Below are positions 1 through 64,000 of a DNA stretch of 64,000 bases, in pieces (position 1 is the stretch's first letter; each line of letters begins with the position of its first letter). The notes under the pieces are model-generated. The model saw nothing but the letters and a program-made list of their open reading frames with translations, did not search any database and was not told the DNA's origin. The position numbers and the translations under genes are program-made. The DNA is taken from assembly GCA_029262055.1 (NCBI GenBank), contig JAJDAD010000019.1:1-64000 (forward strand), given 5' to 3'. This DNA comes from Candidatus Zhuqueibacterota bacterium (GTDB taxonomy: Bacteria > Zhuqueibacterota > Zhuqueibacteria > Oceanimicrobiales > Oceanimicrobiaceae).

Positions 1-2
1 AA

Positions 3-182
3 GCCGAGGTCGCTCTGCAGGGAGATCTTGGCTACACCTGGGGAAACTACCTGGCAACCTGGAAAGACGCCGAGGGAATCACACAGAAAGGGCGTGGGAA
101 ATATCTTAACATCTGGAAGAAACAAGCCGATGGCGAGTGGAAAGTCGCGGTCGATATGGGGAATCATAATCCGCGGGATTGA
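3..182 (+). CDS. C-terminal end of a SnoaL-like/DUF4440 protein (5' truncated by the window)
   Basis: An open frame runs from the window edge to a TGA at 180-182 and gives 59 residues. The end of the protein has the pattern GDLGYTWGNY, then a run ending KYLNIWKKQADGEWKV, then DMGN. This is typical of the last two beta strands of SnoaL-like/DUF4440 (NTF2-fold) proteins, in which a conserved tryptophan-rich strand closes the cone. Such proteins bind small ligands or act as enzymes on unknown substrates, so no reaction can be assigned. The start lies upstream of the window. The next gene has its own promoter about 80 bases downstream, so this gene probably ends a separate unit. Confidence 0.75.
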   Translation, partial: AEVALQGDLGYTWGNYLATWKDAEGITQKGRGKYLNIWKKQADGEWKVAVDMGNHNPRD

Positions 183-261
183 TCCGTCGAATAGGATTCG
201 CGTAAACTTTTTTCAACGTCGCCAATATTAATCCGGCCGGACGGGGCTTATCGAGAATCAC

Positions 262-290
262 TTGACATTTTCCCTAAACGTCGCTATTGT
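262..290 (+). promoter_or_regulatory. Sigma-70-type promoter for the FabI/FabL-like gene
   Basis: TTGACA (262-267) is followed by a 17-base spacer and TATTGT (285-290). The -35 box is perfect and the -10 box matches four of six consensus bases. The start codon of the next gene lies about 50 bases downstream. This is a sequence match only. Confidence 0.6.
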
Positions 291-341
291 TGACTTTTCT
301 GCATCCAAGTACAAATCCGGTCAACAAAGAGAGGCAATGAA

Positions 342-1157
342 TTGACTTCCAAAAAGAAAAAGGCGAGAAATGAATGGGCGTTGATCCTGGGCGCTTCCAG
401 TGGTTTTGGCGGCACGACAGCTATCAAGCTGGCCAAAAACGGTTTTCATATTTTTGGCGTGCACCTTGACCGCAGGGCCACACTGCCGAATGCCGAGAAG
501 ATTATCAGCGAGATAAAGGCCTATGACAGCGAGGCAGTCTTTTTCAATATGAACGCCGCCGATGCCAAGAAGCGCAGCGCGGCCATTGCCAAAATGCAGG
601 AAATCATACAAGGCGCCGGCGAAGGTGCCCAAGTGAGAGTGATGATGCACTCGCTCGCCTTTGGGACGTTGAGACGGCTCATCCCGGATGATATCGCCGA
701 CCGGCCAACTCAAGCCCAAATGGACATGACTCTGGACGTGATGGCGAACAGCCTGGTCTATTGGGCACAGGACATTATCTTTGCCGGCCTGATGAAGAAA
801 AGCGGGCGTATTTTTGCCATGACCAGTGCGGGCAGTCAACGCGTTTGGCCATCGTACGGGTTGGTGTCTGCGGCCAAGGCCGCTCTCGAGTCGCACGTCC
901 GGCAGTTGGCCCTCGAGTTGGCCCCGCGTTCAATCACGGTCAATGCGATCCAGGCGGGCGTAACCGACACCGCTGCATTGCGAAAGATTCCCGGGCATGA
1001 AGAAATGGTGGTTGCGGCCCGGCAGAGAAACCCCATGGGCCGCCTGACTGAAACGATGGATGTCGCCAAGGTGATTGCCGTGCTATCTGACGTCCGCAAC
1101 GACTGGATGACGGGCAACGTCCTTCGTGTCGATGGTGGGGAGGACGTTGTGGGCTAG
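342..1157 (+). CDS. Enoyl-ACP reductase-like short-chain dehydrogenase (FabI/FabL type)
   Basis: This 271-residue protein is a short-chain dehydrogenase/reductase. A Rossmann dinucleotide-binding motif GASSGFG lies at residues 17-23. The catalytic pair is Y172 and K179, separated by six residues, which is the Tyr-x6-Lys spacing of enoyl-acyl-carrier-protein reductases rather than the usual Tyr-x3-Lys of the wider family. The substrate-loop region NSLVYW (136-141) also fits the FabI/FabL group. The likely role is NAD(P)H-dependent reduction of trans-2-enoyl-ACP in fatty-acid synthesis. The start is TTG at 342: the ATG at 337 runs into a stop two codons later, while AGAGAGG at 328-334 is correctly spaced for the TTG. 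The gene is monocistronic, with a promoter before it and a hairpin after it. Another oxidoreductase role remains possible. Confidence 0.75.
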   Translation: MTSKKKKARNEWALILGASSGFGGTTAIKLAKNGFHIFGVHLDRRATLPNAEKIISEIKAYDSEAVFFNMNAADAKKRSAAIAKMQEIIQGAGEGAQVRVMMHSLAFGTLRRLIPDDIADRPTQAQMDMTLDVMANSLVYWAQDIIFAGLMKKSGRIFAMTSAGSQRVWPSYGLVSAAKAALESHVRQLALELAPRSITVNAIQAGVTDTAALRKIPGHEEMVVAARQRNPMGRLTETMDVAKVIAVLSDVRNDWMTGNVLRVDGGEDVVG

Positions 1158-1186
1158 ATTCTTCCCTGCCTGCGACAGCATCATCA

Positions 1187-1226
1187 AAATTCCTACAGGT
1201 CGGAATTTGACCTGTTTGTCTTTGTT
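1187..1226 (+). terminator. Hairpin terminator with two overlapping stems
   Basis: ACAGGTC (1195-1201) and GACCTGT (1209-1215) form a perfect 7-bp stem with a 7-base loop, followed by a T-rich tract (1216-1226). A second perfect 7-bp stem, AAATTCC (1187-1193) with GGAATTT (1202-1208), uses the loop of the first and cannot form at the same time. The position 30-60 bases after the reductase stop fits transcription termination. Confidence 0.55.
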
Positions 1227-1442
1227 ACATTCAAGAAACAGTTTCGTCCCCGCTTTATACCCCCACGCTCACAAGTTTTGAAAAACAGTAGCTTAAGCGG
1301 TGCGCCTTCCACATCTGCATTTGGCATCAAACTTGCCAAGGATTGCAGGGAAGGCACTCCTTATTCTTACTAATTCAAAAAATCTCTTTCACTCGCCCAC
1401 CGTTCGGGACCTCAGTGGGCAGGTCAAATTAGCGAGCAGCGC

Positions 1443-2333
1443 ATGAAACCCAACTCAATCGTCCTGGTCAAACAAGTTCCTGACACAGCCAATATCTCCG
1501 GACAGGTGATGCGGCCCGACGGCACCGTGAACCGGGCCAAGCTGCCTGCCATATTCAACCCCGAGGACAAAGTCGCGCTTGAGCTGGCGCTACAGATCAA
1601 GGATAAGTACGGCGGCAGCGTCCGGGTTTTGACCATGGGACCGCCCAAGGCTTCAGAGCTGTTGCGCGAATGCCTCTACATGGGAGCAGATGAGGCTTAC
1701 CTGGTGACGGACCGCAGGTTCGCCGCTGCCGACACGCTCGCCACTTCGTACGTGTTGAGTGCAGCCATCGAAAAGCTGGGCAATTACGACCTCATCCTGG
1801 GTGGCCGCCAGGCAATCGACGGCGACACAGCCCAGGTGGGACCGCAAACCGCGGAAAAACTCGGCATCCCGCAGGTCACCTATGCAGAGCAGATCGTCAG
1901 TGTGAAAAAGAACAGCGTCGTCATCAAGCGTAAAATTGACGGCGGCTACGAGATTCTCGAAAGCGCCTTGCCCGTCCTCATTACGGTCATCAAAGATGCG
2001 GCTACGCCGCGACCGTTCAAAGCCAGAAGGATCATGGCTTACAAGAATGCAAAATCGTTGCTTGAGCTGGAGAGAATGACCGAATCGAATTCGCTTCTGT
2101 ACATCAACGACCTCAAAGAGGAGTACGTTTCTGACGGCCTCTACATTTCGACCTTCACTATGGACGAATTGGATGTTGAGCGCGAGCGTTGCGGCCTGGC
2201 AGGTTCTCCGACCAAGGTGCACAAAGTGGAATCCGTGGTTCTGGCAGGCAACGAGCACGACAAAATAGAAGCGACCAAAGAAGGACTGAGCCAGCTAGTA
2301 GAAAAGTTGATGCAGGACCATATTCTCGGATAG
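1443..2333 (+). CDS. etfB: Electron transfer flavoprotein, beta subunit
   Basis: This 296-residue protein is the beta subunit of the heterodimeric electron transfer flavoprotein. ETF takes electrons from acyl-CoA dehydrogenases and passes them to the respiratory chain. It matches the family from KQVPDT near the N-terminus through FNPEDKVALELAL and VLTMGPP to the adenine-nucleotide-binding stretch LGGRQAIDGDTAQVGPQ. The length is somewhat above the usual 250-260 residues because of a C-terminal extension. The ATG at 1443 lies after a purine-rich AGCGAGCAG. It is first in an operon with etfA (45-base gap) and an acyl-CoA dehydrogenase, so it most likely serves fatty-acid or related acyl-CoA oxidation. 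Confidence 0.93.
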   Translation: MKPNSIVLVKQVPDTANISGQVMRPDGTVNRAKLPAIFNPEDKVALELALQIKDKYGGSVRVLTMGPPKASELLRECLYMGADEAYLVTDRRFAAADTLATSYVLSAAIEKLGNYDLILGGRQAIDGDTAQVGPQTAEKLGIPQVTYAEQIVSVKKNSVVIKRKIDGGYEILESALPVLITVIKDAATPRPFKARRIMAYKNAKSLLELERMTESNSLLYINDLKEEYVSDGLYISTFTMDELDVERERCGLAGSPTKVHKVESVVLAGNEHDKIEATKEGLSQLVEKLMQDHILG

Positions 2334-2378
2334 AACCGGAAACGCTCCGGTCGCAAAGAAATCACAAAGGGTACGGTT

Positions 2379-3398
2379 ATGGCCAAGAAGTCAAGCGAAG
2401 TCTGGGTATTTGTAGAGCAGCGTTCCGGCAAACCCGCGGATGTCAGCTTCGAACTACTGTCCAAGGGGAAAAAACTCGCCGACACACTGAACGGCGTGCT
2501 GAAAGCTGTCGTCATCGGCCACAAGATGCAGAAGGTCGCGCAGGAGACATTTCGGTTTGGCGCCAGGGAGGTTTTACTGGTCGATCACCCCGACCTCGAA
2601 GTCTACCAGACGCTGCCGTACAGCCGCATCATGAGCGAGCTCGTTGACAAGCATCGTCCCCGAATCGTTCTGTACGGGGCGACGTTCATTGGCCGTGACA
2701 TCGCGCCGCGCGTGGCCTCTTTCACGCTCAGCGGTTTAACCGCAGATTGCACTGACCTGCAGATCTCAGATGTGACTTATACGCGCAAAGAGTACAAAGA
2801 TCTGCTGTTGCAGATCAGGCCCGCGTTTGGCGGCAACATTATCGCGACCATCATCACGCCGGACAATCCGGTGCAAATGGCGACGGTGCGTGAAGGCGTC
2901 ATGGAAATGCTACCCCTGAGTTCACCCGCAAAAGGCAAGGTTACCAACATCCCTTACCAGAAAAATGAAGTGGATGGCCTGATAAAAATTATCGAACGCC
3001 ACCACGAAGAGAACAAGATCAACCTGAAGGCCGCGCCGGTGATTATCGCAGGCGGCTACGGCATGGGCACGCGCGCACGATTCGACAGCTTATACCGGCT
3101 CGCCGACGTCATCGGGGGTGAAGTGGCCGGCAGCCGTGCGGCAGTGGACGCCGGTTTCGTAAAACACGAACGGCAAGTGGGGCAGACCGGCGTGACAGTA
3201 CGGCCGAAGCTCTACATCGCCTGCGGGATTTCGGGCGCCATCCAGCACCGTGCCGGCATGCAGGAATCAAAGAAGATCATCGCGATCAATACCGACCCGG
3301 ACGCCCCGATTTTTGACATTTGCCACTACGGCATTGTCGGCGATGCGGTCGACGTTGTCAACAAGTTCATCGATGCCTACAAGCACAAGCTGAAGTAG
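2379..3398 (+). CDS. etfA: Electron transfer flavoprotein, alpha subunit
   Basis: This 339-residue protein is the FAD-carrying alpha subunit of electron transfer flavoprotein. The C-terminal FAD-binding domain is clear, with the consecutive signatures [28 protein letters not shown] and ISGAIQH, then [21 protein letters not shown]. The N-terminal domain resembles EtfB and packs against it. The gene starts 45 bases after etfB and ends 8 bases before the start of the acyl-CoA dehydrogenase, so the three are almost certainly cotranscribed and work together. No iron-sulfur extension or other sign of a bifurcating type was noticed, but that cannot be settled by eye. Confidence 0.93.
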
Positions 3399-3406
3399 AG
3401 GAAGAA

Positions 3407-5128
3407 ATGCCAAATTACTTCACAGACAATCCTGATCTGGTCTTTCAATTCGAGCACCTGGCAATTGAAGAGATCGTCGCGCTGGTCGAGCAGCAGTACT
3501 CGGAAAGCCAGAAGTACAAGTATGCGCCCAGGGACTACCAGGATGCGCTCGACAATTATAAGAAGGTCCTGGAAATTGTGGGGGACATCGCCGGCAATTT
3601 TGTCGCGCCGCGTGCGGCGGACGTGGACATCGAAGAGGCCCAGATGGAGAACGGCGAGGTGCATTACGCCCAGGGCACATCCGAGGCCCTGGAACGCCTG
3701 TCGCAGGCAGAGCTGATGGGCATGACCCTACCGCGCAAATACGGTGGCCTGAACTTCCCCACGACCATCTATATGATGGCCATCGAGATGATCTCCCGGG
3801 CGGACGCTTCTTTGATGAATATTTTCGGTTTGCAGGACATCGCTGAGACCATCCACAAGTTTGGCGATGCCGGACAGTGTGAAGAGTTTCTGCCGAGACT
3901 GGCAAGCGGCGAACACACCGGGGCCATGGCGCTTACGGAACCGGATGCAGGCTCCGACCTGCAGGCCGTCAAACTGCAAGCCGTACAGGATGAAAGCGGC
4001 GCCTGGCACCTGCGCGGCGTCAAAAGATTCATCACAAATGGCAATGGCGAAGTCCTGCTGGTTTTGGCGCGCTCCGAACCCGGCACCAAAGATGGCCGCG
4101 GCCTGAGCCTGTTCGCCTGCCATGGCGACGATTCGGTTAAAGTCAGGCGGATCGAACACAAACTTGGCATCCACGGCTCACCGACTTGCGAGTTGCAATT
4201 CAACGACACACCGGCGCAGTTGATCGGCAAGCGCAAATTTGGCTTGATCAAATATGTCATGGACCTCATGAACGGCGCCCGCCTGGGTATTTCGGCACAG
4301 GCGCTCGGTATCGCTCAGGCCGCTTATGAAGAAGCGCTCAAATACGCCAAGGCGCGCGAGCAGTTCGGTACGGCAATCTACCATATTCCGGCCGTAACCA
4401 ACATGCTCGTCAATATGCGCGTCACCCTGGAAAGCAACCGCTCGCTGCTGTACGCGACCTCGCAATGGGTGGATCTCAGCCACAAGCTGGAGGCGCAGAT
4501 TCAAGCGCTAAAAGCAGAGGGCAAATCGGTCTCCGAGGAAATGGCCCGCTTCAAGGAGGCGTCCAAAATCACTTCCCTGCTGACGCCGATCACCAAATTT
4601 GTTCTGACTGAATCATCGAATCAAATCTGCTACGATGCCTTGCAGATCCATGGTGGCGCAGGCTACATGCGCGAGTTTAGCATTGAGCGTTTGGTGCGAG
4701 ACGCCCGCATCACCAATATCTACGAAGGGACTTCCCAGATGCAAGTGGTTGCTGCCATCGGCGGGGTCGTCAACGATCTGCTGGCAGAACATTTCAACGA
4801 AAAAGAAGAGCAGAAGTACAAGGGAACCCTGCGCAAGCTGGTCGACCACCTGATAGAAATCAGAGAGATTTTTCGCGACAGCCTGAGATTTGTGGTAGAC
4901 AAAAAGGACAAGCAGTTTCAGGAAGTCGCGGCCAAAGAACTGGTAGAGATGTACAGTTATCTCTATGTGGGCTATTTGCTGCTGGACGAAGCCGAGAAGG
5001 ATGAGCGCAAGATATTCATAGCGAATCGCTACATCGTCGCAGGGCTGGGCAACAGCCGAAGAAACGCCGAAACTATCATGAGCGATCAGTTTGTTGACCT
5101 GCTGCATGCGGACAAGATTCTGGCCTGA
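3407..5128 (+). CDS. Acyl-CoA dehydrogenase with C-terminal extension
   Basis: This 573-residue FAD-dependent acyl-CoA dehydrogenase makes the alpha-beta double bond in acyl-CoA thioesters and delivers the electrons to ETF. It shows the substrate/FAD-loop signature AMALTEPDAGSDLQ and the second family signature QIHGGAGYMREFSIERLVRD. The catalytic base is E440 in IYEGTSQ. It is longer than the usual 380 residues: about 130 residues follow the catalytic region, as in very-long-chain or ACAD9-like enzymes. The ATG at 3407 is chosen because GAGGAAGAA directly precedes it, and an upstream in-frame start would overlap etfA by 79 bases. It is third in the etfB-etfA operon. Chain-length preference is unknown. 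Confidence 0.93.
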   Translation: MPNYFTDNPDLVFQFEHLAIEEIVALVEQQYSESQKYKYAPRDYQDALDNYKKVLEIVGDIAGNFVAPRAADVDIEEAQMENGEVHYAQGTSEALERLSQAELMGMTLPRKYGGLNFPTTIYMMAIEMISRADASLMNIFGLQDIAETIHKFGDAGQCEEFLPRLASGEHTGAMALTEPDAGSDLQAVKLQAVQDESGAWHLRGVKRFITNGNGEVLLVLARSEPGTKDGRGLSLFACHGDDSVKVRRIEHKLGIHGSPTCELQFNDTPAQLIGKRKFGLIKYVMDLMNGARLGISAQALGIAQAAYEEALKYAKAREQFGTAIYHIPAVTNMLVNMRVTLESNRSLLYATSQWVDLSHKLEAQIQALKAEGKSVSEEMARFKEASKITSLLTPITKFVLTESSNQICYDALQIHGGAGYMREFSIERLVRDARITNIYEGTSQMQVVAAIGGVVNDLLAEHFNEKEEQKYKGTLRKLVDHLIEIREIFRDSLRFVVDKKDKQFQEVAAKELVEMYSYLYVGYLLLDEAEKDERKIFIANRYIVAGLGNSRRNAETIMSDQFVDLLHADKILA

Positions 5129-5227
5129 AGTTAGTTCCTTTTAAATTCCGCTCACATTTCTCCATTTTGGAATACCTGCCTCTACTCTCCTGTTTAGGTC
5201 TACAAATTCCTTAACCAGTGCGCTACC

Positions 5228-6292
5228 ATGATGTTCAAAATGCCTGCTCCGCTAATCCTTTTTCTACTAATACCGACCCTGGTTTATTCTCCGGTTGACA
5301 GCAAACCGGCCTTCTCAAAATCTGAGCATAAGCATCGCGGAGTCAGTTGGGTCGGCGGCGCACCGGTAACGGAAGCGGATTTCGAACCGTTGCGGCGCAA
5401 CCATGTTAACTGGATCGTGCAGACCCCGTTCGGCTGGCAGTCTCGTCACGATAGCCCCGAGATCAGGCTCAGTCCTTCGCACGGCTATTGGGGTGAAACC
5501 GACGAAGGCATCCGCACCACGGCGCAGCTTGCAAAGCGTTTTGGCATCAAAACCCTGCTCAAGCCGCACATCTGGCTAAGCCGTGGCGGTGACGGCAAGT
5601 GGCGTGGCGAAATCGAGATGAACAGCGAAGAAGACTGGCACGAGTGGTTTGCAGGCTACACCCGTTTCATGCTGCACTATGCCACGCTGGCACAGGAAAA
5701 TGAAATCGAAGCACTCTCAATCGGGACCGAACTCTACAAAACCGCCGTACTGCGCGAGAATGATTGGCGTGTCCTCATTGCAGAAGTACGAAAAGTCTTC
5801 AAGGGCAAAGTGACCTATTCCGCCAACTGGTATCTGGAGTTCAACGAGATTCAGTTCTGGGACGCGTTGGATTTCATCGGGATCCAGGCGTACTTCCCAT
5901 TGACCCGGAGTAAAAATCCAAGTGTGGCGGAACTGCGGGCCGGCTGGCGGCCCCACCGTGACAAAATCCAGGCAATCAGCAAGAAATTCGATGTTCCGGT
6001 GATTTTTACAGAAATTGGATACAAGAGCACGGCAGACACAGCCATCGAGCCGTGGGAATGGCCGCGCCGCTCCGACGGCGAGGCTTCGTCCGCCGAATTG
6101 CAGACCCAGGCGAATTGCTATGAGGCTTTCTTTCAAAGCTTCTGGCAGGAAGAGTGGTGCGCGGGCGCCTACTTCTGGAAGTGGTTCCCCAAGCTCAGCC
6201 ATCAGGAAACCTATCGTGGACGTGACTTCACACCGCAGCACAAACCCGCCGAACTCGTGATGGCGAAATGGTACCGGGACCCGACCAACTGA
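5228..6292 (+). CDS. Secreted glycoside hydrolase, GH113-like TIM barrel
   Basis: This 354-residue protein has an N-terminal hydrophobic signal segment (residues about 5-25) followed by a TIM-barrel glycosidase domain. The pattern resembles glycoside hydrolase family 113 (beta-mannanase-like). A Glu after beta strand 4 (E168 in IGTEL) is the expected acid/base, and a Glu after strand 7 (E262 in FTEIGY) is the expected nucleophile. The barrel ends with an aromatic strand GAYFWKWFP. The substrate is probably a beta-mannan or related polysaccharide outside the cytoplasm, but this is family inference. The gene stands alone, about 100 bases after the acyl-CoA dehydrogenase and before a 720-base gap. 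Confidence 0.75.
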   Translation: MMFKMPAPLILFLLIPTLVYSPVDSKPAFSKSEHKHRGVSWVGGAPVTEADFEPLRRNHVNWIVQTPFGWQSRHDSPEIRLSPSHGYWGETDEGIRTTAQLAKRFGIKTLLKPHIWLSRGGDGKWRGEIEMNSEEDWHEWFAGYTRFMLHYATLAQENEIEALSIGTELYKTAVLRENDWRVLIAEVRKVFKGKVTYSANWYLEFNEIQFWDALDFIGIQAYFPLTRSKNPSVAELRAGWRPHRDKIQAISKKFDVPVIFTEIGYKSTADTAIEPWEWPRRSDGEASSAELQTQANCYEAFFQSFWQEEWCAGAYFWKWFPKLSHQETYRGRDFTPQHKPAELVMAKWYRDPTN

Positions 6293-7012
6293 CATCTCCG
6301 GAAACCACGGAGTTCAACTCACTTTTGTGGATGGCAAGCACCTGCTGGCCGGTTCACAAAACCTGACGACTTTGTGCGTGCGTTACAAGCTGAATCAGGG
6401 CGCTTGCCGACTACTTGAATACTAATCTTTCCCATCTGGTTCCTCCATCTGAGGCATCTGGTTTCCGTGTGTAATCCCCTCCAAACGCGCAACGCGCGCG
6501 GAGGGGCAGGTTCAAATCGCGTTCAGCGTTTTGAACCGGGGTGGGTACGCCTGCCTGCCGCTGGTCACGTACCCACCCCTGATTCAAACTCTCTACGAGT
6601 TTGAATCTGTCCCCTCCCAGGAGAGGACCTTGCTTAAATTCCGTAAAATATAGCAATTAGTTGCTATTCATGAAGTGAGAAATGTTAGTTAAATACCTTT
6701 CGCGGAACTTTGTACTTCTGAACAACATTAGTTCTGCAAGAGCGCTTACTCCCCTTTGTTCTAAATTTCAAAACAACAATCTCAACTAACGAATCGCTGT
6801 CTCTGAGCGTGACCGAAATCTGCCGCCTAAGCCACGTTTTCGAGCCGGCATACTTTTCCCTGTGAGCCGAGATCGGTTTGGCACGGATCGGTTAGTTCAC
6901 AACCGGTTCGGGCGGCGAGAGTTTTGTCTACCTAAAAGCCCATGAATCTGTTGCAGCTTTCAGCCATCTTTGCCACTTTGGCCAATCCAAGGGATCATCG
7001 AGGAGAAAAGTC
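6293..7012. other. Long intergenic gap between the glycosidase and the A2M gene
   Basis: No convincing gene is seen in these 720 bases. The middle (6476-6617) is filled by a nested palindromic element listed separately. A short inverted repeat, TAGCAA with TTGCTA, lies just after it (about 6651-6666). The only sizeable open frame (minus strand, about 6411-6656) lies on top of the palindromes and looks like a by-product of them. The last 300 bases before the A2M start are AT-richer and probably carry its promoter, but no clear -35/-10 pair was found. Confidence 0.6.
6476..6617. repeat. Cluster of four consecutive palindromes with alternative outer pairing
   Basis: Four perfect hairpins follow each other almost without spacing: CCCCTCC (6476-6482) with GGAGGGG (6500-6506); GGTTCAAA (6509-6516) with TTTGAACC (6530-6537); a 12-bp stem 6538-6549 with 6568-6579; and an 11-bp stem 6581-6591 with 6597-6607, which has a 5-base loop. 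In addition, GGAGGGG (6500-6506) can pair with a second CCCCTCC at 6611-6617, and the adjoining TTCAAA and TTTGAA parts continue that outer stem imperfectly. The whole can therefore fold as a branched structure. It resembles a dispersed intergenic repeat (REP/MITE-like) rather than a terminator, because no T tract follows. Confidence 0.75.
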
Positions 7013-10000
7013 ATGAAAAAGGTTACTTTGCTCATCACGCTACTGCTGTTGTTTTCCTGTGGGGACAAAAGGGAAGAATCCACCGAGCGCACAGTCGTGC
7101 AGCAGTTAGAAGAACACCTCGAACTCGAGAAAGAGATTGTGCAGACGCCGGCAGACATCGTGGCTATCACGGCAGCCCTCGAGATCAGATTTCGTGAGCC
7201 GATCGTCTCTGGTCATTTGAGTGGCACAACCCTCGACCAAAACCCTTTTGTGTTTGCACCAGCGATTGCCGGCCACGCGGAATGGACCTCGCAAACCACG
7301 CTTCGATTTGTCCCGGACGAGAACCTGCCACCAGGCCAGAAGTTCGAGGCTACCTTGCTGGGAAAAATCTTGTTTGGGGAACAAAAAAACGTCAACGATT
7401 TTGAGTTTGCTTTTCGGGTCGCAGAGCAGGAAATCCTTACTTTTGAAGGAGATTTCGAACCAGTAGCAGATGTGAAAAATGGCCTGAAATACAAAGGTAC
7501 CCTCACGTTCGCGCAACCCGTGCAACTGGAAAGAATCGAAAACCAGCTTAAGCTGCAAGGCCCGCAGAGGACCCTGCAATTATCCGTGCAATCCACGGGA
7601 CCTGGCCGCATTGCGGTGACCAGCGAGCTTCTTTACCGTCGCCCGAAGGGTCAGAACTTCACCTTTACCCTGCCTCAGGAATACCGTGCAAGCGATAAGG
7701 AATGGCAACGATCTGTCTTCCTGCCCGGGATCGACGTCTTTCGCGTGATGTCCTACATGGACGTCACCAACCCGGAAGCTGAGCAGCCGGTTTATGCATT
7801 CAGGTTCAGCGACCCCATCAAAACCAACTCGGATCTTTCCGGTTACCTGACGATTACTCCGGAATTACCGTACAGCATGCGAGTGCAGGGCAAAAAGTTG
7901 CTGGTGCAGGGCGACTTTGTCCCGGGTCGCTCCTACACCGCCAAAATCGCACAAGGATTCCCTTGTGAGTTCGGCACAAAACTAAGCGATACATTTACGG
8001 CGGCCTTCTCCTTCGAGAATATTAAACCCGAAGTCAAGTGGCTGTCTGACGGAGTTTATCTGCCAACCGGCAACAACTTCCGGCTGCAGTTCAGGTCGGT
8101 GAATGTCAGCAAAGTGAGGATAACTGTCACCGAGATCTATTCGCAGAATCTCGGTTTTTTTATTCAGGAAAACACGGTCAGCGATCTGAAACAGCGGCGG
8201 GATGACTACTATTCTACCTACGCTTACCGGGACCTGTCCCGGGTTGGCGCCAATATCTTCAGCAAAGAACTACAGATAACGGATAGCAGGAACGAATGGT
8301 CAAAAACCGAACTCGACCTGACACCTGTTTTCAAAGACAAAAAAAACTCGGCGTTCGTCGTTCAGCTCACCTTTGGCGCCAATGACCTGGCTGGTCGTTG
8401 CGTCAACGCACGCGACCAACTCAGCGACGGCGACCTCTATTTCGACGGTGACAACTACTACACCAATCCCTGCCAACCGGGCTACTACAACTCACGCGGC
8501 TATCTGAGCCGACTGCTGCTTGCTTCGGACACAGCGCTCACCTTAAAAAAGGCGGACGACGGCATTCATGTTTTCGCTACTGACGTGCAATCAGCCCGGC
8601 CGGTAAAGGGATTGACGCTGGGCATGTACAGCTACCAGAACAAGCTGCTCGAAAGCCAACGGACAGATAACAACGGCCACGTCCAATTCAGCGAGCAGGG
8701 AGCGTACGTTTTTTCCGTGAATTCTGCCGGGATCGCTCTGCTTAAACTGAACCATCCGGCCTGGCAGCTCAACAATTTTGATGTGGCCGGCAGTTCGGGC
8801 GGAAGAAAGGGCACGGACGTTTTCATGTACACGGAACGAGGTGTGCATCGCCCGGGCGACACCATTCACCTGGCCGCAATAGTCCGGATAAACCGCTCTT
8901 CTCCGCCTGAAAAAACCCCTGCCATCCTAAAGGTCAGAAATGCTCGCGGCCAACTGGTTTATGAAACAAAGAAAAGTTGCGGTAAAAATGGTCATATCTA
9001 CTTACCAATTCAGACGGACCTAGCAGATCCGACCGGCACCTGGACTGCACAGTTGGAAGTTGGCGGCCTGCGATTCAATAAAGAACTGCGGGTCGAAACC
9101 GTCAAGCCGGTTCGCCTAAAAACCGAATTTGACCTTCCTGACGAAGTTTACCAGCCACAGACCATTTTAGCCGGGACAGTTACCAGCAAATACTTGTTCG
9201 GGGCGCCTGCTGCCGGCTTGCGGACAAACATTCGCCTGGATCTCACCGGGCGTGACTTCAGACCAGCGCAGTGGGCAGGCTACGTTTTTACCACGCCTTT
9301 AAAACATTTCAGCCGTCAGTCCAAGACGATTTACGATGGCGCGCTGGACGCGTCGGGACAGTATTCTCTGGATTACGCGCTGCCGGGTCGGGCCAGAATT
9401 CCCTCGTTGCTGTACGCCACTGTCCGGTCAACTGTCTATGAAAAGGGCGGCAATTTCAAGGAAGAGACGAAATCAACCACCATTTTCCCTTACTCGGCAT
9501 TTGTGGGCATTAAGAATATTTTTGACCGGTCCTCAGCGCGCGTTGGTGAAAATTATGAAATCCCCATAGCCGCGGTTGATGCTGATGGCAAATCGGTGGC
9601 GCGCCACAAATTAAAAATCAAACTGTACGTGAACCGGGGATACTGGTGGTGGCATTACGACCGCCGCGACCGGCGCGATTTTATCGGGAATAAGGCGACT
9701 TATTTGCTGGAAGAAACCAGCTACACTTCCGAGACAGCCCCACTAAAGCACAAAATCTTGCTGGAGGATTACGGCCAACACTACCTCGAAGTTCTGGATG
9801 AAACCACGGGGCACACGGCCGGATTGTTTTTCTACAGCTCCGGTTGGGGCAGAACAGCGCAGCCGGTGGACGGGAAACGCAACTACCTGCAAATTACGTC
9901 GGACAAAAATATCTACAATGTCGGCGATCAGGCTACGCTCACCTTTCAAACGCCGGAACAGGGCATGGCTCTTTTTTCTCTGGAACAGGGCAACCGGATT

Positions 10001-12505
10001 ATTCGAAGTGAATGGAAGGAAGTCTCCGGCAGCGAAACAGACTTTAGCTTTCCGGTAACGGATGAACTGGTTCCCAACTTCTATGCATCGGTGAGTCTAA
10101 TCCAGCCGCACAATCAGAACACAAACGATTTGCCCATGCGGCTTTATGGAATCAAAACGGTCTATGTTGAAGAACCCGCCACGCGCCTGCCGTTGTCGAT
10201 GACGGCTCCGGCAGAGTTGAAACCGAAAGAATCTTTCGAGATCGCCGTGACCTCGCACGCGGCCAGGACCGCGACTTACACACTCGCCGTAGTTGATGAA
10301 GGCCTGCTAGACCTGACTGACTTTCAGACACCGCAGCCGTGGCAGCACTACTTCAAGAAGCTCCGACTCGGGGTCAGCACCACGGATAATTTCGACCAAA
10401 TCATTGGCGTGCTCTATCCTGACATGGACAAGTACTTCTCTATCGGCGGCGACCTGGACGACAGCCAACGCAAAAAACGCGTCGACCGCAGCCGGGTCAA
10501 ACGGTTTAAGCCGGTGGTTCTGTACGAAGAACCCGTCACCATCGAGCCGGGGAAAACGGTGAAATCTTCGTTCACGATGCCGAACTATGTCGGCGCTGTA
10601 CGCGTCATGTTGGTTGCCAGTGCAGGACACAGTTACACCTCCGTGGAGAAAACAATCCCGGTCAAACAGCCGCTCATGATTCTGACCACCGTACCGCGAG
10701 TCGCAAGGCCGGGTGATGTTTTTGCATTACCAGTTTCTGTTTTTGTCATGGACAGCAGCGTTACAGACGTGACGCTGGCGATGGAACTTTCTGCTAACCT
10801 AACCGCGGTTGGCGATAAAAAGGCGAGAGTTTCTTTCTCAAAACCCGGAGAGCAGGATGTGGCTTTTTCTGTAAAAGTTGGGGACGCCATCGGTGCGGAC
10901 ACTACCACTGTGGTGGCGACCGCGAACGGCACAGCGGCAGATAATACTGTTCATCTGCCTGTCACAAGCCCGAATCCATTCTATACGGAAGTCACTGACA
11001 CGGTTGTACTACAGGGACAGACTGTGACTCTTGTGCCACACAAGATTGGCCTAAAGGGGACGAATGCAGCTCGTCTGGCATTCAGTCGGATCCCCGACCT
11101 GCAGTTGGACAAACGCTTGAACTACCTGATCCGCTACCCCTATGGTTGCATCGAACAAACGGTATCCGGTGCTTTTCCGCAACTCTACTTGCCATCTCTG
11201 CTCGATCTCCGTTCGCATCAAAAGCAGGCGGTTACCGACAACATAAACGCAGCAGTCGAAAGACTGGCAAATTTCAAGATCAGCAAAGGCTTTTCCTACT
11301 GGCCGGCTTCAGATGGCAATCGTCCGCGATATAGCGATTGGGGCAGCAGTTACGCCGGCCATTTCTTAATCGCAGCGCGAGAGCTTGGCTATCATGTGCC
11401 GGACGAACTTTACGATCATTGGTTGCGACAAGCCCGCAGCCGCGCCTCCGCAGTCAAACGCTCGAACCATCGCTATCAGACCTACCGTCTTTTTCTCCTG
11501 GCGCTGGCAGGCGAACCTCACCTGGGGGGCATGAACCTGGTGAGAGAAAACCACCTGGCGGAGCTGGACCCGGTTTCGCGCAGGTTGTTGGCCACGGCCT
11601 ACTATCTCAGTGGTAAGCAAGATGTGGGCCGCGAGCTGGAAAAATCAGCGCCGACCGAGATCACCAGCTATCGCGAACTGAGCGGCACTTACGGATCTTC
11701 GCTACGCGACCGGGCGCTCATGGCGTACTTAGCGCTCAAGATGGACGACCTGAAAACCGCGGGCACCCTCATGCGCGATATCGCGAAATCATTTTCCCCG
11801 CACGGGTGGTACTCGACCCAGGAGACCGCCGTGGCTCTTCTGACCCTCGGCTCTTTCTACAAGACATCTTCGTTTTCCGGCGGCGCCGTGCAGTTTAAAA
11901 TCAAGATGGCGGATGGCAAAACCGAAAAGAAATCCTTCAGTGGCTACCAAATGTTGATCGAGCTAGAGGAGTTGTGGGAGAAGGAAATTTCGGTCACAGT
12001 AGAAAATAACAACCCGTTGTTTGTGACCCTCTTTTCCGAAGGCATTCCGCTGGAAAGCAAGATAGAATCCGCCTACAGCGGAATTGAGCTGACGCGCAAC
12101 TATTATGATGAAGATGGTCGCGCTACTACGGTGACGGAGCGCGGCCAGGGAAAACCCTTCTGGGTCATTTACCGGGTCAAGAGTGTCAACAGCCAGCCGC
12201 TGCAGCGACTGGCATTGTCCAGCATGTTTCCATCGGGGTGGGAAGTCAGTAACGCCAGACTTACAGGCACGGCCTTGCCCTCCTGGGTGCAGAACAAACG
12301 TCTAAGCAGCGGCAACTACATGGACATCAGGGACGACCGGGTTAACTGGTTTTTCGATCTTAGGCCGCGGCGCGACCTGTTTTTTGGTGTGAAAATCAAC
12401 CCAACTTTTAAGGGAACATTCACCCTGCCGCCGGTAGTGGTGGAGGCGATGTACTCGCCGGAGTTTTATGCGCGGATCAAAGGTGGCAAGGTCACGGTCA
12501 ACTAA
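7013..12505 (+). CDS. Bacterial alpha-2-macroglobulin lipoprotein
   Basis: This 1830-residue protein belongs to the bacterial alpha-2-macroglobulin family (YfhM-like): large periplasmic protease traps thought to protect the envelope. The N-terminus is a lipoprotein signal with lipobox LFSC and Cys near residue 16. Tandem macroglobulin-like beta domains follow, including an HRPGDTIHLAAIVR strand typical of the MG domains. The thioester motif is intact: CIEQ at 1379-1382, within the helical thioester domain. The gene is followed after 15 bases by pbpC. This A2M-PBP1C pairing is well known in proteobacteria and other diderms, and suggests that damage from incoming proteases is coupled to peptidoglycan repair. 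The ATG at 7013 follows GAGGAGAAAAG. Confidence 0.92.
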   Translation: MKKVTLLITLLLLFSCGDKREESTERTVVQQLEEHLELEKEIVQTPADIVAITAALEIRFREPIVSGHLSGTTLDQNPFVFAPAIAGHAEWTSQTTLRFVPDENLPPGQKFEATLLGKILFGEQKNVNDFEFAFRVAEQEILTFEGDFEPVADVKNGLKYKGTLTFAQPVQLERIENQLKLQGPQRTLQLSVQSTGPGRIAVTSELLYRRPKGQNFTFTLPQEYRASDKEWQRSVFLPGIDVFRVMSYMDVTNPEAEQPVYAFRFSDPIKTNSDLSGYLTITPELPYSMRVQGKKLLVQGDFVPGRSYTAKIAQGFPCEFGTKLSDTFTAAFSFENIKPEVKWLSDGVYLPTGNNFRLQFRSVNVSKVRITVTEIYSQNLGFFIQENTVSDLKQRRDDYYSTYAYRDLSRVGANIFSKELQITDSRNEWSKTELDLTPVFKDKKNSAFVVQLTFGANDLAGRCVNARDQLSDGDLYFDGDNYYTNPCQPGYYNSRGYLSRLLLASDTALTLKKADDGIHVFATDVQSARPVKGLTLGMYSYQNKLLESQRTDNNGHVQFSEQGAYVFSVNSAGIALLKLNHPAWQLNNFDVAGSSGGRKGTDVFMYTERGVHRPGDTIHLAAIVRINRSSPPEKTPAILKVRNARGQLVYETKKSCGKNGHIYLPIQTDLADPTGTWTAQLEVGGLRFNKELRVETVKPVRLKTEFDLPDEVYQPQTILAGTVTSKYLFGAPAAGLRTNIRLDLTGRDFRPAQWAGYVFTTPLKHFSRQSKTIYDGALDASGQYSLDYALPGRARIPSLLYATVRSTVYEKGGNFKEETKSTTIFPYSAFVGIKNIFDRSSARVGENYEIPIAAVDADGKSVARHKLKIKLYVNRGYWWWHYDRRDRRDFIGNKATYLLEETSYTSETAPLKHKILLEDYGQHYLEVLDETTGHTAGLFFYSSGWGRTAQPVDGKRNYLQITSDKNIYNVGDQATLTFQTPEQGMALFSLEQGNRIIRSEWKEVSGSETDFSFPVTDELVPNFYASVSLIQPHNQNTNDLPMRLYGIKTVYVEEPATRLPLSMTAPAELKPKESFEIAVTSHAARTATYTLAVVDEGLLDLTDFQTPQPWQHYFKKLRLGVSTTDNFDQIIGVLYPDMDKYFSIGGDLDDSQRKKRVDRSRVKRFKPVVLYEEPVTIEPGKTVKSSFTMPNYVGAVRVMLVASAGHSYTSVEKTIPVKQPLMILTTVPRVARPGDVFALPVSVFVMDSSVTDVTLAMELSANLTAVGDKKARVSFSKPGEQDVAFSVKVGDAIGADTTTVVATANGTAADNTVHLPVTSPNPFYTEVTDTVVLQGQTVTLVPHKIGLKGTNAARLAFSRIPDLQLDKRLNYLIRYPYGCIEQTVSGAFPQLYLPSLLDLRSHQKQAVTDNINAAVERLANFKISKGFSYWPASDGNRPRYSDWGSSYAGHFLIAARELGYHVPDELYDHWLRQARSRASAVKRSNHRYQTYRLFLLALAGEPHLGGMNLVRENHLAELDPVSRRLLATAYYLSGKQDVGRELEKSAPTEITSYRELSGTYGSSLRDRALMAYLALKMDDLKTAGTLMRDIAKSFSPHGWYSTQETAVALLTLGSFYKTSSFSGGAVQFKIKMADGKTEKKSFSGYQMLIELEELWEKEISVTVENNNPLFVTLFSEGIPLESKIESAYSGIELTRNYYDEDGRATTVTERGQGKPFWVIYRVKSVNSQPLQRLALSSMFPSGWEVSNARLTGTALPSWVQNKRLSSGNYMDIRDDRVNWFFDLRPRRDLFFGVKINPTFKGTFTLPPVVVEAMYSPEFYARIKGGKVTVN

Positions 12506-12520
12506 AAATCGCATACCCCG

Positions 12521-14875
12521 ATGTTTACCGAACTTACCCTAATGCTGAGACCCATTCAAAGCCGGCCGCTGCTCGGCGCAGTCGCAGCTCTCGTGATCGG
12601 AGCTTCGCTCTGGCTGGCGGAGCCATTCGACGCAGTCTTCGACACCGGCTACTCGCGGCTGGTATTTGATGCCGAAGGTCGTTTGTTGCGCGCCACCCTG
12701 GCGCCGGACCAGCAGTATCGTTTCCCGCCTGACAAGAATGAACTGCCTGCCAAATACATCGCCGCACTTTTGACTTTTGAAGACAAACGATTCTTTTCAC
12801 ATCCGGGCGTTGATCCTCTGGCCCTGGGAAACGCTTTTGTGTCAAACCTGTTTGCAGGGAAAAGAATTCGGGGCGGCAGCACCATTACGATGCAAGTGGC
12901 CCGCCTGGCACAACCCAGGAAAAGGACGTATTTGAACAAATTCTACGAGTCCCTGCTGGCGATGAAACTGACTCTGCACTACTCGAAAAAGGAAATTCTG
13001 TCCATCTATGCAACGCAAGCGCCCATGGGCGGAAATGTGGTCGGTCTGCGCGCAGCATCCTTTCGCTATTTTGGCAAATCAATGCGGGCACTGACCTGGG
13101 CTGAGGCAGCGCTGTTTGCGGTTTTACCTAACTCGCCGGCACTCATCAATCTTAAGAGTCAACGGCCGGCGCTCATCGCAAAGCGAAATGAACTCTTGCA
13201 ACGATTGGCCAAAAATCAAAAGATCGATTGGACGACCTGTGAAATGGCCTGCGCTGAACCGCTGCCGTCCGCAGATACCAAACTGCCGTTTACCGCTCCA
13301 CACTTAACGCAACGCTTACTGGAGAAATCATCCTATGCGGTACTGAGGACATCCGTGAAGTGGACCATGCAGCAGCAGGCGGAAGAGGCAGCCCGAAACC
13401 ATCGCAGGACGCTCAATGAACGCGGCATTGCCAACCTCGCCATAGTTGTAGCTGAGACAAAAACGGGAAAGGTCCGAGCCTACGTCGGATCGCAGGCGTT
13501 CGCCGACAATGAAAACGGCGGACAAGTCGATGGTGTGCAGGCGTTGCGTTCGACCGGCAGTCTGCTCAAGCCGTTTCTGGTGGCGCGCGCCCTGGACCGC
13601 GGCCCGTTTACCATGAAGTCACAAATCGTCGACGTTCCCACCTTTTATGGCACATTCGCTCCGCAAAATGCCTCGAAGCAATTTTCCGGACTTGCAGCTA
13701 TAAACGAAGTCCTCATCAAATCACTGAATGTGCCTTCCGTGCGGCTTTTGAATTCCTACGGCGTCAATGACTTCTATGATTTCCTAAAAGAAGCCGGCCT
13801 TACCGGGCTGTTCAGAACGCCCGAAGCATACGGTCTGACTCTGATTCTCGGTGGCGCTGAAGCCAGTCTTTACGAGTTGACCCAACTCTATCTGACCCTT
13901 GCGAACTACGGTAAGCCGATGCGACTCAGTTTACATGAGGAAGATCAAGACTCGCCAGAAAATCGGCCACGTGTATTCAGCGCCGGCGCGGCGTGGTTGG
14001 TCCTGAACGCTTTGACCGACCTCGCCCGGCCCGGAACTGATTTCTACTGGCGGGAATTCAATGACCAAGTTCCTGTCGCCTGGAAAACCGGCACAAGCTA
14101 CGGGCAAAAAGACGCCTGGGCCATCGGCTGCAACCCGCAGTGGACTATCGGCGTCTGGGTCGGAAATTTTTCCGGTGAGGGCAACGCTGCGTTGAGCGGC
14201 GCACAATCGGCCGCACCCTTACTCTTCTCATTGTTTAATCGACTCACAGAGGCGCAGCAGCCAACCTGGTTTGAAAAGCCCGAGTTTGACTTAAGAGAAA
14301 AAACCGTCTGTGCCCGTAGCGGCTACCCTGCGGGGCCATCGTGCCTCGATACTGCCACTGAGCAGGTCCCGGTCGTGGCCCATGTGCCGGGCATCTGCCC
14401 GTTTCATCGCCGCTTTCTTATTGAAGAAAAAACGGAACTGACGGTATGTTCGCTGTGCTGGGCCGGCCGCAAGACCACCTGGTCTAATCGCTACATCATC
14501 CCAGCCGCAGCCCGAGAACTGTTGCAAAAGAGCGGTCATCCGGTTGATTTACTTCCGGCACATCTGGCAAGCTGTCCCGCCTATCGTGCGAAAAGCCAAA
14601 TCGATCTGATCTATCCCATCGAAGGCGTGAAAATCTTTGTTCCCCGAGATTTGAGTGGCAAGCACGAACGAATCGTGTTTTCAGCAAAACACCACCGCCC
14701 GGATTCGCACCTGTTCTGGTTTTTGAACGGAGTCCTTATAGGGGAAACAAAAGGAAAGCATGACCTGCCAGTCAACCTTAGTTCAGGGCCGCACAAACTC
14801 ACCATCCAGGACGAGGAAGGCGTACAGCGGACAGTGTCATTCCACGCGTATCGGAAGGCCGAGTCGCGGACTTGA
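12521..14875 (+). CDS. pbpC: Penicillin-binding protein 1C (bifunctional glycosyltransferase/transpeptidase)
   Basis: This 784-residue class A penicillin-binding protein polymerises and cross-links peptidoglycan on the outer face of the inner membrane. An N-terminal membrane anchor (about residues 17-35) is followed by a GT51 domain with catalytic Glu87 in TFEDKRFFSHPG and the RGGSTITMQ motif. The transpeptidase domain has S347 and K350 in TGSLLKPF, a SLN motif (SLNVPSVR) and KTGT starting at K522. A C-terminal BiPBP_C-type domain containing several Cys residues completes the PBP1C layout. It is probably cotranscribed with the alpha-2-macroglobulin gene 15 bases upstream. A second possible start lies seven codons downstream (12542). 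Confidence 0.93.
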   Translation: MFTELTLMLRPIQSRPLLGAVAALVIGASLWLAEPFDAVFDTGYSRLVFDAEGRLLRATLAPDQQYRFPPDKNELPAKYIAALLTFEDKRFFSHPGVDPLALGNAFVSNLFAGKRIRGGSTITMQVARLAQPRKRTYLNKFYESLLAMKLTLHYSKKEILSIYATQAPMGGNVVGLRAASFRYFGKSMRALTWAEAALFAVLPNSPALINLKSQRPALIAKRNELLQRLAKNQKIDWTTCEMACAEPLPSADTKLPFTAPHLTQRLLEKSSYAVLRTSVKWTMQQQAEEAARNHRRTLNERGIANLAIVVAETKTGKVRAYVGSQAFADNENGGQVDGVQALRSTGSLLKPFLVARALDRGPFTMKSQIVDVPTFYGTFAPQNASKQFSGLAAINEVLIKSLNVPSVRLLNSYGVNDFYDFLKEAGLTGLFRTPEAYGLTLILGGAEASLYELTQLYLTLANYGKPMRLSLHEEDQDSPENRPRVFSAGAAWLVLNALTDLARPGTDFYWREFNDQVPVAWKTGTSYGQKDAWAIGCNPQWTIGVWVGNFSGEGNAALSGAQSAAPLLFSLFNRLTEAQQPTWFEKPEFDLREKTVCARSGYPAGPSCLDTATEQVPVVAHVPGICPFHRRFLIEEKTELTVCSLCWAGRKTTWSNRYIIPAAARELLQKSGHPVDLLPAHLASCPAYRAKSQIDLIYPIEGVKIFVPRDLSGKHERIVFSAKHHRPDSHLFWFLNGVLIGETKGKHDLPVNLSSGPHKLTIQDEEGVQRTVSFHAYRKAESRT

Positions 14876-15015
14876 CAAACCGGGTACCTACTGCCCTTCA
14901 TGCCCCGCAGCAGGCAAGAAATCATTTGATCTTTAGCCGTAGCTCTCGTACGATGCTCCTGTAGTTGCTTCTCAAGGTTTTCTCCTCAAATTTATTTAGG
15001 TTACGGAGAACCCGC

Positions 15016-15942
15016 GTGATAAAGTGCAGAGTTCTTTTTTTGAGTTGCGTTCTTTTGGTGGCTTGTGCCGGTTTTGTTGGCGCCCAGCCAAGGCGTTACC
15101 AGGATTTGCTCACCGGGAAATTCGGCTTTGTCGATGAAAACGGTGAAAAAGTAATCGCGGCGCAGTATGACTATGCCGGCAAGTTCAATGACGGCCGGGC
15201 CGTCGTCGGCATCAGTTACGAGAACTACTCCAAGTACGGCTACATCGACAAACAAGGGCAGATCATGATTCCCATTGAATATGATGCTGCCGGAAATTTC
15301 AATAGCGGTCTGGCAAAAATCAGGGTGGGAAAATTCAAGGCCTTCCGGGATTACTACAATTACGGCTTTATCGACACGAGTGGTGCGATGGTGATTAAGC
15401 CGCAATTCAAGAATGTCGGTGACTTCCGGGAAGGGCTGGCATCTTTTGAGACCTCTGAGAGAGTGTTTTTGTTTGTTTCAAAACCAAAATACGGGTTCAT
15501 TGACAGCACCGGCAGCGTCGCAATCGAGCCGGTGTTCGACGCGGTCGGAAATTTCTCCGAAGGGCGTGCGACATTTCGCACCGGCAAGAATCACGGCTAT
15601 ATCGACCGATCGGGCGCAGTGGTCATCAAAGCCCGCTACGAAGCTGCCCGGCTGTTTTCAGAAGGACTGGCCCTGGTCAGATTGGACGGCAAGTATGGCT
15701 TCATCGACGGACAGGGCGAGATGGTGATCCCCGCCCAGTATTCGGCTGCGCGAGACTTTTCAGAAGGGTTGGCGATGATTCAATCAAACGGCAAGTGGGG
15801 CTACATCAACAAATTGGGCGAAGTGGTGATCGAGCCAAAGTACGATCGCGGTTATTTTTTTAAGAATGGCCGCACCCAGGTGATCCTCGCCGGTGAAAAG
15901 ATCTTTATTGATCGCGACGGTGAGGTCATTGGGACTCAATAA
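15016..15942 (+). CDS. Secreted WG-repeat protein
   Basis: The protein (308 residues from this start) is built from about seven WG repeats. Each has an aromatic-Gly-[FY]-[IV]-D core followed by a G-x-[MV]-[VI]-I-x-x-[QE]-[YF] strand and an F-x-[ED]-G-[LR]-A turn. WG repeats occur in many cell-surface and lipoprotein-like proteins; no enzyme activity is known. The N-terminus has a signal segment with a possible lipobox LVAC and, alternatively, a signal peptidase I site after VGA. GTG at 15016 is chosen because TTACGGAG lies 7 bases upstream; an upstream TTG in frame (14965) has no such site. The gene appears to stand alone. Confidence 0.85.
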   Translation: MIKCRVLFLSCVLLVACAGFVGAQPRRYQDLLTGKFGFVDENGEKVIAAQYDYAGKFNDGRAVVGISYENYSKYGYIDKQGQIMIPIEYDAAGNFNSGLAKIRVGKFKAFRDYYNYGFIDTSGAMVIKPQFKNVGDFREGLASFETSERVFLFVSKPKYGFIDSTGSVAIEPVFDAVGNFSEGRATFRTGKNHGYIDRSGAVVIKARYEAARLFSEGLALVRLDGKYGFIDGQGEMVIPAQYSAARDFSEGLAMIQSNGKWGYINKLGEVVIEPKYDRGYFFKNGRTQVILAGEKIFIDRDGEVIGTQ

Positions 15943-16246
15943 GAAAACGGCGGAGAACCTTGTGGTTGGCCCGATGCCAGACCGCCCCCGCTTGCAACAC
16001 GCAAAAATGGAACTTGAAATTACGCACATTTTTCCCTAACCTTGCCATGCCGGCGGTATCCGGCAATAATTCTCCACCCAATTCCCGCTATCAGAAAACG
16101 AAAATAGAAGCACCCGTTCACACCGGGCGATAGAGCTTTGCCCCTAAAGGCAAGGCCCCAGGGACTGGTTTTTGGGCAGAAGCGATCTCTGCCACCACAA
16201 AACAATCAGTTGTTCCGAGAACCTTGCCGCGAATGGAGGAGACCCC
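15943..16246 (+). other. Intergenic region with a structured leader before the symporter
   Basis: No gene is seen in these 304 bases. The second half, directly upstream of the symporter start, contains several short complementary segments: CCCG (16113-16116) with CGGG (16124-16127); alternatively GGGC (16125-16128) with GCCC (16140-16143); and a perfect 6-bp stem GGCAGA (16175-16180) with TCTGCC (16188-16193). This could be a structured 5' untranslated region. I do not recognise it as a known riboswitch class. Confidence 0.35.
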
Positions 16247-17770
16247 ATGATCTACGTCGTCGTCGTTGGAAGCTATCTTGCCTTTCTGGTTGGAGTCAGT
16301 GTCTACAAGAGCCGCACCGTCAAGACTCAGGATGATTTTATGGTGGCGGGCCGCGGTGTCCCGGTCTACATGCTGGTCGCCACGTTGGTTTGTACCTGGA
16401 TCGGCTCCGGTAGTCTGTTCGCATCTGCCGGACTGAGTTTCCGGTCGGGTTTTTCCGAACTCTGGTTCTCGATGGGCGCCTGGATTGGGATTGTGGTCAT
16501 TTACTTTGTTGCGGCGCGCGTCCGCAAAATCTCACAGTACACGCTGACGGATCTGCTGGAGCAACGTTACAGCAGAACAGCAAAAATGCTGGGCACAATT
16601 ACGATCATCATGGCCTACATGGTAATCGCCGGGTATCAGTTCAAGGGCGGCGGGCGCTTTATCAGCATTTTGACCGAGGGCGCGATTTCTCCCGAAACCG
16701 GCATGCTGATTTCGTGCGTCGTCATTGTCGCATTCACCGTACTTGCGGGCATGGTTTCAATTGTCTCTATCGACATTTTTAACGGCGTCATCATGATCAT
16801 TGCCATGGTAATGGCCCTGCCGATGGCGATTTCCGCTCACGGCGGATGGGACGCGGTCGTGACGACCATAGAAGCGAAAAATCCCGCTTACTTGTCCATG
16901 TTTGAAGGGCACGATGCACTTTGGGTTGTCGGGATCATACTGCCGACCTTTCTGCTGCTGCTCAGCGAAAGCAGCATCTATCAAAAATTCAACTCCGCCA
17001 AGGATGAGAAAGCGGCCAGTCGGGCGGTCATTGGCATGTTTTCGGGCGTCGTACTAATCGAGTTTCTGATGTGCGCAGTGGCAGTTGTCGGGTATGCGAT
17101 TTACGCCGACGATCCAAGGTTCTTTCTGGCGGACGGCTCCATCAATCGCGCAATGGCCGAAGAAATCATTCTGAGAATTGGTTACGAGCAGATGCCGGCG
17201 TCTCTTGGCGCTGTCCTGTTTGCGGGTGGTTTGGCAATTATCGTCTCCACCGGCAACACCTTTCTCATGGTAACCTCAACCAATGTCACCCGCGACGTTT
17301 TTCAAACCTTCATTTATAAGGATGCAAGTTCAGAGCAAATTGTAAAGATCCAACGCATTTGTATCGTCGTTATTGGCGCGCTTGCTTTCTTGCTCATGAG
17401 CCAGTTTCAAACCATTCTGGAAATGGCGCTTATTTCATACACCATGATCGGCGCATCGCTGGCGCCGGTGCTGCTGGCGTCTTTTTTCTGGAAACGCGTC
17501 ACCCGGCAAGGTGGGGTGGCGTCTATTTCGGCGGGCATGGGCTCGGTTATCCTGATCACAATCGTCAACCGGACGCTGCAGGCCAGCGGCACGACCGCCT
17601 CGTTTCTCGGGGTTCCATTTCCACTCGATACCGACTACATTGCCATTCCGGCGTTGGTTATCTCGGTCGCCACCCTCGTCATCGTGAGCTTGCTGACCCC
17701 ACACTCGCCCGAGAGTGTCTGGAAGCCATTTTTTGATGAAGGCGGCAATGCTGCGGAAGTGGCTTCTTAG
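16247..17770 (+). CDS. Sodium:solute symporter family protein
   Basis: This integral membrane protein of about 507 residues has 13 or more predicted hydrophobic segments and belongs to the sodium:solute symporter (SSS/SLC5) family. The N-terminal part shows the family pattern DDFMVAGRGVPVYMLVATLVCTWIGSGS, quoted here as two adjoining pieces around TWIGSGS. A later helix contains FAGGLAIIVSTGNTFLMVTS, where the Ser/Thr residues fit the sodium-site helix. The substrate cannot be told from sequence. The ATG at 16247 follows GGAGGAG and replaces a longer open frame whose upstream part lacks a ribosome binding site. The gene stands alone, next to the restriction island. Confidence 0.87.
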   Translation: MIYVVVVGSYLAFLVGVSVYKSRTVKTQDDFMVAGRGVPVYMLVATLVCTWIGSGSLFASAGLSFRSGFSELWFSMGAWIGIVVIYFVAARVRKISQYTLTDLLEQRYSRTAKMLGTITIIMAYMVIAGYQFKGGGRFISILTEGAISPETGMLISCVVIVAFTVLAGMVSIVSIDIFNGVIMIIAMVMALPMAISAHGGWDAVVTTIEAKNPAYLSMFEGHDALWVVGIILPTFLLLLSESSIYQKFNSAKDEKAASRAVIGMFSGVVLIEFLMCAVAVVGYAIYADDPRFFLADGSINRAMAEEIILRIGYEQMPASLGAVLFAGGLAIIVSTGNTFLMVTSTNVTRDVFQTFIYKDASSEQIVKIQRICIVVIGALAFLLMSQFQTILEMALISYTMIGASLAPVLLASFFWKRVTRQGGVASISAGMGSVILITIVNRTLQASGTTASFLGVPFPLDTDYIAIPALVISVATLVIVSLLTPHSPESVWKPFFDEGGNAAEVAS

Positions 17771-17954
17771 ATGACGCTGGCCACTCTTTTGTGGGTAATT
17801 GGTGGCAGGGGCTTTTCCTGTAAGATCGTGAAATTGTCTTGCGAGTCAGGAGAAAAGCTGTAATTTCTATGGAGCTATCGAGAAACTGCGCGTTGTTGGT
17901 TAGCATCGCGATGGCTGAACGCCTACACTCGCGCAAGCAGAACAGGAAAAACGA

Positions 17955-20330
17955 ATGGCCCTGAAGAAATCCGAACTCTACAGCTCCATCTGGCAAAGCT
18001 GTGACGAGCTGCGCGGCGGCATGGATGCCAGCCAGTACAAGGATTACGTCCTGGTGCTGCTGTTCATCAAGTACATCAGCGATAAGTATGCCGGCCAGCA
18101 CTACGCGGCGATTACGATCCCGTCTGGCGCCAGTTTCAAGGACATGGTCGCGCTCAAAGGCAATAGCGAAATCGGCGACAAGATCAACAAGGAGATCATT
18201 GCCCCGCTGGCCAAAGCCAACAAGCTTTCTTCCTTCCCGGACTTCATGGATGCCACCAAGCTCGGCAGCGGCAAGGAGATGGTGGACCGGCTCACCAACC
18301 TGATCGCCATCTTCGAGAACCCGGCCCTCGATTTCTCAAAGAACCGCGCCGAAGGCGATGACATCCTCGGCGACGCCTACGAATATCTGATGCGGCATTT
18401 CGCCACCCAGAGTGGCAAGAGCAAGGGCCAGTTTTACACGCCCGCTGAAGTCAGCCGCATCATCGCGCAGATCAGCGGCATCCGCGACGCGAAGACCAGT
18501 GCTGCCACCACCGTCTACGATCCCACCTGCGGCTCCGGTTCACTGCTTTTGAAGGTGGCCGACGAGGCCGGCGCCGCCGTCACGCTCTACGGGCAGGAAA
18601 AGGACTCCGCCACCAGCGGCCTGGCGCGGATGAACATGATCCTGCACGACAACCCGACCGCACTGATCGTGCAGGGCAACACGCTGACCGATCCCAGTTT
18701 CAAAGCGGCCGAAACGCTCAAGACTTTTGACTACGTGGTCGCCAATCCGCCCTTTTCCGATAAGCGCTGGAGCACCGGTCTCGACCCGCTGAACGACCCC
18801 TTCGAGCGCTTCAAGCCGTTTGGCACACCGCCCGGTAAGCAGGGTGACTATGCCTACTTGCTGCACATCGTGCGCTCGCTCAAGAGCACCGGCAAGGGTG
18901 CCTGCATCCTGCCGCACGGCGTGCTCTTCCGTGGCAACGCCGAGGCTGACATCCGCCGCGCCCTGGTGCGCAAGGGCTACATCAAGGGCATCATCGGCCT
19001 GCCCGCCAACCTGTTCTTCGGCACCGGCATCCCCGCCTGTATCGTGGTCATCGACAAGGCGGAGGCCCAGGTCCGCAAGGGCATCTTCATGGTCGATGCC
19101 AGCGCCGGCTTCATGAAGGACGGCCCGAAGAACCGTTTGCGGGACATGGATATCCACAGGATCGTGGACGTCTTCAACAAGGGGCTCGAGGCGCCGAAAT
19201 ACGCGCGCATGGTGCCCTTAGCGGAGATCGAAAAGAACGAATTCAACCTTAACCTGCCGCGCTACATCGACAGCCAGACGCCCGAGGACCTGCAGGATAT
19301 CGCGGGCCATTTGCAGGGCGGCATCCCGGCCGCCGATGTTGATGCGCTGCAGCGCTACTGGGAGGTCTGCCCGCAACTGCGGCACAGCCTGTTTGAGGAA
19401 AACCGGCCCGGCTACTACAATCTCGCCGTGGAGAAGTCGGCTATCAAGTCCGCCATTTACGAGCACCCCGAGTTCGCCGCCTTCATTGCCGGCATGAATG
19501 ACCATTTTGCCGCATGGCGGCAAGAGAGCAGCGCAATGCTCAAGGCTTTGCAGGCGGGCTGCCATCCCAAGGAAATCATCGTGGCGCTGGCCGAGGGCCT
19601 GCTCGCCCACTACGCCGGCAAGCCGCTGATCGACGCCTACGATGTCTACCAACACCTGATGGACTACTGGGCCGAAACTATGCAGGACGACTGCTACCTG
19701 ATCGCCGCCGACGGCTGGCAGGCCGAGACCAGCCGTATCATTGAGAAGGACAAGAAGGGCAAGAAGAAGGACAAGGGCTGGACCTGCGACCTCATCCCCA
19801 AGGCTCTGGTCGTCGCCCGCACCTTCAGCAGGGAGCAGGCGGCCATCGGCCAGCTCGCGGCCGAGATGGAGGAAGAACACGGGGGCGAGGACGGGGCATT
19901 CGCCGAACTCGACAAGGTGAACAAGGCTGCAGTTGTTGCGCGACTGAAGGAGTTGAGAGTTGAGAACGGCGAGTTGGTAGTGGAAGAAAGGAGTGCGCTG
20001 GAGGAATGGTTGAAGCGCAACAATGAGCAAACCGACCTCAAGAAGCGTCTCAAACAGGCGGAAGCCGCGCTCAACGCCCAGGCCTACGCCCGGTATCCGA
20101 AGCTCACCGAGCCCGAGATCAAGACGCTGGTGGTGGACGACAAGTGGCTCGCCACGCTCGATGCCGCCATCCACGGTGAGATGGACCGCGTGAGCCAGCA
20201 GCTCACCCAGCGCGTGAAGGAGTTGGCCGAGCGTTATGAGACGCCGCTGCCGCAGATGGCCAGCTGCGTGACCGAGTTGGAGGCGAAAGTGAACGGGCAC
20301 CTGGAGATGATGGGTTTCTCATGGAAGTGA
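17955..20330 (+). CDS. hsdM: Type I restriction-modification system, DNA methyltransferase subunit (long form)
   Basis: This is the modification subunit, an N6-adenine methyltransferase. It has the N-terminal HsdM helical domain, then a SAM-binding motif DPTCGSG at 189-195 and the catalytic NPPF at 264-267. It is 791 residues long, clearly longer than the usual 500-550. The extra C-terminal 300 residues are charged and partly coiled-coil. It acts with HsdS to methylate the recognition sequence and joins HsdR for cleavage. Its last 10 bases overlap hsdS, so the two are translationally coupled. The region is visibly richer in G+C than the flanking genes, which suggests horizontal acquisition. 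Confidence 0.94.
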   Translation: MALKKSELYSSIWQSCDELRGGMDASQYKDYVLVLLFIKYISDKYAGQHYAAITIPSGASFKDMVALKGNSEIGDKINKEIIAPLAKANKLSSFPDFMDATKLGSGKEMVDRLTNLIAIFENPALDFSKNRAEGDDILGDAYEYLMRHFATQSGKSKGQFYTPAEVSRIIAQISGIRDAKTSAATTVYDPTCGSGSLLLKVADEAGAAVTLYGQEKDSATSGLARMNMILHDNPTALIVQGNTLTDPSFKAAETLKTFDYVVANPPFSDKRWSTGLDPLNDPFERFKPFGTPPGKQGDYAYLLHIVRSLKSTGKGACILPHGVLFRGNAEADIRRALVRKGYIKGIIGLPANLFFGTGIPACIVVIDKAEAQVRKGIFMVDASAGFMKDGPKNRLRDMDIHRIVDVFNKGLEAPKYARMVPLAEIEKNEFNLNLPRYIDSQTPEDLQDIAGHLQGGIPAADVDALQRYWEVCPQLRHSLFEENRPGYYNLAVEKSAIKSAIYEHPEFAAFIAGMNDHFAAWRQESSAMLKALQAGCHPKEIIVALAEGLLAHYAGKPLIDAYDVYQHLMDYWAETMQDDCYLIAADGWQAETSRIIEKDKKGKKKDKGWTCDLIPKALVVARTFSREQAAIGQLAAEMEEEHGGEDGAFAELDKVNKAAVVARLKELRVENGELVVEERSALEEWLKRNNEQTDLKKRLKQAEAALNAQAYARYPKLTEPEIKTLVVDDKWLATLDAAIHGEMDRVSQQLTQRVKELAERYETPLPQMASCVTELEAKVNGHLEMMGFSWK

Positions 20331-21553
20331 AACTGGGCTACAGGCAGACGGAGGTGGGAGTGATTCCGGAAGATTGGAAGCCAACGACGATTGGCGATCT
20401 CGCCAGCAAGGTTGGAAGCGGTGTCACGCCAAGAGGAGGCAGCAACAACTACAGTGAATACGGACGCCCATTCATCCGGAGCCAGAACGTCGGCTGGGGA
20501 ACACTGCTGCTCAACGATCTGGTTTACATCGACGATGACACACACAGTGGTTTTTCCGCCACAGAGCTAAGGCAGAATGATGTCCTCTTGAATATCACCG
20601 GCGCCTCAATCGGTCGGAGTGCAATCGCGGATGCACGTTTGGCGGGTGGCAATGTGAATCAGCACGTCTGCATTATCAGAACCGATGCACGTGAGGTCAC
20701 GTCTCGCTTCATCAATTACTTCTTGCTTTCGGGTTTGGGCCAGCAACAGATCGATAGCTTTCAGGCCGGTGGCAATCGCGAAGGGCTCAACTTTGGTCAG
20801 ATTCGTTCTATCAAACTTCCCCTCCCACCCACCAAGGCCGAACAAGAAGCCATCGCCGAGGCGTTGAGCGATGCGGATGCCCACATCGAATCCCTGGAGC
20901 AACTCATTGCCAAGAGGCGCCAGCTCAAACAAGGCGCCATGCAGGAGTTGCTCACCGGCAAGAAGCGCCTGCCGGGGTTCAACGGGGAGTGGGAAGTGAA
21001 GCGGTTGGGGGAGGTCGCCCACCCGCGCAAGGAGCGAATCGACCCGAGGCGAGCAGGATCTCAGGAGTTCTGCATCGAGTTAGAACATTTCGAACAAGGA
21101 ACGGGGTGCCTTGTCGGCTACACTGCGACATCAGAAGGTTCCTCTCTCAAATCCGTGTTTCAAGAAGATGATGTTCTGTTCGGAAAGCTCCGCGCCTACC
21201 TTCGGAAATATTGGCTCGCAAGCCGCCAAGGCGTCTGCTCGACAGAGATTTGGGTGTTGGTGGCGAAGCACTCTCTACTCATCCCGCAGTATTTGTTCCA
21301 GCTCGTGAAGGTTGATCGCTTCATTGAAACGGCCAGCTCAGCCTATGGCACACACATGCCTCGTTCCGACTGGAATGTCGTAAAGAACTACGAAGTAAGG
21401 CTGCCCACGCTACCCGAACAAGAAGCCATCGCCACCATCCTCACCGACATGGATGCGGCAATCGCCGCGCTGGAGGCCAAGCTCGCCAAAGCCCGCCAAC
21501 TCAAGCAGGGCATGATGCAGGAATTGCTAACCGGGAGGATTCGGCTGGTATGA
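20321..21553 (+). CDS. hsdS: Type I restriction-modification system, specificity subunit
   Basis: This 410-residue protein sets the DNA sequence recognised by the methyltransferase and the restriction complex. It has the usual two-fold layout: a target-recognition domain (about residues 15-165), a conserved coiled-coil spacer, a second target-recognition domain (about 225-370) and a second spacer. The spacers are near copies, both ending in a RQLKQG-MQELLTG-type stretch. The start codon overlaps the end of hsdM by 10 bases, and the end overlaps the next gene by 4 bases. The recognition sequence cannot be predicted by eye, but should be bipartite. Confidence 0.93.
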   Translation: MEVKLGYRQTEVGVIPEDWKPTTIGDLASKVGSGVTPRGGSNNYSEYGRPFIRSQNVGWGTLLLNDLVYIDDDTHSGFSATELRQNDVLLNITGASIGRSAIADARLAGGNVNQHVCIIRTDAREVTSRFINYFLLSGLGQQQIDSFQAGGNREGLNFGQIRSIKLPLPPTKAEQEAIAEALSDADAHIESLEQLIAKRRQLKQGAMQELLTGKKRLPGFNGEWEVKRLGEVAHPRKERIDPRRAGSQEFCIELEHFEQGTGCLVGYTATSEGSSLKSVFQEDDVLFGKLRAYLRKYWLASRQGVCSTEIWVLVAKHSLLIPQYLFQLVKVDRFIETASSAYGTHMPRSDWNVVKNYEVRLPTLPEQEAIATILTDMDAAIAALEAKLAKARQLKQGMMQELLTGRIRLV

Positions 21554-22935
21554 AGGAAAGCCAGAACACCGAATGGAAAGAGAGCTGGCGCGACGAGTAT
21601 TTGCGCTGGATCTGCGGTTTTGCCAACGCCGAGGGCGGTGTGCTGGTTATCGGGCGCAACGACAAGGGCATGGTCCGCGGATTGTCCCGGGCCGCAAAGC
21701 TGCTGGTGGACATTCCGAACAAAGTACGGGACATCCTGGGGATTGTGGTGGAGGTCAACCTTCGTGAGCAGGCCGGGAAGGAGTATCTGGAAATCGTGGT
21801 GGAGCCCTACCCGTATCCGGTCAGCTACAAGGGCGAATATCACTATCGCAGCGGCAGCACAAACCAGACGCTCAAGGGCGCCGCGCTGCAGCGGTTCCTC
21901 CTGGGCAAACAGGGGCTTCATTGGGACGGTGTTCCGGCGCCGGGGCTGCAGTTGGCGGCCTGCGGCAAGGAGGCATTCGAGATCTTCAGGCGAAATGCCG
22001 CGCGAAGCGGGCGCGTGGATGAGGCCGCCCTGCAGGAGCGGGATGAAGTGTTGCTGGAACATCTTCAACTTGTGGAAGGAGACTATCTTAAACGGCCTAC
22101 GGCTTTGCTCTTCGCCAAGGAGCCCGAGAAGTTCGTCAGCGGTGCGTACACTAAGATCGGCTTCTTCAGGACGGATGATGATCTTCTCTACCAGGACGAA
22201 ATCCACGGCAGCCTGTTTGTGCAGGTCGAGAACATCCTGGAGCTTCTCCGGACCAAGTACCTCAAGGCGTACATCCGCTATGAGGGCATTCAACGGATTG
22301 AGGAATACCTCTTTCCGATTCCCGCCTTGCGCGAGGCGATCCTCAATGCATTGGTTCACAAGGACTACGCCAGCGCCATACCCATCCAGATCAGCGTCTA
22401 TGAGCACCAGATCGTGATTTGGAGTCCGGGACACTTGCCCGATGATTGGACCATGGAGAAGCTGCTGGGCAAGCATCCGTCCCGGCCATTCAATCCACTT
22501 GTCGCCAACGCATTTTTCCGTGCGGGCTACGTTGAGGCCTGGGGGCGTGGTATTGAGAAGATTCAGCGCGAATGCCGGGAGTATGACATACCGCCACCCG
22601 ATTTTGATCCCGACTTGGCGGGGTTGATGTTAACCTTCCACGCCAATCCCAGCCGCCTGACGGAGGTGCTGGGCGATGGAAGCCGGTTGGATGAAAAGTG
22701 GGGTGAAAAGTGGGGTGACAAATGGGGTGAAAAGTGGGGCGAGACGATGGCGGCGAAACGACTCAGGATCGCCCGGGCCATGCTGCGCAATCCCCGCGTT
22801 TCCACCCCGCAACTCGCCGCTGAACTCGGCATGGGAATAACGGGAATCGAGAATCACCTGAAGGTCATGCGCGAAAGCGGCTGCATCAGACGCGTCGGTC
22901 CGCCCAGGGGCGGTCATTGGGAGATCCTGCCGTGA
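21550..22935 (+). CDS. AlbA_2/Schlafen-like ATP-binding regulator inside the restriction operon
   Basis: This 461-residue protein has an N-terminal AlbA_2 (Schlafen AAA_4-like) domain. It begins TEWKESWRDEYLRWICGFAN and runs on to EGGVLVIG, the hallmark of this family. The middle resembles the RecG-like/HATPase_c_4 region, with ALREAILNALVHKDY and SPGHLP. Near the C-terminus an EKWG repeat links to a winged-helix domain (about 400-460). Proteins of this type are annotated as transcriptional regulators or predicted helicase-like ATP-binding proteins and occur often in defence loci. The start overlaps hsdS by 4 bases (ATGA) and the end overlaps hsdR (GTGA). It may regulate the system or add its own defence function; which one is unknown. 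Confidence 0.82.
   Translation: MKESQNTEWKESWRDEYLRWICGFANAEGGVLVIGRNDKGMVRGLSRAAKLLVDIPNKVRDILGIVVEVNLREQAGKEYLEIVVEPYPYPVSYKGEYHYRSGSTNQTLKGAALQRFLLGKQGLHWDGVPAPGLQLAACGKEAFEIFRRNAARSGRVDEAALQERDEVLLEHLQLVEGDYLKRPTALLFAKEPEKFVSGAYTKIGFFRTDDDLLYQDEIHGSLFVQVENILELLRTKYLKAYIRYEGIQRIEEYLFPIPALREAILNALVHKDYASAIPIQISVYEHQIVIWSPGHLPDDWTMEKLLGKHPSRPFNPLVANAFFRAGYVEAWGRGIEKIQRECREYDIPPPDFDPDLAGLMLTFHANPSRLTEVLGDGSRLDEKWGEKWGDKWGEKWGETMAAKRLRIARAMLRNPRVSTPQLAAELGMGITGIENHLKVMRESGCIRRVGPPRGGHWEILP
22693..22740 (+). repeat. Four in-frame 12-base repeats encoding EKWG units
   Basis: Four adjoining 12-base units, close to GAAAAGTGGGGT, encode EKWG, EKWG, DKWG and EKWG at 22693-22740. They lie in the linker between the ATP-binding part and the winged helix of the AlbA_2 protein. 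Unit length is a multiple of three, so copy-number change would alter linker length without a frameshift. Confidence 0.85.
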
Positions 22936-25900
22936 GCACCATCGGCCAACCCGAACGCGCGACGCAGAACCGTGTCATCGCCCTGTTTCGCACCGAGCTA
23001 GACTACAGCTACCTCGGCGACTGGACTGACCGGGAGGGCAACAGCAACATCGAGGAGGGTCTGCTCTCGACCTGGCTGGCCAAGCATGGCACCACGCCGA
23101 CGCAAATCAGCGTTGCCCTGCACAGGCTGCGCACCGAGGCGGACAACCACAGCCGCACGCTCTACGGCAACAACCAGGCTGTCTACAACCTGCTGCGCTA
23201 CGGCGTGCCCGTGAAGATCGAGGCGGGCAAGGTGACGGAAACCGTGCACCTGATCAACTGGCAGGAGCCGGACCGGAACGACTTCGCCATCGCCGAAGAA
23301 GTGACGCTCAAGGGCAACCATGAGCGGCGGCCCGATGTCGTGCTGTATGTTAACGGCATCGCCATCGCCGTGCTGGAGTTGAAGAACAGCCGGGTGAGCA
23401 TCGGTCACGGCATCCGCCAGAGCCTCTCCAACCAGCAGCATGAATTCAACGAATGGTTCTTCAGCACCGTGCAGTTCATCTTCGCCGGTAACGACTCAGA
23501 AGGCCTACGATACGGCGCAATCAAAACGGAGGAGAAGTACTTCCTGAAGTGGAAGGAAGATGAGCAGGACGACAGTCGCTCTAAGCTTGACAAGTACCTG
23601 CTCAAGATGTGCGAGAAGCGCCGGCTGATCGAACTGATGCACGACTTCGTGCTGTTCGACGGCGGCGTGAAGAAACTGCCGCGCGCACACCAGTATTTCG
23701 GCGTCAAGGCCGCGCAGACGCATGCGCGCGTGAGGAAGGGCGGCATCATCTGGCACACGCAGGGGAGCGGCAAGAGCATCGTCATGGTGCTGCTCGCGAA
23801 ATGGATCCTGGAGAACAATCCCAACGCCCGCGTCGCCATCATCACGGACCGCGACGAGCTGGACAAACAGATCGAGCGGGTCTTCACCGAGGCGGGCGAA
23901 GCCATCAGGCGCACCAGCAGCGGCCGCGACCTGATGAGCCAGCTCGGCCAGGCCAAGCCGCGCCTGCTGTGCTCGTTGGTGCACAAGTTCGGGCGCAAGG
24001 ACGTGGACGACTTTGACGCCTACATCAAGGAGTTGGAAGCCCAACCCAGTCCGACCATGGGGGAGGTCTTCGTGTTCGTGGACGAATGCCACCGTACGCA
24101 AAGCGGCAAGCTGCACCGGGTGATGAAGGCCATGATGCCCAACGCGGTATTCATCGGCTTCACCGGCACGCCTTTGCTCGCCAAAGACAAGGCGACCAGC
24201 CTGGAGGTCTTCGGCGGCTACATCCACACCTACAAGTTCAGCGAGGGCGTCGAGGATGACGTGGTGCTCGATCTCGTTTATGAGGCGCGCGACATCGATC
24301 AGCGCCTTGGCTCCGAGGACAAGATCGACGCCTGGTTCGAGGCCAAGACCAGGGGGCTGAACGACTGGCAAAAGGACGAGCTGAAGAATCAGTGGGGCAC
24401 GATGCAGAACGTGCTCAGCTCCCGCTCGCGCATGGACCGGGTGGTGAGTGATATCGTCTTTGACTTCAGCGTGAAGCCGCGCCTTTCCAGCGAACGGGGC
24501 AACGCAATCCTGGTGGCGTCTAGCATCTACGAAGCGTGCAAGTATTTCATCCTGTTTCAGAAGACCCCGTTCAAGGGCAAGTGCGCTGTGGTGACCTCCC
24601 ACAACCCGCTGGCCCGGGACGTAACGCTGGAGGAAACCGGCGCCAACACCGAGACCGACAAGCAGTTCATCTACAACACCTACAGCGAGCTGCTGAAGGA
24701 GATCGATGGCAAGCCGGGCATGACTAAAACGGAGGCCTTCGAGGAGCAGGCCAAAGCGCTGTTCACCAGGGAGCCGGCGAATATGAAGCTGCTGGTCGTG
24801 GTAGACAAGCTGCTCACCGGCTTCGACGCGCCGCCCTGCACCTATCTCTACATCGACAAGTCCATGCAGGACCATGGCCTGTTCCAGGCTATCTGCCGAG
24901 TCAACCGCTTGGACGGCGAGGACAAGGATTTCGGCTATATCGTGGACTACAAAGACCTGTTCCCGAAGGTCGAGAATGCCATCGCCGTCTACACCTCGGA
25001 GCTCGATCACAGCGCCGGCGGGGTTGAGCCGGAGGTGCTGCTGCAGGACCGCCTGAAGAAAGGCAAGGAACGGCTCGACAACGCGCTTGAAGCCCTCGCC
25101 CTGCTCTGTGAACCGGTCGAACCGCCAAAAGATGAGCTGGAGCATATCCACTACTTCTGCGGCAACACGGAGATTCGAGAGGATCTGCAGGAGCGGAAGC
25201 CGCAGCGGGTTGCGCTCTACAAGGCGGCCGTGGTCCTGGTGCGCGCCTACGCCAACATTGCCGATGAACTGGAGCCCGCCGGATATGGTGGCGTCGACAT
25301 CAGGCGCATTAAGCAACAGCTCAAGCACTACCTGAACCTGCGAGAGATCATCCGCAAGGCCAGCGGCGAGACGCTCGACCTCAAACCTTACGAGGCCGAC
25401 ATGCGGCACCTGATCGACACCTACATCGAAGCGGATGAGCCGAGGAAGATCTCGCCCTTCGATAATATGGGCCTGCTGGAGCTGGTCGTAAAGACCGGCA
25501 TCGCCAATGCCATTGCGTCGCAGCTCGGCGGCTTGAAGGGCAACAGGAATGCCATCGCTGAGGCTATTGAGAACAACGTGCGCCGCAAGATCATCAAAGA
25601 GCACCTGAACGACCCGGCCTACTACGAAAAGATGTCGGCCCTGCTGGACGAGATCATCGCGGCACGGAAGGCCAAGGCCATCGAGTTCGAGGAATACCTG
25701 AAGCGCATCGCGACTCTGGCGCAGAGTGTCGAGGCAGGGATGGCTGAGGATACGCCCGAGCGGTTGAAGGACAGTCCGGCCCTTCGGGCAGTCTACAACA
25801 ATCTGAAAAGGGATAGGCCGACGCCTGCGCGAGCGGGCCGCGTAGCCGATGACCGAGGCGAATACGCGACCGCCGGCGACCCGGTCTTGGAAGTGGCGGT

Positions 25901-26057
25901 GAAGATAGACGCGACGGTGAAAAAGGTACGACCGGACGGTTGGCGCGGGGTGCAAGCTCGCGAACAAGTGATCAAAGCGGCCTTGTATGAGATTCTGCAA
26001 GATGAGACCGAAGTGGAGCGGATTTTCTTGATCATTAAGGCGCGAGGTGAGTACTAG
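22932..26057 (+). CDS. hsdR: Type I restriction-modification system, restriction (translocase/endonuclease) subunit
   Basis: This 1041-residue protein pumps and cleaves unmodified DNA. The N-terminal PD-(D/E)xK nuclease core shows PD at 134-135 and E149-L-K151 in VLELKNS. It is followed by a superfamily 2 helicase core with the Walker A motif HTQGSGKS, the DECHR box and a downstream motif VDKLLTGFDAP. A C-terminal helical region contacts the methyltransferase. GTG at 22932 overlaps the stop of the preceding gene as GTGA; an in-frame TTG five codons upstream is less likely. The stop overlaps the next start by one base. The chain looks complete, so the system is probably active. Confidence 0.94.
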   Translation: MSTIGQPERATQNRVIALFRTELDYSYLGDWTDREGNSNIEEGLLSTWLAKHGTTPTQISVALHRLRTEADNHSRTLYGNNQAVYNLLRYGVPVKIEAGKVTETVHLINWQEPDRNDFAIAEEVTLKGNHERRPDVVLYVNGIAIAVLELKNSRVSIGHGIRQSLSNQQHEFNEWFFSTVQFIFAGNDSEGLRYGAIKTEEKYFLKWKEDEQDDSRSKLDKYLLKMCEKRRLIELMHDFVLFDGGVKKLPRAHQYFGVKAAQTHARVRKGGIIWHTQGSGKSIVMVLLAKWILENNPNARVAIITDRDELDKQIERVFTEAGEAIRRTSSGRDLMSQLGQAKPRLLCSLVHKFGRKDVDDFDAYIKELEAQPSPTMGEVFVFVDECHRTQSGKLHRVMKAMMPNAVFIGFTGTPLLAKDKATSLEVFGGYIHTYKFSEGVEDDVVLDLVYEARDIDQRLGSEDKIDAWFEAKTRGLNDWQKDELKNQWGTMQNVLSSRSRMDRVVSDIVFDFSVKPRLSSERGNAILVASSIYEACKYFILFQKTPFKGKCAVVTSHNPLARDVTLEETGANTETDKQFIYNTYSELLKEIDGKPGMTKTEAFEEQAKALFTREPANMKLLVVVDKLLTGFDAPPCTYLYIDKSMQDHGLFQAICRVNRLDGEDKDFGYIVDYKDLFPKVENAIAVYTSELDHSAGGVEPEVLLQDRLKKGKERLDNALEALALLCEPVEPPKDELEHIHYFCGNTEIREDLQERKPQRVALYKAAVVLVRAYANIADELEPAGYGGVDIRRIKQQLKHYLNLREIIRKASGETLDLKPYEADMRHLIDTYIEADEPRKISPFDNMGLLELVVKTGIANAIASQLGGLKGNRNAIAEAIENNVRRKIIKEHLNDPAYYEKMSALLDEIIAARKAKAIEFEEYLKRIATLAQSVEAGMAEDTPERLKDSPALRAVYNNLKRDRPTPARAGRVADDRGEYATAGDPVLEVAVKIDATVKKVRPDGWRGVQAREQVIKAALYEILQDETEVERIFLIIKARGEY

Positions 26058-26773
26058 TGGAGTCGCAAATCAAGCTGGGTGACATCGCGGTGGACGTAGT
26101 CCTGAAGGACATCAAGAATGTTCATCTCAGCGTCTATCCCCCGACAGGTAGGGTGCGCATCTCAGCCCCGAAGCGCATGAGCATGGACACCATTCGCCTG
26201 TTCGCGATCTCCAAGCTTGGCTGGATCAAGCAGCAGAAGAAGAAGCTTCGAGAACAAGAGCGCGAAACCCCTCGCGACTATGTGGACCGGGAAAGCCACT
26301 ACGTGTGGGGCAAGCGCTATTTGCTCACGGTCTCCGAGCTCAATGAGCCAGCCCTCATTGAGCTTAGGCACAGCCGCATGCTTCTGCGTGTCCGTCCTGG
26401 AACAGATGCGCCCAAAAGGCAGGCTCTTGTTGAGCAATGGTATCGCGGGCAGGTCAAGAACGCTGTGCCCCCGTTGTTCGCCCGCTGGCAGCCGCGGATC
26501 GGCGTGAGCGTGGAGCGGTTTTACGTGCGGGCAATGAAGACCAAGTGGGGGAGCTGCAACCACAAGGCGTGCACGATTCGCCTTAACACAGAGCTGGCAA
26601 AGAAGCCTGCGGAGTGCCTCGAGTACATTGTTGTTCACGAACTGGTGCACTTGCTGGAGCCGACCCACAACGCCCGCTTCGTCGCGCTGATGGACCGGTT
26701 CATGCCCAACTGGCAGTTCCAGCGCCAGGTGCTCAATCGCCTGCCGGTTCGACGAGAAAAGTGGAGTTATTAA
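26057..26773 (+). CDS. YgjP/DUF45 (SprT-like) metal-dependent hydrolase linked to the restriction system
   Basis: This 238-residue protein of the YgjP-like DUF45 family carries the zinc-metallopeptidase motif HELVH in VVHELVHLLEP, followed by HNARF, where the third zinc ligand is expected. The upstream KWGSCNHK motif is also typical of the family. The start GTG at 26057 shares one base with the hsdR stop codon, so it is the last gene of the operon. DUF45 proteins are repeatedly found next to type I restriction genes. A role in turnover of the restriction subunit has been suggested by that association only, so the substrate here is inference. Confidence 0.85.
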   Translation: MESQIKLGDIAVDVVLKDIKNVHLSVYPPTGRVRISAPKRMSMDTIRLFAISKLGWIKQQKKKLREQERETPRDYVDRESHYVWGKRYLLTVSELNEPALIELRHSRMLLRVRPGTDAPKRQALVEQWYRGQVKNAVPPLFARWQPRIGVSVERFYVRAMKTKWGSCNHKACTIRLNTELAKKPAECLEYIVVHELVHLLEPTHNARFVALMDRFMPNWQFQRQVLNRLPVRREKWSY

Positions 26774-26888
26774 ATTTGTGCACACAGACACAGTCCTAGG
26801 TGCGACCGAACCAAACACTCGTTGGGCACCTGCTCCTTAGTCCGTACTTGATACAGTCGAACAGGCACTTCAAAACCAAGGGGGAAAC

Positions 26889-27239
26889 ATGATCAATAGA
26901 GCGGCAATCATTCTCAAGTACAAGTCACCGGCGGTACAATGGATCAATGAAGCAGATCCATGCGTTGAGGACCCAGGAATTTCGCTTGCGTCAGTGAATG
27001 AAGACAGGACTGTATATCTCATAAGGGACCAGGATGCAGACGATCCCGAAACAGTCGCAGAATGGATAGCCCTGAACTACGAAGCGCTTTTCGAAAGTGA
27101 ACTCGAAGGCTGGTACACGGATGAAGATCTTTGGCCCAAGAACCGGAATCTCGCTCTCTTCCGGAAATGGTTTGAGATTGAATGCCATACTGTAATTGAG
27201 GATACGGTAGACTTGCCGATCGAAGACGATGAAACATAA
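26889..27239 (+). CDS. Conserved hypothetical protein at the end of the restriction island
   Basis: This 116-residue, acidic, soluble protein has no signal peptide or membrane segment. A segment reading INEADPCVEDPGISLASVN is followed by DRTVYLI and by FESELEGWYTDEDLWPKNR. I recall this style from a widely scattered bacterial family without known function, but cannot name a domain. It starts with ATG after AAGGGGGAAAC, a good ribosome binding site. It lies 115 bases after the metallopeptidase and 72 bases before the M28 peptidase. It may be island cargo. Confidence 0.75.
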   Translation: MINRAAIILKYKSPAVQWINEADPCVEDPGISLASVNEDRTVYLIRDQDADDPETVAEWIALNYEALFESELEGWYTDEDLWPKNRNLALFRKWFEIECHTVIEDTVDLPIEDDET

Positions 27240-27311
27240 CCACAACACCCAAGACAGTTCATAAATATACGGGCCAGCCAATACAGGACTCACTCTTTGA
27301 TAGGAAACAGA

Positions 27312-28955
27312 ATGAGAAAGTCGACTTTCACAATTATCACGGCCGCATTGAGTACTCTTGCGGCGTTTTCCGGCTGCAGCAACAAAGGACAATCTGGCCA
27401 GACCGCGTTCAGCCCAGGCGCGATTAGCGCGCACGTAAGATTTCTGGCGGATGACCTGCTCGAAGGCCGGTTTACAGGAACGCGCGGCTACGACCTGGCG
27501 GCCGCCTATGTTGCCACACAATTCGAATCCTACGGCCTGGAGCCCGGTGGCGATGATGGCACCTACTATCAGCAGGTCCCGTTTCGCAGCGCAGTCCGGG
27601 TGGCAGGCGCGCAGTCCCTTTTACTCATCAACGGCGGTAAAACGACGAAGCTGGTCGAGCTGCAAGATTTTGTCCTGCGTACCCCGGACCGGGTTCACAC
27701 CAAATCCAATGTCACTGCCGAAGTAGTATTTGCCGGTTTCGGCATTTCTGAGCCGGTAATAAATCACGAGGACTACGCCAATATCGATGCCCGCGGAAAA
27801 ATTGTCGCCATGTTCGATCGGGCGCCGGACGCCTTCGTGCCCAACGAGCTCGCCTACTATGCCTCAACCAGCTACAAAGTGCAGACTGCGGTCGCGCACG
27901 GCGCTGTTGGCGTCCTCTTTCTGCGCACGCCGGCTGAAGAAGAGCGCGTGCCCTGGCAGCGTCTCACCGCAAATCAGGAACGGCCGGCCATGGCCTGGCG
28001 GGACGAGGCCGGCGGTTTGCATCCAGGTTGGCCGGAAATACAGGGCCTTGTGCGCTTAAATCGATCCGGCGCAGAGGCACTCTTTCAAAACTCCAAGGTG
28101 CCGTTTACCGATGCAGTCACCGCCGCCGAAGCGGGCAAGCCGCAATCGTTTGATCTGGGCATAACGGTCCGCATGTCCAGCCGCAGCCGGCATCATGAGT
28201 TTTCGAGTCCAAATGTCGTAGCTGTTTTGCCGGGAAGCGACCCGGTCCTGAAGGACGAATACATCGTCTACACGGCGCACCTCGACCATGTGGGCACCGG
28301 CGACCCGGTTAATGGCGATCCTGTTTACAACGGCGCCCACGACAACGCAGTCGGCACCGCAATGATGCTGGAGGTGGCCAGAAACTTCGCCTCGGCGGAA
28401 ACAAGGCCCGGGCGTTCGATCATCTTCCTGGCCCTGACCGGCGAGGAGCGCGGGTTGTTGGGGTCGGATTACTTTGCTCAAAACCCGACTGTTCCACGCG
28501 ACAACATTGTGGCGAACCTCAATCTGGATATGTTCCTGCTGCTCTTTCCAATGACCGAGGTTGTTGCCTTTGGCGCCGAACACTCATCCCTTGGCGCGGT
28601 CGCAGAAAGAGCTGCAGCCCAGGTTGGTCTCAAACTAACACCGGACCCGATGCCGGAAGAAACCATCTTCGTTCGCAGCGACCAGTATTCCTTTGTCCGG
28701 CAAGGAGTGCCATCCCTTTATGTCGACACTGGGTTAAACACGGATGCCGCCGGCTTCGATGGACCTACTCTCATCAGGGAGTGGCTAAAAAACAGCTACC
28801 ACAAACCATCGGACGAGTACGATCCTGCAATGCATTTTGAATCCGGCGCCCGGGCCGCCCACTTTAATTTCCTCATCGGGATGGAGGTGGCCAATACGAA
28901 GGCAAGGCCCACCTGGAATGAAGGGGATTTCTTTTTAGAAAAGTTCGGACAGTAA
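27312..28955 (+). CDS. M28 family aminopeptidase lipoprotein with inserted PA domain
   Basis: From the ATG at 27312, this 547-residue protein is a zinc aminopeptidase of family M28. The N-terminus is a lipoprotein signal with lipobox FSGC (Cys about residue 22). The two-zinc site is recognisable: H and D in TAHLDHVG, D in GAHDNAVG, the Glu pair in LTGEERGLLGS, D in NLNLDMF and the last His in NSYHKPSDEYD. A protease-associated (PA) domain is inserted between the N-terminal part and the metal site. The ATG follows AGGAAACAG; a TTG five codons earlier is less likely. It probably trims peptides in the periplasm. The selenoprotein gene follows 23 bases later. Confidence 0.9.
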   Translation: MRKSTFTIITAALSTLAAFSGCSNKGQSGQTAFSPGAISAHVRFLADDLLEGRFTGTRGYDLAAAYVATQFESYGLEPGGDDGTYYQQVPFRSAVRVAGAQSLLLINGGKTTKLVELQDFVLRTPDRVHTKSNVTAEVVFAGFGISEPVINHEDYANIDARGKIVAMFDRAPDAFVPNELAYYASTSYKVQTAVAHGAVGVLFLRTPAEEERVPWQRLTANQERPAMAWRDEAGGLHPGWPEIQGLVRLNRSGAEALFQNSKVPFTDAVTAAEAGKPQSFDLGITVRMSSRSRHHEFSSPNVVAVLPGSDPVLKDEYIVYTAHLDHVGTGDPVNGDPVYNGAHDNAVGTAMMLEVARNFASAETRPGRSIIFLALTGEERGLLGSDYFAQNPTVPRDNIVANLNLDMFLLLFPMTEVVAFGAEHSSLGAVAERAAAQVGLKLTPDPMPEETIFVRSDQYSFVRQGVPSLYVDTGLNTDAAGFDGPTLIREWLKNSYHKPSDEYDPAMHFESGARAAHFNFLIGMEVANTKARPTWNEGDFFLEKFGQ

Positions 28956-28978
28956 CCACGTACTGAGGACGGCATTTC

Positions 28979-30067
28979 ATGCGAAATGAAACACAGGATC
29001 TAGCAAGGCGTGCGCTCCGGTGGCCCGGGACCAGCTTGCTATTCCTGAGCGCAATATCTCTATTAGCAGGTCCCGCATTCAGTCAAAAGCAAGTTTATGA
29101 CCAAAGACAGGATTACACTGTGGATGCAGAGCTAGGTTTCTCAACCGGCCCGGAAGTAGGCCAGGTAGTTCCAAAGTTTAGCTTACCCGATCAAAATGGC
29201 AAGACCGTGAGTCTGCAGCAGTTGCTCGGTAAGAAGGGCGCGCTGCTTAACTTCTACCGCAGCGCTTCCTGGTGACCTTACTGCAAGAAGGAACTAGTTG
29301 AGTTCCAGAAAAAGCTGAGCGAATTTGAAAACAAGGGAATAGCGATAATCGGAATCAGCTATGACCCGGTTGATGTCCTGAAGACGTTTTCCGACAAACA
29401 CGGCATCACGTATCCTCTCTTATCCGACGTTAAGAGCGAGGTGATAAACAAGTTCGGGATTCTGAATACGACCATCGACGCCAACACCAGATACTCAGGC
29501 ATCCCGCATCCAGGCCTCTACGTCATCGACGAAACTCTGATTGTAAAAAAGAAACAGTTCGAGGAATCGTATGCAGCCAGGCCGAGCGCGGAAAGCGTAC
29601 TGGCTGCTCATTTTGACAAAGATATTAATAAACATGTGCAGAGGTTTCGCACACCGTACCTGGCCGGCAGCATTGCCATCAGTGACTCTCTAACTTACCC
29701 GGCGCAAATTCTCACGCTTGTCGTAAAGCTCTCTCTGCAAGAGGGATTCCACCTGTATGTGACGCCGATACCGGAAGGCTTTACCCCTTTGACAATGGAT
29801 TTGCAGGCGAACCCGAACTTTGCTCTGGATGCGTTACAGATCCCGAATTCGGAACAGGTACGGGTGGAGACTCTTGACGAGACGTTCAATGTCGTTTCAA
29901 ATCAGATCACGTTGAAATCACTCATCAGAGTCAGCAGCACGCCTGACCTGGGCCCGCAGACTCTGACCTTCCAGCTCAAATTCCAGGCGTGCGATGACAA
30001 GGTCTGCATGACGCCGGAGCAATTGAATTTTCAGTTTCCAGTGGCAATACCCAAGGCGATAGACTAA
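28979..30067 (+). CDS. Selenocysteine-containing peroxiredoxin (AhpC/TSA) fused to a DsbD-alpha-like domain
   Basis: Two open segments in the same frame are separated only by a TGA at 29273-29275. Reading that codon as selenocysteine gives one 362-residue protein with Sec at residue 99. The active site reads FYRSASW-Sec-PYCKKEL, a peroxiredoxin/redoxin active site with a Sec-x-x-Cys pair. Cysteine homologues have SADWCPYC-type motifs, so the TGA replaces the peroxidatic Cys. The N-terminus has a signal segment (about 15-36). The redoxin fold runs from about 55 to 210, continuing without a stop through IAIIGISYDP and HPGLYVIDE. The C-terminal 140 residues resemble the DsbD N-terminal (alpha) domain, ending with KFQACDDKVCMTPEQLNF. 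The likely role is a periplasmic thiol peroxidase or reductase. A standard gene caller would split it into two fragments. Confidence 0.85.
29290..29306 (+). promoter_or_regulatory. Bacterial SECIS-like hairpin directing Sec insertion
   Basis: GGAACT (29290-29295) and AGTTCC (29301-29306) form a perfect 6-bp stem around the loop AGTTG. The loop begins 20 bases after the TGA, inside the distance known for bacterial SECIS elements, and its second base is G followed by U, as in the SelB-binding consensus. It lies within the coding sequence, as expected in bacteria. Confidence 0.7.
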
Positions 30068-30084
30068 GAAAATCGCCTTGGGTA
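30048..30084 (+). terminator. Perfect 13-bp hairpin enclosing the selenoprotein stop codon
   Basis: The segment 30048-30060 pairs perfectly with 30072-30084, a 13-bp stem (core CCCAAGGCGAT with ATCGCCTTGGG). The 11-base loop contains the TAA stop of the peroxiredoxin. No T tract follows, so it may act as an mRNA 3' stabiliser or a weak terminator rather than a standard intrinsic terminator. Confidence 0.5.
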
Positions 30085-30150
30085 AGAATCGTGAGACAGC
30101 TTCGTGGGTTCCAGGGAATGTTCTTTCCTCCTTTTCGTATTATTTTAGCC

Positions 30151-30323
30151 CTGACAATCTACAACATAGCCGGACAGAAGGTAGCGACCCTGCTGAATGC
30201 GAGGATAGAGGGCGGGCCGCACGCCATTCAATGGCAACCGGATAACGCTCCATCCGGGTTTATGTCTACAGATTAGCCACCAACAGCGGTGCGTTGGTAA
30301 ACCGCATGGTTCTACTGAAATAG
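30151..30323 (+). pseudogene. Frameshifted remnant of a type-IX-secretion/FlgD-like C-terminal sorting domain
   Basis: The frame at 30151 reads LTIYNIAGQKVATLL, then HAIQWQPDNAPSG. After a one-base deletion near 30257 it continues in another frame as VYVYRLATNSGALVNRMVLLK, quoted here up to the final Lys before a TAG at 30321-30323. Together this is a typical C-terminal sorting/FlgD-Ig-like domain, with the pattern IYN-x-x-G-Q-x-V, W, SG-x-Y-x-Y and final MVLLK. No upstream body of an exported protein is present, only about 60 bases of unrelated sequence. It is therefore the tail of a decayed secreted protein. It suggests that the lineage uses such sorting domains. Confidence 0.7.
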
Positions 30324-30407
30324 GGAAGAGCTAACTCATTGTCGTGAGCGCATGATCTGCACTAAATCGGCTTGACCGCCGAGAGCAGACTCGACTGGCC
30401 CGGGACA

Positions 30408-30974
30408 TTAGGCACCATCAGCGCTGTGTACGGACTCATTGATAATGCTCTCGATACTTTGCTTCAGCAGGCCGGAATAATCTTCCAGTGTTGCATGGTA
30501 ACCGATATGCTTAAACCTGAGCCGCCCCTCGGTGTCGATAATCATTAATGTTGGATAATGCTTGATACCCAGTCGGGCAGAGAGAGCGGAATCGGAGTCA
30601 TAAGCCATCGGGAATCTGTATTCCTTCCTCTTGACAAAGTCGCGGACAATCCCGATGGAATCACCCCCCCGACCCACATTTACGGCCAGGAATGCAACCT
30701 TTGAATTGTCCTGGTAGGAATCGACGACCTTTTGAAATTCCGGAAACGCGTTTACACATAAGCCACACCAGGTACCCCAGAAGTCGAGGACCAGGATTTT
30801 GCCTTCATAATCCGATGCTGTAATTGTACCGCCGCTCAAATCCTGGAGTGTGAAGTCGACAAAGTCTTGATTGAGTTGGTCGGTCACCACAAAGTGGTAA
30901 ATTTGTTTCCGGGCCAGCCACAAGCTTGACATCAAAACAAGCGCCGCGCCGACAATGTAAATGGCTCTTTTCAT
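30408..30974 (-). CDS. TlpA/ResA-like thioredoxin-fold protein, membrane anchored
   Basis: This 188-residue protein has an uncleaved N-terminal membrane anchor (about residues 4-22) and a redoxin/TlpA domain facing the periplasm. The active site is WCGLC, with Cys70 and Cys73 within LDFWGTWCGLC. A cis-proline loop HYPTLMIIDTEG follows later. Proteins of this class reduce disulfides, for example in cytochrome c maturation, or act as peroxidases; the partner is unknown. It faces away from the selenoperoxiredoxin and is separated from it by the sorting-domain remnant. Downstream on the minus strand nothing is coupled; the ICMT-like gene ends 45 bases upstream of its start, so the two could be cotranscribed. 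Confidence 0.85.
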   Translation of the reverse strand: MKRAIYIVGAALVLMSSLWLARKQIYHFVVTDQLNQDFVDFTLQDLSGGTITASDYEGKILVLDFWGTWCGLCVNAFPEFQKVVDSYQDNSKVAFLAVNVGRGGDSIGIVRDFVKRKEYRFPMAYDSDSALSARLGIKHYPTLMIIDTEGRLRFKHIGYHATLEDYSGLLKQSIESIINESVHSADGA

Positions 30975-31019
30975 AACCGGACCTCGTATCTTGGTTTCTA
31001 TTTAACGTGAAGGAACCTT

Positions 31020-32159
31020 TTAGAATAAAGGTGTTGGGATATCTCCCCAGAGAACATGCTCCGGTGGCGTTTTGACGGCCGTTACTGCAAGTGAAGCGGT
31101 GTTGACAAAGGCGACTAGAACCGGCTCTCGGCCATAGGTCGTCTCGATAATCTTCTGGCCGCTGACCGGACCAGGTTGCGAGAGTTTTGCTTTGGTGTAA
31201 AGGACCTTGTATTCATCCCGGTTGACTTTTTCTGGCTGGTGGTGGCCATGAAAGCCCTCCGGGATTTCTTCAAGTGGCAAGTCAGCCAGATACCAATCAG
31301 CGGGAACAACATAGTTCAGAAAGACTTCGGGCGTGCCATTTTGGACGGCGTTTAGTCTACTTTGTACATTCGGATTGGCGGCGACAATTGAGAGAACTTT
31401 CTCGATTTCTTCTTTGCTCAGAAAGTCGGTCGCGATTGTTGCAGCATTTTGAGCATAGTGCGTGGCAACCTTGCTGAGTGAGTAGCTCCGCAAAGCAAAG
31501 GCCACCTGCAGTGCTGTGATGAGAGTGAACACATAGAGCGAAAAATGAACGCCCCACTTGATATAACGCTGATTTGGCAGCGGCGGAAATCTCTCAAGAA
31601 TGGAGAACCGGATGGGCACAAACATGGAGGTACGGGCTTTGTAATCTCGGTAACTCTCTCCAAATTTAGTTTCGCACTCGTGCTCTTCTTTGCGCGCCAG
31701 GGCAAAATATACGAACAACATCGTGACGTACATAATCAATACAGTGAAGCGCGGCCACACCAGGAGCAGCCCGAAGCCTAAAATGGCAAAAGCAGTGTAC
31801 TGTGGATGGCGAATGATCTTGTATAAACCGCCGGTGACAGCGCCCTTGCGCATAAATTTGTAATAGTAGATTTGCCCGGCACCAATCAGAAAGAGCAGGA
31901 TTCCGGCCACGACCAGACCCTGGCCGGTGTAATGGTAGCTGTTGAGCACGAGAGAGGAAGTTTTTACGAAATGAGGCAGAAAGAAGCCGGTCAGCCAGGC
32001 TGTGTACGACGTCTGATGGAAAAAATTCAAGCTAGGGCCATAAGTGGAGTAATAGTAGATTGCAAAGGGACTGATCATATACAGGATCTCGACCCCGATT
32101 ATAAGATAGAATATCCAGGCGGCAGGTTTAACCATCTTCTTCATGATATGTTCAGACAT
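31020..32159 (-). CDS. Membrane protein with ICMT/PEMT-like methyltransferase domain and a unique C-terminal part
   Basis: This 379-residue protein has several membrane segments in its first half and a motif KIIRHPQYTAFAILGFGLLL followed by a helix and an EEHECETKFGESYRDY stretch. This is the signature of the isoprenylcysteine carboxyl methyltransferase/phospholipid methyltransferase fold (NnrU/PEMT class). The C-terminal 150 residues, after a further membrane segment, are soluble and not recognised. The ATG at 32159 is chosen because AGGAGCGAACG precedes it; the open frame extends 12 codons further without a ribosome binding site. The AraC-type regulator lies immediately upstream on the same strand, 160 bases away. 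The methyl acceptor is unknown. Confidence 0.72.
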   Translation of the reverse strand: MSEHIMKKMVKPAAWIFYLIIGVEILYMISPFAIYYYSTYGPSLNFFHQTSYTAWLTGFFLPHFVKTSSLVLNSYHYTGQGLVVAGILLFLIGAGQIYYYKFMRKGAVTGGLYKIIRHPQYTAFAILGFGLLLVWPRFTVLIMYVTMLFVYFALARKEEHECETKFGESYRDYKARTSMFVPIRFSILERFPPLPNQRYIKWGVHFSLYVFTLITALQVAFALRSYSLSKVATHYAQNAATIATDFLSKEEIEKVLSIVAANPNVQSRLNAVQNGTPEVFLNYVVPADWYLADLPLEEIPEGFHGHHQPEKVNRDEYKVLYTKAKLSQPGPVSGQKIIETTYGREPVLVAFVNTASLAVTAVKTPPEHVLWGDIPTPLF

Positions 32160-32319
32160 CGTTCGCTCCTTTTTTGTGTCGATCAACAGGAGCAATAAAC
32201 GTAGGTAAATGTTAAATGTGTACCGATCCTATAAGATTGGTAGACAAGAACATAAGGTTGGCAGTGATTGGAACGAGGGATAGAGGCCGGGGCGGAACTA
32301 CTTTCCCGGCAGCGGTTGG

Positions 32320-33444
32320 CTATTCATTCTTCCTATGGTGCGCTGTCCGGTATTGCGACGGTGTGACGCCGGCGTGCTTCTTGAACGCCGCATTAAAGGA
32401 GGAAATAGAATTGAATCCAACTTCAAAGGCGATTTCTGTCAGGTTGATGTTCAGGTTGGCTGGGTCGGCCAGACGTTGCTGCGCCTCAGCAATTCTGCGA
32501 CTATTGATAAATTCAAAGAAATTTTGGTGCAGCTGTTCGTTAATGACCTGGGAAAGATGATGAGTCGACGTGGCCAGCCTTTTTGCCAAAGCCGGCAGAG
32601 TGATACCGCTGTCCAAATGGGGTCTTTCCAAATCCATGAACCTATGCAGCCGTTCCAGGTACTCTGAGGCTTTTTCGGGTGTCAGGGTTGACCTTTCATA
32701 TTTTTTCAGAAGCTTTCCAGTCACGAAATCCGGTTCCGGGCCGGTGAAGACTTCAGGCTGCCGCAATCCAAAGTAACCGATTAGGTAGATGTTAATAGAA
32801 ACGAGAAGCCAGACCAGATTGCCGGTCTGCAGCGTCGGCGCAACCACCTGAAGTACAAAGGAGACAATCCAGGTCAAGGCCACAGCGATGAACACATTAC
32901 GTAGCCAATTCAGATTTATTTTTTCAATTGACGAAAAGGACTGCCTGATTCTTTTCTTATAGTTTAAGAGAGTTTTTGCTACAAGGATAATGTAGATTAG
33001 AATCTGGGATAGCGTAGTCCAGTAGAGAAGCGAGCAGTGAAAACAATTACCTCGATGTTCCACCAGGAAGTGATGGAGCTTTTCCTGGGCAGAGCCCAGA
33101 TAAAATGGAGCCAGGTAAAGCAGGCAAATAAGAAACGGAAGAAAGTGCAGGCTATCTTTCCTCCGCAAGGCGAAACCGGGTTTGGTCAGCGCTTGAACGT
33201 ACAAATAAAACAAGGGTGCGAATAAGAAAACCAGCGGCGGTTCAATTTTGGACAAATGAGGGAACTCTAAGATTAGATCCATCGCGGCCAAAGTGTGAAA
33301 GAAGATCGCGAGAGCAAAAACCACCAGAACGCCCGCAAATAGTCGATTGGCCACGCGATTGCCACGCCGAATGTAGAGCAGCGTCAATGCCAAAAAAACA
33401 CTGTGAGCCGCACCCACAAGTAGTAGTATCTCAATCCAACTCAT
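32320..33444 (-). CDS. AraC-family transcriptional regulator with N-terminal membrane sensor
   Basis: This 374-residue protein begins with about six or seven hydrophobic helices (residues 1-235), followed by a C-terminal AraC-type double helix-turn-helix. The second HTH reads LTEIAFEVGFNSISSFNAAFKK, quoted in part as IAFEVGFNSISSFNAAFK, followed by GVTPSQYR, a canonical family signature. This architecture is common in FCB-type bacteria and couples a membrane-sensed signal to transcription. The ligand is unknown. The ICMT-like gene lies just downstream on the same strand and is a plausible target or operon partner. Confidence 0.88.
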   Translation of the reverse strand: MSWIEILLLVGAAHSVFLALTLLYIRRGNRVANRLFAGVLVVFALAIFFHTLAAMDLILEFPHLSKIEPPLVFLFAPLFYLYVQALTKPGFALRRKDSLHFLPFLICLLYLAPFYLGSAQEKLHHFLVEHRGNCFHCSLLYWTTLSQILIYIILVAKTLLNYKKRIRQSFSSIEKINLNWLRNVFIAVALTWIVSFVLQVVAPTLQTGNLVWLLVSINIYLIGYFGLRQPEVFTGPEPDFVTGKLLKKYERSTLTPEKASEYLERLHRFMDLERPHLDSGITLPALAKRLATSTHHLSQVINEQLHQNFFEFINSRRIAEAQQRLADPANLNINLTEIAFEVGFNSISSFNAAFKKHAGVTPSQYRTAHHRKNE

Positions 33445-33695
33445 GGCCTAATGAACCTTTATCTGATGGGCTTAACCGGAGAATAAAGTACAGATTCAGG
33501 CCTATACTTTCAATCGAAATCATGTCCGATAGCCTGCGAGATTAAGGGAAGTCAAAGCTGATTCATTGAGCCGGTTGGTCTCCAGTCTTGACTCTCAGCG
33601 ACAAATCCTTAACTTCGGATATCTTGCTATCAGGCAACCTCTTCCCGAGGTTGGAAATATCTCGGCGTTAGACTTGATTTATCCCGGAGGAAATA

Positions 33696-34100
33696 ATGAT
33701 TTCCCATCAGAAAAAGCCCTTGCCGGTCGGTCTCTTTGTTTTGCTCATCTTCTCGGTGACCTGCGCAAGTTCCGGGCCTCGCCTGAGATCGATGACCGAG
33801 CTCGCGCCGCCGCCGGATGTGACAGTGGTGCAGAGGGGGCAAGGCGCTACTGTAGCCTGGCAAGCCAGCCGGCACGAAAGTCGGGAAGTATTCTTCGGAT
33901 ACAATGTTTACCTATCTTCGCGCAGCTTGATTTTTGCCGCTACCAGAGATTTGCCGCAGGTTGCCACAATACCCAAAGGGCGCTACGAATACACGGTCAG
34001 CACGCTGCCAGCCGGCAGACTTTTCCTGCATGTTCGCAGCGTCGATACCAATGGTAATCTGAGCCTGCCTTCGCTGCCGGAGCAAGTAATTGAGAACTAG
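33696..34100 (+). CDS. Small lipoprotein with a fibronectin type III-like domain
   Basis: This 134-residue protein has a lipoprotein signal, with lipobox SVTC and Cys at about residue 23. It is followed by a single beta domain: PPPDVTVVQRGQGATVAWQA, then FFGYNVYLSSR, then YEYTVSTLPAGRLFLHVRS and a D-x-x-GN-x-S turn. That order of strands is the fibronectin type III pattern. The ATG at 33696 follows CCGGAGGAAATA, a strong ribosome binding site. An overlapping longer open frame in another phase has no such site and is rejected. The function is unknown; it is probably surface or periplasmic. Confidence 0.8.
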   Translation: MISHQKKPLPVGLFVLLIFSVTCASSGPRLRSMTELAPPPDVTVVQRGQGATVAWQASRHESREVFFGYNVYLSSRSLIFAATRDLPQVATIPKGRYEYTVSTLPAGRLFLHVRSVDTNGNLSLPSLPEQVIEN

Positions 34101-34209
34101 CCGGGGCAGCGTAAGACACGCACTTCAGGGAAAATTCATCGTCAGGTTTCCGGCTTTGGCAGGCAATTCAAGAATCGCTCGAGCTCGTAAACCTGCACCT
34201 TGAAAACTC

Positions 34210-34238
34210 TTGACATAGTTGATTTTTATTGTTACGAT
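34210..34238 (+). promoter_or_regulatory. Promoter of ssb
   Basis: TTGACA (34210-34215), a 17-base spacer and TACGAT (34233-34238) precede the ssb start by about 45 bases. The -35 box is perfect and the -10 box matches four of six bases. A strong ribosome binding site, TAGGAGGG, follows at about 34271. Confidence 0.65.
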
Positions 34239-34284
34239 GATATCGCAAATTTAATGATACCGTTAACATCTAGGAGGGTCCGTC

Positions 34285-34728
34285 ATGGCAACCGGAATGG
34301 GTACAGTGAACAAAGTCATTCTGCTTGGACGTCTGGGACAAGATCCTGAGCTGCGGTACACGCCCAGTGGGGCCGCGGTGACAACTTGCAGTCTGGCTAC
34401 AAATGAGGTTTGGAAAGATGGTGACGGCAACAAGCGCGAACGCACGGAGTGGCACCGTGTTGTGCTTTGGAGAAAGCAAGCCGAACTGGCGGGCGAGTAC
34501 CTGAAGAAGGGCAGTAAGGTCTACATAGAAGGTCGTTTACAAACCCGTTCCTGGGATGACAAGGACGGCAACAAGAAGTACACGACCGAGGTAGTGGCCG
34601 ATACAATGCAGTTCATGGACGGCAAAGGCGGTGGTGGTGAGGGAGGTGGGGCAGCGTCTTCGGCTTCATCCGAGGGAGCAGCCGGGCCGCCGCCGGCAAT
34701 GGCAGATGAAGACGACTTGCCGTTCTAG
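34285..34728 (+). CDS. ssb: Single-stranded DNA-binding protein
   Basis: This 147-residue SSB coats single-stranded DNA during replication, repair and recombination. The OB fold begins [20 protein letters not shown] and continues through [10 protein letters not shown] and EWHRVVLW to [20 protein letters not shown] glycine- and serine-rich linker leads to the acidic C-terminal tip DEDDLPF, which binds partner proteins. Length and layout are normal. The gene has its own promoter and an intrinsic terminator, so it is expressed as a single gene just ahead of the nucleoside-salvage set. Confidence 0.96.
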
Positions 34729-34775
34729 GTGGAACTTTATTTGCGGTGAACCCATTGTCACGTTGATGCTTTGGC

Positions 34776-34807
34776 AAAAAATCCGGGATCGCTCTCGGAT
34801 TTTTTTT
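34776..34807 (+). terminator. Intrinsic terminator after ssb
   Basis: AAAAAATCCG (34776-34785) pairs with CGGATTTTTT (34796-34805), extended by three pairs that include a G-U and a TCGC loop, and runs into a T tract ending at 34807. It sits only 10 bases before the cdd start codon, so cdd must rely on readthrough or a promoter inside ssb. Confidence 0.8.
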
Positions 34808-34817
34808 GTCTGCATAA

Positions 34818-35228
34818 ATGGATTATATGAAATACGCGAAATTGATTGAAACTGCCCGCAACGCTCTGCAAAAAGCTTATGCCCCCTATTCGGCCTTCAG
34901 GGTGGGTGCAGCGCTGCAAGCCGCAGATGGCGAGGTCTTTACCGGCTGCAACATCGAGAGCAGCTCCTACGGCCTGACTGTCTGCGCGGAGCGGGTGGCG
35001 ATTTTCAAAGCTATTTCCGAGGGCGTCATGGATTTTGAAGCAATCGTGATATCGGCAGAAACCGACGACTTTTGCCCGCCATGCGGCGCGTGCCGGCAGG
35101 TCCTGTCTGATTTTGCGCCGGACCTGAAAATCGTTATGGTCAACAACAAGGGTGACAGCAAGGAAAGCACGATTTCGGAGCTCTTGCCCGAGGCATTTGG
35201 CTCTGCTTTTTTGACCAAGAAAGTATGA
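34818..35228 (+). CDS. cdd: Cytidine deaminase
   Basis: This 136-residue enzyme deaminates cytidine and deoxycytidine to uridine and deoxyuridine. The zinc site is intact: CAE in TVCAERVAIFKA and the pair in CPPCGACRQVL. The N-terminal YAPYSAFRVGAAL and the GCNIESSSYGLT loop bind the nucleoside. Its size matches the tetrameric bacterial type. It is the first of four genes for pyrimidine-nucleoside salvage (cdd, udk, tdk, nupC) on the same strand. No clear ribosome binding site is seen: a terminator directly precedes the start. The first ATG (34818) and the ATG at 34827 are both possible. Confidence 0.94.
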   Translation: MDYMKYAKLIETARNALQKAYAPYSAFRVGAALQAADGEVFTGCNIESSSYGLTVCAERVAIFKAISEGVMDFEAIVISAETDDFCPPCGACRQVLSDFAPDLKIVMVNNKGDSKESTISELLPEAFGSAFLTKKV

Positions 35229-35255
35229 ACGCTTTAGTTTGGGAACACCTTCTCC

Positions 35256-35903
35256 GTGGCTGAAGAATCGCAAAGAAAAGGCATCCTTATCGGCATCGCA
35301 GGCGGGTCCGGTTCCGGCAAGACCCTGGCAGCGGATAACATTTACGCCGAGTTAGGTTCCGACAAAGTGGTGCAACTGTGTCAGGATTCTTATTACAAAG
35401 ACCTGGGGCACTTAACGGAAAAGGAAAGGAATGCACAAAACTTTGACCACCCGGATGCCGTCGACTCAGATCTGATGACCCAACAAGTGGCGGATCTGCT
35501 GCTAGGAAAATCCATCAAGCAGCCAATCTATGATTTTGTGAGTCACACGCAAACGGACAAGTACAAACTGATCGGTCCGCATCTGATCGTCGTATTGGAG
35601 GGCATTCTGATTTTCTGTCACCCACCTCTGCGGGAAATGATGGACATCAAAGTCTTCGTTGATACGGATTCCGATATCCGTCTTTTGCGGCGCTTGCGGC
35701 GTGATATCCTCGATCGCGGCCGGTCGATGGAGTCGGTACTCACGCAGTACGAAGCCACCGTGCGGCCCATGCACCAACAGTTCGTGGAGCCATCCAAGAG
35801 ACATGCCGATTTAATCGTGCCGGAGGGAGGCTCCAACCGCGTGGCAGTGGATTTATTGAAAACAAAAATCGAAGCTATCTTGCGAGAACGAACCGAGGAA
35901 TGA
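35256..35903 (+). CDS. udk: Uridine kinase
   Basis: This 215-residue kinase phosphorylates uridine and cytidine to the monophosphates. The P-loop is GGSGSGKT near residues 15-22. The family stretches CQDSYYKDL, NFDHPDAVDSDLM and PIYDFVSHTQT, and the lid region RRLRRDILDRGRSMESVL, all match uridine kinases of the Udk type. It starts with GTG at 35256, 27 bases after cdd. It takes the uridine made by cytidine deaminase or imported by the NupC-type transporter encoded further downstream. Confidence 0.93.
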   Translation: MAEESQRKGILIGIAGGSGSGKTLAADNIYAELGSDKVVQLCQDSYYKDLGHLTEKERNAQNFDHPDAVDSDLMTQQVADLLLGKSIKQPIYDFVSHTQTDKYKLIGPHLIVVLEGILIFCHPPLREMMDIKVFVDTDSDIRLLRRLRRDILDRGRSMESVLTQYEATVRPMHQQFVEPSKRHADLIVPEGGSNRVAVDLLKTKIEAILRERTEE

Positions 35904-35930
35904 AATAATTTGTGGGACGGAGACACAGGA

Positions 35931-36497
35931 ATGCTGAACGTCGTACGTAGAGATATCGGTTGGATTGAAGTTATTGTCGGCAGCATGTTTAGCGGCAAAA
36001 CCGAAGAGATGATTCGCCGACTACGACGCGCGGAAATCGCAAAACAAAAGGTCGCCATTTTCAAGCCGCAGGTAGATGACCGCTACTCGCCCGACCATAT
36101 TGTTTCGCACAACGAGCAAAAATTCAGGTCAATTCCTCTCAAGAGCGCCGATGAGATTCTTGCGCGATCCGAAGACGCGCATTTGGTCGCCATCGATGAG
36201 GGGCAGTTTTTTGGGCCTGAGATAGTCCAGGTGTGCCAGGAGTTGGCCAATCGAGGGAAAAGGGTGATTGTAGCCGGCCTTGACCAGGATTACCGCGGCG
36301 AGCCGTTCGAACCGATGCCGCAAATAATGGCTATCGCCGAATATGTGACCAAGACCCTTGCTATTTGTGTGAAATGCGGCAACCCCGCGAACAGGACACA
36401 GAGGATTATTTCGGAAAAAGACCGTGTTCTTGTTGGCGCCACCGATATGTACGAAGCCCGCTGCCGCATTTGTTATGAACCGCCGGAGGAAACTTAG
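35931..36497 (+). CDS. tdk: Thymidine kinase (type II)
   Basis: This 188-residue enzyme phosphorylates thymidine and deoxyuridine. The P-loop is [12 protein letters not shown], and the DEGQFF motif holds the catalytic Glu. A four-Cys zinc ribbon (CVKCGN near 145 and CRICY near the C-terminus) identifies the tetrameric type II class. The ATG at 35931 is chosen because ACAGGA sits just upstream; an in-frame TTG seven codons earlier is less likely. It lies 27 bases after udk in the same operon. Confidence 0.94.
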
Positions 36498-36591
36498 CGG
36501 CGAACTTGTCTACTTTATTTGTTGGTATTCACTTCTGAGCCGCTTCTGAGCTCGATTTAGCACAGTTTCGCAACGTACAAGGGAGGAGTCA

Positions 36592-37878
36592 ATGGAACGT
36601 CTGATCAGCGTCTTTGGATGCCTGGTGCTTCTTGGTATTGCCTGGCTTATGTCGAATAACAAGCGCAAGATAAATTACCGGACTGTTGCCTGGGGCCTCG
36701 CCATGCAGTTCGTTTTTGCGCTTATCATTCTGAAGACACCTCCTGGCAAAGCGTTTTTCTTCTATGCCCGGGCTGCCGTTCTTAAGCTCCTCAGCTTCAG
36801 CGACCTCGGCGCACAATTCCTGTTTGGCAACCTCTATCTCGCAACCGAAGACATTTCCAAAGGCCTCAATATGCCGGGCCCCTTCCAGCTCTGGGACCCA
36901 AACGTGCAGAGCTTTGTAAACATTGGGACGACATTTGCGATTCACGTCCTGCCGACCATCATCTTCTTTGCTTCCCTTATGGGCATCCTCTATCACGCCG
37001 GCATCATGCAGAAACTGGTGCAGGGCTTCGCCTGGGTGATGGCAAAATTCATGAAAACCAGTGGCGCAGAAAGCCTGTCGGTCGCTTCCAACATATTTGT
37101 CGGACAAACCGAGTCGCCATTGGTGGTTAAACCGTTCATCGACAAGATGACTTCGTCAGAACTCATGACGATCATGTGTGGCGGGTTTGCAACGATTGCC
37201 GGCAGCGTGATGGCAGCCTACGTGCGTTTTGGTGCGGACGCAGGCCACCTGATGGCAGCAAGCGTCATGTCGGCGCCCGCAGCAATCGTGATGGCCAAGA
37301 TCATTTTTCCTGAAACCGAAGAAGCGGAAACCGCCGGCGGCGCAGATGTCCATATTGAAAAAACATCTGTGAATCTGGTGGATGCCGCGGCCAACGGCGC
37401 GGCCGATGGTCTCAAACTCGCGCTGAACGTCGGGGCGATGCTGCTGGCGTTTTACGCGCTCATTCACCTGTTAGACTATGGTTTTATTAAAGTCTTTTCC
37501 CTTTTTGGTGTGCAAGACTTTGGTCTTAAGACCATTCTCGGGTATGCCTTTGCGCCGCTGGCTCTCGTGATGGGCGTGGAGACCGCGGACGTTCTCAATT
37601 TTGGTTATCTGCTCGGAACCAAAGTGGCCTTGAATGAATTCGTTGCTTTCGTGCAGCTTGGCCAGTTGCAGGACACTCTGTCGCCACGGTCATTCATTAT
37701 CGGCACGTATGCGCTGTGCGGATTTGCAAACTTCAGCTCCATCGCCATTCAGATCGGTGGCATCGGCTCCATCGCTCCCGGACGAAAACATGATCTGGCG
37801 CGGCTTGGGGTGAAGGCAATGTTCGGGGGGGCGCTCGCCTCGTGGCTTACGGCTACGATAGCCGGAATATTGATTTAA
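36592..37878 (+). CDS. nupC: Concentrative nucleoside transporter, NupC/CNT family
   Basis: This 428-residue inner-membrane protein imports nucleosides using an ion gradient. It has the CNT-family layout: three N-terminal helices, a gate/nucleoside-recognition region with VFVGQTESPL-type sequence (here NIFVGQTESPLVVKP), MTSSELMTIMCGGFATIAGS and a C-terminal NFSSIAIQIGGIGSIAPG. The start follows GGGAGGAGTCA. It is the last gene of the salvage set and supplies substrates to Cdd, Udk and Tdk. Its 3' end overlaps the convergent glycosyltransferase gene by 26 bases. Confidence 0.93.
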   Translation: MERLISVFGCLVLLGIAWLMSNNKRKINYRTVAWGLAMQFVFALIILKTPPGKAFFFYARAAVLKLLSFSDLGAQFLFGNLYLATEDISKGLNMPGPFQLWDPNVQSFVNIGTTFAIHVLPTIIFFASLMGILYHAGIMQKLVQGFAWVMAKFMKTSGAESLSVASNIFVGQTESPLVVKPFIDKMTSSELMTIMCGGFATIAGSVMAAYVRFGADAGHLMAASVMSAPAAIVMAKIIFPETEEAETAGGADVHIEKTSVNLVDAAANGAADGLKLALNVGAMLLAFYALIHLLDYGFIKVFSLFGVQDFGLKTILGYAFAPLALVMGVETADVLNFGYLLGTKVALNEFVAFVQLGQLQDTLSPRSFIIGTYALCGFANFSSIAIQIGGIGSIAPGRKHDLARLGVKAMFGGALASWLTATIAGILI

Positions 37879-39400
37879 CCGGACCCCAGCTAGCTCTCCG
37901 GCGCAGAGCGTCATAGAGCAGAAGCGTGTAAAATGGCAGGTACTCTACCAACCTGACCCAGGTAGACTCCTGCCATACTCCGGTCTGGGAATAGTCGACC
38001 AAAATCCAATACGAAAGTCCGCTCAGTCCCGTCAGAAGAAGCCAGGCTCGATTGGGGACCACTACCAGGAAAGGCACCAGCCATGCCAGGTACCACGGGT
38101 GCACGGTGGGATTCAGGAGAATGAAGGTCCCCAAGAGAATTATCCCCGCTTTGAAGTACCATATTTTGCCGTACACCTGCAGGTCTTTCTTGAAACGGAC
38201 GGCAAAGTAAAGTAACACACCCGCAAACAGAATCACAATCAACCCCTTTGCGAAGATAAGACTGAGGTTCGGGTCACGCGTGCCCCAGTCAGGCACTAAT
38301 CCCAGAGTGCCGCTCCAAGCCACAGATGTCTCGGCAAACCACTGGCTCGCGAGAAGTGGCTTGATGCCGGCATCTACGACCGAAAACAATGAGTTGTTGA
38401 AAGCCCATTTGTCCGAATAAACCAGCAGACCGGAGAACAGCCCGGTCCCAATTTCCACATACGGCAAGTAGAGCAATGCCGACAGAATAAGAAAAACCAG
38501 CGGCACGACCATCTTACCCTCTTTGCGCGCAAGAGTCAGAATTGGCAGAAGGAGGAGTGTCACAAATTTGGTCAAGAACGAAAATCCCAAAGCAACCGTT
38601 GACCAAACCGACCTTGCGCTCACAAGCAGCGCCAGGGCAAGCACAAGAAACAAAATACCGATGATGTCAAAATGTCCGCTATGGGAAAATTCCATCACTA
38701 TCAATGGATTCCACGTATATATCAGCAAGCGGTTGGGACTCAGGGCGAGTCTTCGCAGAATAAAAAAGAGCATCACAATCGTCAGCAGGTCGAGCACCAG
38801 CAAGCCGGCCTTGAAGCCCGTCACGGTTCCGCTTAACCTGTACAGCACCGAGAAAACGAACTGACTCACCGGTGGATAGACCGTTGCAATCTCTTTGTGG
38901 TTTATGAACGGATAAATCTCCGAGTCCCGCAGTGACGCGAGTTCTTCCGCCTCCGGCGCAAACTCAAAAGGATTAAAACCGTTGCTGGAAACTTTGCCGT
39001 CCCAAATGTAACGATAGATATCGTCCGACAGAGAGGGTGTGCTGGACAGCAGTGTGATTCTGAAGAGTACGCCAAAAACAAGACCGACCACCAGAACTTC
39101 CTTCCTGGTCAGATACTCCCTGATTCTCCTTTGTGACACAAACTCGCCCAACCAGGCGAAAGGCTTACGGAGCGAACCAGTTTGGGTGGTGCGACGGTTC
39201 CGGTCGTAGGTAAAGAGAAAAATGACTGCCACGCAGTAGACAAGAAAAAGAGCGGCATAGCAGAGGAGATAGAGCGGGATTTGCGTTCTCAGGTCACCGA
39301 GCGCGGCAATCGTCAGGTAGAGGAATTCAGAAATAAGCGCCAAGCCCAATAGAATCTGGAGGTTGGCGCTGTGCGTAGTAGAAAGATTAGATATTTTCAT
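37853..39400 (-). CDS. Polytopic GT-C glycosyltransferase, GT87/mannosyltransferase-like
   Basis: This 515-residue protein has about ten or more membrane segments. The first extracytoplasmic loop carries SLSDDIYRYIWDGKV, whose acidic pair is the catalytic feature of GT-C glycosyltransferases using polyprenyl-phosphate sugars. NGFNPFEFAPEAEEL and INHKEIATVYPP follow, as in DUF2029/GT87 mannosyltransferase-like proteins. It probably adds a sugar from a lipid carrier to an envelope glycan or protein in the periplasm. The acceptor is unknown. It is a single gene that converges with nupC. Confidence 0.8.
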   Translation of the reverse strand: MKISNLSTTHSANLQILLGLALISEFLYLTIAALGDLRTQIPLYLLCYAALFLVYCVAVIFLFTYDRNRRTTQTGSLRKPFAWLGEFVSQRRIREYLTRKEVLVVGLVFGVLFRITLLSSTPSLSDDIYRYIWDGKVSSNGFNPFEFAPEAEELASLRDSEIYPFINHKEIATVYPPVSQFVFSVLYRLSGTVTGFKAGLLVLDLLTIVMLFFILRRLALSPNRLLIYTWNPLIVMEFSHSGHFDIIGILFLVLALALLVSARSVWSTVALGFSFLTKFVTLLLLPILTLARKEGKMVVPLVFLILSALLYLPYVEIGTGLFSGLLVYSDKWAFNNSLFSVVDAGIKPLLASQWFAETSVAWSGTLGLVPDWGTRDPNLSLIFAKGLIVILFAGVLLYFAVRFKKDLQVYGKIWYFKAGIILLGTFILLNPTVHPWYLAWLVPFLVVVPNRAWLLLTGLSGLSYWILVDYSQTGVWQESTWVRLVEYLPFYTLLLYDALRRRASWGPVKSIFRLS

Positions 39401-39527
39401 TGCCGGAAAACTTAGACAATCGACTTCAAAAGATCAAACAACAATATTTTAACGTAAAGGGTTGCCGGGCCTATTCCGATAATTCAAGCAAAATACTCTT
39501 GTATCATCACTACCTGGTTCAAACTCC

Positions 39528-40178
39528 ATGAAGAAACCCATCACTGACAAGGACGGCCAGTCCAGTCTGACCAGACTGCGCATGGCCAGAGTTATTGCCT
39601 CGGCTATCGACTCCCTGGAGCAGAATTTTCGCGCTCGCAATGTCAAACTCAAACACCGCCGACCAAGGTCGATTCACTTTGTGTTTTCGGATAGGGGAAA
39701 GCTGATTCAGGTTGTTCGTAATCTTTTGCAGCACGCACTTGACTTCACCGGCAACGGCGGTGAAATTCGAATCAGCGAAAGCAAACTGAATGGCCGCCGG
39801 CGCGCCGACAAAACCAGTCTAACCAAGATCAGTATCACTGTCGGCGGCAAAGGCGTCTCCGAGGATATGCTCAACGTTATCAGTCACAAATTTCAACAAA
39901 TAGGCGAGAGACTGGTCGATTCGGGCAACAATCCCGACGATCTTAAACTGTCCCTCTGTCGGGAATTTATCCGTGAGGCTGGTGGTAATATCTGGGTGAA
40001 GAACGAGCCGGGCAAGAGCCTTACCTTCAACTTTACCCTTCCCCTAATTAAAGAAATCCAGCTAAAAAGCAACGAACACTGCACGGCAACTCCCGAGGTT
40101 CGGGTGGTTGAAACCGCCGTAAATACTACGGACAGTCCCGAGCTTCAGGTCAGCAATGAGCAGACGCCTGGTGTTTGA
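39528..40178 (+). CDS. Stand-alone histidine-kinase-type ATPase domain, degenerate
   Basis: This 216-residue soluble protein consists of little more than a HATPase_c fold. The N box is LIQVVRNLLQHALDFT, with Asn in the expected position. The G1 box, normally D-x-G-x-G, reads VGGKGVSEDML, so the acidic residue that contacts adenine is replaced by Gly. The G2-like region GGNIWVKNEPGKSLTFNFTLP is close to normal. No phospho-accepting His domain, sensor or membrane segment is present. It may be a degenerate kinase fragment, an anti-sigma-like binding protein or a scaffold. It starts with ATG at 39528 and converges with dinB. Confidence 0.7.
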   Translation: MKKPITDKDGQSSLTRLRMARVIASAIDSLEQNFRARNVKLKHRRPRSIHFVFSDRGKLIQVVRNLLQHALDFTGNGGEIRISESKLNGRRRADKTSLTKISITVGGKGVSEDMLNVISHKFQQIGERLVDSGNNPDDLKLSLCREFIREAGGNIWVKNEPGKSLTFNFTLPLIKEIQLKSNEHCTATPEVRVVETAVNTTDSPELQVSNEQTPGV

Positions 40179-40201
40179 CCTTTCCTTGCGTTACGTTTGG
40201 C

Positions 40202-41443
40202 TCACTGTGTAAGCGCCGGGGCGTGCAGAACGTATCCACTCTTTTCCATGCGATAGTGTTTTTGTAAATTCACCAGGCTGGCCGGTAGCACCGCAGTAAA
40301 CCCGAAGCGCTGCCGGATTTCGTCGATTGTCGACTCCAGTGCCTCGCGCCGGGACTGTTCGGTAAATAACTCCCCCTGCCAGTCCTTCCGGTCAATTTTT
40401 GAAACGGTCAGACCGACGCGCCGCACTCGTAAGCGCCGGAAAGGCGTCTCATCCACCAGTTGTGAAACCAGCCTGAAAATAACGTCCGTGCAGTCGGTCG
40501 CCTCAGCCAGGCTACGCGCCTTGACGTAACGTTTGTGATCGGAGTAATCGACCTTGACTGAGACCGTTTGTCCGGTTAAACCCTGTTCGCGCAGCTTTTT
40601 ACCGAGACGCTCTGTCAGGTAGTGCAGGACCTCAAACACCAGATCCAAATCGCTGACATCTTCCTCGAAGCCGGTTTCCCGGCTGATCTGCTTTGGCAGG
40701 ATGCGCTGCTTTACCTCGCGACCATCGATGCTATTCGCCAACTCCCAGAACTTCTTGCCATTCATGCCAAAGTGCTGCATCAGAACCATTCTGGGGACTG
40801 ACCGCAGATCGCCAATGGTGAAAACGCCGATCTGGTGCAACTTCTCTTTGGCCATCCTGCCGATTCCGGGTAGCTCTTCCACCGGCAACGGATGCAGAAA
40901 CTCCAACTCGGTCCCTGAACGGACATAGGTAATCCCGTTCGGTTTGTTCTGGCCGGAGGCAAGCCGGGCGAGCAATTTCGTAGTCCCGATGCCGCACGAG
41001 ACCGTCATATTTACCGCTGCAGCGACCTGCTTTTGAATCTCCCGGGAAATCTCGACCAACGATTTTTCATGCAGGCTCAACGTACCGGTCAAATCCAGAT
41101 AGGCGTCATCGAGTGAAGTCAACTCCACGAGCGGCGTATACTGATAATAGATATTCTGTAAAACCGTGGAAACGGCCTTGTAATGTTCAAAATTACCTTT
41201 GAGGAAAGTAGCATCAGGCACGAGCTTTTTGGCCTGTTTGAGCGGCATGCCGGTGCGTACGCCTTTCTTGCGGGCATCGTAGCTGGCCGTATGCACGACG
41301 CCCCGCTGATTTTCAGTGCCCCCGACGATAACCGGGTTTTTGCGTAACAGCGGCACAAACCCCTGCTCTACAGAAGCAAAAAATGCATCGGCGTCGATGT
41401 GGATGATATGACGGAGTGAGGAACTCAAATGTTGAACATGCAC
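40202..41443 (-). CDS. dinB: DNA polymerase IV (Y family)
   Basis: This 413-residue translesion polymerase is recognised by HIIHIDADAFFASVEQ at the start (first catalytic Asp), the SLDDAYLDLTG motif (second acidic cluster) and a helix-hairpin-helix region near LPGIGRMAKEKL. A little-finger domain follows. The start used is GTG at 41443; a typical DinB start (MRHIIHID) would fall about ten codons in, where no ATG exists, so a TTG at the sixth codon is an alternative. It ends the lexA-led minus-strand set, 38 bases after the 58-residue gene, and should be induced by DNA damage. Confidence 0.93.
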   Translation of the reverse strand: MHVQHLSSSLRHIIHIDADAFFASVEQGFVPLLRKNPVIVGGTENQRGVVHTASYDARKKGVRTGMPLKQAKKLVPDATFLKGNFEHYKAVSTVLQNIYYQYTPLVELTSLDDAYLDLTGTLSLHEKSLVEISREIQKQVAAAVNMTVSCGIGTTKLLARLASGQNKPNGITYVRSGTELEFLHPLPVEELPGIGRMAKEKLHQIGVFTIGDLRSVPRMVLMQHFGMNGKKFWELANSIDGREVKQRILPKQISRETGFEEDVSDLDLVFEVLHYLTERLGKKLREQGLTGQTVSVKVDYSDHKRYVKARSLAEATDCTDVIFRLVSQLVDETPFRRLRVRRVGLTVSKIDRKDWQGELFTEQSRREALESTIDEIRQRFGFTAVLPASLVNLQKHYRMEKSGYVLHAPALTQ

Positions 41444-41481
41444 AGGAGGTCAATAATTTGATGTCTGTTACCTATAAATTT

Positions 41482-41658
41482 TTATCGAATACCTATGTCC
41501 CGCAAAACCGAGCTTATCGAATCAAACCAGGCGATATAATCCGGGAGCCGTGTTTCAACAAGCTTTACTTCAAAGTCGGTAAGATTTCTCCCCAGTTCTT
41601 CTGTGGCCACGCTCTGCAAATCGTCGACATCAAGTGAGTAGATTGTTTTCTTATCCAT
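41482..41658 (-). CDS. 58-residue small protein in the lexA-dinB set
   Basis: The ATG at 41658 follows CCCGGAGAAA, a good ribosome binding site. The product contains SLDVDDLQSVATEELGRNLT, then DFEVKLVETRLPDYIAWFD. I recall small proteins of this D-D-x-Q-x-V-x-x-EELGR-x-L-T type in several bacteria, but know no function. No membrane segment is present; it is probably a two- or three-helix protein. Its position between the DUF6504-like gene and dinB, all on one strand, suggests SOS coregulation. Confidence 0.72.
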   Translation of the reverse strand: MDKKTIYSLDVDDLQSVATEELGRNLTDFEVKLVETRLPDYIAWFDSISSVLRDIGIR

Positions 41659-41816
41659 TTTCTCCGGGTGTTGGGGATGTAAACGACCCTGTTGCCATTT
41701 CCCTCCCGATGGCTCTAAATGGTACCGGTTATCCAGGTTTTGATGCAACCCGGTCGCGAGGTGGCCCAAAGTTTTTTAAAATCGTATTTCGCAGAGCATG
41801 AAAAGGTTAAGGTTAA

Positions 41817-42071
41817 TCACCCTTCCAAATATACCCGCGCCAATTGCCAGTTAAAATCAGCGGTATCAAAGGTAAGCTCAAAGCAGTCGGGGGCGTTTGC
41901 CGAAACTGAAAAATGGTACTTACGGCTCAAACCATCCTGGACAGACCAGAACCCATTCACTTTTTTAATCCTATATACCTGTCCCTTCCATCTGAATCGC
42001 AGGGGGTGGAGCTTGCCCTGTTCAAAAAATGTGATAACTGCTATCGGCTCGTCAATTTCTTCATAGGACAT
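41817..42071 (-). CDS. DUF6504-like small protein
   Basis: This 84-residue basic/aromatic beta-rich protein begins with EEIDEPIAVITFFEQGKLHP, then LRFRWKGQVYRIKKVNGFW, and ends with FNWQLARVYLEG. This pattern, with a central F-x-W-x-G-x-x-Y-x-[IV] strand and a C-terminal W-x-L-x-R-V-Y, is that of the DUF6504 family. That family often lies beside error-prone polymerase or lexA genes. Here it starts only 3 bases after the lexA stop, so it is translated with lexA. Its biochemical role is not known. Confidence 0.75.
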   Translation of the reverse strand: MSYEEIDEPIAVITFFEQGKLHPLRFRWKGQVYRIKKVNGFWSVQDGLSRKYHFSVSANAPDCFELTFDTADFNWQLARVYLEG

Positions 42072-42074
42072 TTT

Positions 42075-42698
42075 TCAATTTACAGAGTCGCGAATGAGCG
42101 CCACCACTTTGCCCTGGATCGACCACTCTTCGTTGGGGCGGATCTCCGGGTATTTTGGATTCTCCGGCTTCAGGTAGCGCTGCCCTCCTTCAACCATAAA
42201 TCGTTTGACCGTTGTTTCATTGCCGATCAGAGCTACGACAATGTCGCCGTTATTGGCCAGATTGGTAGAATGGACTACCACTAAATCATCCTCCAGAATG
42301 CCCGCATTTACCATGCTGTCCCCCTGGACCTTCAGCGCAAAATAATCGCCCCGGCGCGGGAGCAACTCTTTCGGAACGGTCAGGTAGCGCTCCACATTTT
42401 CTTCTGCCAGCAGAGGCGAGCCGGCCGGAACCGAACCGACCAGGGGCAGACGGTTGGTACCGGGACCCTCTAAAAATCCGAGGGAATCCAGAATACGGAT
42501 TCCACGGGCGGCCCCGCCTTCGCGTTTACCAATGTAGCCCTTTCGCTCGAGGGCGTTGAGGTGTTTCAGGACAGCGTTTTTGGAAGCGACCCCCAGTTCG
42601 TCTGCAAGCTCTTGCAAAGTTGGGGGAAAACCGGCTTCGTTGACTTTCTGTGCGATGAGCCGCAGAACATTTTTTTGTTTGTCTGTCAATGGCCTCAT
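42075..42698 (-). CDS. lexA: LexA repressor
   Basis: This 207-residue SOS repressor has an N-terminal winged helix, with PPTLQELADELGVASKNAVL as the recognition region, and a C-terminal S24-type autoprotease. The self-cleavage bond is Ala92-Gly93 in SVPAGSP; the nucleophile is S128 in QGDSMVNAGI and the general base is K165 in ETTVKRF. All three elements are intact. The ATG at 42698 follows AACGAGGTAAAA, and the open frame upstream of it is promoter sequence. It heads a minus-strand operon with the DUF6504-like gene, the 58-residue gene and dinB, and probably represses its own promoter. Confidence 0.95.
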   Translation of the reverse strand: MRPLTDKQKNVLRLIAQKVNEAGFPPTLQELADELGVASKNAVLKHLNALERKGYIGKREGGAARGIRILDSLGFLEGPGTNRLPLVGSVPAGSPLLAEENVERYLTVPKELLPRRGDYFALKVQGDSMVNAGILEDDLVVVHSTNLANNGDIVVALIGNETTVKRFMVEGGQRYLKPENPKYPEIRPNEEWSIQGKVVALIRDSVN

Positions 42699-42730
42699 TT
42701 TTACCTCGTTCTGTTTTAAACAAAACAAAC

Positions 42731-42765
42731 GGTGAACATATTTAAGATGTGATTTAATGTACACC
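42731..42765 (-). promoter_or_regulatory. Candidate LexA operator upstream of lexA
   Basis: GGTGAACAT (42731-42739) and ATGTACACC (42757-42765) form an inverted repeat matching at eight of nine positions, with a 17-base spacer. It abuts the -10 box of the lexA promoter and covers the expected transcription start. A second short palindrome, TGTTTTAAACA (42712-42722), lies between it and the start codon. It matches neither the E. coli nor the Bacillus SOS box exactly. Confidence 0.45.
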
Positions 42766-42794
42766 ATTATAGCCAGCCGACAACTGAAAGTCAA
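42766..42794 (-). promoter_or_regulatory. Strong promoter of the lexA operon
   Basis: Read on the minus strand, TTGACT (42794-42789) is followed by a 17-base spacer and a perfect TATAAT (42771-42766). The lexA start codon lies about 70 bases downstream. This is the best sigma-70-type match in the window. Confidence 0.75.
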
Positions 42795-42933
42795 GAACTA
42801 AAATCCTTTTTCTACAGAACCTGAGGCTTGGGGGGCAAGAGCGCTAAATGAAAAGCTGTGCGTAACGATGCAGTTTCAGGAATAAAGCAGTGGGCTGACC
42901 ACCTGTCTTAGAGGACGGCCCTGACAGTGGGTC

Positions 42934-43569
42934 TTAAAGAAAATTGTACGCTAAACCGATGTTCAGACGCATCTGACGCCTGCCGGCTTCGCTGAGGTTT
43001 ATCATCGACATGCCGAAATGAAGCTCAGCATGATCAAGCAACTCCATATGCGTATCCAATCCCACCCAGGTTTCGCGGCTAAGATTGCGCATGACATAAA
43101 CACCAAATGATGCGTTCAGCGGTGAAAAGGTATCTGTCGCAAAAAAACGTAATCCGACGCCGATATCCCGCCCGCTATTCAGGACTTGATCCACGGTAAC
43201 GGTAAAGTGGGTCAATTCCGATGCCAGCAAGAAGCTAATAATCCCCAACTGGTTGAAGACATAGTCGTAAGTGCCCCATCCTTCGCGATAGCCGTCTTCG
43301 TACTCTTTTAATAATCCGATACCGCTGGCTAGAATGCCAGCCAGGACTTTCGGGTGTTTCACTTCGGTATTTCGAATTGCCTGGTGTAGCGCCAGGGCGA
43401 GAATACCACTGCCGACGAAGTGCTGCGAATTTGTAAAATCCAACGCATCGTTTTGTCGTATCTTGAACCCGCCTGAGCGCGGTTCTTTGAACAAGAAATT
43501 CTGTGCATGCGCAGTCTGACAAAAAACCGGGAACAGCAAAAGTCCTATAAATAGGGGGTATCTTTTCAT
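42934..43569 (-). CDS. YfiM/DUF2279-like envelope protein
   Basis: This 211-residue protein has a cleavable signal peptide ending CQTAHAQ. The body contains DFTNSQHFVGSGILALALHQ, then GIGLLKEYEDGYREGWGTYDYVFNQLG. This matches the YfiM/DUF2279 pattern of a conserved His, a KE-x-x-D helix and a later D-x-x-x-N-x-x-G. The C-terminal third is beta-rich and ends in aromatic LNIGLAYNFL, as in outer-membrane strands. The ATG at 43569 follows GAGGAG and excludes a longer open frame whose first 59 codons cover a terminator-like hairpin. The function is unknown. Confidence 0.75.
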   Translation of the reverse strand: MKRYPLFIGLLLFPVFCQTAHAQNFLFKEPRSGGFKIRQNDALDFTNSQHFVGSGILALALHQAIRNTEVKHPKVLAGILASGIGLLKEYEDGYREGWGTYDYVFNQLGIISFLLASELTHFTVTVDQVLNSGRDIGVGLRFFATDTFSPLNASFGVYVMRNLSRETWVGLDTHMELLDHAELHFGMSMINLSEAGRRQMRLNIGLAYNFL

Positions 43570-43593
43570 CAACCAACTCCTCAGTGCCTGTCC

Positions 43594-43635
43594 TAAAACA
43601 AAAAGGGATCTTGAGCCTACTGGTTCAAAATCCCT
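43594..43635 (-). terminator. Terminator-like hairpin in the leader of the YfiM-like gene
   Basis: On the minus strand, 43635-43622 pairs with 43617-43604 (14 bp with one mismatch and one G-U) around the loop AGTA, followed by TTTTTGTTTT. It lies about 25 bases before the start codon of the YfiM-like gene. No minus-strand gene lies upstream that it could terminate, so it may be an attenuator. Confidence 0.6.
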
Positions 43636-43774
43636 GAGCCGAGTGTATTTTTTTGTAGCGTTTCTGAAACAAAAGTTATCTTCTAGACCCGCCTTTTGGC
43701 GAATTGAATTGCAGAAATCAGGTGAGATCGCTAAGTTAGCTGGCAATTTATTTCAGATTGAGGAAGGATAAAGA

Positions 43775-44158
43775 ATGACAAAAGAGATTGTTTCAACTTC
43801 TGATGCACCGCAAGCTATCGGACCATACTCGCAAGCCGTGCGCGCAGGTTCGCTGCTTTTTGTATCCGGCCAAATCGCGTTGGACCCGGCGTCCGGCAAT
43901 CTGGTGTCCGGCGATGTGCAGGCACAAACAGACCGGGTGATGCAAAACCTGCGAGCGATCATCGCGGCTGCCGGCGGCTCCCTTAACTCGGTCGTGAAGT
44001 GCACAATCTATTTGAAGAACATGACTGATTTTAGCCTGGTGAACGAAACCTACGGCAGCTACTTTCCGGAAGCGCCACCCGCACGTGCAACGGTTGAAGT
44101 TTCCGAGCTTCCCAAAGGCGTGGATGTCGAAATCGATGCCATCGCATTTTTGGGATAG
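43775..44158 (+). CDS. ridA: RidA family enamine/imine deaminase
   Basis: This 127-residue protein of the YjgF/YER057c/UK114 family hydrolyses reactive enamine/imine intermediates made by PLP enzymes. The sequence begins STSDAPQAIGPYSQAVRAG, typical of RidA, and includes the expected FVSGQIALDP and the conserved Arg of the active site in PPARATVEV. The trimer-forming end DVEIDAIAFLG is intact. The ATG follows GAGGAAGGATAAAG. It diverges from the YfiM-like gene and is followed after about 110 bases by the promoter of the mla genes, so it is probably transcribed alone. Confidence 0.94.
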   Translation: MTKEIVSTSDAPQAIGPYSQAVRAGSLLFVSGQIALDPASGNLVSGDVQAQTDRVMQNLRAIIAAAGGSLNSVVKCTIYLKNMTDFSLVNETYGSYFPEAPPARATVEVSELPKGVDVEIDAIAFLG

Positions 44159-44268
44159 CTGAACCGGGCATGAGCAGGCTCTCCCGCAACGCTATCATGT
44201 TCGCGCAAATGCCAATTTGGCAACCCGAAAATCCTCGGTTCTGTCCGACAAACAAAATCAAAATCAAT

Positions 44269-44297
44269 TTGGGTTCACGGTTATTATTTTGTATATT
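44269..44297 (+). promoter_or_regulatory. Promoter of the mlaE-mlaF-mlaD operon
   Basis: TTGGGT (44269-44274), a 17-base spacer and TATATT (44292-44297) precede the mlaE start codon by about 35 bases, with AAGGAG following. Each box has four or five of six consensus bases. Confidence 0.55.
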
Positions 44298-44332
44298 GCT
44301 CGGATTTAGAAGAAGGAGCTAAGTGCATTCGC

Positions 44333-45112
44333 ATGACTTTAGTTTTTCGATTTTTGGGACAACGATTCTATCACTTCTTTTATCACCTGGGCTGTTTTGG
44401 CGACCTCCTTTGGAAAACCGCCAAATCTCTGGGAGACTTCAAAATCTATTCTGCTCTGGTAGGCGAGCAAATGCTGCGTATCGGTGTTCAGTCACTTCCG
44501 ATCACAATCTACATTGCGGCATTCGCGGGCATGGTCACCACCATCCAGAGTTCTGAAAACTTCGACCAGTTTGTGCCGGCCTACCTGATAGGCTTTGTGG
44601 TTGAAAAAGGCATTCTGCGCGAGCTTTCGGCAGTCTTGACCGGGCTGGTCCTGGCCGGACGCGTCGGCGCTTCCATTGCAGCAGAGCTTGGTACGATGCG
44701 GGTTACGGAGCAGATCGATGCCCTGGAAACTCTGGCGTTCAACCCGGTGTCATACTTGATTGTCCCGCGCGTCATTGCCGGAACGCTGATGTTCCCGGTG
44801 TTGACGATTTTCGCAGGATTTATCGGAGTTACTACAGGATGGCTGAGCGCCATATCTATTATGAATGTCACCACCGTTGAGTTCTTCAAAGGTGCTCGTG
44901 AGTTTGCGGACAATAAAGATTTTATTTTGCCGATGGCCAAGTCGTTTTTGTTTGGCGCAGCCATTACACTTATTGCCTGCTATCACGGCTTTAACTCTAA
45001 AGGTGGCGCTGAAGGCGTAGGCAACGCGGCTACCAAAGCGGCGGTAACTTCCTGCTTGATGATTCTGTTTCTGGATTTCCTGATCGCGGCACTCATTCTG
45101 TTCAAGTATTAG
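44333..45112 (+). CDS. mlaE: MlaE-type ABC transporter permease
   Basis: This 259-residue inner-membrane permease with five or six helices belongs to the MlaE/YrbE family, which moves phospholipids between the membranes. It includes the family core ELSAVLTGLVLAGRVGASIAAELGTM, quoted here through its central LAGRVGASIAAELG, and then VTEQIDALETLAFNPVSYL with PRVIAGTLMFP. The N-terminal 40 residues form the usual amphipathic segment. It pairs with the ATPase 8 bases downstream and the MCE protein after it. Start ATG 44333; a GTG ten bases earlier is in another frame. Confidence 0.9.
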   Translation: MTLVFRFLGQRFYHFFYHLGCFGDLLWKTAKSLGDFKIYSALVGEQMLRIGVQSLPITIYIAAFAGMVTTIQSSENFDQFVPAYLIGFVVEKGILRELSAVLTGLVLAGRVGASIAAELGTMRVTEQIDALETLAFNPVSYLIVPRVIAGTLMFPVLTIFAGFIGVTTGWLSAISIMNVTTVEFFKGAREFADNKDFILPMAKSFLFGAAITLIACYHGFNSKGGAEGVGNAATKAAVTSCLMILFLDFLIAALILFKY

Positions 45113-45120
45113 GTCCGCAC

Positions 45121-45867
45121 ATGATCGAGATTAAACAATTGTTCAAAAGGTTTGAAGGCAATGAGGTTCTCCGAGGTGTCGACCTGACTATCGGGAAGGG
45201 GCATACCACGGCGATCATCGGTAGCAGTGGTTCGGGCAAGAGTGTTTTGTTGAAGCACATCATCGGATTGTTAAAACCGGAGGCGGGGTGTGTTTTCCTG
45301 GATGGCGTCTGTGTTACCGATCTCAATTATGAGCAATTAAAAGATGTGCGAAAAAAGATGGCCATGGTATTCCAGGGCGCTGCTTTATTTGACTCGATGA
45401 CCATTGCGGAAAACGTCGGAATTGGCCTGTACAGTCATACCAGGATGTCTAGGGAACAAATCGCACGGAGAGTCACCGAGTGCCTGGACTGGGTTGGCCT
45501 GCACAAGATCGAGAAACTGTCACCAGCCGAGTTGAGCGGTGGCATGCAAAAACGCGTCGCTATTGCCAGGGCCATTGCCATGGAACCGGAGATCTTGCTC
45601 TACGATGAGCCAACCACCGGCCTGGATCCTATCAGAGCAAATTCCATAAACGACCTGATTGTACATTTGCAAAACAAATTAGACGTAACTTCGATCGTCG
45701 TTACGCACGACATGAACAGTGTTGAAAGGATCGCAGACTTTGTTGCATTTCTGCACAACGGCAGGATTCGATTCGAAGGCACCGTACAAGAGCTGCGGGA
45801 GTCAGAAGATGTGATTTTGCGTAATTTTGTCGAGGGAGTGGATGAAGTTGAAACTTTGGCAGCTTAA
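45121..45867 (+). CDS. mlaF: MlaF-type ABC transporter ATP-binding protein
   Basis: This 248-residue ATPase powers the Mla lipid transporter. It shows Walker A (GSSGSGKS within IIGSSGSGKSVLLKHIIG), the signature LSGGMQKR, Walker B plus catalytic Glu in LLYDEPTTGLDP and the switch His in VTHDMNS. A Q-loop MVFQGAALFDSMT matches the MlaF/MkL group closely. It is in tight order with mlaE (8-base gap) and mlaD (18-base gap). No MlaB (STAS) or MlaC gene follows here. Confidence 0.94.
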   Translation: MIEIKQLFKRFEGNEVLRGVDLTIGKGHTTAIIGSSGSGKSVLLKHIIGLLKPEAGCVFLDGVCVTDLNYEQLKDVRKKMAMVFQGAALFDSMTIAENVGIGLYSHTRMSREQIARRVTECLDWVGLHKIEKLSPAELSGGMQKRVAIARAIAMEPEILLYDEPTTGLDPIRANSINDLIVHLQNKLDVTSIVVTHDMNSVERIADFVAFLHNGRIRFEGTVQELRESEDVILRNFVEGVDEVETLAA

Positions 45868-45885
45868 TCAGAGGAGCAGACTTCC

Positions 45886-46788
45886 ATGAGAAAAATTGGA
45901 GCAGAAGTCGCGGCGGGAGCGGCGATTTTTTTTGCTTTTGTGCTATTTGTTTTCGGATTCCTTTTCTTAAAGAACACCTCTCTCAAAGCCGGCAGGTACC
46001 ACGTTCAGGTGCGGTTCGACGACGTCTCCGGCCTCGAGAAAAGCGATCCGGTCAGCGTCTCAGGGTTGCGAGTGGGGAAGGTGGTCAGCTTTAAACTCGA
46101 TGGGCTGACTGTTATTGTGGATGCCGAACTCGAACCTGAAATCAAGCTGCCGAGCGACTCCCGTGCCCAGCTGAAATCCCTGGGGATGGTCGGTGAAAAG
46201 TTCATCGATATTGTTCCGGGCGCGTCGCCTTCATTTCTCAACGATGGAGATATCATCAATGGGTATACCTCTGGCGACCTTGAGGCGCTCACCGGGTCCG
46301 CAGAAGGTTTGATGCGACACGCTGAAGAGCTGATCATCAAACTGAAGGCGGCATTCGATAACGTTTTTGATCCGCTCGCACAGGAAAATCTGAAGGAGAC
46401 CATGCAACACGTGCGCAACCTGTCGGTTGCGTTAGACCGCAACAGCGATCACCTCGAAAAACTGCTGGCAAATTCCGACGAGCTGTCTCAAAACATGAAC
46501 GACATCCTGACATCGCGCAAAGCAAAAATAGAAGAATCCATTGACAATCTGCATGGCACGACGGGCGAGATCGGGGATCTAACCGCCAAGATCGACAGCT
46601 CATTAACCACTGTCAGATCGCTCCTCGCCAAAATCGAAAATCAGGAAGGGTCGGTAGGCAAAGTCCTTGGCAGCGACGAGCTTTACAATAATGTCAGGGA
46701 CCTGACTGTCGAACTGGACACCTTACTTCTTGACTTGCAGAAACGGCCACAGAAATACATCAACCTTGACTTTATCCGGGTTTTTTAG
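45886..46788 (+). CDS. mlaD: MlaD-type MCE lipid-transport protein
   Basis: This 300-residue protein has one N-terminal membrane helix (about residues 10-30) followed by an MCE domain, with YHVQVRFDDVSGLEKSDPVSVSGL at its start and KSLGMVGEKFIDIVPG at its end. The second half (about 145-290) is a long helical, coiled-coil-rich region, longer than in proteobacterial MlaD. It can form a channel or bridge in the periplasm, as MCE proteins with extended helices (PqiB- or LetB-like) do. It completes the mlaE-F-D operon. Confidence 0.9.
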   Translation: MRKIGAEVAAGAAIFFAFVLFVFGFLFLKNTSLKAGRYHVQVRFDDVSGLEKSDPVSVSGLRVGKVVSFKLDGLTVIVDAELEPEIKLPSDSRAQLKSLGMVGEKFIDIVPGASPSFLNDGDIINGYTSGDLEALTGSAEGLMRHAEELIIKLKAAFDNVFDPLAQENLKETMQHVRNLSVALDRNSDHLEKLLANSDELSQNMNDILTSRKAKIEESIDNLHGTTGEIGDLTAKIDSSLTTVRSLLAKIENQEGSVGKVLGSDELYNNVRDLTVELDTLLLDLQKRPQKYINLDFIRVF

Positions 46789-47050
46789 AACGATGTTTTT
46801 TCATATAGCGCTGTGAAAATTGTGGCCGGTTTGGGTACGTTGACGGCAAAACTGTTCTTCCCCAGGCCACCAAACCTCAGTCCTGTGCTTGTGATTTCGA
46901 CTGCGTTCCTTACCCGGATGATGGCAAATCCGGGAGGTTTGCCGGCTTGATTTCAGCCTGCTTGCAGCAAGCCAGACGACGCCATCATAGCCAATCGCAA
47001 CTTGTTCAGCCTGTTCACGTAACATTCTGCTGGCTCACGCGAATAAAGAC

Positions 47051-47968
47051 ATGCTTGCTTTAGAAACCCAGGATCTTACCAAAATATTCAGGAGTGGCAA
47101 GGTCACCGCACTGGACGGCGTCTCGCTGGCGGTAGACACGGGCCATATCTTCGGGCTGTTGGGTCCAAACGGCGCCGGGAAAACCACCCTTATCAAAATC
47201 CTGCTCGGGATTCTTTACCCAACTTCCGGCAGCGCCAGGATCCTGGAGCACCCCTTGAACAACATTCAAGTCAAAGAAAAAATCGGCTACCTGCCCGAGA
47301 ATCACCGCTACCCGGAATTCCTGAAAGGCGGACAAGTACTGGATTATTTTGCGCGGCTATCCGGTGTCTCGATGCAGGACATTCAAAAGCGGAAACCCGC
47401 GCTTTTGGAAATGGTCAATTTGCTTGAATGGCAAAACACAAAAATCAAAAAGTACTCGAAAGGTATGCTGCAAAGACTCGGCATGGCGCAGGCCATGATG
47501 AACGATCCCGACATTCTGTTTCTGGACGAACCAACTGACGGGGTCGACCCGATTGGCCGGAGAGCCATCAGGGATGTTTTGCGCCGCCTGCAAAGCGAAG
47601 GCAAAACCATCTTCATTAATTCACACCTGCTTTCCGAGGTTGAGATGATCTGCGATCAGGTCGCCATCCTGGACAAAGGGCGGTTGGTGAGCAGCGGCAC
47701 AGTGGAGGAGCTTACGTCTCCCTCCAAAAAATACCGCTTCCAGACAGTCGGCATTCCAGACGATGTGGTCGCCAAACTCAAACCATTCGCCCTGAAGATT
47801 GAACACTACAACAATTCGCTCGAAGCAACCTGTGCCAATTTCTACAGTGTGAACGACATCATCGATTGTCTGCGCGCCAACAACGTTGTGATCAAGTCAA
47901 TCGTGCCGCACAAGCGTACTCTGGAAGAGAGCTTCATCGAAATTCTAAAAAAAGACGTGATAAACTAG
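47051..47968 (+). CDS. ABC exporter ATP-binding protein (NosF/CcmA-type)
   Basis: This 305-residue ABC ATPase has Walker A GPNGAGKT, the signature YSKGMLQRLGMAQ and Walker B with catalytic Glu in LFLDEPTDGVDP. The extended C-terminal tail of about 85 residues is common in exporters of the ABC-2 type. It couples directly to the permease gene, whose ATG starts at the base after its stop. The substrate is unknown; relatives include NosF (copper enzyme assembly), but the match is to the general class. Confidence 0.9.
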   Translation: MLALETQDLTKIFRSGKVTALDGVSLAVDTGHIFGLLGPNGAGKTTLIKILLGILYPTSGSARILEHPLNNIQVKEKIGYLPENHRYPEFLKGGQVLDYFARLSGVSMQDIQKRKPALLEMVNLLEWQNTKIKKYSKGMLQRLGMAQAMMNDPDILFLDEPTDGVDPIGRRAIRDVLRRLQSEGKTIFINSHLLSEVEMICDQVAILDKGRLVSSGTVEELTSPSKKYRFQTVGIPDDVVAKLKPFALKIEHYNNSLEATCANFYSVNDIIDCLRANNVVIKSIVPHKRTLEESFIEILKKDVIN

Positions 47969-48808
47969 ATGTCGGTTCTTTTGAAAACCTGGGCTTTGGT
48001 GCGCCATACTGTTCGCGAATCGCTGGCCAGAAAAACGTTCATCGCCTTCTTCACCATCTCCACAATTGTCTTGATCTTTATGATCCTCGCCTTAAACATC
48101 GAAGCGGTGGAAGCCGGTATGGCCATGGTCCAAGTAATGGGACAGGACATCAACAAAAGTGATGGCTTCGACATTCAAAAAATCATCATGGACATTGAGG
48201 CCGTCATTGCTGTCGTCATGTTTTCCGGGGGTATTTTTCTCTCTATTTTTGCTACCGCCAGCCTGGTGCCGAACATGCTGGAAAAGGGGTACATCGAGTT
48301 GCTCGTCTCCAAACCTCTGACCCGGACCCAAATCATTTTAGGGCGATACCTGGGAGCCGTTGCCATCATGGGGCTAAATGTCATCTACCTGATCGGGGGA
48401 ACCTGGTTGATTCTTTCGATCAAAACCGGCGTTTGGTACCAACCATACCTGTATTCAATTCCCATGATTATTGTCACGTTTGCCATTGTACACGCACTTA
48501 TGGTCCTGGTTGGCGTTACCACCAGGAGTACAGGCGTAACGATCATGGTGGCATACACATTGCTTTTCTTAAGCCCCTTTTTGCAACAAAAAGACAAAAT
48601 TTACGCTTTATTATCTAGTAAGGTTTATTACTACCTGCTTGAGAGCCTTTACCAGATCTTACCGAAGACATTTGAGTTAGGCGAAATGAACCACGCACTG
48701 GTGGTGGGACGTCCCATCGATTCATGGGTACCATTATGGACTTCGTGTGTTGTTGGGGTTGTCTTGCTTTCATCTGCGACCTTAATTTTTTCAAGAAAAG
48801 ATTTCTAA
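47969..48808 (+). CDS. ABC-2 type permease, NosY-like
   Basis: This 279-residue inner-membrane protein has about six helices: an N-terminal one followed by a periplasmic segment, then five more to the end. The stretch MLEKGYIELLVSKPLTRTQIILGRYLGAVA (key part LVSKPLTRTQIILGRYLG) is the conserved region of ABC-2/NosY permeases. It starts at the base following the stop of the ATPase gene, so the two form a transporter. The lipoprotein gene starts 17 bases after its stop, suggesting a shared function. Confidence 0.87.
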   Translation: MSVLLKTWALVRHTVRESLARKTFIAFFTISTIVLIFMILALNIEAVEAGMAMVQVMGQDINKSDGFDIQKIIMDIEAVIAVVMFSGGIFLSIFATASLVPNMLEKGYIELLVSKPLTRTQIILGRYLGAVAIMGLNVIYLIGGTWLILSIKTGVWYQPYLYSIPMIIVTFAIVHALMVLVGVTTRSTGVTIMVAYTLLFLSPFLQQKDKIYALLSSKVYYYLLESLYQILPKTFELGEMNHALVVGRPIDSWVPLWTSCVVGVVLLSSATLIFSRKDF

Positions 48809-48825
48809 GCCCGGCGGAGGTTGAT

Positions 48826-49854
48826 ATGTTTAAAAAAGCCCTACTTACGTTTTTCCTTTTTTCGGTCCTTTTCAATGGCAGCGCCTGTTCAGAGGAGCCA
48901 CAAACCGAAGAGTCGAGCTTTGCCGGTCTCCCGGGCGGAAAGCAGGCGCAAATGGCTGATCATCTAACGTCTATCCCGGCGATGGTGAACATGGTCTTTT
49001 ACATGGACCTGCACGCTTTGCGTGAGACTTCTGTAGGGGCGGAAATGCGTGAGGAGATCGCAATGAAGATCACTGACGACGAGGACTACCTCGAATTCAT
49101 GGAACAGACCGGCGTGGATATTCGGAGAGATTTGGACCAGGTTTGGGTGGGCGCACTCAATGGCCGCGGAAGGAGTCTGGGGGGCGCTATCGCCACAGGT
49201 AATTTTGATGCCAAGAAGATAGTCACATATCTTGAGAATAGGGACCACGATACTTTTGAACAGCGCTCTTATCGGGGGTACGATGTCTATTCCGGCCACG
49301 ACAAGGACAACAGTGTTGTCTTCATCAATTCATCTACCGCTGTGATCGGTGACACTGAGTGGGTTAATGCCACCATTGACCAGATCGAAGATAAGGCCGA
49401 GAGTGTTCTGGATAACCCAGAGATTGCCGGGCATGTTGACGACGTAAGAACAAAGAGCCCGCTGTGGGGAGCCTTTGACCTGCGGGAAACGTCCGGAAAA
49501 TGGGCCGAGGAAATCAAAAAACGCGGTTCCTCCTTTAAGGGCACCAAGTCGCTCGAAAACATCCAGTCCCTGGTTTTCCATACGGAAGTTCAGGACAAAG
49601 CCGACATTTTTATCAAGGGCAACTTCACCACAGAGGAAGAGGCTCAACTTCTTGCGGAGATGATGAACGGTTTCAAAGCGATGGCAAAACTGATGGTTTC
49701 CGATGACCGGGAAGCCGTCGACATGATAAACGAGATCAAGATAGAGTCCGCCGGTGCGGTCCTTGAGGTTTCTGCGACTATGGACAAGCAGTTCATCGAC
49801 AAAGTGAAAGAAAAGCAAAAAGTATTTTCCAACAGCCCGGTCCGGCTGATGTAG
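48826..49854 (+). CDS. Lipoprotein of unknown function, DUF3352-like
   Basis: This 342-residue protein has a lipoprotein signal with lipobox GSAC (Cys about 20). The mature part starts with AQMADHLTSIPAMVNMVFYM, followed by DLHALRET. This is the style of DUF3352-like proteins, which begin with a P-A-x-[TV]-x-x-[FY]-x-x-[ML]-x-x-L strand. No catalytic motif is seen. The ATG at 48826 follows GGCGGAGG; the longer open frame overlaps the permease. It is probably cotranscribed with the ABC exporter and with a 33-residue membrane peptide that starts on its last base. Confidence 0.75.
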   Translation: MFKKALLTFFLFSVLFNGSACSEEPQTEESSFAGLPGGKQAQMADHLTSIPAMVNMVFYMDLHALRETSVGAEMREEIAMKITDDEDYLEFMEQTGVDIRRDLDQVWVGALNGRGRSLGGAIATGNFDAKKIVTYLENRDHDTFEQRSYRGYDVYSGHDKDNSVVFINSSTAVIGDTEWVNATIDQIEDKAESVLDNPEIAGHVDDVRTKSPLWGAFDLRETSGKWAEEIKKRGSSFKGTKSLENIQSLVFHTEVQDKADIFIKGNFTTEEEAQLLAEMMNGFKAMAKLMVSDDREAVDMINEIKIESAGAVLEVSATMDKQFIDKVKEKQKVFSNSPVRLM

Positions 49855-49955
49855 TGGCGGAAAAGACGATCAAGGCCGTCAGCTTTGTGGCGGCCGGGGC
49901 TGTGATCTTTTCGTTTCTGTGGCAGATTCTGCTGGGTATCTGCCCGGTTCCTTAG
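49854..49955 (+). CDS. 33-residue single-membrane-span peptide
   Basis: The GTG at 49854 shares its first base with the TAG stop of the preceding gene, and the frame ends with TAG at 49953-49955, five bases before a terminator hairpin. The peptide reads MAEKTIKAVSFVAAGAVIFS and continues FLWQILLGICPVP: a short charged N-terminus, one hydrophobic helix of about 20 residues and a Cys-Pro end. Stop-start overlap, composition and the terminator right after it support a real gene. I do not recognise a family. Chance remains possible for an ORF this short. Confidence 0.5.
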   Translation: MAEKTIKAVSFVAAGAVIFSFLWQILLGICPVP

Positions 49956-49959
49956 GAAA

Positions 49960-49981
49960 GGCCACCCGCTTTCGGGTGGCC
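49960..49981 (+). terminator. Terminator hairpin after the ABC/lipoprotein operon
   Basis: GGCCACCCG (49960-49968) and CGGGTGGCC (49973-49981) form a perfect 9-bp stem with a CTTT loop. It is followed by CCTTCGTTCC, which is pyrimidine-rich but not a pure T run. It ends the operon that began at 47051. Confidence 0.7.
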
Positions 49982-50123
49982 CCTTCGTTCCTAAATCACA
50001 TTCCGGAATTACTAGAACCTTCAGCTCACCTCAGGTTGAAATTCACTTTCAATTACCACTTTAATTCCTTAATGTCCTTTTTTTGACAGAGAAAGGCATG
50101 AACTTCAGGACAGACAAGCACAA

Positions 50124-51263
50124 ATGCCCCTAAGACCAGCTTGGGTAGAGATCGACCTTAAACAACTAGACCGCAATTTTCAAATCATTGTCAGAGACAA
50201 GCCCGCAAACCTGGACTTTATGTGCGTCCTCAAAGATGATGCCTATGGCCATGGTATGCTTCAGGTGGCCAGAACATCTTTGCAGTTCGGCGCCAAATAC
50301 CTGGCGGCCGTCACAGTTGACGAAGCCCTGTCGTTGCGCGCCGACGGGATCACCGTCCCCATTCTTGTAATGGGTGAAAGAACGCCCGATGAGCTGGCCC
50401 AGTGTGTCGAACATAATCTAACCTGCCTGGTGAACACTGCCCGTACGGTCAACGCGCTGCAAAAAATAGCTGCTGGGCTTGAAAAAAAAATCCCCGTTCA
50501 AGTGGAGGTCGATACAGGACTTAGCCGGTATGGTGTCCGTTGGACGGATGCCCCTACCCACATTGCGGCAGTGGCAAATGCACAAGGGTTGACGCTCGAA
50601 GGCGTAATGAGTCATTTTGCCATGTCGGACGAGCTCGACAAGTCATTTGCCATGCAACAGTTAGGACGCTTTGTGACTGTTCTGGATGCCATGTCCGGAG
50701 AGGGTGTCCACGTCAACTACCGCCACATGTGCAATACAGGCGGATTTTTGGACCTGCCCGCAGCGCATTTCGACATGGTACGGATGGGGATTCTGCCGCT
50801 GGGAGTCTACCCTTCACAGGTCTGCCGCCGCATTCCGGGTCTCTCGCCGATCATGTCGGTAAAAACCCGCATTGTTGCCATTCAGGAAATCGAGGCGGGC
50901 GATTATGTTGGGTACGGCATGCGTTATCAAGCCACGACCCCGTCCCGAATAGCAGTGTTACCCGTCGGCTATGGTGACGGCTATCCGCGTGTGCGCAATC
51001 AGGGCTTCGTTCTGGTTTGTGGCAGACGTGCTCCTATCGTCGGCGGCAATGCCATGGATGCAATGATGGTAGACATCTCGGATATTCTACAGGCGCAAGT
51101 CATGGATGAAGTGGTTTTGCAGGGAAAACAGAAAGATGAGGAGATTGATGTGCACGAAGTTGCAAGCTTGAAAAAGAGCGTCTCGTACGATATTCTTGCG
51201 GGCTGGCGGTCGAGGTTACCGCGTGTTTACGTGAACAATCAGGATACGCCCGTCAATGACTAG
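50124..51263 (+). CDS. alr: Alanine racemase
   Basis: This 379-residue PLP enzyme makes D-alanine for peptidoglycan. It has the N-terminal barrel with the cofactor-binding Lys37 in VLKDDAYGHGM, where family members usually have VKADAYGHG, and a C-terminal beta domain with GYGMRYQ and VLPVGYGDGYPR. MCNTGGF and GNAMDAMMVDIS match the family. Length is normal. The start is ATG 50124, without a strong ribosome binding site. Its stop is followed by the start of the Wzi-like gene about 10 bases later, so they may be cotranscribed. Confidence 0.94.
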   Translation: MPLRPAWVEIDLKQLDRNFQIIVRDKPANLDFMCVLKDDAYGHGMLQVARTSLQFGAKYLAAVTVDEALSLRADGITVPILVMGERTPDELAQCVEHNLTCLVNTARTVNALQKIAAGLEKKIPVQVEVDTGLSRYGVRWTDAPTHIAAVANAQGLTLEGVMSHFAMSDELDKSFAMQQLGRFVTVLDAMSGEGVHVNYRHMCNTGGFLDLPAAHFDMVRMGILPLGVYPSQVCRRIPGLSPIMSVKTRIVAIQEIEAGDYVGYGMRYQATTPSRIAVLPVGYGDGYPRVRNQGFVLVCGRRAPIVGGNAMDAMMVDISDILQAQVMDEVVLQGKQKDEEIDVHEVASLKKSVSYDILAGWRSRLPRVYVNNQDTPVND

Positions 51264-51273
51264 GACCATAAGA

Positions 51274-52881
51274 ATGAAAATGACAATTGCGAGAGGGCCG
51301 CGGCGTCTTGCCAGCCCGTTTATCTTGTCACTCGCCATTGCGATGTCTTTTCCCGGGGTTGTTACCGCGCAGTCCGCCAATGTGCCATTACGCCACTGGG
51401 CTTACAATTTTATCGACCGATTGGAAACGCGGGGATTGTTCGTTAGCGAAGGGTTGTCCACCCGGCCCTATCCACGCGACACCTTCGCCGCAATCATCCG
51501 GCAGGTTTCACAAAGTATCACGGAAGACGGGAAGACACTCTCAAGAACGGAAGGCGAACTGTTCGAACAACTGAAAGGTGAGTTTCATGAAGAACTCGCT
51601 GGTGATGCGGCCGTCGAACCAGGGGAGAAAGAGCCCCATGCATTCAGCTGGCAGACCGAAGAGATAAACTCTCACTTTGATGTCCTTTTCTCGGAGCAGG
51701 TTCGACTGGAGTCGAAGCAGCCGGCAGATGCCGGCGTCCCCAGGTCCATCACCTCATTGGGAATTGAAGCCAGGGTCAACCTGAAACGCAACCTCGTCAT
51801 TTTTGTGAACGGCACCAGCACTGTTCTCAGCGAAATAGACAGTCTGACCAACACGATTTTCAATCCATCTCTCGGGGTGCCGGTCACCGAAAAAGCCTTT
51901 GTCGATGTTGCCATTGCTGACAATGCCACCGCCTATGTTGTACTACGAACGCACTGGTTTGACTTTGAATTGGGCCGGGACCTGGTCGAGTGGGGGCCTG
52001 GTTTTCGTGGCAATCTGCTCCTCTCGAGGAACTCAAATGTCTATGACCTGTTGAAGTTGAGTTTCCGCTACAAAAAAGCGAACTTTGAGTATTTTCACGG
52101 CTTTCTAAATGCCGAAAGAAGCAAATATATTACCGCTCACAGACTGGAGATAAGACCATCGGCGAGTGTGCAACTGGCGATTTCGGAGTCGGTGGTATAT
52201 GGCGATCGCAGTGTGGAACCGCTCTACCTCAATCCATTCGTGCCGTTTATCATCGCCGAACGCCATGTTGGCAATAAAGACAACAACATGGTCAGCATCG
52301 ACGGGACGTGGTTCTGGCGGGAGAAGGGGGTTAAGTTCTACTCTGAAATTTTCTTTGATGACTTTAGCCTGGCTAAGGATCTGTTCGGAAACTTCGGAAA
52401 CAAATGGGCTATTCTGGCCGGCGGCCTAGTGACCGACCCCTTCGGTCTGCCCGACACCGACGTGCGCTTCGAGGTCGTCAGGATACAGCCCTTTAGCTAC
52501 TCTCACCGCTTTCCCAGAAATACCTACTCCAACTACAACAACACCATCGGCCACTGGTTGGGTCCGGATACGGACGATCTGTACCTGGAGCTGGCACATC
52601 AGGTTGGCCGCGAACTCCGCCTGGCCATTTCTGTTGAACAAAGACGAAAGGGGCAAAACGACATCAATCAGGGTGAACCGCCGGAAGACGGGCGGACAAA
52701 ATTCCTGGGCGGGATCGTAGAGAGAAATCGCTACTACGGGCTGAGTGCGGACTGGCAGTTCCGCCGGGATTGGTTCGTGGCTGCGGATTATCAGATAATC
52801 CAGGCTAAGAATCTTCAGAATCGTGCCGGTATCAATCAGACCAACCACCGGCTCTTCTTGCGTCTGAACCTGAACTTCTAA
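51274..52881 (+). CDS. Wzi-like outer-membrane beta-barrel protein
   Basis: This 535-residue exported protein has a signal peptide ending VVTAQ. The N-terminal domain includes PLRHWAYNFIDRLETRGLF, which resembles an SLH-like helix pair. A beta-rich barrel of alternating aromatic strands follows, ending in RLFLRLNLNF with the terminal Phe expected by the BAM machinery. This layout fits the capsule-assembly Wzi family, which holds polysaccharide at the cell surface. The ATG at 51274 follows AGGACCATAAGA; a start 18 bases upstream overlaps alr. Its role in capsule or exopolysaccharide export is inferred. Confidence 0.8.
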   Translation: MKMTIARGPRRLASPFILSLAIAMSFPGVVTAQSANVPLRHWAYNFIDRLETRGLFVSEGLSTRPYPRDTFAAIIRQVSQSITEDGKTLSRTEGELFEQLKGEFHEELAGDAAVEPGEKEPHAFSWQTEEINSHFDVLFSEQVRLESKQPADAGVPRSITSLGIEARVNLKRNLVIFVNGTSTVLSEIDSLTNTIFNPSLGVPVTEKAFVDVAIADNATAYVVLRTHWFDFELGRDLVEWGPGFRGNLLLSRNSNVYDLLKLSFRYKKANFEYFHGFLNAERSKYITAHRLEIRPSASVQLAISESVVYGDRSVEPLYLNPFVPFIIAERHVGNKDNNMVSIDGTWFWREKGVKFYSEIFFDDFSLAKDLFGNFGNKWAILAGGLVTDPFGLPDTDVRFEVVRIQPFSYSHRFPRNTYSNYNNTIGHWLGPDTDDLYLELAHQVGRELRLAISVEQRRKGQNDINQGEPPEDGRTKFLGGIVERNRYYGLSADWQFRRDWFVAADYQIIQAKNLQNRAGINQTNHRLFLRLNLNF

Positions 52882-52911
52882 CTGTCGTTTTTAGGTGAAG
52901 CTAAAACAGCT

Positions 52912-53178
52912 TTACTTCATGTAACGGCGGTATTTTTCCTTCAAGCTTTCTGAAACGCCGTTGCTGTTTTGTGAGAGACGTCGAAAAGAAACGATCCGGT
53001 TTTCCTGCAAGTTGATGTGGATCTTGAAATCCTGATTGTCTACCTGTTCAACCAGAATCGCCTGACAGTTAGGGGTAAAAAACTCAACTTTGAGTTTGTC
53101 AGGGTTAAGACTGAAGCTCTCTGCTACTTGAATGAGGGATTTTTGGAAGTGGCGGTACTGGGGCAATTGAAACTCCAT
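52912..53178 (-). CDS. Small conserved-looking hypothetical protein
   Basis: The ATG at 53178 follows AAGGAGGAGAAACTG, a very strong ribosome binding site, and gives 88 residues. The sequence starts MEFQLPQYRHFQKSLIQVAE and contains two short beta-like segments, including KVEFFTPNCQAILV and DFKIHINLQENRIVSF, then a basic helical tail ending KEKYRRYMK. No signal or membrane segment is seen and I do not recognise it. It lies alone between the Wzi-like gene (convergent) and thiE. Confidence 0.6.
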   Translation of the reverse strand: MEFQLPQYRHFQKSLIQVAESFSLNPDKLKVEFFTPNCQAILVEQVDNQDFKIHINLQENRIVSFRRLSQNSNGVSESLKEKYRRYMK

Positions 53179-53393
53179 ACAGTTTCTCCTCCTTGTTAGA
53201 ACAGTGACACCTTTCACTTAGATACTCTACGCAAAATCTCCCCTTTTGCAGAGTTACGGACAATACAAGTCAAAGAAGGTCTACGGCGAAGAAGCTGGAG
53301 AACGTGGAGTTTAAATATATACTTTCGGGACTTAAATGTCAAACAGAATATTACTTTATAGCAAAATATGGCGATTTATGTGTCACAAGTTTG

Positions 53394-54029
53394 TTACAGG
53401 CTCGGCAAGACCGCACGAAACCTCTGAATCGTTCCGGCAATATCCCGGCTTGTCATAATTGCCGAAATGACCGCCACGCCATGAGCGCCGGCCTGCAGGC
53501 ATTTTGAAGTACGATGCGGCGTGATGCCGCCGACTGCAAAAACCGGGATGCGCACTTCCGCACAGACATGCTGCAGCTTTTCCAGCCCTTGTGGTGGACC
53601 AAACTCTCTCTTGGCCGGCGTGTCGAAAACGGGGCCCAAAAGCAAGAAATCGGCACCTTCCCGTTCTGCCTCTTGAGCCTCCGCCAGCGAATGTGTGGAG
53701 ACACCTACCAGTCTTTGCTCCCCAAGGATGGTGCGGGCTTTCGCTGCCGGCAGACTTTTCTGAGTCAATTGTACTCCCGCGACATCCAGAATTGCGGCCA
53801 GGTCCACGCGATCATTGATGATGAGTTTGGCGGGCCCTTTGTCGGAGATCCTCCTGATACGTTGGACCAGGTCGAAGAGGTCGTGCCCACTCAGATGTTT
53901 CTCACGGATCTGAAACGCCCGGACGCCCGCCCGAACCGACTCGTCAACAACCTGGCTCAGAGAGCTGTGAACGCACAGCTTGCTATCACTGATCAGGTAA
54001 AGCCTGAAATCAATGGGTGTCTTCGGCAA
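53394..54029 (-). CDS. thiE: Thiamine-phosphate synthase
   Basis: This 211-residue TIM-barrel enzyme joins the pyrimidine and thiazole halves of thiamine. It shows QIREKHLSG near residue 40, LIINDRVDLAAILDVAGVQL with the phosphate-binding Asn/Asp, GVSTHSLAEAQEAE, LLLGPVFDTPAK and FAVGGIT. All key family features are present. The start is TTG at 54029 after GCGAGGATG; the neighbouring ATG is out of frame and soon stops. It is third in the thiS-thiG-thiE set on the minus strand and is probably controlled by the TPP riboswitch upstream of thiS. Confidence 0.93.
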   Translation of the reverse strand: MPKTPIDFRLYLISDSKLCVHSSLSQVVDESVRAGVRAFQIREKHLSGHDLFDLVQRIRRISDKGPAKLIINDRVDLAAILDVAGVQLTQKSLPAAKARTILGEQRLVGVSTHSLAEAQEAEREGADFLLLGPVFDTPAKREFGPPQGLEKLQHVCAEVRIPVFAVGGITPHRTSKCLQAGAHGVAVISAIMTSRDIAGTIQRFRAVLPSL

Positions 54030-54136
54030 CGAACATCCTCGCGCTAGTCTGCATAAAAGATTGGGACAAAGCTGGACGGGAAACAGGAAATATTGGCAGG
54101 TTTTACCGAAGCCTGGTCACGGCGCCAGGACAGTCT

Positions 54137-54913
54137 CTATTGCCGGACGACACCCTCCAACGGGCTGGAGGCTGTCGCATAGAGCTTTCTTTCGATTCGC
54201 CCGGCCTCGAAAGCGAGTCGCCCGGCGTCGACGGCTTTGCGCATGGCGTTCGCCATTTTTACGGGATCCTTTGCACAGGCTACTGCCGTGTTCATTAGCA
54301 GGCCATCGCAGCCTAACTCCATCGCTACTGCCGCGTCGGAAGCTGTTCCGACACCGGCATCGACGATTACCGGGATGCTTATCTGTTCGAGAATGATGCG
54401 CAGATTATAGGGATTCCGAATCCCCAGGCCGGAACCGATCGGGGCTGCCAGCGGCATGACAGCAGCACAACCCATGTCCTCCAGCTTTTTACACAAGACA
54501 ACGTCGTCTCCAGTATATGGCAAAACTTTGAAATCCTGAGAAACCAGTTCACGGGCCGCGACCAGCAACTCCTCGTTGTCCGGATAGAGTGTCTTCTCGT
54601 CACCGATCACTTCTAGTTTGACCAGGTTTGTCCCGAGTGCCTCTCGTGCCAGCTCACACGTCAGTACGGCATCCTTTGCAGTATAACATCCCGCTGTGTT
54701 TGGCAGCAAGTCAATTTTGTCCCGGTCGATATGCGCCAGCAGTGAATCCGTCGATCTGTCTGCCAGGTCGACCCGGCGAATAGCCACAGTCACGATCTGA
54801 GTTCCGCTGATGTCATGCGCGGACCGCATGGCCTTGAAGTCGGGATATTTGCCGGTGCCAAGCAACAGCCTGGACTCGTACGATTTGCCGGCAATGATCA
54901 AGCTATTTGACAT
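54137..54913 (-). CDS. thiG: Thiazole synthase
   Basis: This 258-residue enzyme builds the thiazole phosphate of thiamine from 1-deoxy-D-xylulose 5-phosphate, dehydroglycine or iminoglycine, and ThiS-thiocarboxylate. The barrel has [13 protein letters not shown] at the start, [27 protein letters not shown] (holding the Schiff-base Lys), [11 protein letters not shown] and [20 protein letters not shown]. It starts 32 bases after thiS. No thiH or thiO (source of the glycine imine) and no thiF are nearby, so they must lie elsewhere. Confidence 0.94.
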
Positions 54914-54945
54914 TTGTCGTATGTCCCCATTTAGAATTGCTCGCT

Positions 54946-55149
54946 CTAGCCACCCGCGGTTGCTGTAATAATATCAAGGTTATCGCCATCATCAAGATAT
55001 GTTTGGTTCAACATTGTTTTCGAAACGACCGAGTAGTTACGCGCGACCGCTACCCCCTTGTCCTGTGCTATTTGCAACATTGTCAGGACCTCACTAATGG
55101 TGAGGGGACGCTCGAAAGTATGCTTATTTCCGTTTATCGTGACGCGCAT
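54946..55149 (-). CDS. thiS: Sulfur carrier protein ThiS
   Basis: This 67-residue ubiquitin-fold protein carries the sulfur for thiazole formation as a thiocarboxylate on its last Gly. It begins [20 protein letters not shown] and ends [12 protein letters not shown], with the diagnostic Gly-Gly C-terminus. The ATG at 55149 lies only 3 bases after the T run of the riboswitch terminator, so there is no ordinary ribosome binding site next to it. It is the first gene of the thi operon. Confidence 0.92.
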
Positions 55150-55152
55150 AAT

Positions 55153-55178
55153 AAAAAAAGCCGTTTCTCAGAAACGGC
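55153..55178 (-). terminator. Terminator controlled by the TPP riboswitch
   Basis: Read on the minus strand, GCCGTTT (55178-55172) pairs with AAACGGC (55166-55160) around a 5-base loop and runs into seven T residues (55159-55153). An antiterminator competes: CCGTTTC (plus strand 55188-55194), part of the aptamer's last strand, can pair with GAAACGG (55171-55177). Ligand binding locks the aptamer strand and frees the terminator. Confidence 0.85.
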
Positions 55179-55187
55179 ATCCGGTGA

Positions 55188-55268
55188 CCGTTTCCCTCCG
55201 CTGATATGAAGCAGTTCAGGTTGTGAGAGTATCTTCTCAGCCCCGCAAAAACGGGACACCCCTAACGG
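55188..55268 (-). ncRNA. TPP riboswitch (THI element)
   Basis: On the minus strand the sequence has the class signatures in order: AGGGGTGTCC, GGGGCTGAGAAG, ACCTGAACTGCTTCATATCA and GCGGAGGGAAACGG, with a 5-bp closing stem (CCGTT 55268-55264 with AACGG 55192-55188). These are the conserved thiamine-pyrophosphate aptamer motifs. It precedes thiS-thiG-thiE and a terminator. High TPP should therefore shut the operon off by early termination. Confidence 0.93.
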
Positions 55269-55303
55269 TAGATGGTTAATATGGCCAGAAACTTGAACGA
55301 GCA

Positions 55304-55333
55304 AATATAACAACAATGCCATATCGATTGCAA
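55304..55333 (-). promoter_or_regulatory. Probable promoter of the thi operon
   Basis: On the minus strand TTGCAA (55333-55328) is followed by an 18-base spacer and TATATT (55309-55304). The aptamer begins about 35 bases downstream. Box matches are moderate, but the placement is right. Confidence 0.5.
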
Positions 55334-55815
55334 CCCTAATTCGTTTTAAACTTGTTTACGATCCGGAAATTTCGTACTTTTTTCTAAAACTTGGCATGAA
55401 ATGATTTCTGGGCTAACCACATGATCGCGGTCAGAACCACTCGTCGGGTCTGGTCGGTATCGGTGGCAGGGCGGCGCAAGACGCGCCATCTCGTTTTTAC
55501 CAGCTACCGTCTTCCCTTTCAACAACGCACCTCCCCGTTCCTTATCCGAAAACCTCCTGCTCCAGTGACCCGCTTGCGGCTTTCAAATATATTTGAGCCC
55601 GAAAATCTGTTTAAAAGAAATTTACCATTATCGCCTGTTTGTATGTAAGTAAGAGATACAGAAAAAGTTAATTTTCCACCCGGGTAAACCGGTAAGTGGT
55701 ACAGCCCGGCGACGGAAGAAGTATCTGGCTCAGTGACATCCAATCGACGGATTATTTTCGGCAGCTTTGACAACCCCTTCGATGTCTTGCATCCTTAGGG
55801 CTTAAACCGGTCGTT
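55334..55815. other. Intergenic gap between the thi promoter and the pseudokinase gene
   Basis: These 480 bases hold no gene I can support. A minus-strand frame of 84 codons (about 55519-55773) begins with MSKLPKIIRRLDV but has no ribosome binding site or recognisable family. AT-rich stretches with ATTTGAGC- and TATGTAAGTAAG-like sequence in the second half could contain the promoter of the pseudokinase gene; no clear pair of boxes was seen. Confidence 0.5.
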
Positions 55816-58761
55816 GTGGAATTGAAAATAGAAAACCTACATATCCAAAAAAAGCTCTTTGCTGACATTGTAGGGACGACGTTTATGGCCAGCCCCGACG
55901 AAGCCGGTGCGGCCAAGGTCTGCGTGCTGGTCCTGCATGATCAATTTGCCCATAGTCCTTCCCTGGCAGACCTGTTTCATCGATGCGCAGAAATCTCCGT
56001 CAACACAAGGAACGAACATCTCCTTTCTTCTTTGTCACATGGTTCAGAGAACGGACTCCAGTATCTGGTCTACGAATATCCCGACCTCACGCCGTTCTAT
56101 TCAATGCTGACTGAAAATCCCATGCCTCCGGTAACAGAAACGATTACGTTGATCGAAACGCTACTAGGGGTTGCGCACAAGATTCATAGCAAAATCGGTG
56201 GTCACGGCCTGATTAGTCCGGCCACAATATTCACTGAACCGGATTTCAAAACAGTTAAGCTGTCTGGTTTCAGGGCATCGGAACTTCTGAGAGCATCCCT
56301 TAAGAAGTCGGACAAGAGTGTGTCCGAAATGCTCGCGTACCTGAGTCCATCGGTTTTCAGAACCTCTAACCCCGGCCCACAGGAGGACATCTATTCAATA
56401 GGCATTTTGCTGTATCGCCTGCTGGTTGGGAGCCTGCCTTGGCCCAATGTCCAACCCGCAGATATCCTGAAAGACGGCCTGGAAAGCTCTTTCATTCCCC
56501 CGAGCTTAAAACGTTTGGAGATTCCCGATACACTGGACGAGATTGTCTACGACATGATGCGTCCGGCAAAGGAAAGCGAGGCTGGGCATTTGACCGGCCT
56601 ATTGGCCCGCTTGGCAGAAGCGAAAGCTAAAGCCGAAGCTACTGCACCACTGACGCAACAGTTCCTCCGCACCGAGCAGGAGCTCGGACGGAATCTTAAT
56701 TTACAGGAAACTGAGGACGACACCATGGAAGATCGCCACGGAACGGCTGACAACAAACAACCCAGGAAGGAAGAACCGGTCCAGCAGCTTTTTGATGAAT
56801 TGCCGGCGGACGAAGATAGCGCGGAGCCTGCCCGTGTGGATTCGCCGGACCAGGAAAGTTCAGAAAATGTTTCCCAACCAGCGGTGGACGCAAAAGATGA
56901 CTCGGGTGCTGCCGCACAGGATGACGAAGCGCAACTGACTGACATGTTTGCCAGTGATGCATCCGATAGCATCGAAACCAACGAAGAAGAAACAGACCGA
57001 ATTGTGTCAGAAGAGAGAGGTGTTTTGGATGAGGCCAGCCTCATCAACCCGTTTGGGATGGTCAATCCGGAAGAGGAGTCACCACACACAGAAGAAGCAC
57101 CCGCACAACGGGAAGAAGCTCAGCCGGCAGACGCCAACATGGAGCTCACCGGCTCATTGCAGGAGGATGCAACTGAACCGTCCCTGGACACAACGGACTT
57201 CGGCAAACAAGAAGAAATAGTCGCTGCCGGGGAAGACACGGAGAACGCGGGCCAGCCGATCCCAGCTGAGCCGCCATCGCCGTTCGAAACCGAATTGCAT
57301 GAAGGGGCTCAAGTGATCGAGGAAACCGCCCAGAAAGAACTCGAGTCGGGTATCCCGGCAAGCGATCTGCGCGAAATCGCCTCTTTCCCGGCGCTGGAAA
57401 GCAACGAGTTTGAGGACCGCTCAACGAATTCAATTGCCCGAAAGACCGGCCTTGAAAGCCCCATAGCACCGGCAAACGGTGATGTACAAGGCGGCAACCA
57501 TTACGGGCCTGGCCAGACCGGGGAAGACCACGGAGGAAGAAACCCATACATCGTCGACATCGACGGCATCGAGGAGTTGACGGAGGACTGGGCGGGCCAG
57601 ACCTCGAATAAGGATCTCGAGTACGAATCAAACTACCCAGAAATTCAAACCGAGCCACTGCTGGAGACCGACAATTTAAGAACGACTGAAACCATCGACA
57701 TGCGCACCTCGAGGGTTTCCGTCAGTACGGTGTGGTGGGTAACCAAGATCTTGCTCATTGCCCTGATTCCTGTGGCCGCGATCTATTTTGTGATAACGCT
57801 CCTATTTGATGCCGGCTTCGAAAATGACGGCAGCCAGAATGGCAGCCAGGTGGCGCAAAGTCAGGACGCGGGCAAGATGAGAGAGCCCTCCTCACGGCCA
57901 TTGCTTCCCAGTGAACTCAAGAATGATCGGCCTGTTATTGTACAAGACAGTCCGCCGGTCGACTTATCAGCCCAACAAACGGCGGCCGCTTCCCAAATTC
58001 CGGCGAAACAGCCTACCGAAAACCGCCCGCGCCGGCAAACAGACAGAGTTTCTGAGAACAGGAGCTCGACCGCAAAGCTTGTACCTGCCGCGACGTCGGC
58101 AACCAGACGACCGCCACCCAGAAACCGCGCTGCGCAACGGAAGCCGGTACCTTCCCCATTGTTGCTTGATGTTTTGGTGCGCACCGGACAAAAGGTGCAA
58201 ACAGCCGACGTTTACGTTGACGGCAAATTTCATGGCCGCACAAATGCGGGCGGGATCCTCTCCATAGACAATCTGCAGACAGGGCGTTCCTACTTGATCA
58301 AAGTGCAAAAGGCCGGCTTCAAGATGTGGGCCACCGAAGCAAAATTCAAACAAGGTGGTACGCGCAGGCTCAATGTACAACTGAGACCGAATCAAGTCGC
58401 AAATAAGGTCAGCTCAAATACCGCGGGTTCTACTTTGATCAGGGGCGCTGAGACCGCGAGCAAAAACCCGACGCCACCGGCCTTTGAGGTTAGCACAGCG
58501 TCCGACCCCAGCCAGGGCCTCGCCGCTACAGTCAATGTCCTTCTCTCAAATACAGAGCCGCTCGGTGACGCATTCATTTATGTGAACGACCGGCTCTGGG
58601 ATGGTTTTAACTATATCGCACCTGCAGAAATTGACTTGCCGGCGGGTTCGTATGAAATTACAATTCGGAAAGCGGGCTATCGTTCAACCCCGCCGTTTTA
58701 CAAATTTGACGTCGTGGCCGGCGACCGCAAAACGGTCTCATTCATCCTGACTCCGGAATAG
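55816..58761 (+). CDS. Membrane pseudokinase with acidic linker and two C-terminal PEGA domains
   Basis: This 981-residue protein starts with GTG at 55816. Residues about 1-275 keep the outline of a Ser/Thr protein kinase, but the catalytic parts are lost. At the catalytic loop there is GHGLISPATIF (about 130) instead of HRDLKPxN, and at the metal-binding loop KLSGFRAS (about 148) instead of DFG. PQEDIYSIGILLYRLLVGSLPW (key part DIYSIGILLYRLL, about 190) is the normal structural helix. A long acidic, low-complexity linker follows, then one membrane helix (about 639-661), then a periplasmic part with two PEGA domains (about 783-860 and 906-980). It is probably a signalling scaffold linking cytoplasm and envelope, without kinase activity. 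Confidence 0.82.
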   Translation: MELKIENLHIQKKLFADIVGTTFMASPDEAGAAKVCVLVLHDQFAHSPSLADLFHRCAEISVNTRNEHLLSSLSHGSENGLQYLVYEYPDLTPFYSMLTENPMPPVTETITLIETLLGVAHKIHSKIGGHGLISPATIFTEPDFKTVKLSGFRASELLRASLKKSDKSVSEMLAYLSPSVFRTSNPGPQEDIYSIGILLYRLLVGSLPWPNVQPADILKDGLESSFIPPSLKRLEIPDTLDEIVYDMMRPAKESEAGHLTGLLARLAEAKAKAEATAPLTQQFLRTEQELGRNLNLQETEDDTMEDRHGTADNKQPRKEEPVQQLFDELPADEDSAEPARVDSPDQESSENVSQPAVDAKDDSGAAAQDDEAQLTDMFASDASDSIETNEEETDRIVSEERGVLDEASLINPFGMVNPEEESPHTEEAPAQREEAQPADANMELTGSLQEDATEPSLDTTDFGKQEEIVAAGEDTENAGQPIPAEPPSPFETELHEGAQVIEETAQKELESGIPASDLREIASFPALESNEFEDRSTNSIARKTGLESPIAPANGDVQGGNHYGPGQTGEDHGGRNPYIVDIDGIEELTEDWAGQTSNKDLEYESNYPEIQTEPLLETDNLRTTETIDMRTSRVSVSTVWWVTKILLIALIPVAAIYFVITLLFDAGFENDGSQNGSQVAQSQDAGKMREPSSRPLLPSELKNDRPVIVQDSPPVDLSAQQTAAASQIPAKQPTENRPRRQTDRVSENRSSTAKLVPAATSATRRPPPRNRAAQRKPVPSPLLLDVLVRTGQKVQTADVYVDGKFHGRTNAGGILSIDNLQTGRSYLIKVQKAGFKMWATEAKFKQGGTRRLNVQLRPNQVANKVSSNTAGSTLIRGAETASKNPTPPAFEVSTASDPSQGLAATVNVLLSNTEPLGDAFIYVNDRLWDGFNYIAPAEIDLPAGSYEITIRKAGYRSTPPFYKFDVVAGDRKTVSFILTPE

Positions 58762-58778
58762 AGTCAAGCACAAATCGC

Positions 58779-58807
58779 TTGACTCGCGTTCGCCTTATCT
58801 CTATATT
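58779..58807 (+). promoter_or_regulatory. Promoter of proS
   Basis: TTGACT (58779-58784), a 17-base spacer and TATATT (58802-58807) lie about 170 bases before the proS start codon, just after the pseudokinase stop. Both boxes are close to consensus. The intervening leader has no clear structure. Confidence 0.6.
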
Positions 58808-58977
58808 CCTGCCTGACATTCAACTGTTTGAACCTGTTGTAATTACTGATTTTCTCTCTTTCGAAGTAATGCCGACGACTCGGGAATGCCCTAAAGTCGT
58901 AGTTCTTGACCAGGTCCACGCGACAGAGCAAACGACGTACATGGCTTCCCGTTTTCTATTTGAGAAGGAACCCCGAA

Positions 58978-60405
58978 ATGGCTAAGGGAATCACCAAGAG
59001 ATCCGAAGACTACTCGCGATGGTACCTGGACGTGATCGCGGCGGCTAAACTAGCCGACTACGCTCCGGTAAAGGGCTGCATGGTTATCCGTCCGAATGGC
59101 TATGCCATCTGGGAACGGATGCAGGCTGAGCTCGATACAATGTTCAAAGAGTCCGGGCACGTAAATGCCTATTTCCCGCTGCTCATCCCCGAATCATACT
59201 TGAAAAAGGAAGCCGAGCACGTTGAGGGCTTTGCCCCTGAATGTGCGGTAGTAACTCAGGGTGGTGGCAAGAAGTTAGAGGAACGGCTGGTCATCCGGCC
59301 TACATCCGAGACCATCATCTGGTCGATGTACAAGGATTGGATCCAGTCCCACCGCGATCTTCCCATACTCATTAATCAGTGGGCGAATGTTGTACGGTGG
59401 GAAATGCGGACGCGTCTGTTTTTGCGAACGATGGAGTTCCTCTGGCAGGAAGGCCACACGGCGCACGCAACAGCCGGTGAAGCACAGGAGGAGACTTTAC
59501 GCATCCTGGAAATCTACCGCATATTCGCTGAGGACTTTATGGCAATGCCGGTGCTGACAGGAGTGAAATCGGAGAGGGAGAAGTTTGCCGGTGCCTTACA
59601 GACTTATGCTATCGAGGCTATGATGCAGGACTGCAAGGCGCTACAGGCGGGCACTTCACATAACTTAGGTCAGAATTTTGCCAAAGCCTTTGATGTCAAA
59701 TTTCAAAGTGAAGAAGGCAACCTCGAACACGTCTGGGCCACGAGCTGGGGCGTCTCGACCCGCTTGATTGGCGGCTTGATCATGAGCCACAGCGACGATC
59801 TCGGCCTGGTCTTACCGCCAAAGCTGGCACCGCTGCAGGTGGTTGTGGTCCCGATCTGGCGCGGCGATGATGAGAAATCCTCGGTCCTGGAACGCCTGTC
59901 CGCCATCACAGCCGACTGGAAGGGCAAATTCCGCTTCCGGATTGACGACCGTGATAACTACCGGCCGGGGTGGAAGTTCAACGAATGGGAAAAACAGGGT
60001 GTCCCCATCCGTATCGAAATCGGTCCACGGGACCTGGAAAGCGGCGAAGCTGTACTCGTGCGCCGGGACTCTGGCGAGAAGGAACGTATTCCGCATGACC
60101 GCTTGCTTACGGAGATCCCGACTGTTCTGCAGCAAATCCAGAAAGATTTGTTCAAACGCGCCGCGGACTTTCGAGATGCAAACACCCATACTTGCGACGA
60201 TTACGATGACCTCAAACAACGACTGGACGAGGACGGTGGCTTCTACCGGGTGCACTGGAACGGCAAACGTGAGAGCGAAGAGCGGCTGCAAAATGAAACC
60301 AAAGCCACGATCAGAGTCATCCAAACAGAACAATCCGAGAAAGGTAGCTGCATCCTGACGGGCGAACCGTCTGAGCGGCGAGTAGTGGTTGCACGCGCGT
60401 ACTGA
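58978..60405 (+). CDS. proS: Prolyl-tRNA synthetase, archaeal/eukaryotic type
   Basis: This 475-residue class II synthetase charges tRNA-Pro. Motif 2 is seen around [28 protein letters not shown], quoted in part as [18 protein letters not shown]. The earlier [14 protein letters not shown] and the later [16 protein letters not shown] are typical of the type 3 (archaeal/eukaryotic-like) enzyme without the bacterial editing insertion. A C-terminal zinc-type extension is present but short on Cys. The ATG at 58978 follows GAGAAGGAACCCC; the longer open frame has no ribosome binding site. It has its own promoter. Confidence 0.95.
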
Positions 60406-60493
60406 CAGACGCCCGGACGCAACCAATTGGCAGTGAGTTGAGTATATTAACCCGTTAACAGAAGCCGGGTCGATTTAGGTAGAAGACACACGC

Positions 60494-61063
60494 ATGATAT
60501 CACTCATTTTCCTGAAAGATTTCATCAAGGATCCCAAGGGTATCGGAGCGATTTCAGAAAGCTCATCGGTCCTGGCAAAGGCCATGATCGGCAATCTTGG
60601 AATCAGACCGGGTGATTCAGTAGTAGAGTTAGGACCGGGGACCGGAGTTTTCACCGAACACATACGCGAAAAAACAGACGTTTACCTGGGGATTGAAAGA
60701 AACCCCAGATTTGCTCGAATCCTCGACAGTCGCTTTCCTGATCTTAATTTTGTGAATGGTTTGGCCGAAGATGGGTATCAGCACTACCGGAGGATTGGTC
60801 TCCCGCCCCCTAGAGTCATTGTCTGTGGTTTGCCATTAGCCATCTGGTCAAGCCAACTTCAGGATCCTATCCTCCATTCTCTGGATCGATTGATGACCAC
60901 CGGCAGCACCTTCCGGACATTTCAGTATGCCCACTCATTCGCATTTCCGCAGGCTGTACGATTCAGGCAAAAAATGAACGCCCTGTTTGAGCCGTGCCAG
61001 GAGGTTCGCCTCGTGATGCGAAATCTACCCCCGGCTTTCATTTTAACCTGGTGCAGGCGATAG
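60494..61063 (+). CDS. Phospholipid N-methyltransferase-like SAM-dependent methyltransferase (PmtA type)
   Basis: This 189-residue protein has a SAM-binding motif VVELGPGTGVFTEHI (about residues 43-57) preceded by FLKDFIKDPKGIGAISESSS, the opening typical of rRNA-dimethylase-like phospholipid methyltransferases (PmtA). No NPPY-type adenine motif is present, so it is not an rRNA or DNA adenine methylase. The likely reaction is methylation of phosphatidylethanolamine at the inner membrane. Its start, ATG 60494, follows the proS stop by about 90 bases. Confidence 0.8.
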   Translation: MISLIFLKDFIKDPKGIGAISESSSVLAKAMIGNLGIRPGDSVVELGPGTGVFTEHIREKTDVYLGIERNPRFARILDSRFPDLNFVNGLAEDGYQHYRRIGLPPPRVIVCGLPLAIWSSQLQDPILHSLDRLMTTGSTFRTFQYAHSFAFPQAVRFRQKMNALFEPCQEVRLVMRNLPPAFILTWCRR

Positions 61064-61134
61064 CCCTTTGACCGGACGGGAATCGTCCTCGCTCACCAAA
61101 TGCGCTTAACCAACACACTGACATCAGACCTATC

Positions 61135-62373
61135 ATGAACGCCTACGGAGTCATAATTCTCGCCACCCTGCTGTTCAGCTTCATTCTGGACATCGTTGCG
61201 GAACTGTTGAATTTGAAGGCGCTGAAAGATGATCTTCCGGCAGAATTCGACGGAATCTACGATGCGGCAAAATACAAACAGTCGCAGGAGTATACCAGGG
61301 TAAGGACCCGGTTTGGATTCATCACTTCCGTTTTCGGCCTTGGCGTTACCTTATCCTTCTGGTTTTTGGGCGGCTTCGACTACCTGGATGGCTGGGTGCG
61401 AAGTCTGGACCTGCACCCGATCTGGACTGGCCTTCTGTACATTGGTGTCCTTCTCTTTGGTCGCTCCCTGCTTTCTCTGCCATTCAGCATCTACTCTACC
61501 TTCGTCATCGAAGAACGTTTTGGCTTCAACAGGACGACGCCGGTTACTTTTGTCGTGGACCTACTCAAGGGGATTCTTCTTTCGTTACTGCTGGGGGCGC
61601 CATTGCTCGCTGGTATCCTGGCATTCTTCGAGTATGCCGGGGCAGTAGCCTGGCTCTATTGCTGGCTGGCGACCACGGCCTTTAGTTTGTTTGTGCAATT
61701 CATCGCCCCGACCTGGATCATGCCATTATTTAACAAATTCACCCCGCTGGAAAATGGCGAGCTGCGCGAAGCGATCATAGCCTACGCACAATCGGTCCGG
61801 TTTCCTTTACAAAATTTGTTCGTGATGGATGGTTCCAAACGCTCGACGAAATCGAATGCGTTTTTTACCGGATTTGGCAAAAACAAAAGAATCGCTCTGT
61901 TTGACACCCTGATTGCTAAACACTCGGTTGCCGAACTTGTGGCCGTTCTGGCTCACGAGATAGGCCACTACAAGAAGAAACACATTCTGAAAAGCCTCTT
62001 GCTTAGCATTGCCCATACGGGTGTTATGTTTTGCCTGCTCTCTATCTTCATCAGCAGCGAGGGTTTGTTTGCGGCGTTCTTCATGCAGCACAGCTCTATC
62101 TACGCGGGGCTCATTTTTTTCGGAATGCTGTATTCGCCCATCGAGTTGATCCTTTCCGTTTTCATGCAGATTTTTTCGAGAAAGAATGAGTACGAAGCCG
62201 ACCGCTATGCGGCTGAAACCACGCACGATCCCAACGCAATGATAGAAGCCCTCAAAAAACTATCCTTGCACAACCTTTCCAACTTGACACCTCACCCGCT
62301 CTACGTTTTTCTCAACTACTCGCATCCACCGGTTCTTGCCAGAATAGAAGCTATCCGCACAATCCCTCTTTGA
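61135..62373 (+). CDS. M48 family membrane metalloprotease (CAAX prenyl protease/Ste24-like)
   Basis: This 412-residue integral membrane protein has several N-terminal helices, an HExxH zinc site in AHEIGHYKKKH and a third ligand Glu in NEYEADRYAAE. SNAFFTGFGKNKRIALFDTL (key part NAFFTGFGKNKRIALFDT) and the C-terminal THDPNAMIEALKKL match the Ste24/CAAX protease I group (M48A). It may act in membrane protein quality control or peptide maturation; no prenylated substrate is expected in bacteria. The start at 61135 lies 71 bases after the methyltransferase. Confidence 0.92.
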   Translation: MNAYGVIILATLLFSFILDIVAELLNLKALKDDLPAEFDGIYDAAKYKQSQEYTRVRTRFGFITSVFGLGVTLSFWFLGGFDYLDGWVRSLDLHPIWTGLLYIGVLLFGRSLLSLPFSIYSTFVIEERFGFNRTTPVTFVVDLLKGILLSLLLGAPLLAGILAFFEYAGAVAWLYCWLATTAFSLFVQFIAPTWIMPLFNKFTPLENGELREAIIAYAQSVRFPLQNLFVMDGSKRSTKSNAFFTGFGKNKRIALFDTLIAKHSVAELVAVLAHEIGHYKKKHILKSLLLSIAHTGVMFCLLSIFISSEGLFAAFFMQHSSIYAGLIFFGMLYSPIELILSVFMQIFSRKNEYEADRYAAETTHDPNAMIEALKKLSLHNLSNLTPHPLYVFLNYSHPPVLARIEAIRTIPL

Positions 62374-62450
62374 TTGCGGGACGCCTTTTTGACTTGCGTT
62401 CGGCGTAGGATCCACTATATTGCAGGCTCACTTTGAAGGAGGAGGCACAT

Positions 62451-63767
62451 ATGTCAGCTTTGGGGCGAGCGCTACTGACTTGCTGTCTCTTGAGCCTGTT
62501 TACGCCCGGACTAACGCAACTCTCGGCACAAGAGAACCAGACAACGGTCATCGGAAAGATCGTCAAGGAAATCCGGCTCGAAGGCATTCGACACACTAAA
62601 CTTGCTATCGTAAACCGTGAACTGAAAACCAGGGTTGGTCATCCCTATTTGAAAGAACAGGCGCGGGCCGACCTAAATCGCCTGAACAACCTGGACCTAA
62701 CAAGCGAGATCCAGCTCGAACCGGTGCTCGACGGAGATGGTGTCATTCTGGTTATCCGGGCTTTGGAAATTTTCCCCTACCTGCCTTTTCTTAGCTATGA
62801 AATCACTGACGAAAACGGCTTCTCCGCCGGGCCCGGCATACAGTCGATCAACATGTTCGGTCGCGATATCTTCCTGGCTAGCTCAGCGCGCTTTGGTGGC
62901 GCCACCAATATCGGCCTTTTGCTCGAGGATCCCTGGGTCGGGGGCAACCACCTTTCGTACAGCCTTGAATTATTTCGGCGCGAGCGTTTTAGCGAATTAG
63001 ACGATTTCAACGAGGAGGCTTTTGAGCTGTATCTCACGCTGGGTAGCTACCTTGGCCAGAACGGTAGAGTCGGCGCCCGCTTCAGTTTACAGTCCATCAA
63101 AAGCGACAAAGCAGGTATTACCCTTTCCGAGAATAACGAAGACACCGTGCCGACAGCCGGCTTCTTTCTGGGCTACGACAGCAGAGATTTATGGGCCAAC
63201 CCAAGCACCGGCTGGTTGAATGAAATCGAGGTGTCCAAGGCAGGTGGCTTCGTTGGCGGCGACAGCGATTTCTGGCGATTGAACCTCGATCTGCGACGTT
63301 ACCTGCCGCTCCGCAAACGACATACGTTGGCCCTGTTTTCTCTGACCACCCTCACCTCCGGCACGGTTGGAGAAGACCTGGCACTATGGCAGGATTTCAG
63401 TCTTGGTGGGACCAACAGCGTACGTGGCTGGGAGCTCGACTCCAGAAGCGGCAAAAACCAGGTTATCAAGACAGCAGAATACCGGGTGACGGTGCTCGAT
63501 CCAAAGGTCTTCACGCTGCCATTCGGGATCAGCTTTGATATTGGTGTACAGTTAACAGCCTTCGGCGATTTGGGGTTGGCCTGGGATGATGCGGACGCCT
63601 TTGACCTGGACAATTCAATCGGGGGTTACGGCCTGGGGTTTCGGTTCCTGGTGCCGTTTGTCAATATGTTCAGATTTGATTTTGCTAAAGGGGAATCCGG
63701 CGAAAGTTTCTCAGTGCACATTGGTGCGTTTAGCAAGGCAATTGCCCAGAGGTTCAGGGTCAGGTAG
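62451..63767 (+). CDS. Omp85 family outer-membrane protein (BamA/TamA-like, short)
   Basis: This 438-residue exported protein has a signal peptide ending LSAQ, a single POTRA domain (about residues 33-108; KEIRLEGIRHTKLAIVNREL is its start) and a 16-strand-type barrel. The L6 motif of Omp85 proteins is present as LGGTNSVRGWELD. The end IAQRFRVR lacks the usual aromatic last residue. With one POTRA it is shorter than BamA (five) or TamA (three), so it resembles the short Omp85/patatin-associated or FhaC-like class. The ATG at 62451 follows AAGGAGGAGG, a very strong ribosome binding site. Confidence 0.88.
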   Translation: MSALGRALLTCCLLSLFTPGLTQLSAQENQTTVIGKIVKEIRLEGIRHTKLAIVNRELKTRVGHPYLKEQARADLNRLNNLDLTSEIQLEPVLDGDGVILVIRALEIFPYLPFLSYEITDENGFSAGPGIQSINMFGRDIFLASSARFGGATNIGLLLEDPWVGGNHLSYSLELFRRERFSELDDFNEEAFELYLTLGSYLGQNGRVGARFSLQSIKSDKAGITLSENNEDTVPTAGFFLGYDSRDLWANPSTGWLNEIEVSKAGGFVGGDSDFWRLNLDLRRYLPLRKRHTLALFSLTTLTSGTVGEDLALWQDFSLGGTNSVRGWELDSRSGKNQVIKTAEYRVTVLDPKVFTLPFGISFDIGVQLTAFGDLGLAWDDADAFDLDNSIGGYGLGFRFLVPFVNMFRFDFAKGESGESFSVHIGAFSKAIAQRFRVR

Positions 63768-63794
63768 GCACCGCAATTGTTCCCTTGAGCGCGG

Positions 63795-64000
63795 TCAGTT
63801 CTTCCCGGAAGCCATTGCCATTGCAATATAGGCTGTAATTTGTTGCTCCAGAACTGTTAACGTCACAGCGCCGTTTCTCAAAACGGCGTCGTGGAAGTCG
63901 CGAATGTCAAATCCGGGACCGAGCGCCTCTTCCGCCTGTTTGCGCAATTCGCGAATCTTGAGTTCACCGATTTTATACGACAGCGCCTGCCCCGGCCATG
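63795..64000 (-). CDS. C-terminal part of a DUF885 protein (5' end beyond the window)
   Basis: On the minus strand an open frame enters from the window edge and ends with TGA at 63797-63795. The 67 residues begin [20 protein letters not shown] and continue [21 protein letters not shown]. This is the highly conserved C-terminal end of DUF885 proteins, which are predicted periplasmic metallopeptidase-like enzymes with a helical fold. The HExxH-type region lies outside the window. It converges with the Omp85 gene, 27 bases apart. Confidence 0.88.

Follow-up and report, generated by a model that had tools for sequence, protein, structure and literature searches.

A gene in a bacterium of the Candidatus Zhuqueibacterota carries an in-frame TGA that is almost certainly read as selenocysteine (Sec), and the protein it would encode is predicted to be an exported redox selenoprotein with two modules, acting in the cell envelope. 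Judged from its sequence, the protein is best, and we think probably, explained as a selenol/disulfide reductase of the periplasm, with a fused DsbD-alpha arm that would be fed by DsbD. The gene lies in the first 64,000 nucleotides of contig JAJDAD010000019.1 (assembly GCA_029262055.1), a stretch to which we refer as the window. Its features, all on the plus strand, are as follows.

28965..28969, plus strand: Shine-Dalgarno-like GAGGA, 9 nt upstream of the ATG (read from the sequence)
28979..30067, plus strand: complete selenoprotein gene, 362 amino acids (translation with TGA as U; full-length homologues)
28979..29086, plus strand: signal-peptide-like N-terminus, residues 1-36, with a basic start, a hydrophobic stretch and the ending GPAFSQ (read from the sequence)
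29156..29551, plus strand: AhpC/TSA (peroxiredoxin-like) domain, residues 60-191 (PF00578, structural superposition)
29273..29275, plus strand: TGA for selenocysteine 99, first position of the UxxC motif UPYC (TGA or Cys codon in the homologues; Sec machinery in the genome)
29282..29284, plus strand: Cys102, partner Cys of UxxC (invariant, 47/47)
29290..29306, plus strand: bSECIS hairpin GGAACU-AGUUG-AGUUCC (consensus fold, covariation, Sec/Cys contrast)
29510..29512, plus strand: Pro178, the cis-Pro position of thioredoxin/ResA, Arg in peroxiredoxins (Pro in 46/47)
29699..30025, plus strand: DsbD-alpha (DsbD_N, PF11412) domain, residues 241-349 (Pfam, structure match)
29990..30007, plus strand: Cys338 and Cys343 (CX4C) of the DsbD-alpha domain (invariant, 47/47)
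30065-30067, plus strand: TAA stop of the gene (translation with TGA as U)

As the original prediction had it, the reading frame is open from end to end apart from this single TGA, and standard gene calling (table 11) splits the gene into pieces of 98 and 208 amino acids; none of the NCBIfam models matched the window protein at its cut-off. Since a TGA with long open flanks occurs at three places in the six frames of the window, including the genuine end of a gene at 21551, such flanks prove little on their own, and the evidence had to come from comparison. The N-terminus looks like an export signal; its hydrophobic stretch is present in most relatives and missing from some, and residues 1-36 form a low-confidence region of the structure model. 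Some 340 bases downstream, on the opposite strand (30408-30974, minus), lies a gene for a putative TlpA/ResA-like thioredoxin-fold protein with the motif WCGLC, a possible partner. Judged by eye from their translations, the genes at positions 17955-26773 look like a type I restriction-modification cluster (methylase, specificity and restriction subunits), accompanied by one gene that resembles ATP-binding regulators and a small one that resembles metalloproteases.

The first module has a peroxiredoxin-like fold. PF00578 scores 120 bits on the window protein (cut-off 26), and the model of the whole protein (mean pLDDT 90.3) superposes best on the peroxiredoxins BcpB (Z 21.9) and AhpE (Z 21), with ResA among its Foldseek hits. 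The original prediction had placed the TGA exactly at the peroxidatic position of a peroxiredoxin of the AhpC/TSA type, but the alignment of profiles to PrxQ and AhpE contradicts this assignment: the peroxidatic Cys falls on Cys102, the Ser/Thr of the (T/S)xxC motif on Sec99 and the catalytic Arg on the nearly invariant Pro178, which is aligned with the Arg of PrxQ and with residue 116 of AhpE. Peroxiredoxins carry their nucleophile at the second motif position together with an Arg, and thioredoxins and ResA carry it at the first position together with a cis-Pro (PMC2757866). The combination of UxxC and cis-Pro thus points to an active site of the thioredoxin/ResA type, carried by a peroxiredoxin-like fold, and in the arrangement Sec99-Pro-Tyr-Cys102 with its cis-Pro, Sec99 is expected to be the attacking nucleophile and Cys102 the releasing partner. 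The site is likely to be of the disulfide-reductase type. Because two defining active-site features of peroxiredoxins, the (T/S)xxC nucleophile and the catalytic Arg, are replaced by Sec at the Thr position and Pro at the Arg position, we place the protein outside the peroxiredoxins.

It is nevertheless conceivable that the enzyme is a true peroxidase fed by DsbD, in which Sec99 attacks H2O2 or alkyl peroxides in the manner of glutathione peroxidase (UxxT) or peroxiredoxin, so that the chemistry alone would differ. In favour of this, the nearest folds are those of BcpB and AhpE, Sec sits at the motif position of the glutathione peroxidase nucleophile (PMC2757866), and a DsbD-type transporter feeds an envelope peroxiredoxin in the Caulobacter ScsB-TlpA-PprX pathway (as cited in PMC5403849). 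A peroxide is accordingly a serious rival to a disulfide as substrate. As the peroxiredoxin determinants (the Thr of TxxC and the catalytic Arg) are absent and a cis-Pro and a second Cys are found instead, we still regard a peroxidase as rather unlikely.

By domain and motif, the window protein may be filed as a member of a known family with a new architecture. UxxC proteins constitute a separate selenoprotein family of 'Prx-like thiol:disulfide oxidoreductases', the verified Sec-peroxiredoxin being TxxU (2026 review, PMC13188914), and were on record by the time of the Sargasso Sea study (PMC1088965) at the latest. The window protein has both hallmarks of this family, a PF00578 match above the cut-off and Sec in UxxC. 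With its published entries (UxxC/UxxU; Table 1 in PMC13188914; Prx-like 1 in PMC2398784) it has in common the AhpC/TSA domain, Sec in a thioredoxin-like UxxC, a SECIS element just downstream and Cys homologues, but these entries, compared by description, name no C-terminal DsbD-alpha domain. Sec-peroxiredoxins (PF00578, TxxU) have the Pfam domain and fold in common with it, but their Sec lies three residues further on, at the position of Cys102. Six loci from the wider scans for relatives (L058, L061, L070, L087, L100 and L108) are TxxU peroxiredoxins of the TPGUTKE type, with the true Sec-peroxiredoxin layout. ResA, TlpA and CcmG resemble the window protein in their CxxC-type site, cis-Pro, periplasmic setting and sequence profile, but differ in that the window protein has Sec for the first Cys, a longer loop before it and the fused DsbD-alpha domain.

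This second module had escaped the original prediction. PF11412 scores 37.9 bits on the window protein (cut-off 25), and all 47 full-length members scanned match both Pfam domains, PF11412 at E 0.001 or better. Modelled alone, the domain reaches a pLDDT of 94.1 and its nine best PDB hits are all DsbD-N or ScsB-N, indicating a DsbD-N fold, complete with the active-site Cys pair; a search of PDB sequences with a profile of the C-terminal domain returned nothing useful. The genome itself encodes one full-length DsbD, comprising an alpha, a membrane and a gamma part; the motif of its alpha part, YQACNDMSC, is similar to the FQACDDKVC of the fused arm. The fold and Cys pair are also those of the N-terminal (alpha) domains of DsbD and ScsB, but here they sit at the C-terminus of a soluble reductase rather than on a membrane transporter, and with CX4C spacing.

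A role of this domain as electron donor to the Sec module is in our estimation somewhat favoured. Alternatively, it might be a target or docking module, which either receives oxidising equivalents, as in a sensor or oxidase, or just binds DsbD-gamma or the substrate. The sequence does not tell which way the electrons flow, which leaves room for this idea, but known DsbD-alpha domains hand electrons outward to periplasmic partners and the Cys338/Cys343 pair is invariant, so that we consider a target or docking function unlikely, more so than a peroxidase.

For the reductase with its donor arm we infer the following relay and substrate. Sec99 would attack and reduce an oxidised envelope substrate, be it a disulfide, a sulfenic acid or a peroxide, upon which a Se-S bond would form between Sec99 and Cys102. 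The Cys338/Cys343 pair of the fused arm could then re-reduce this bond, and would in turn be recharged by the full-length DsbD of the cell. Wiring of this kind is plausible, since DsbD-type electron supply to an envelope peroxiredoxin is known from Caulobacter; in that peroxide pathway, however, the components are three separate proteins (ScsB, TlpA and PprX), whereas here donor arm and Sec enzyme would be joined in one chain (PMC5403849). The gene neighbours differ among relatives and therefore lend no context or operon support to a substrate or to the DsbD link. Other fused selenoproteins, such as Prx-PP2C, Prx-like 3/Unknown_3 and the TsoB rhodanese/DsbD protein, likewise combine a Sec redox domain with a second domain, often with conserved Cys, but their domain pairs differ from that of the window protein. 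We found no report of a Sec/DsbD-alpha fusion of the present type in the open-access literature searched, selenoprotein surveys included.

That residue 99 is Sec is well supported, because independent lines of evidence agree: the conservation of the TGA, the Cys homologues, the hairpin downstream and the machinery in the genome. The codon for residue 99 is TGA in 61 loci, including the window, and TGC or TGT in eight, and the alignment with Cys homologues that the original prediction had proposed as a check puts Cys exactly at this residue in all eight. Within the phylum of the window, TGA occupies the equivalent codon in six relatives, of which four are full-length (42-51% identical) and two are shorter. 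Further full-length relatives come from records labelled Caldithrix/KSB1, Acidobacteria, Gemmatimonadetes, Gammaproteobacteria, Binataceae and, in one case, Acidimicrobiia, all names being those of the MAG records; the enzyme type is present in at least four bacterial phyla. Of 396 genomes sampled from the phylum to which one Acidobacteria locus belongs, 56 gave a match, and no relative was found among the viral contigs scanned. Homology runs through the TGA, as PF00578 extends across residue 99. The source assembly (5.74 Mb, 97% complete) is a draft of 114 contigs, and a lone TGA in an otherwise open frame may look like a sequencing error or a decayed gene, but this is refuted by the 60 other loci, from several phyla, with TGA at the equivalent codon and a conserved protein downstream. 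A tree built from 62 full-length rows shows the Cys forms at scattered places, and its supported branches force at least six changes. One genome (G217) holds both states, as full-length Sec (TGA, L111) and Cys (TGC, L141) paralogues that form a natural Sec/Cys pair. Two relatives of the same class (L028, L029) carry a UPWC selenoprotein domain, but their N-terminal region is different and they lack the DsbD-alpha domain.

By comparison, decoding of the UGA as Sec is directed by a hairpin just downstream. It has a 6-bp stem and a 5-nt loop, AGUUG, and starts 15 nt after the TGA, with the apical loop 20 nt after it. This fits the published bacterial SECIS model, which requires a stem of 4-16 bp, a loop of 3-9 nt with a G in the first two loop positions, a distance of 16-37 nt from the UGA and a minimum free energy of at most -7.5 kcal/mol (PMC13188914), the energy being borderline at -7.7 kcal/mol in one stretch. 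Folded alone, the downstream RNA of the window gave no signal over shuffles (z near 0), so that the hairpin becomes visible by comparison only. In the alignment, RNAalifold recovers it unprompted; 97% of cells are paired, and three of the seven pairs show two-sided changes that keep the pairing; none of 500 shuffles reached its covariation score. The hairpin is intact in 50 of the 53 full-length Sec genes, compared with one of eight Cys genes (Fisher P 2e-6), a contrast that distinguishes an RNA signal from plain protein conservation. On independent tree pairs, 5.5 out of 6 went in the same direction and none in the opposite one, with P at 0.03-0.06 since the pairs are few. One Cys form (L144) retains a complete 6-bp hairpin and looks like a recent change from Sec to Cys.

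For decoding, the cell relies on its own SelA, SelB, SelD and tRNA-Sec. The original prediction had suggested searching the genome for this machinery, and all four components were found: SelA (549 bits, cut-off 268), SelB (335 bits, cut-off 242), SelD (363 bits, cut-off 125) and a single tRNA-Sec that passes the Rfam cut-off with 67.3 bits and that ARAGORN also calls as tRNA-SeC with anticodon TCA.

L001 1499-1595, contig 78: tRNA-Sec of the genome (Rfam match)

Another candidate for tRNA-Sec, with 48.4 bits on contig 58, was rejected as a tRNA-Ser. The selD gene adjoins selB and has an in-frame TGA of its own, within the motif CAGUASK, so that this genome has at least one selenoprotein gene besides the one in the window. 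Together with the conserved TGA and the Cys homologues, the complete machinery bears out the original prediction of a selenoprotein gene. It also leaves next to nothing of the notion that the TGA is read as another residue through a recoded genetic code or plain read-through: the frame does stay open, but TGA acts as an ordinary stop by closing 12 of the 39 long ORFs in the window, homologues exchange it for Cys alone and never for Trp (69 loci), and both a SECIS hairpin and Sec machinery are present.

Across the phylum of the window, 49 of 82 genomes have a tRNA-Sec that passes the Rfam cut-off, and SelB was above its cut-off in all five genomes checked. A survey of KSB1 reported selA, selB and selD as present and selC as absent (PMC9012183). 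Three genomes of the window's phylum have matches among records that bear the name KSB1 or Caldithrix, and if the two phyla correspond, the reported lack of selC appears to reflect a gap in annotation. Among 20 foreign genomes with a relative, 17 have SelB above the cut-off. One genome (G026, 99% complete; loci L027 and L167) has a TGA gene and a 374-bit SelB, and no tRNA-Sec was found in it or in the 12 kb around selB; a missing piece of the assembly or a divergent tRNA may account for this.

Two redox modules in one chain look like a reductase with a built-in reducing arm, and the fusion offers a concrete, testable solution to the problem of keeping a selenoenzyme reduced outside the cytoplasm, namely through DsbD. 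Tentatively, for the odds seem to us slightly below even, these proteins might represent a widespread but unrecognised class of envelope selenoenzymes that are self-contained, in that the DsbD-alpha arm would pass electrons from DsbD to the Sec of the same chain and thereby join the selenium and DsbD pathways. As annotation cuts their genes in two and no NCBIfam model matches at its cut-off, the class is probably under-counted in the genomes of major soil and marine phyla.
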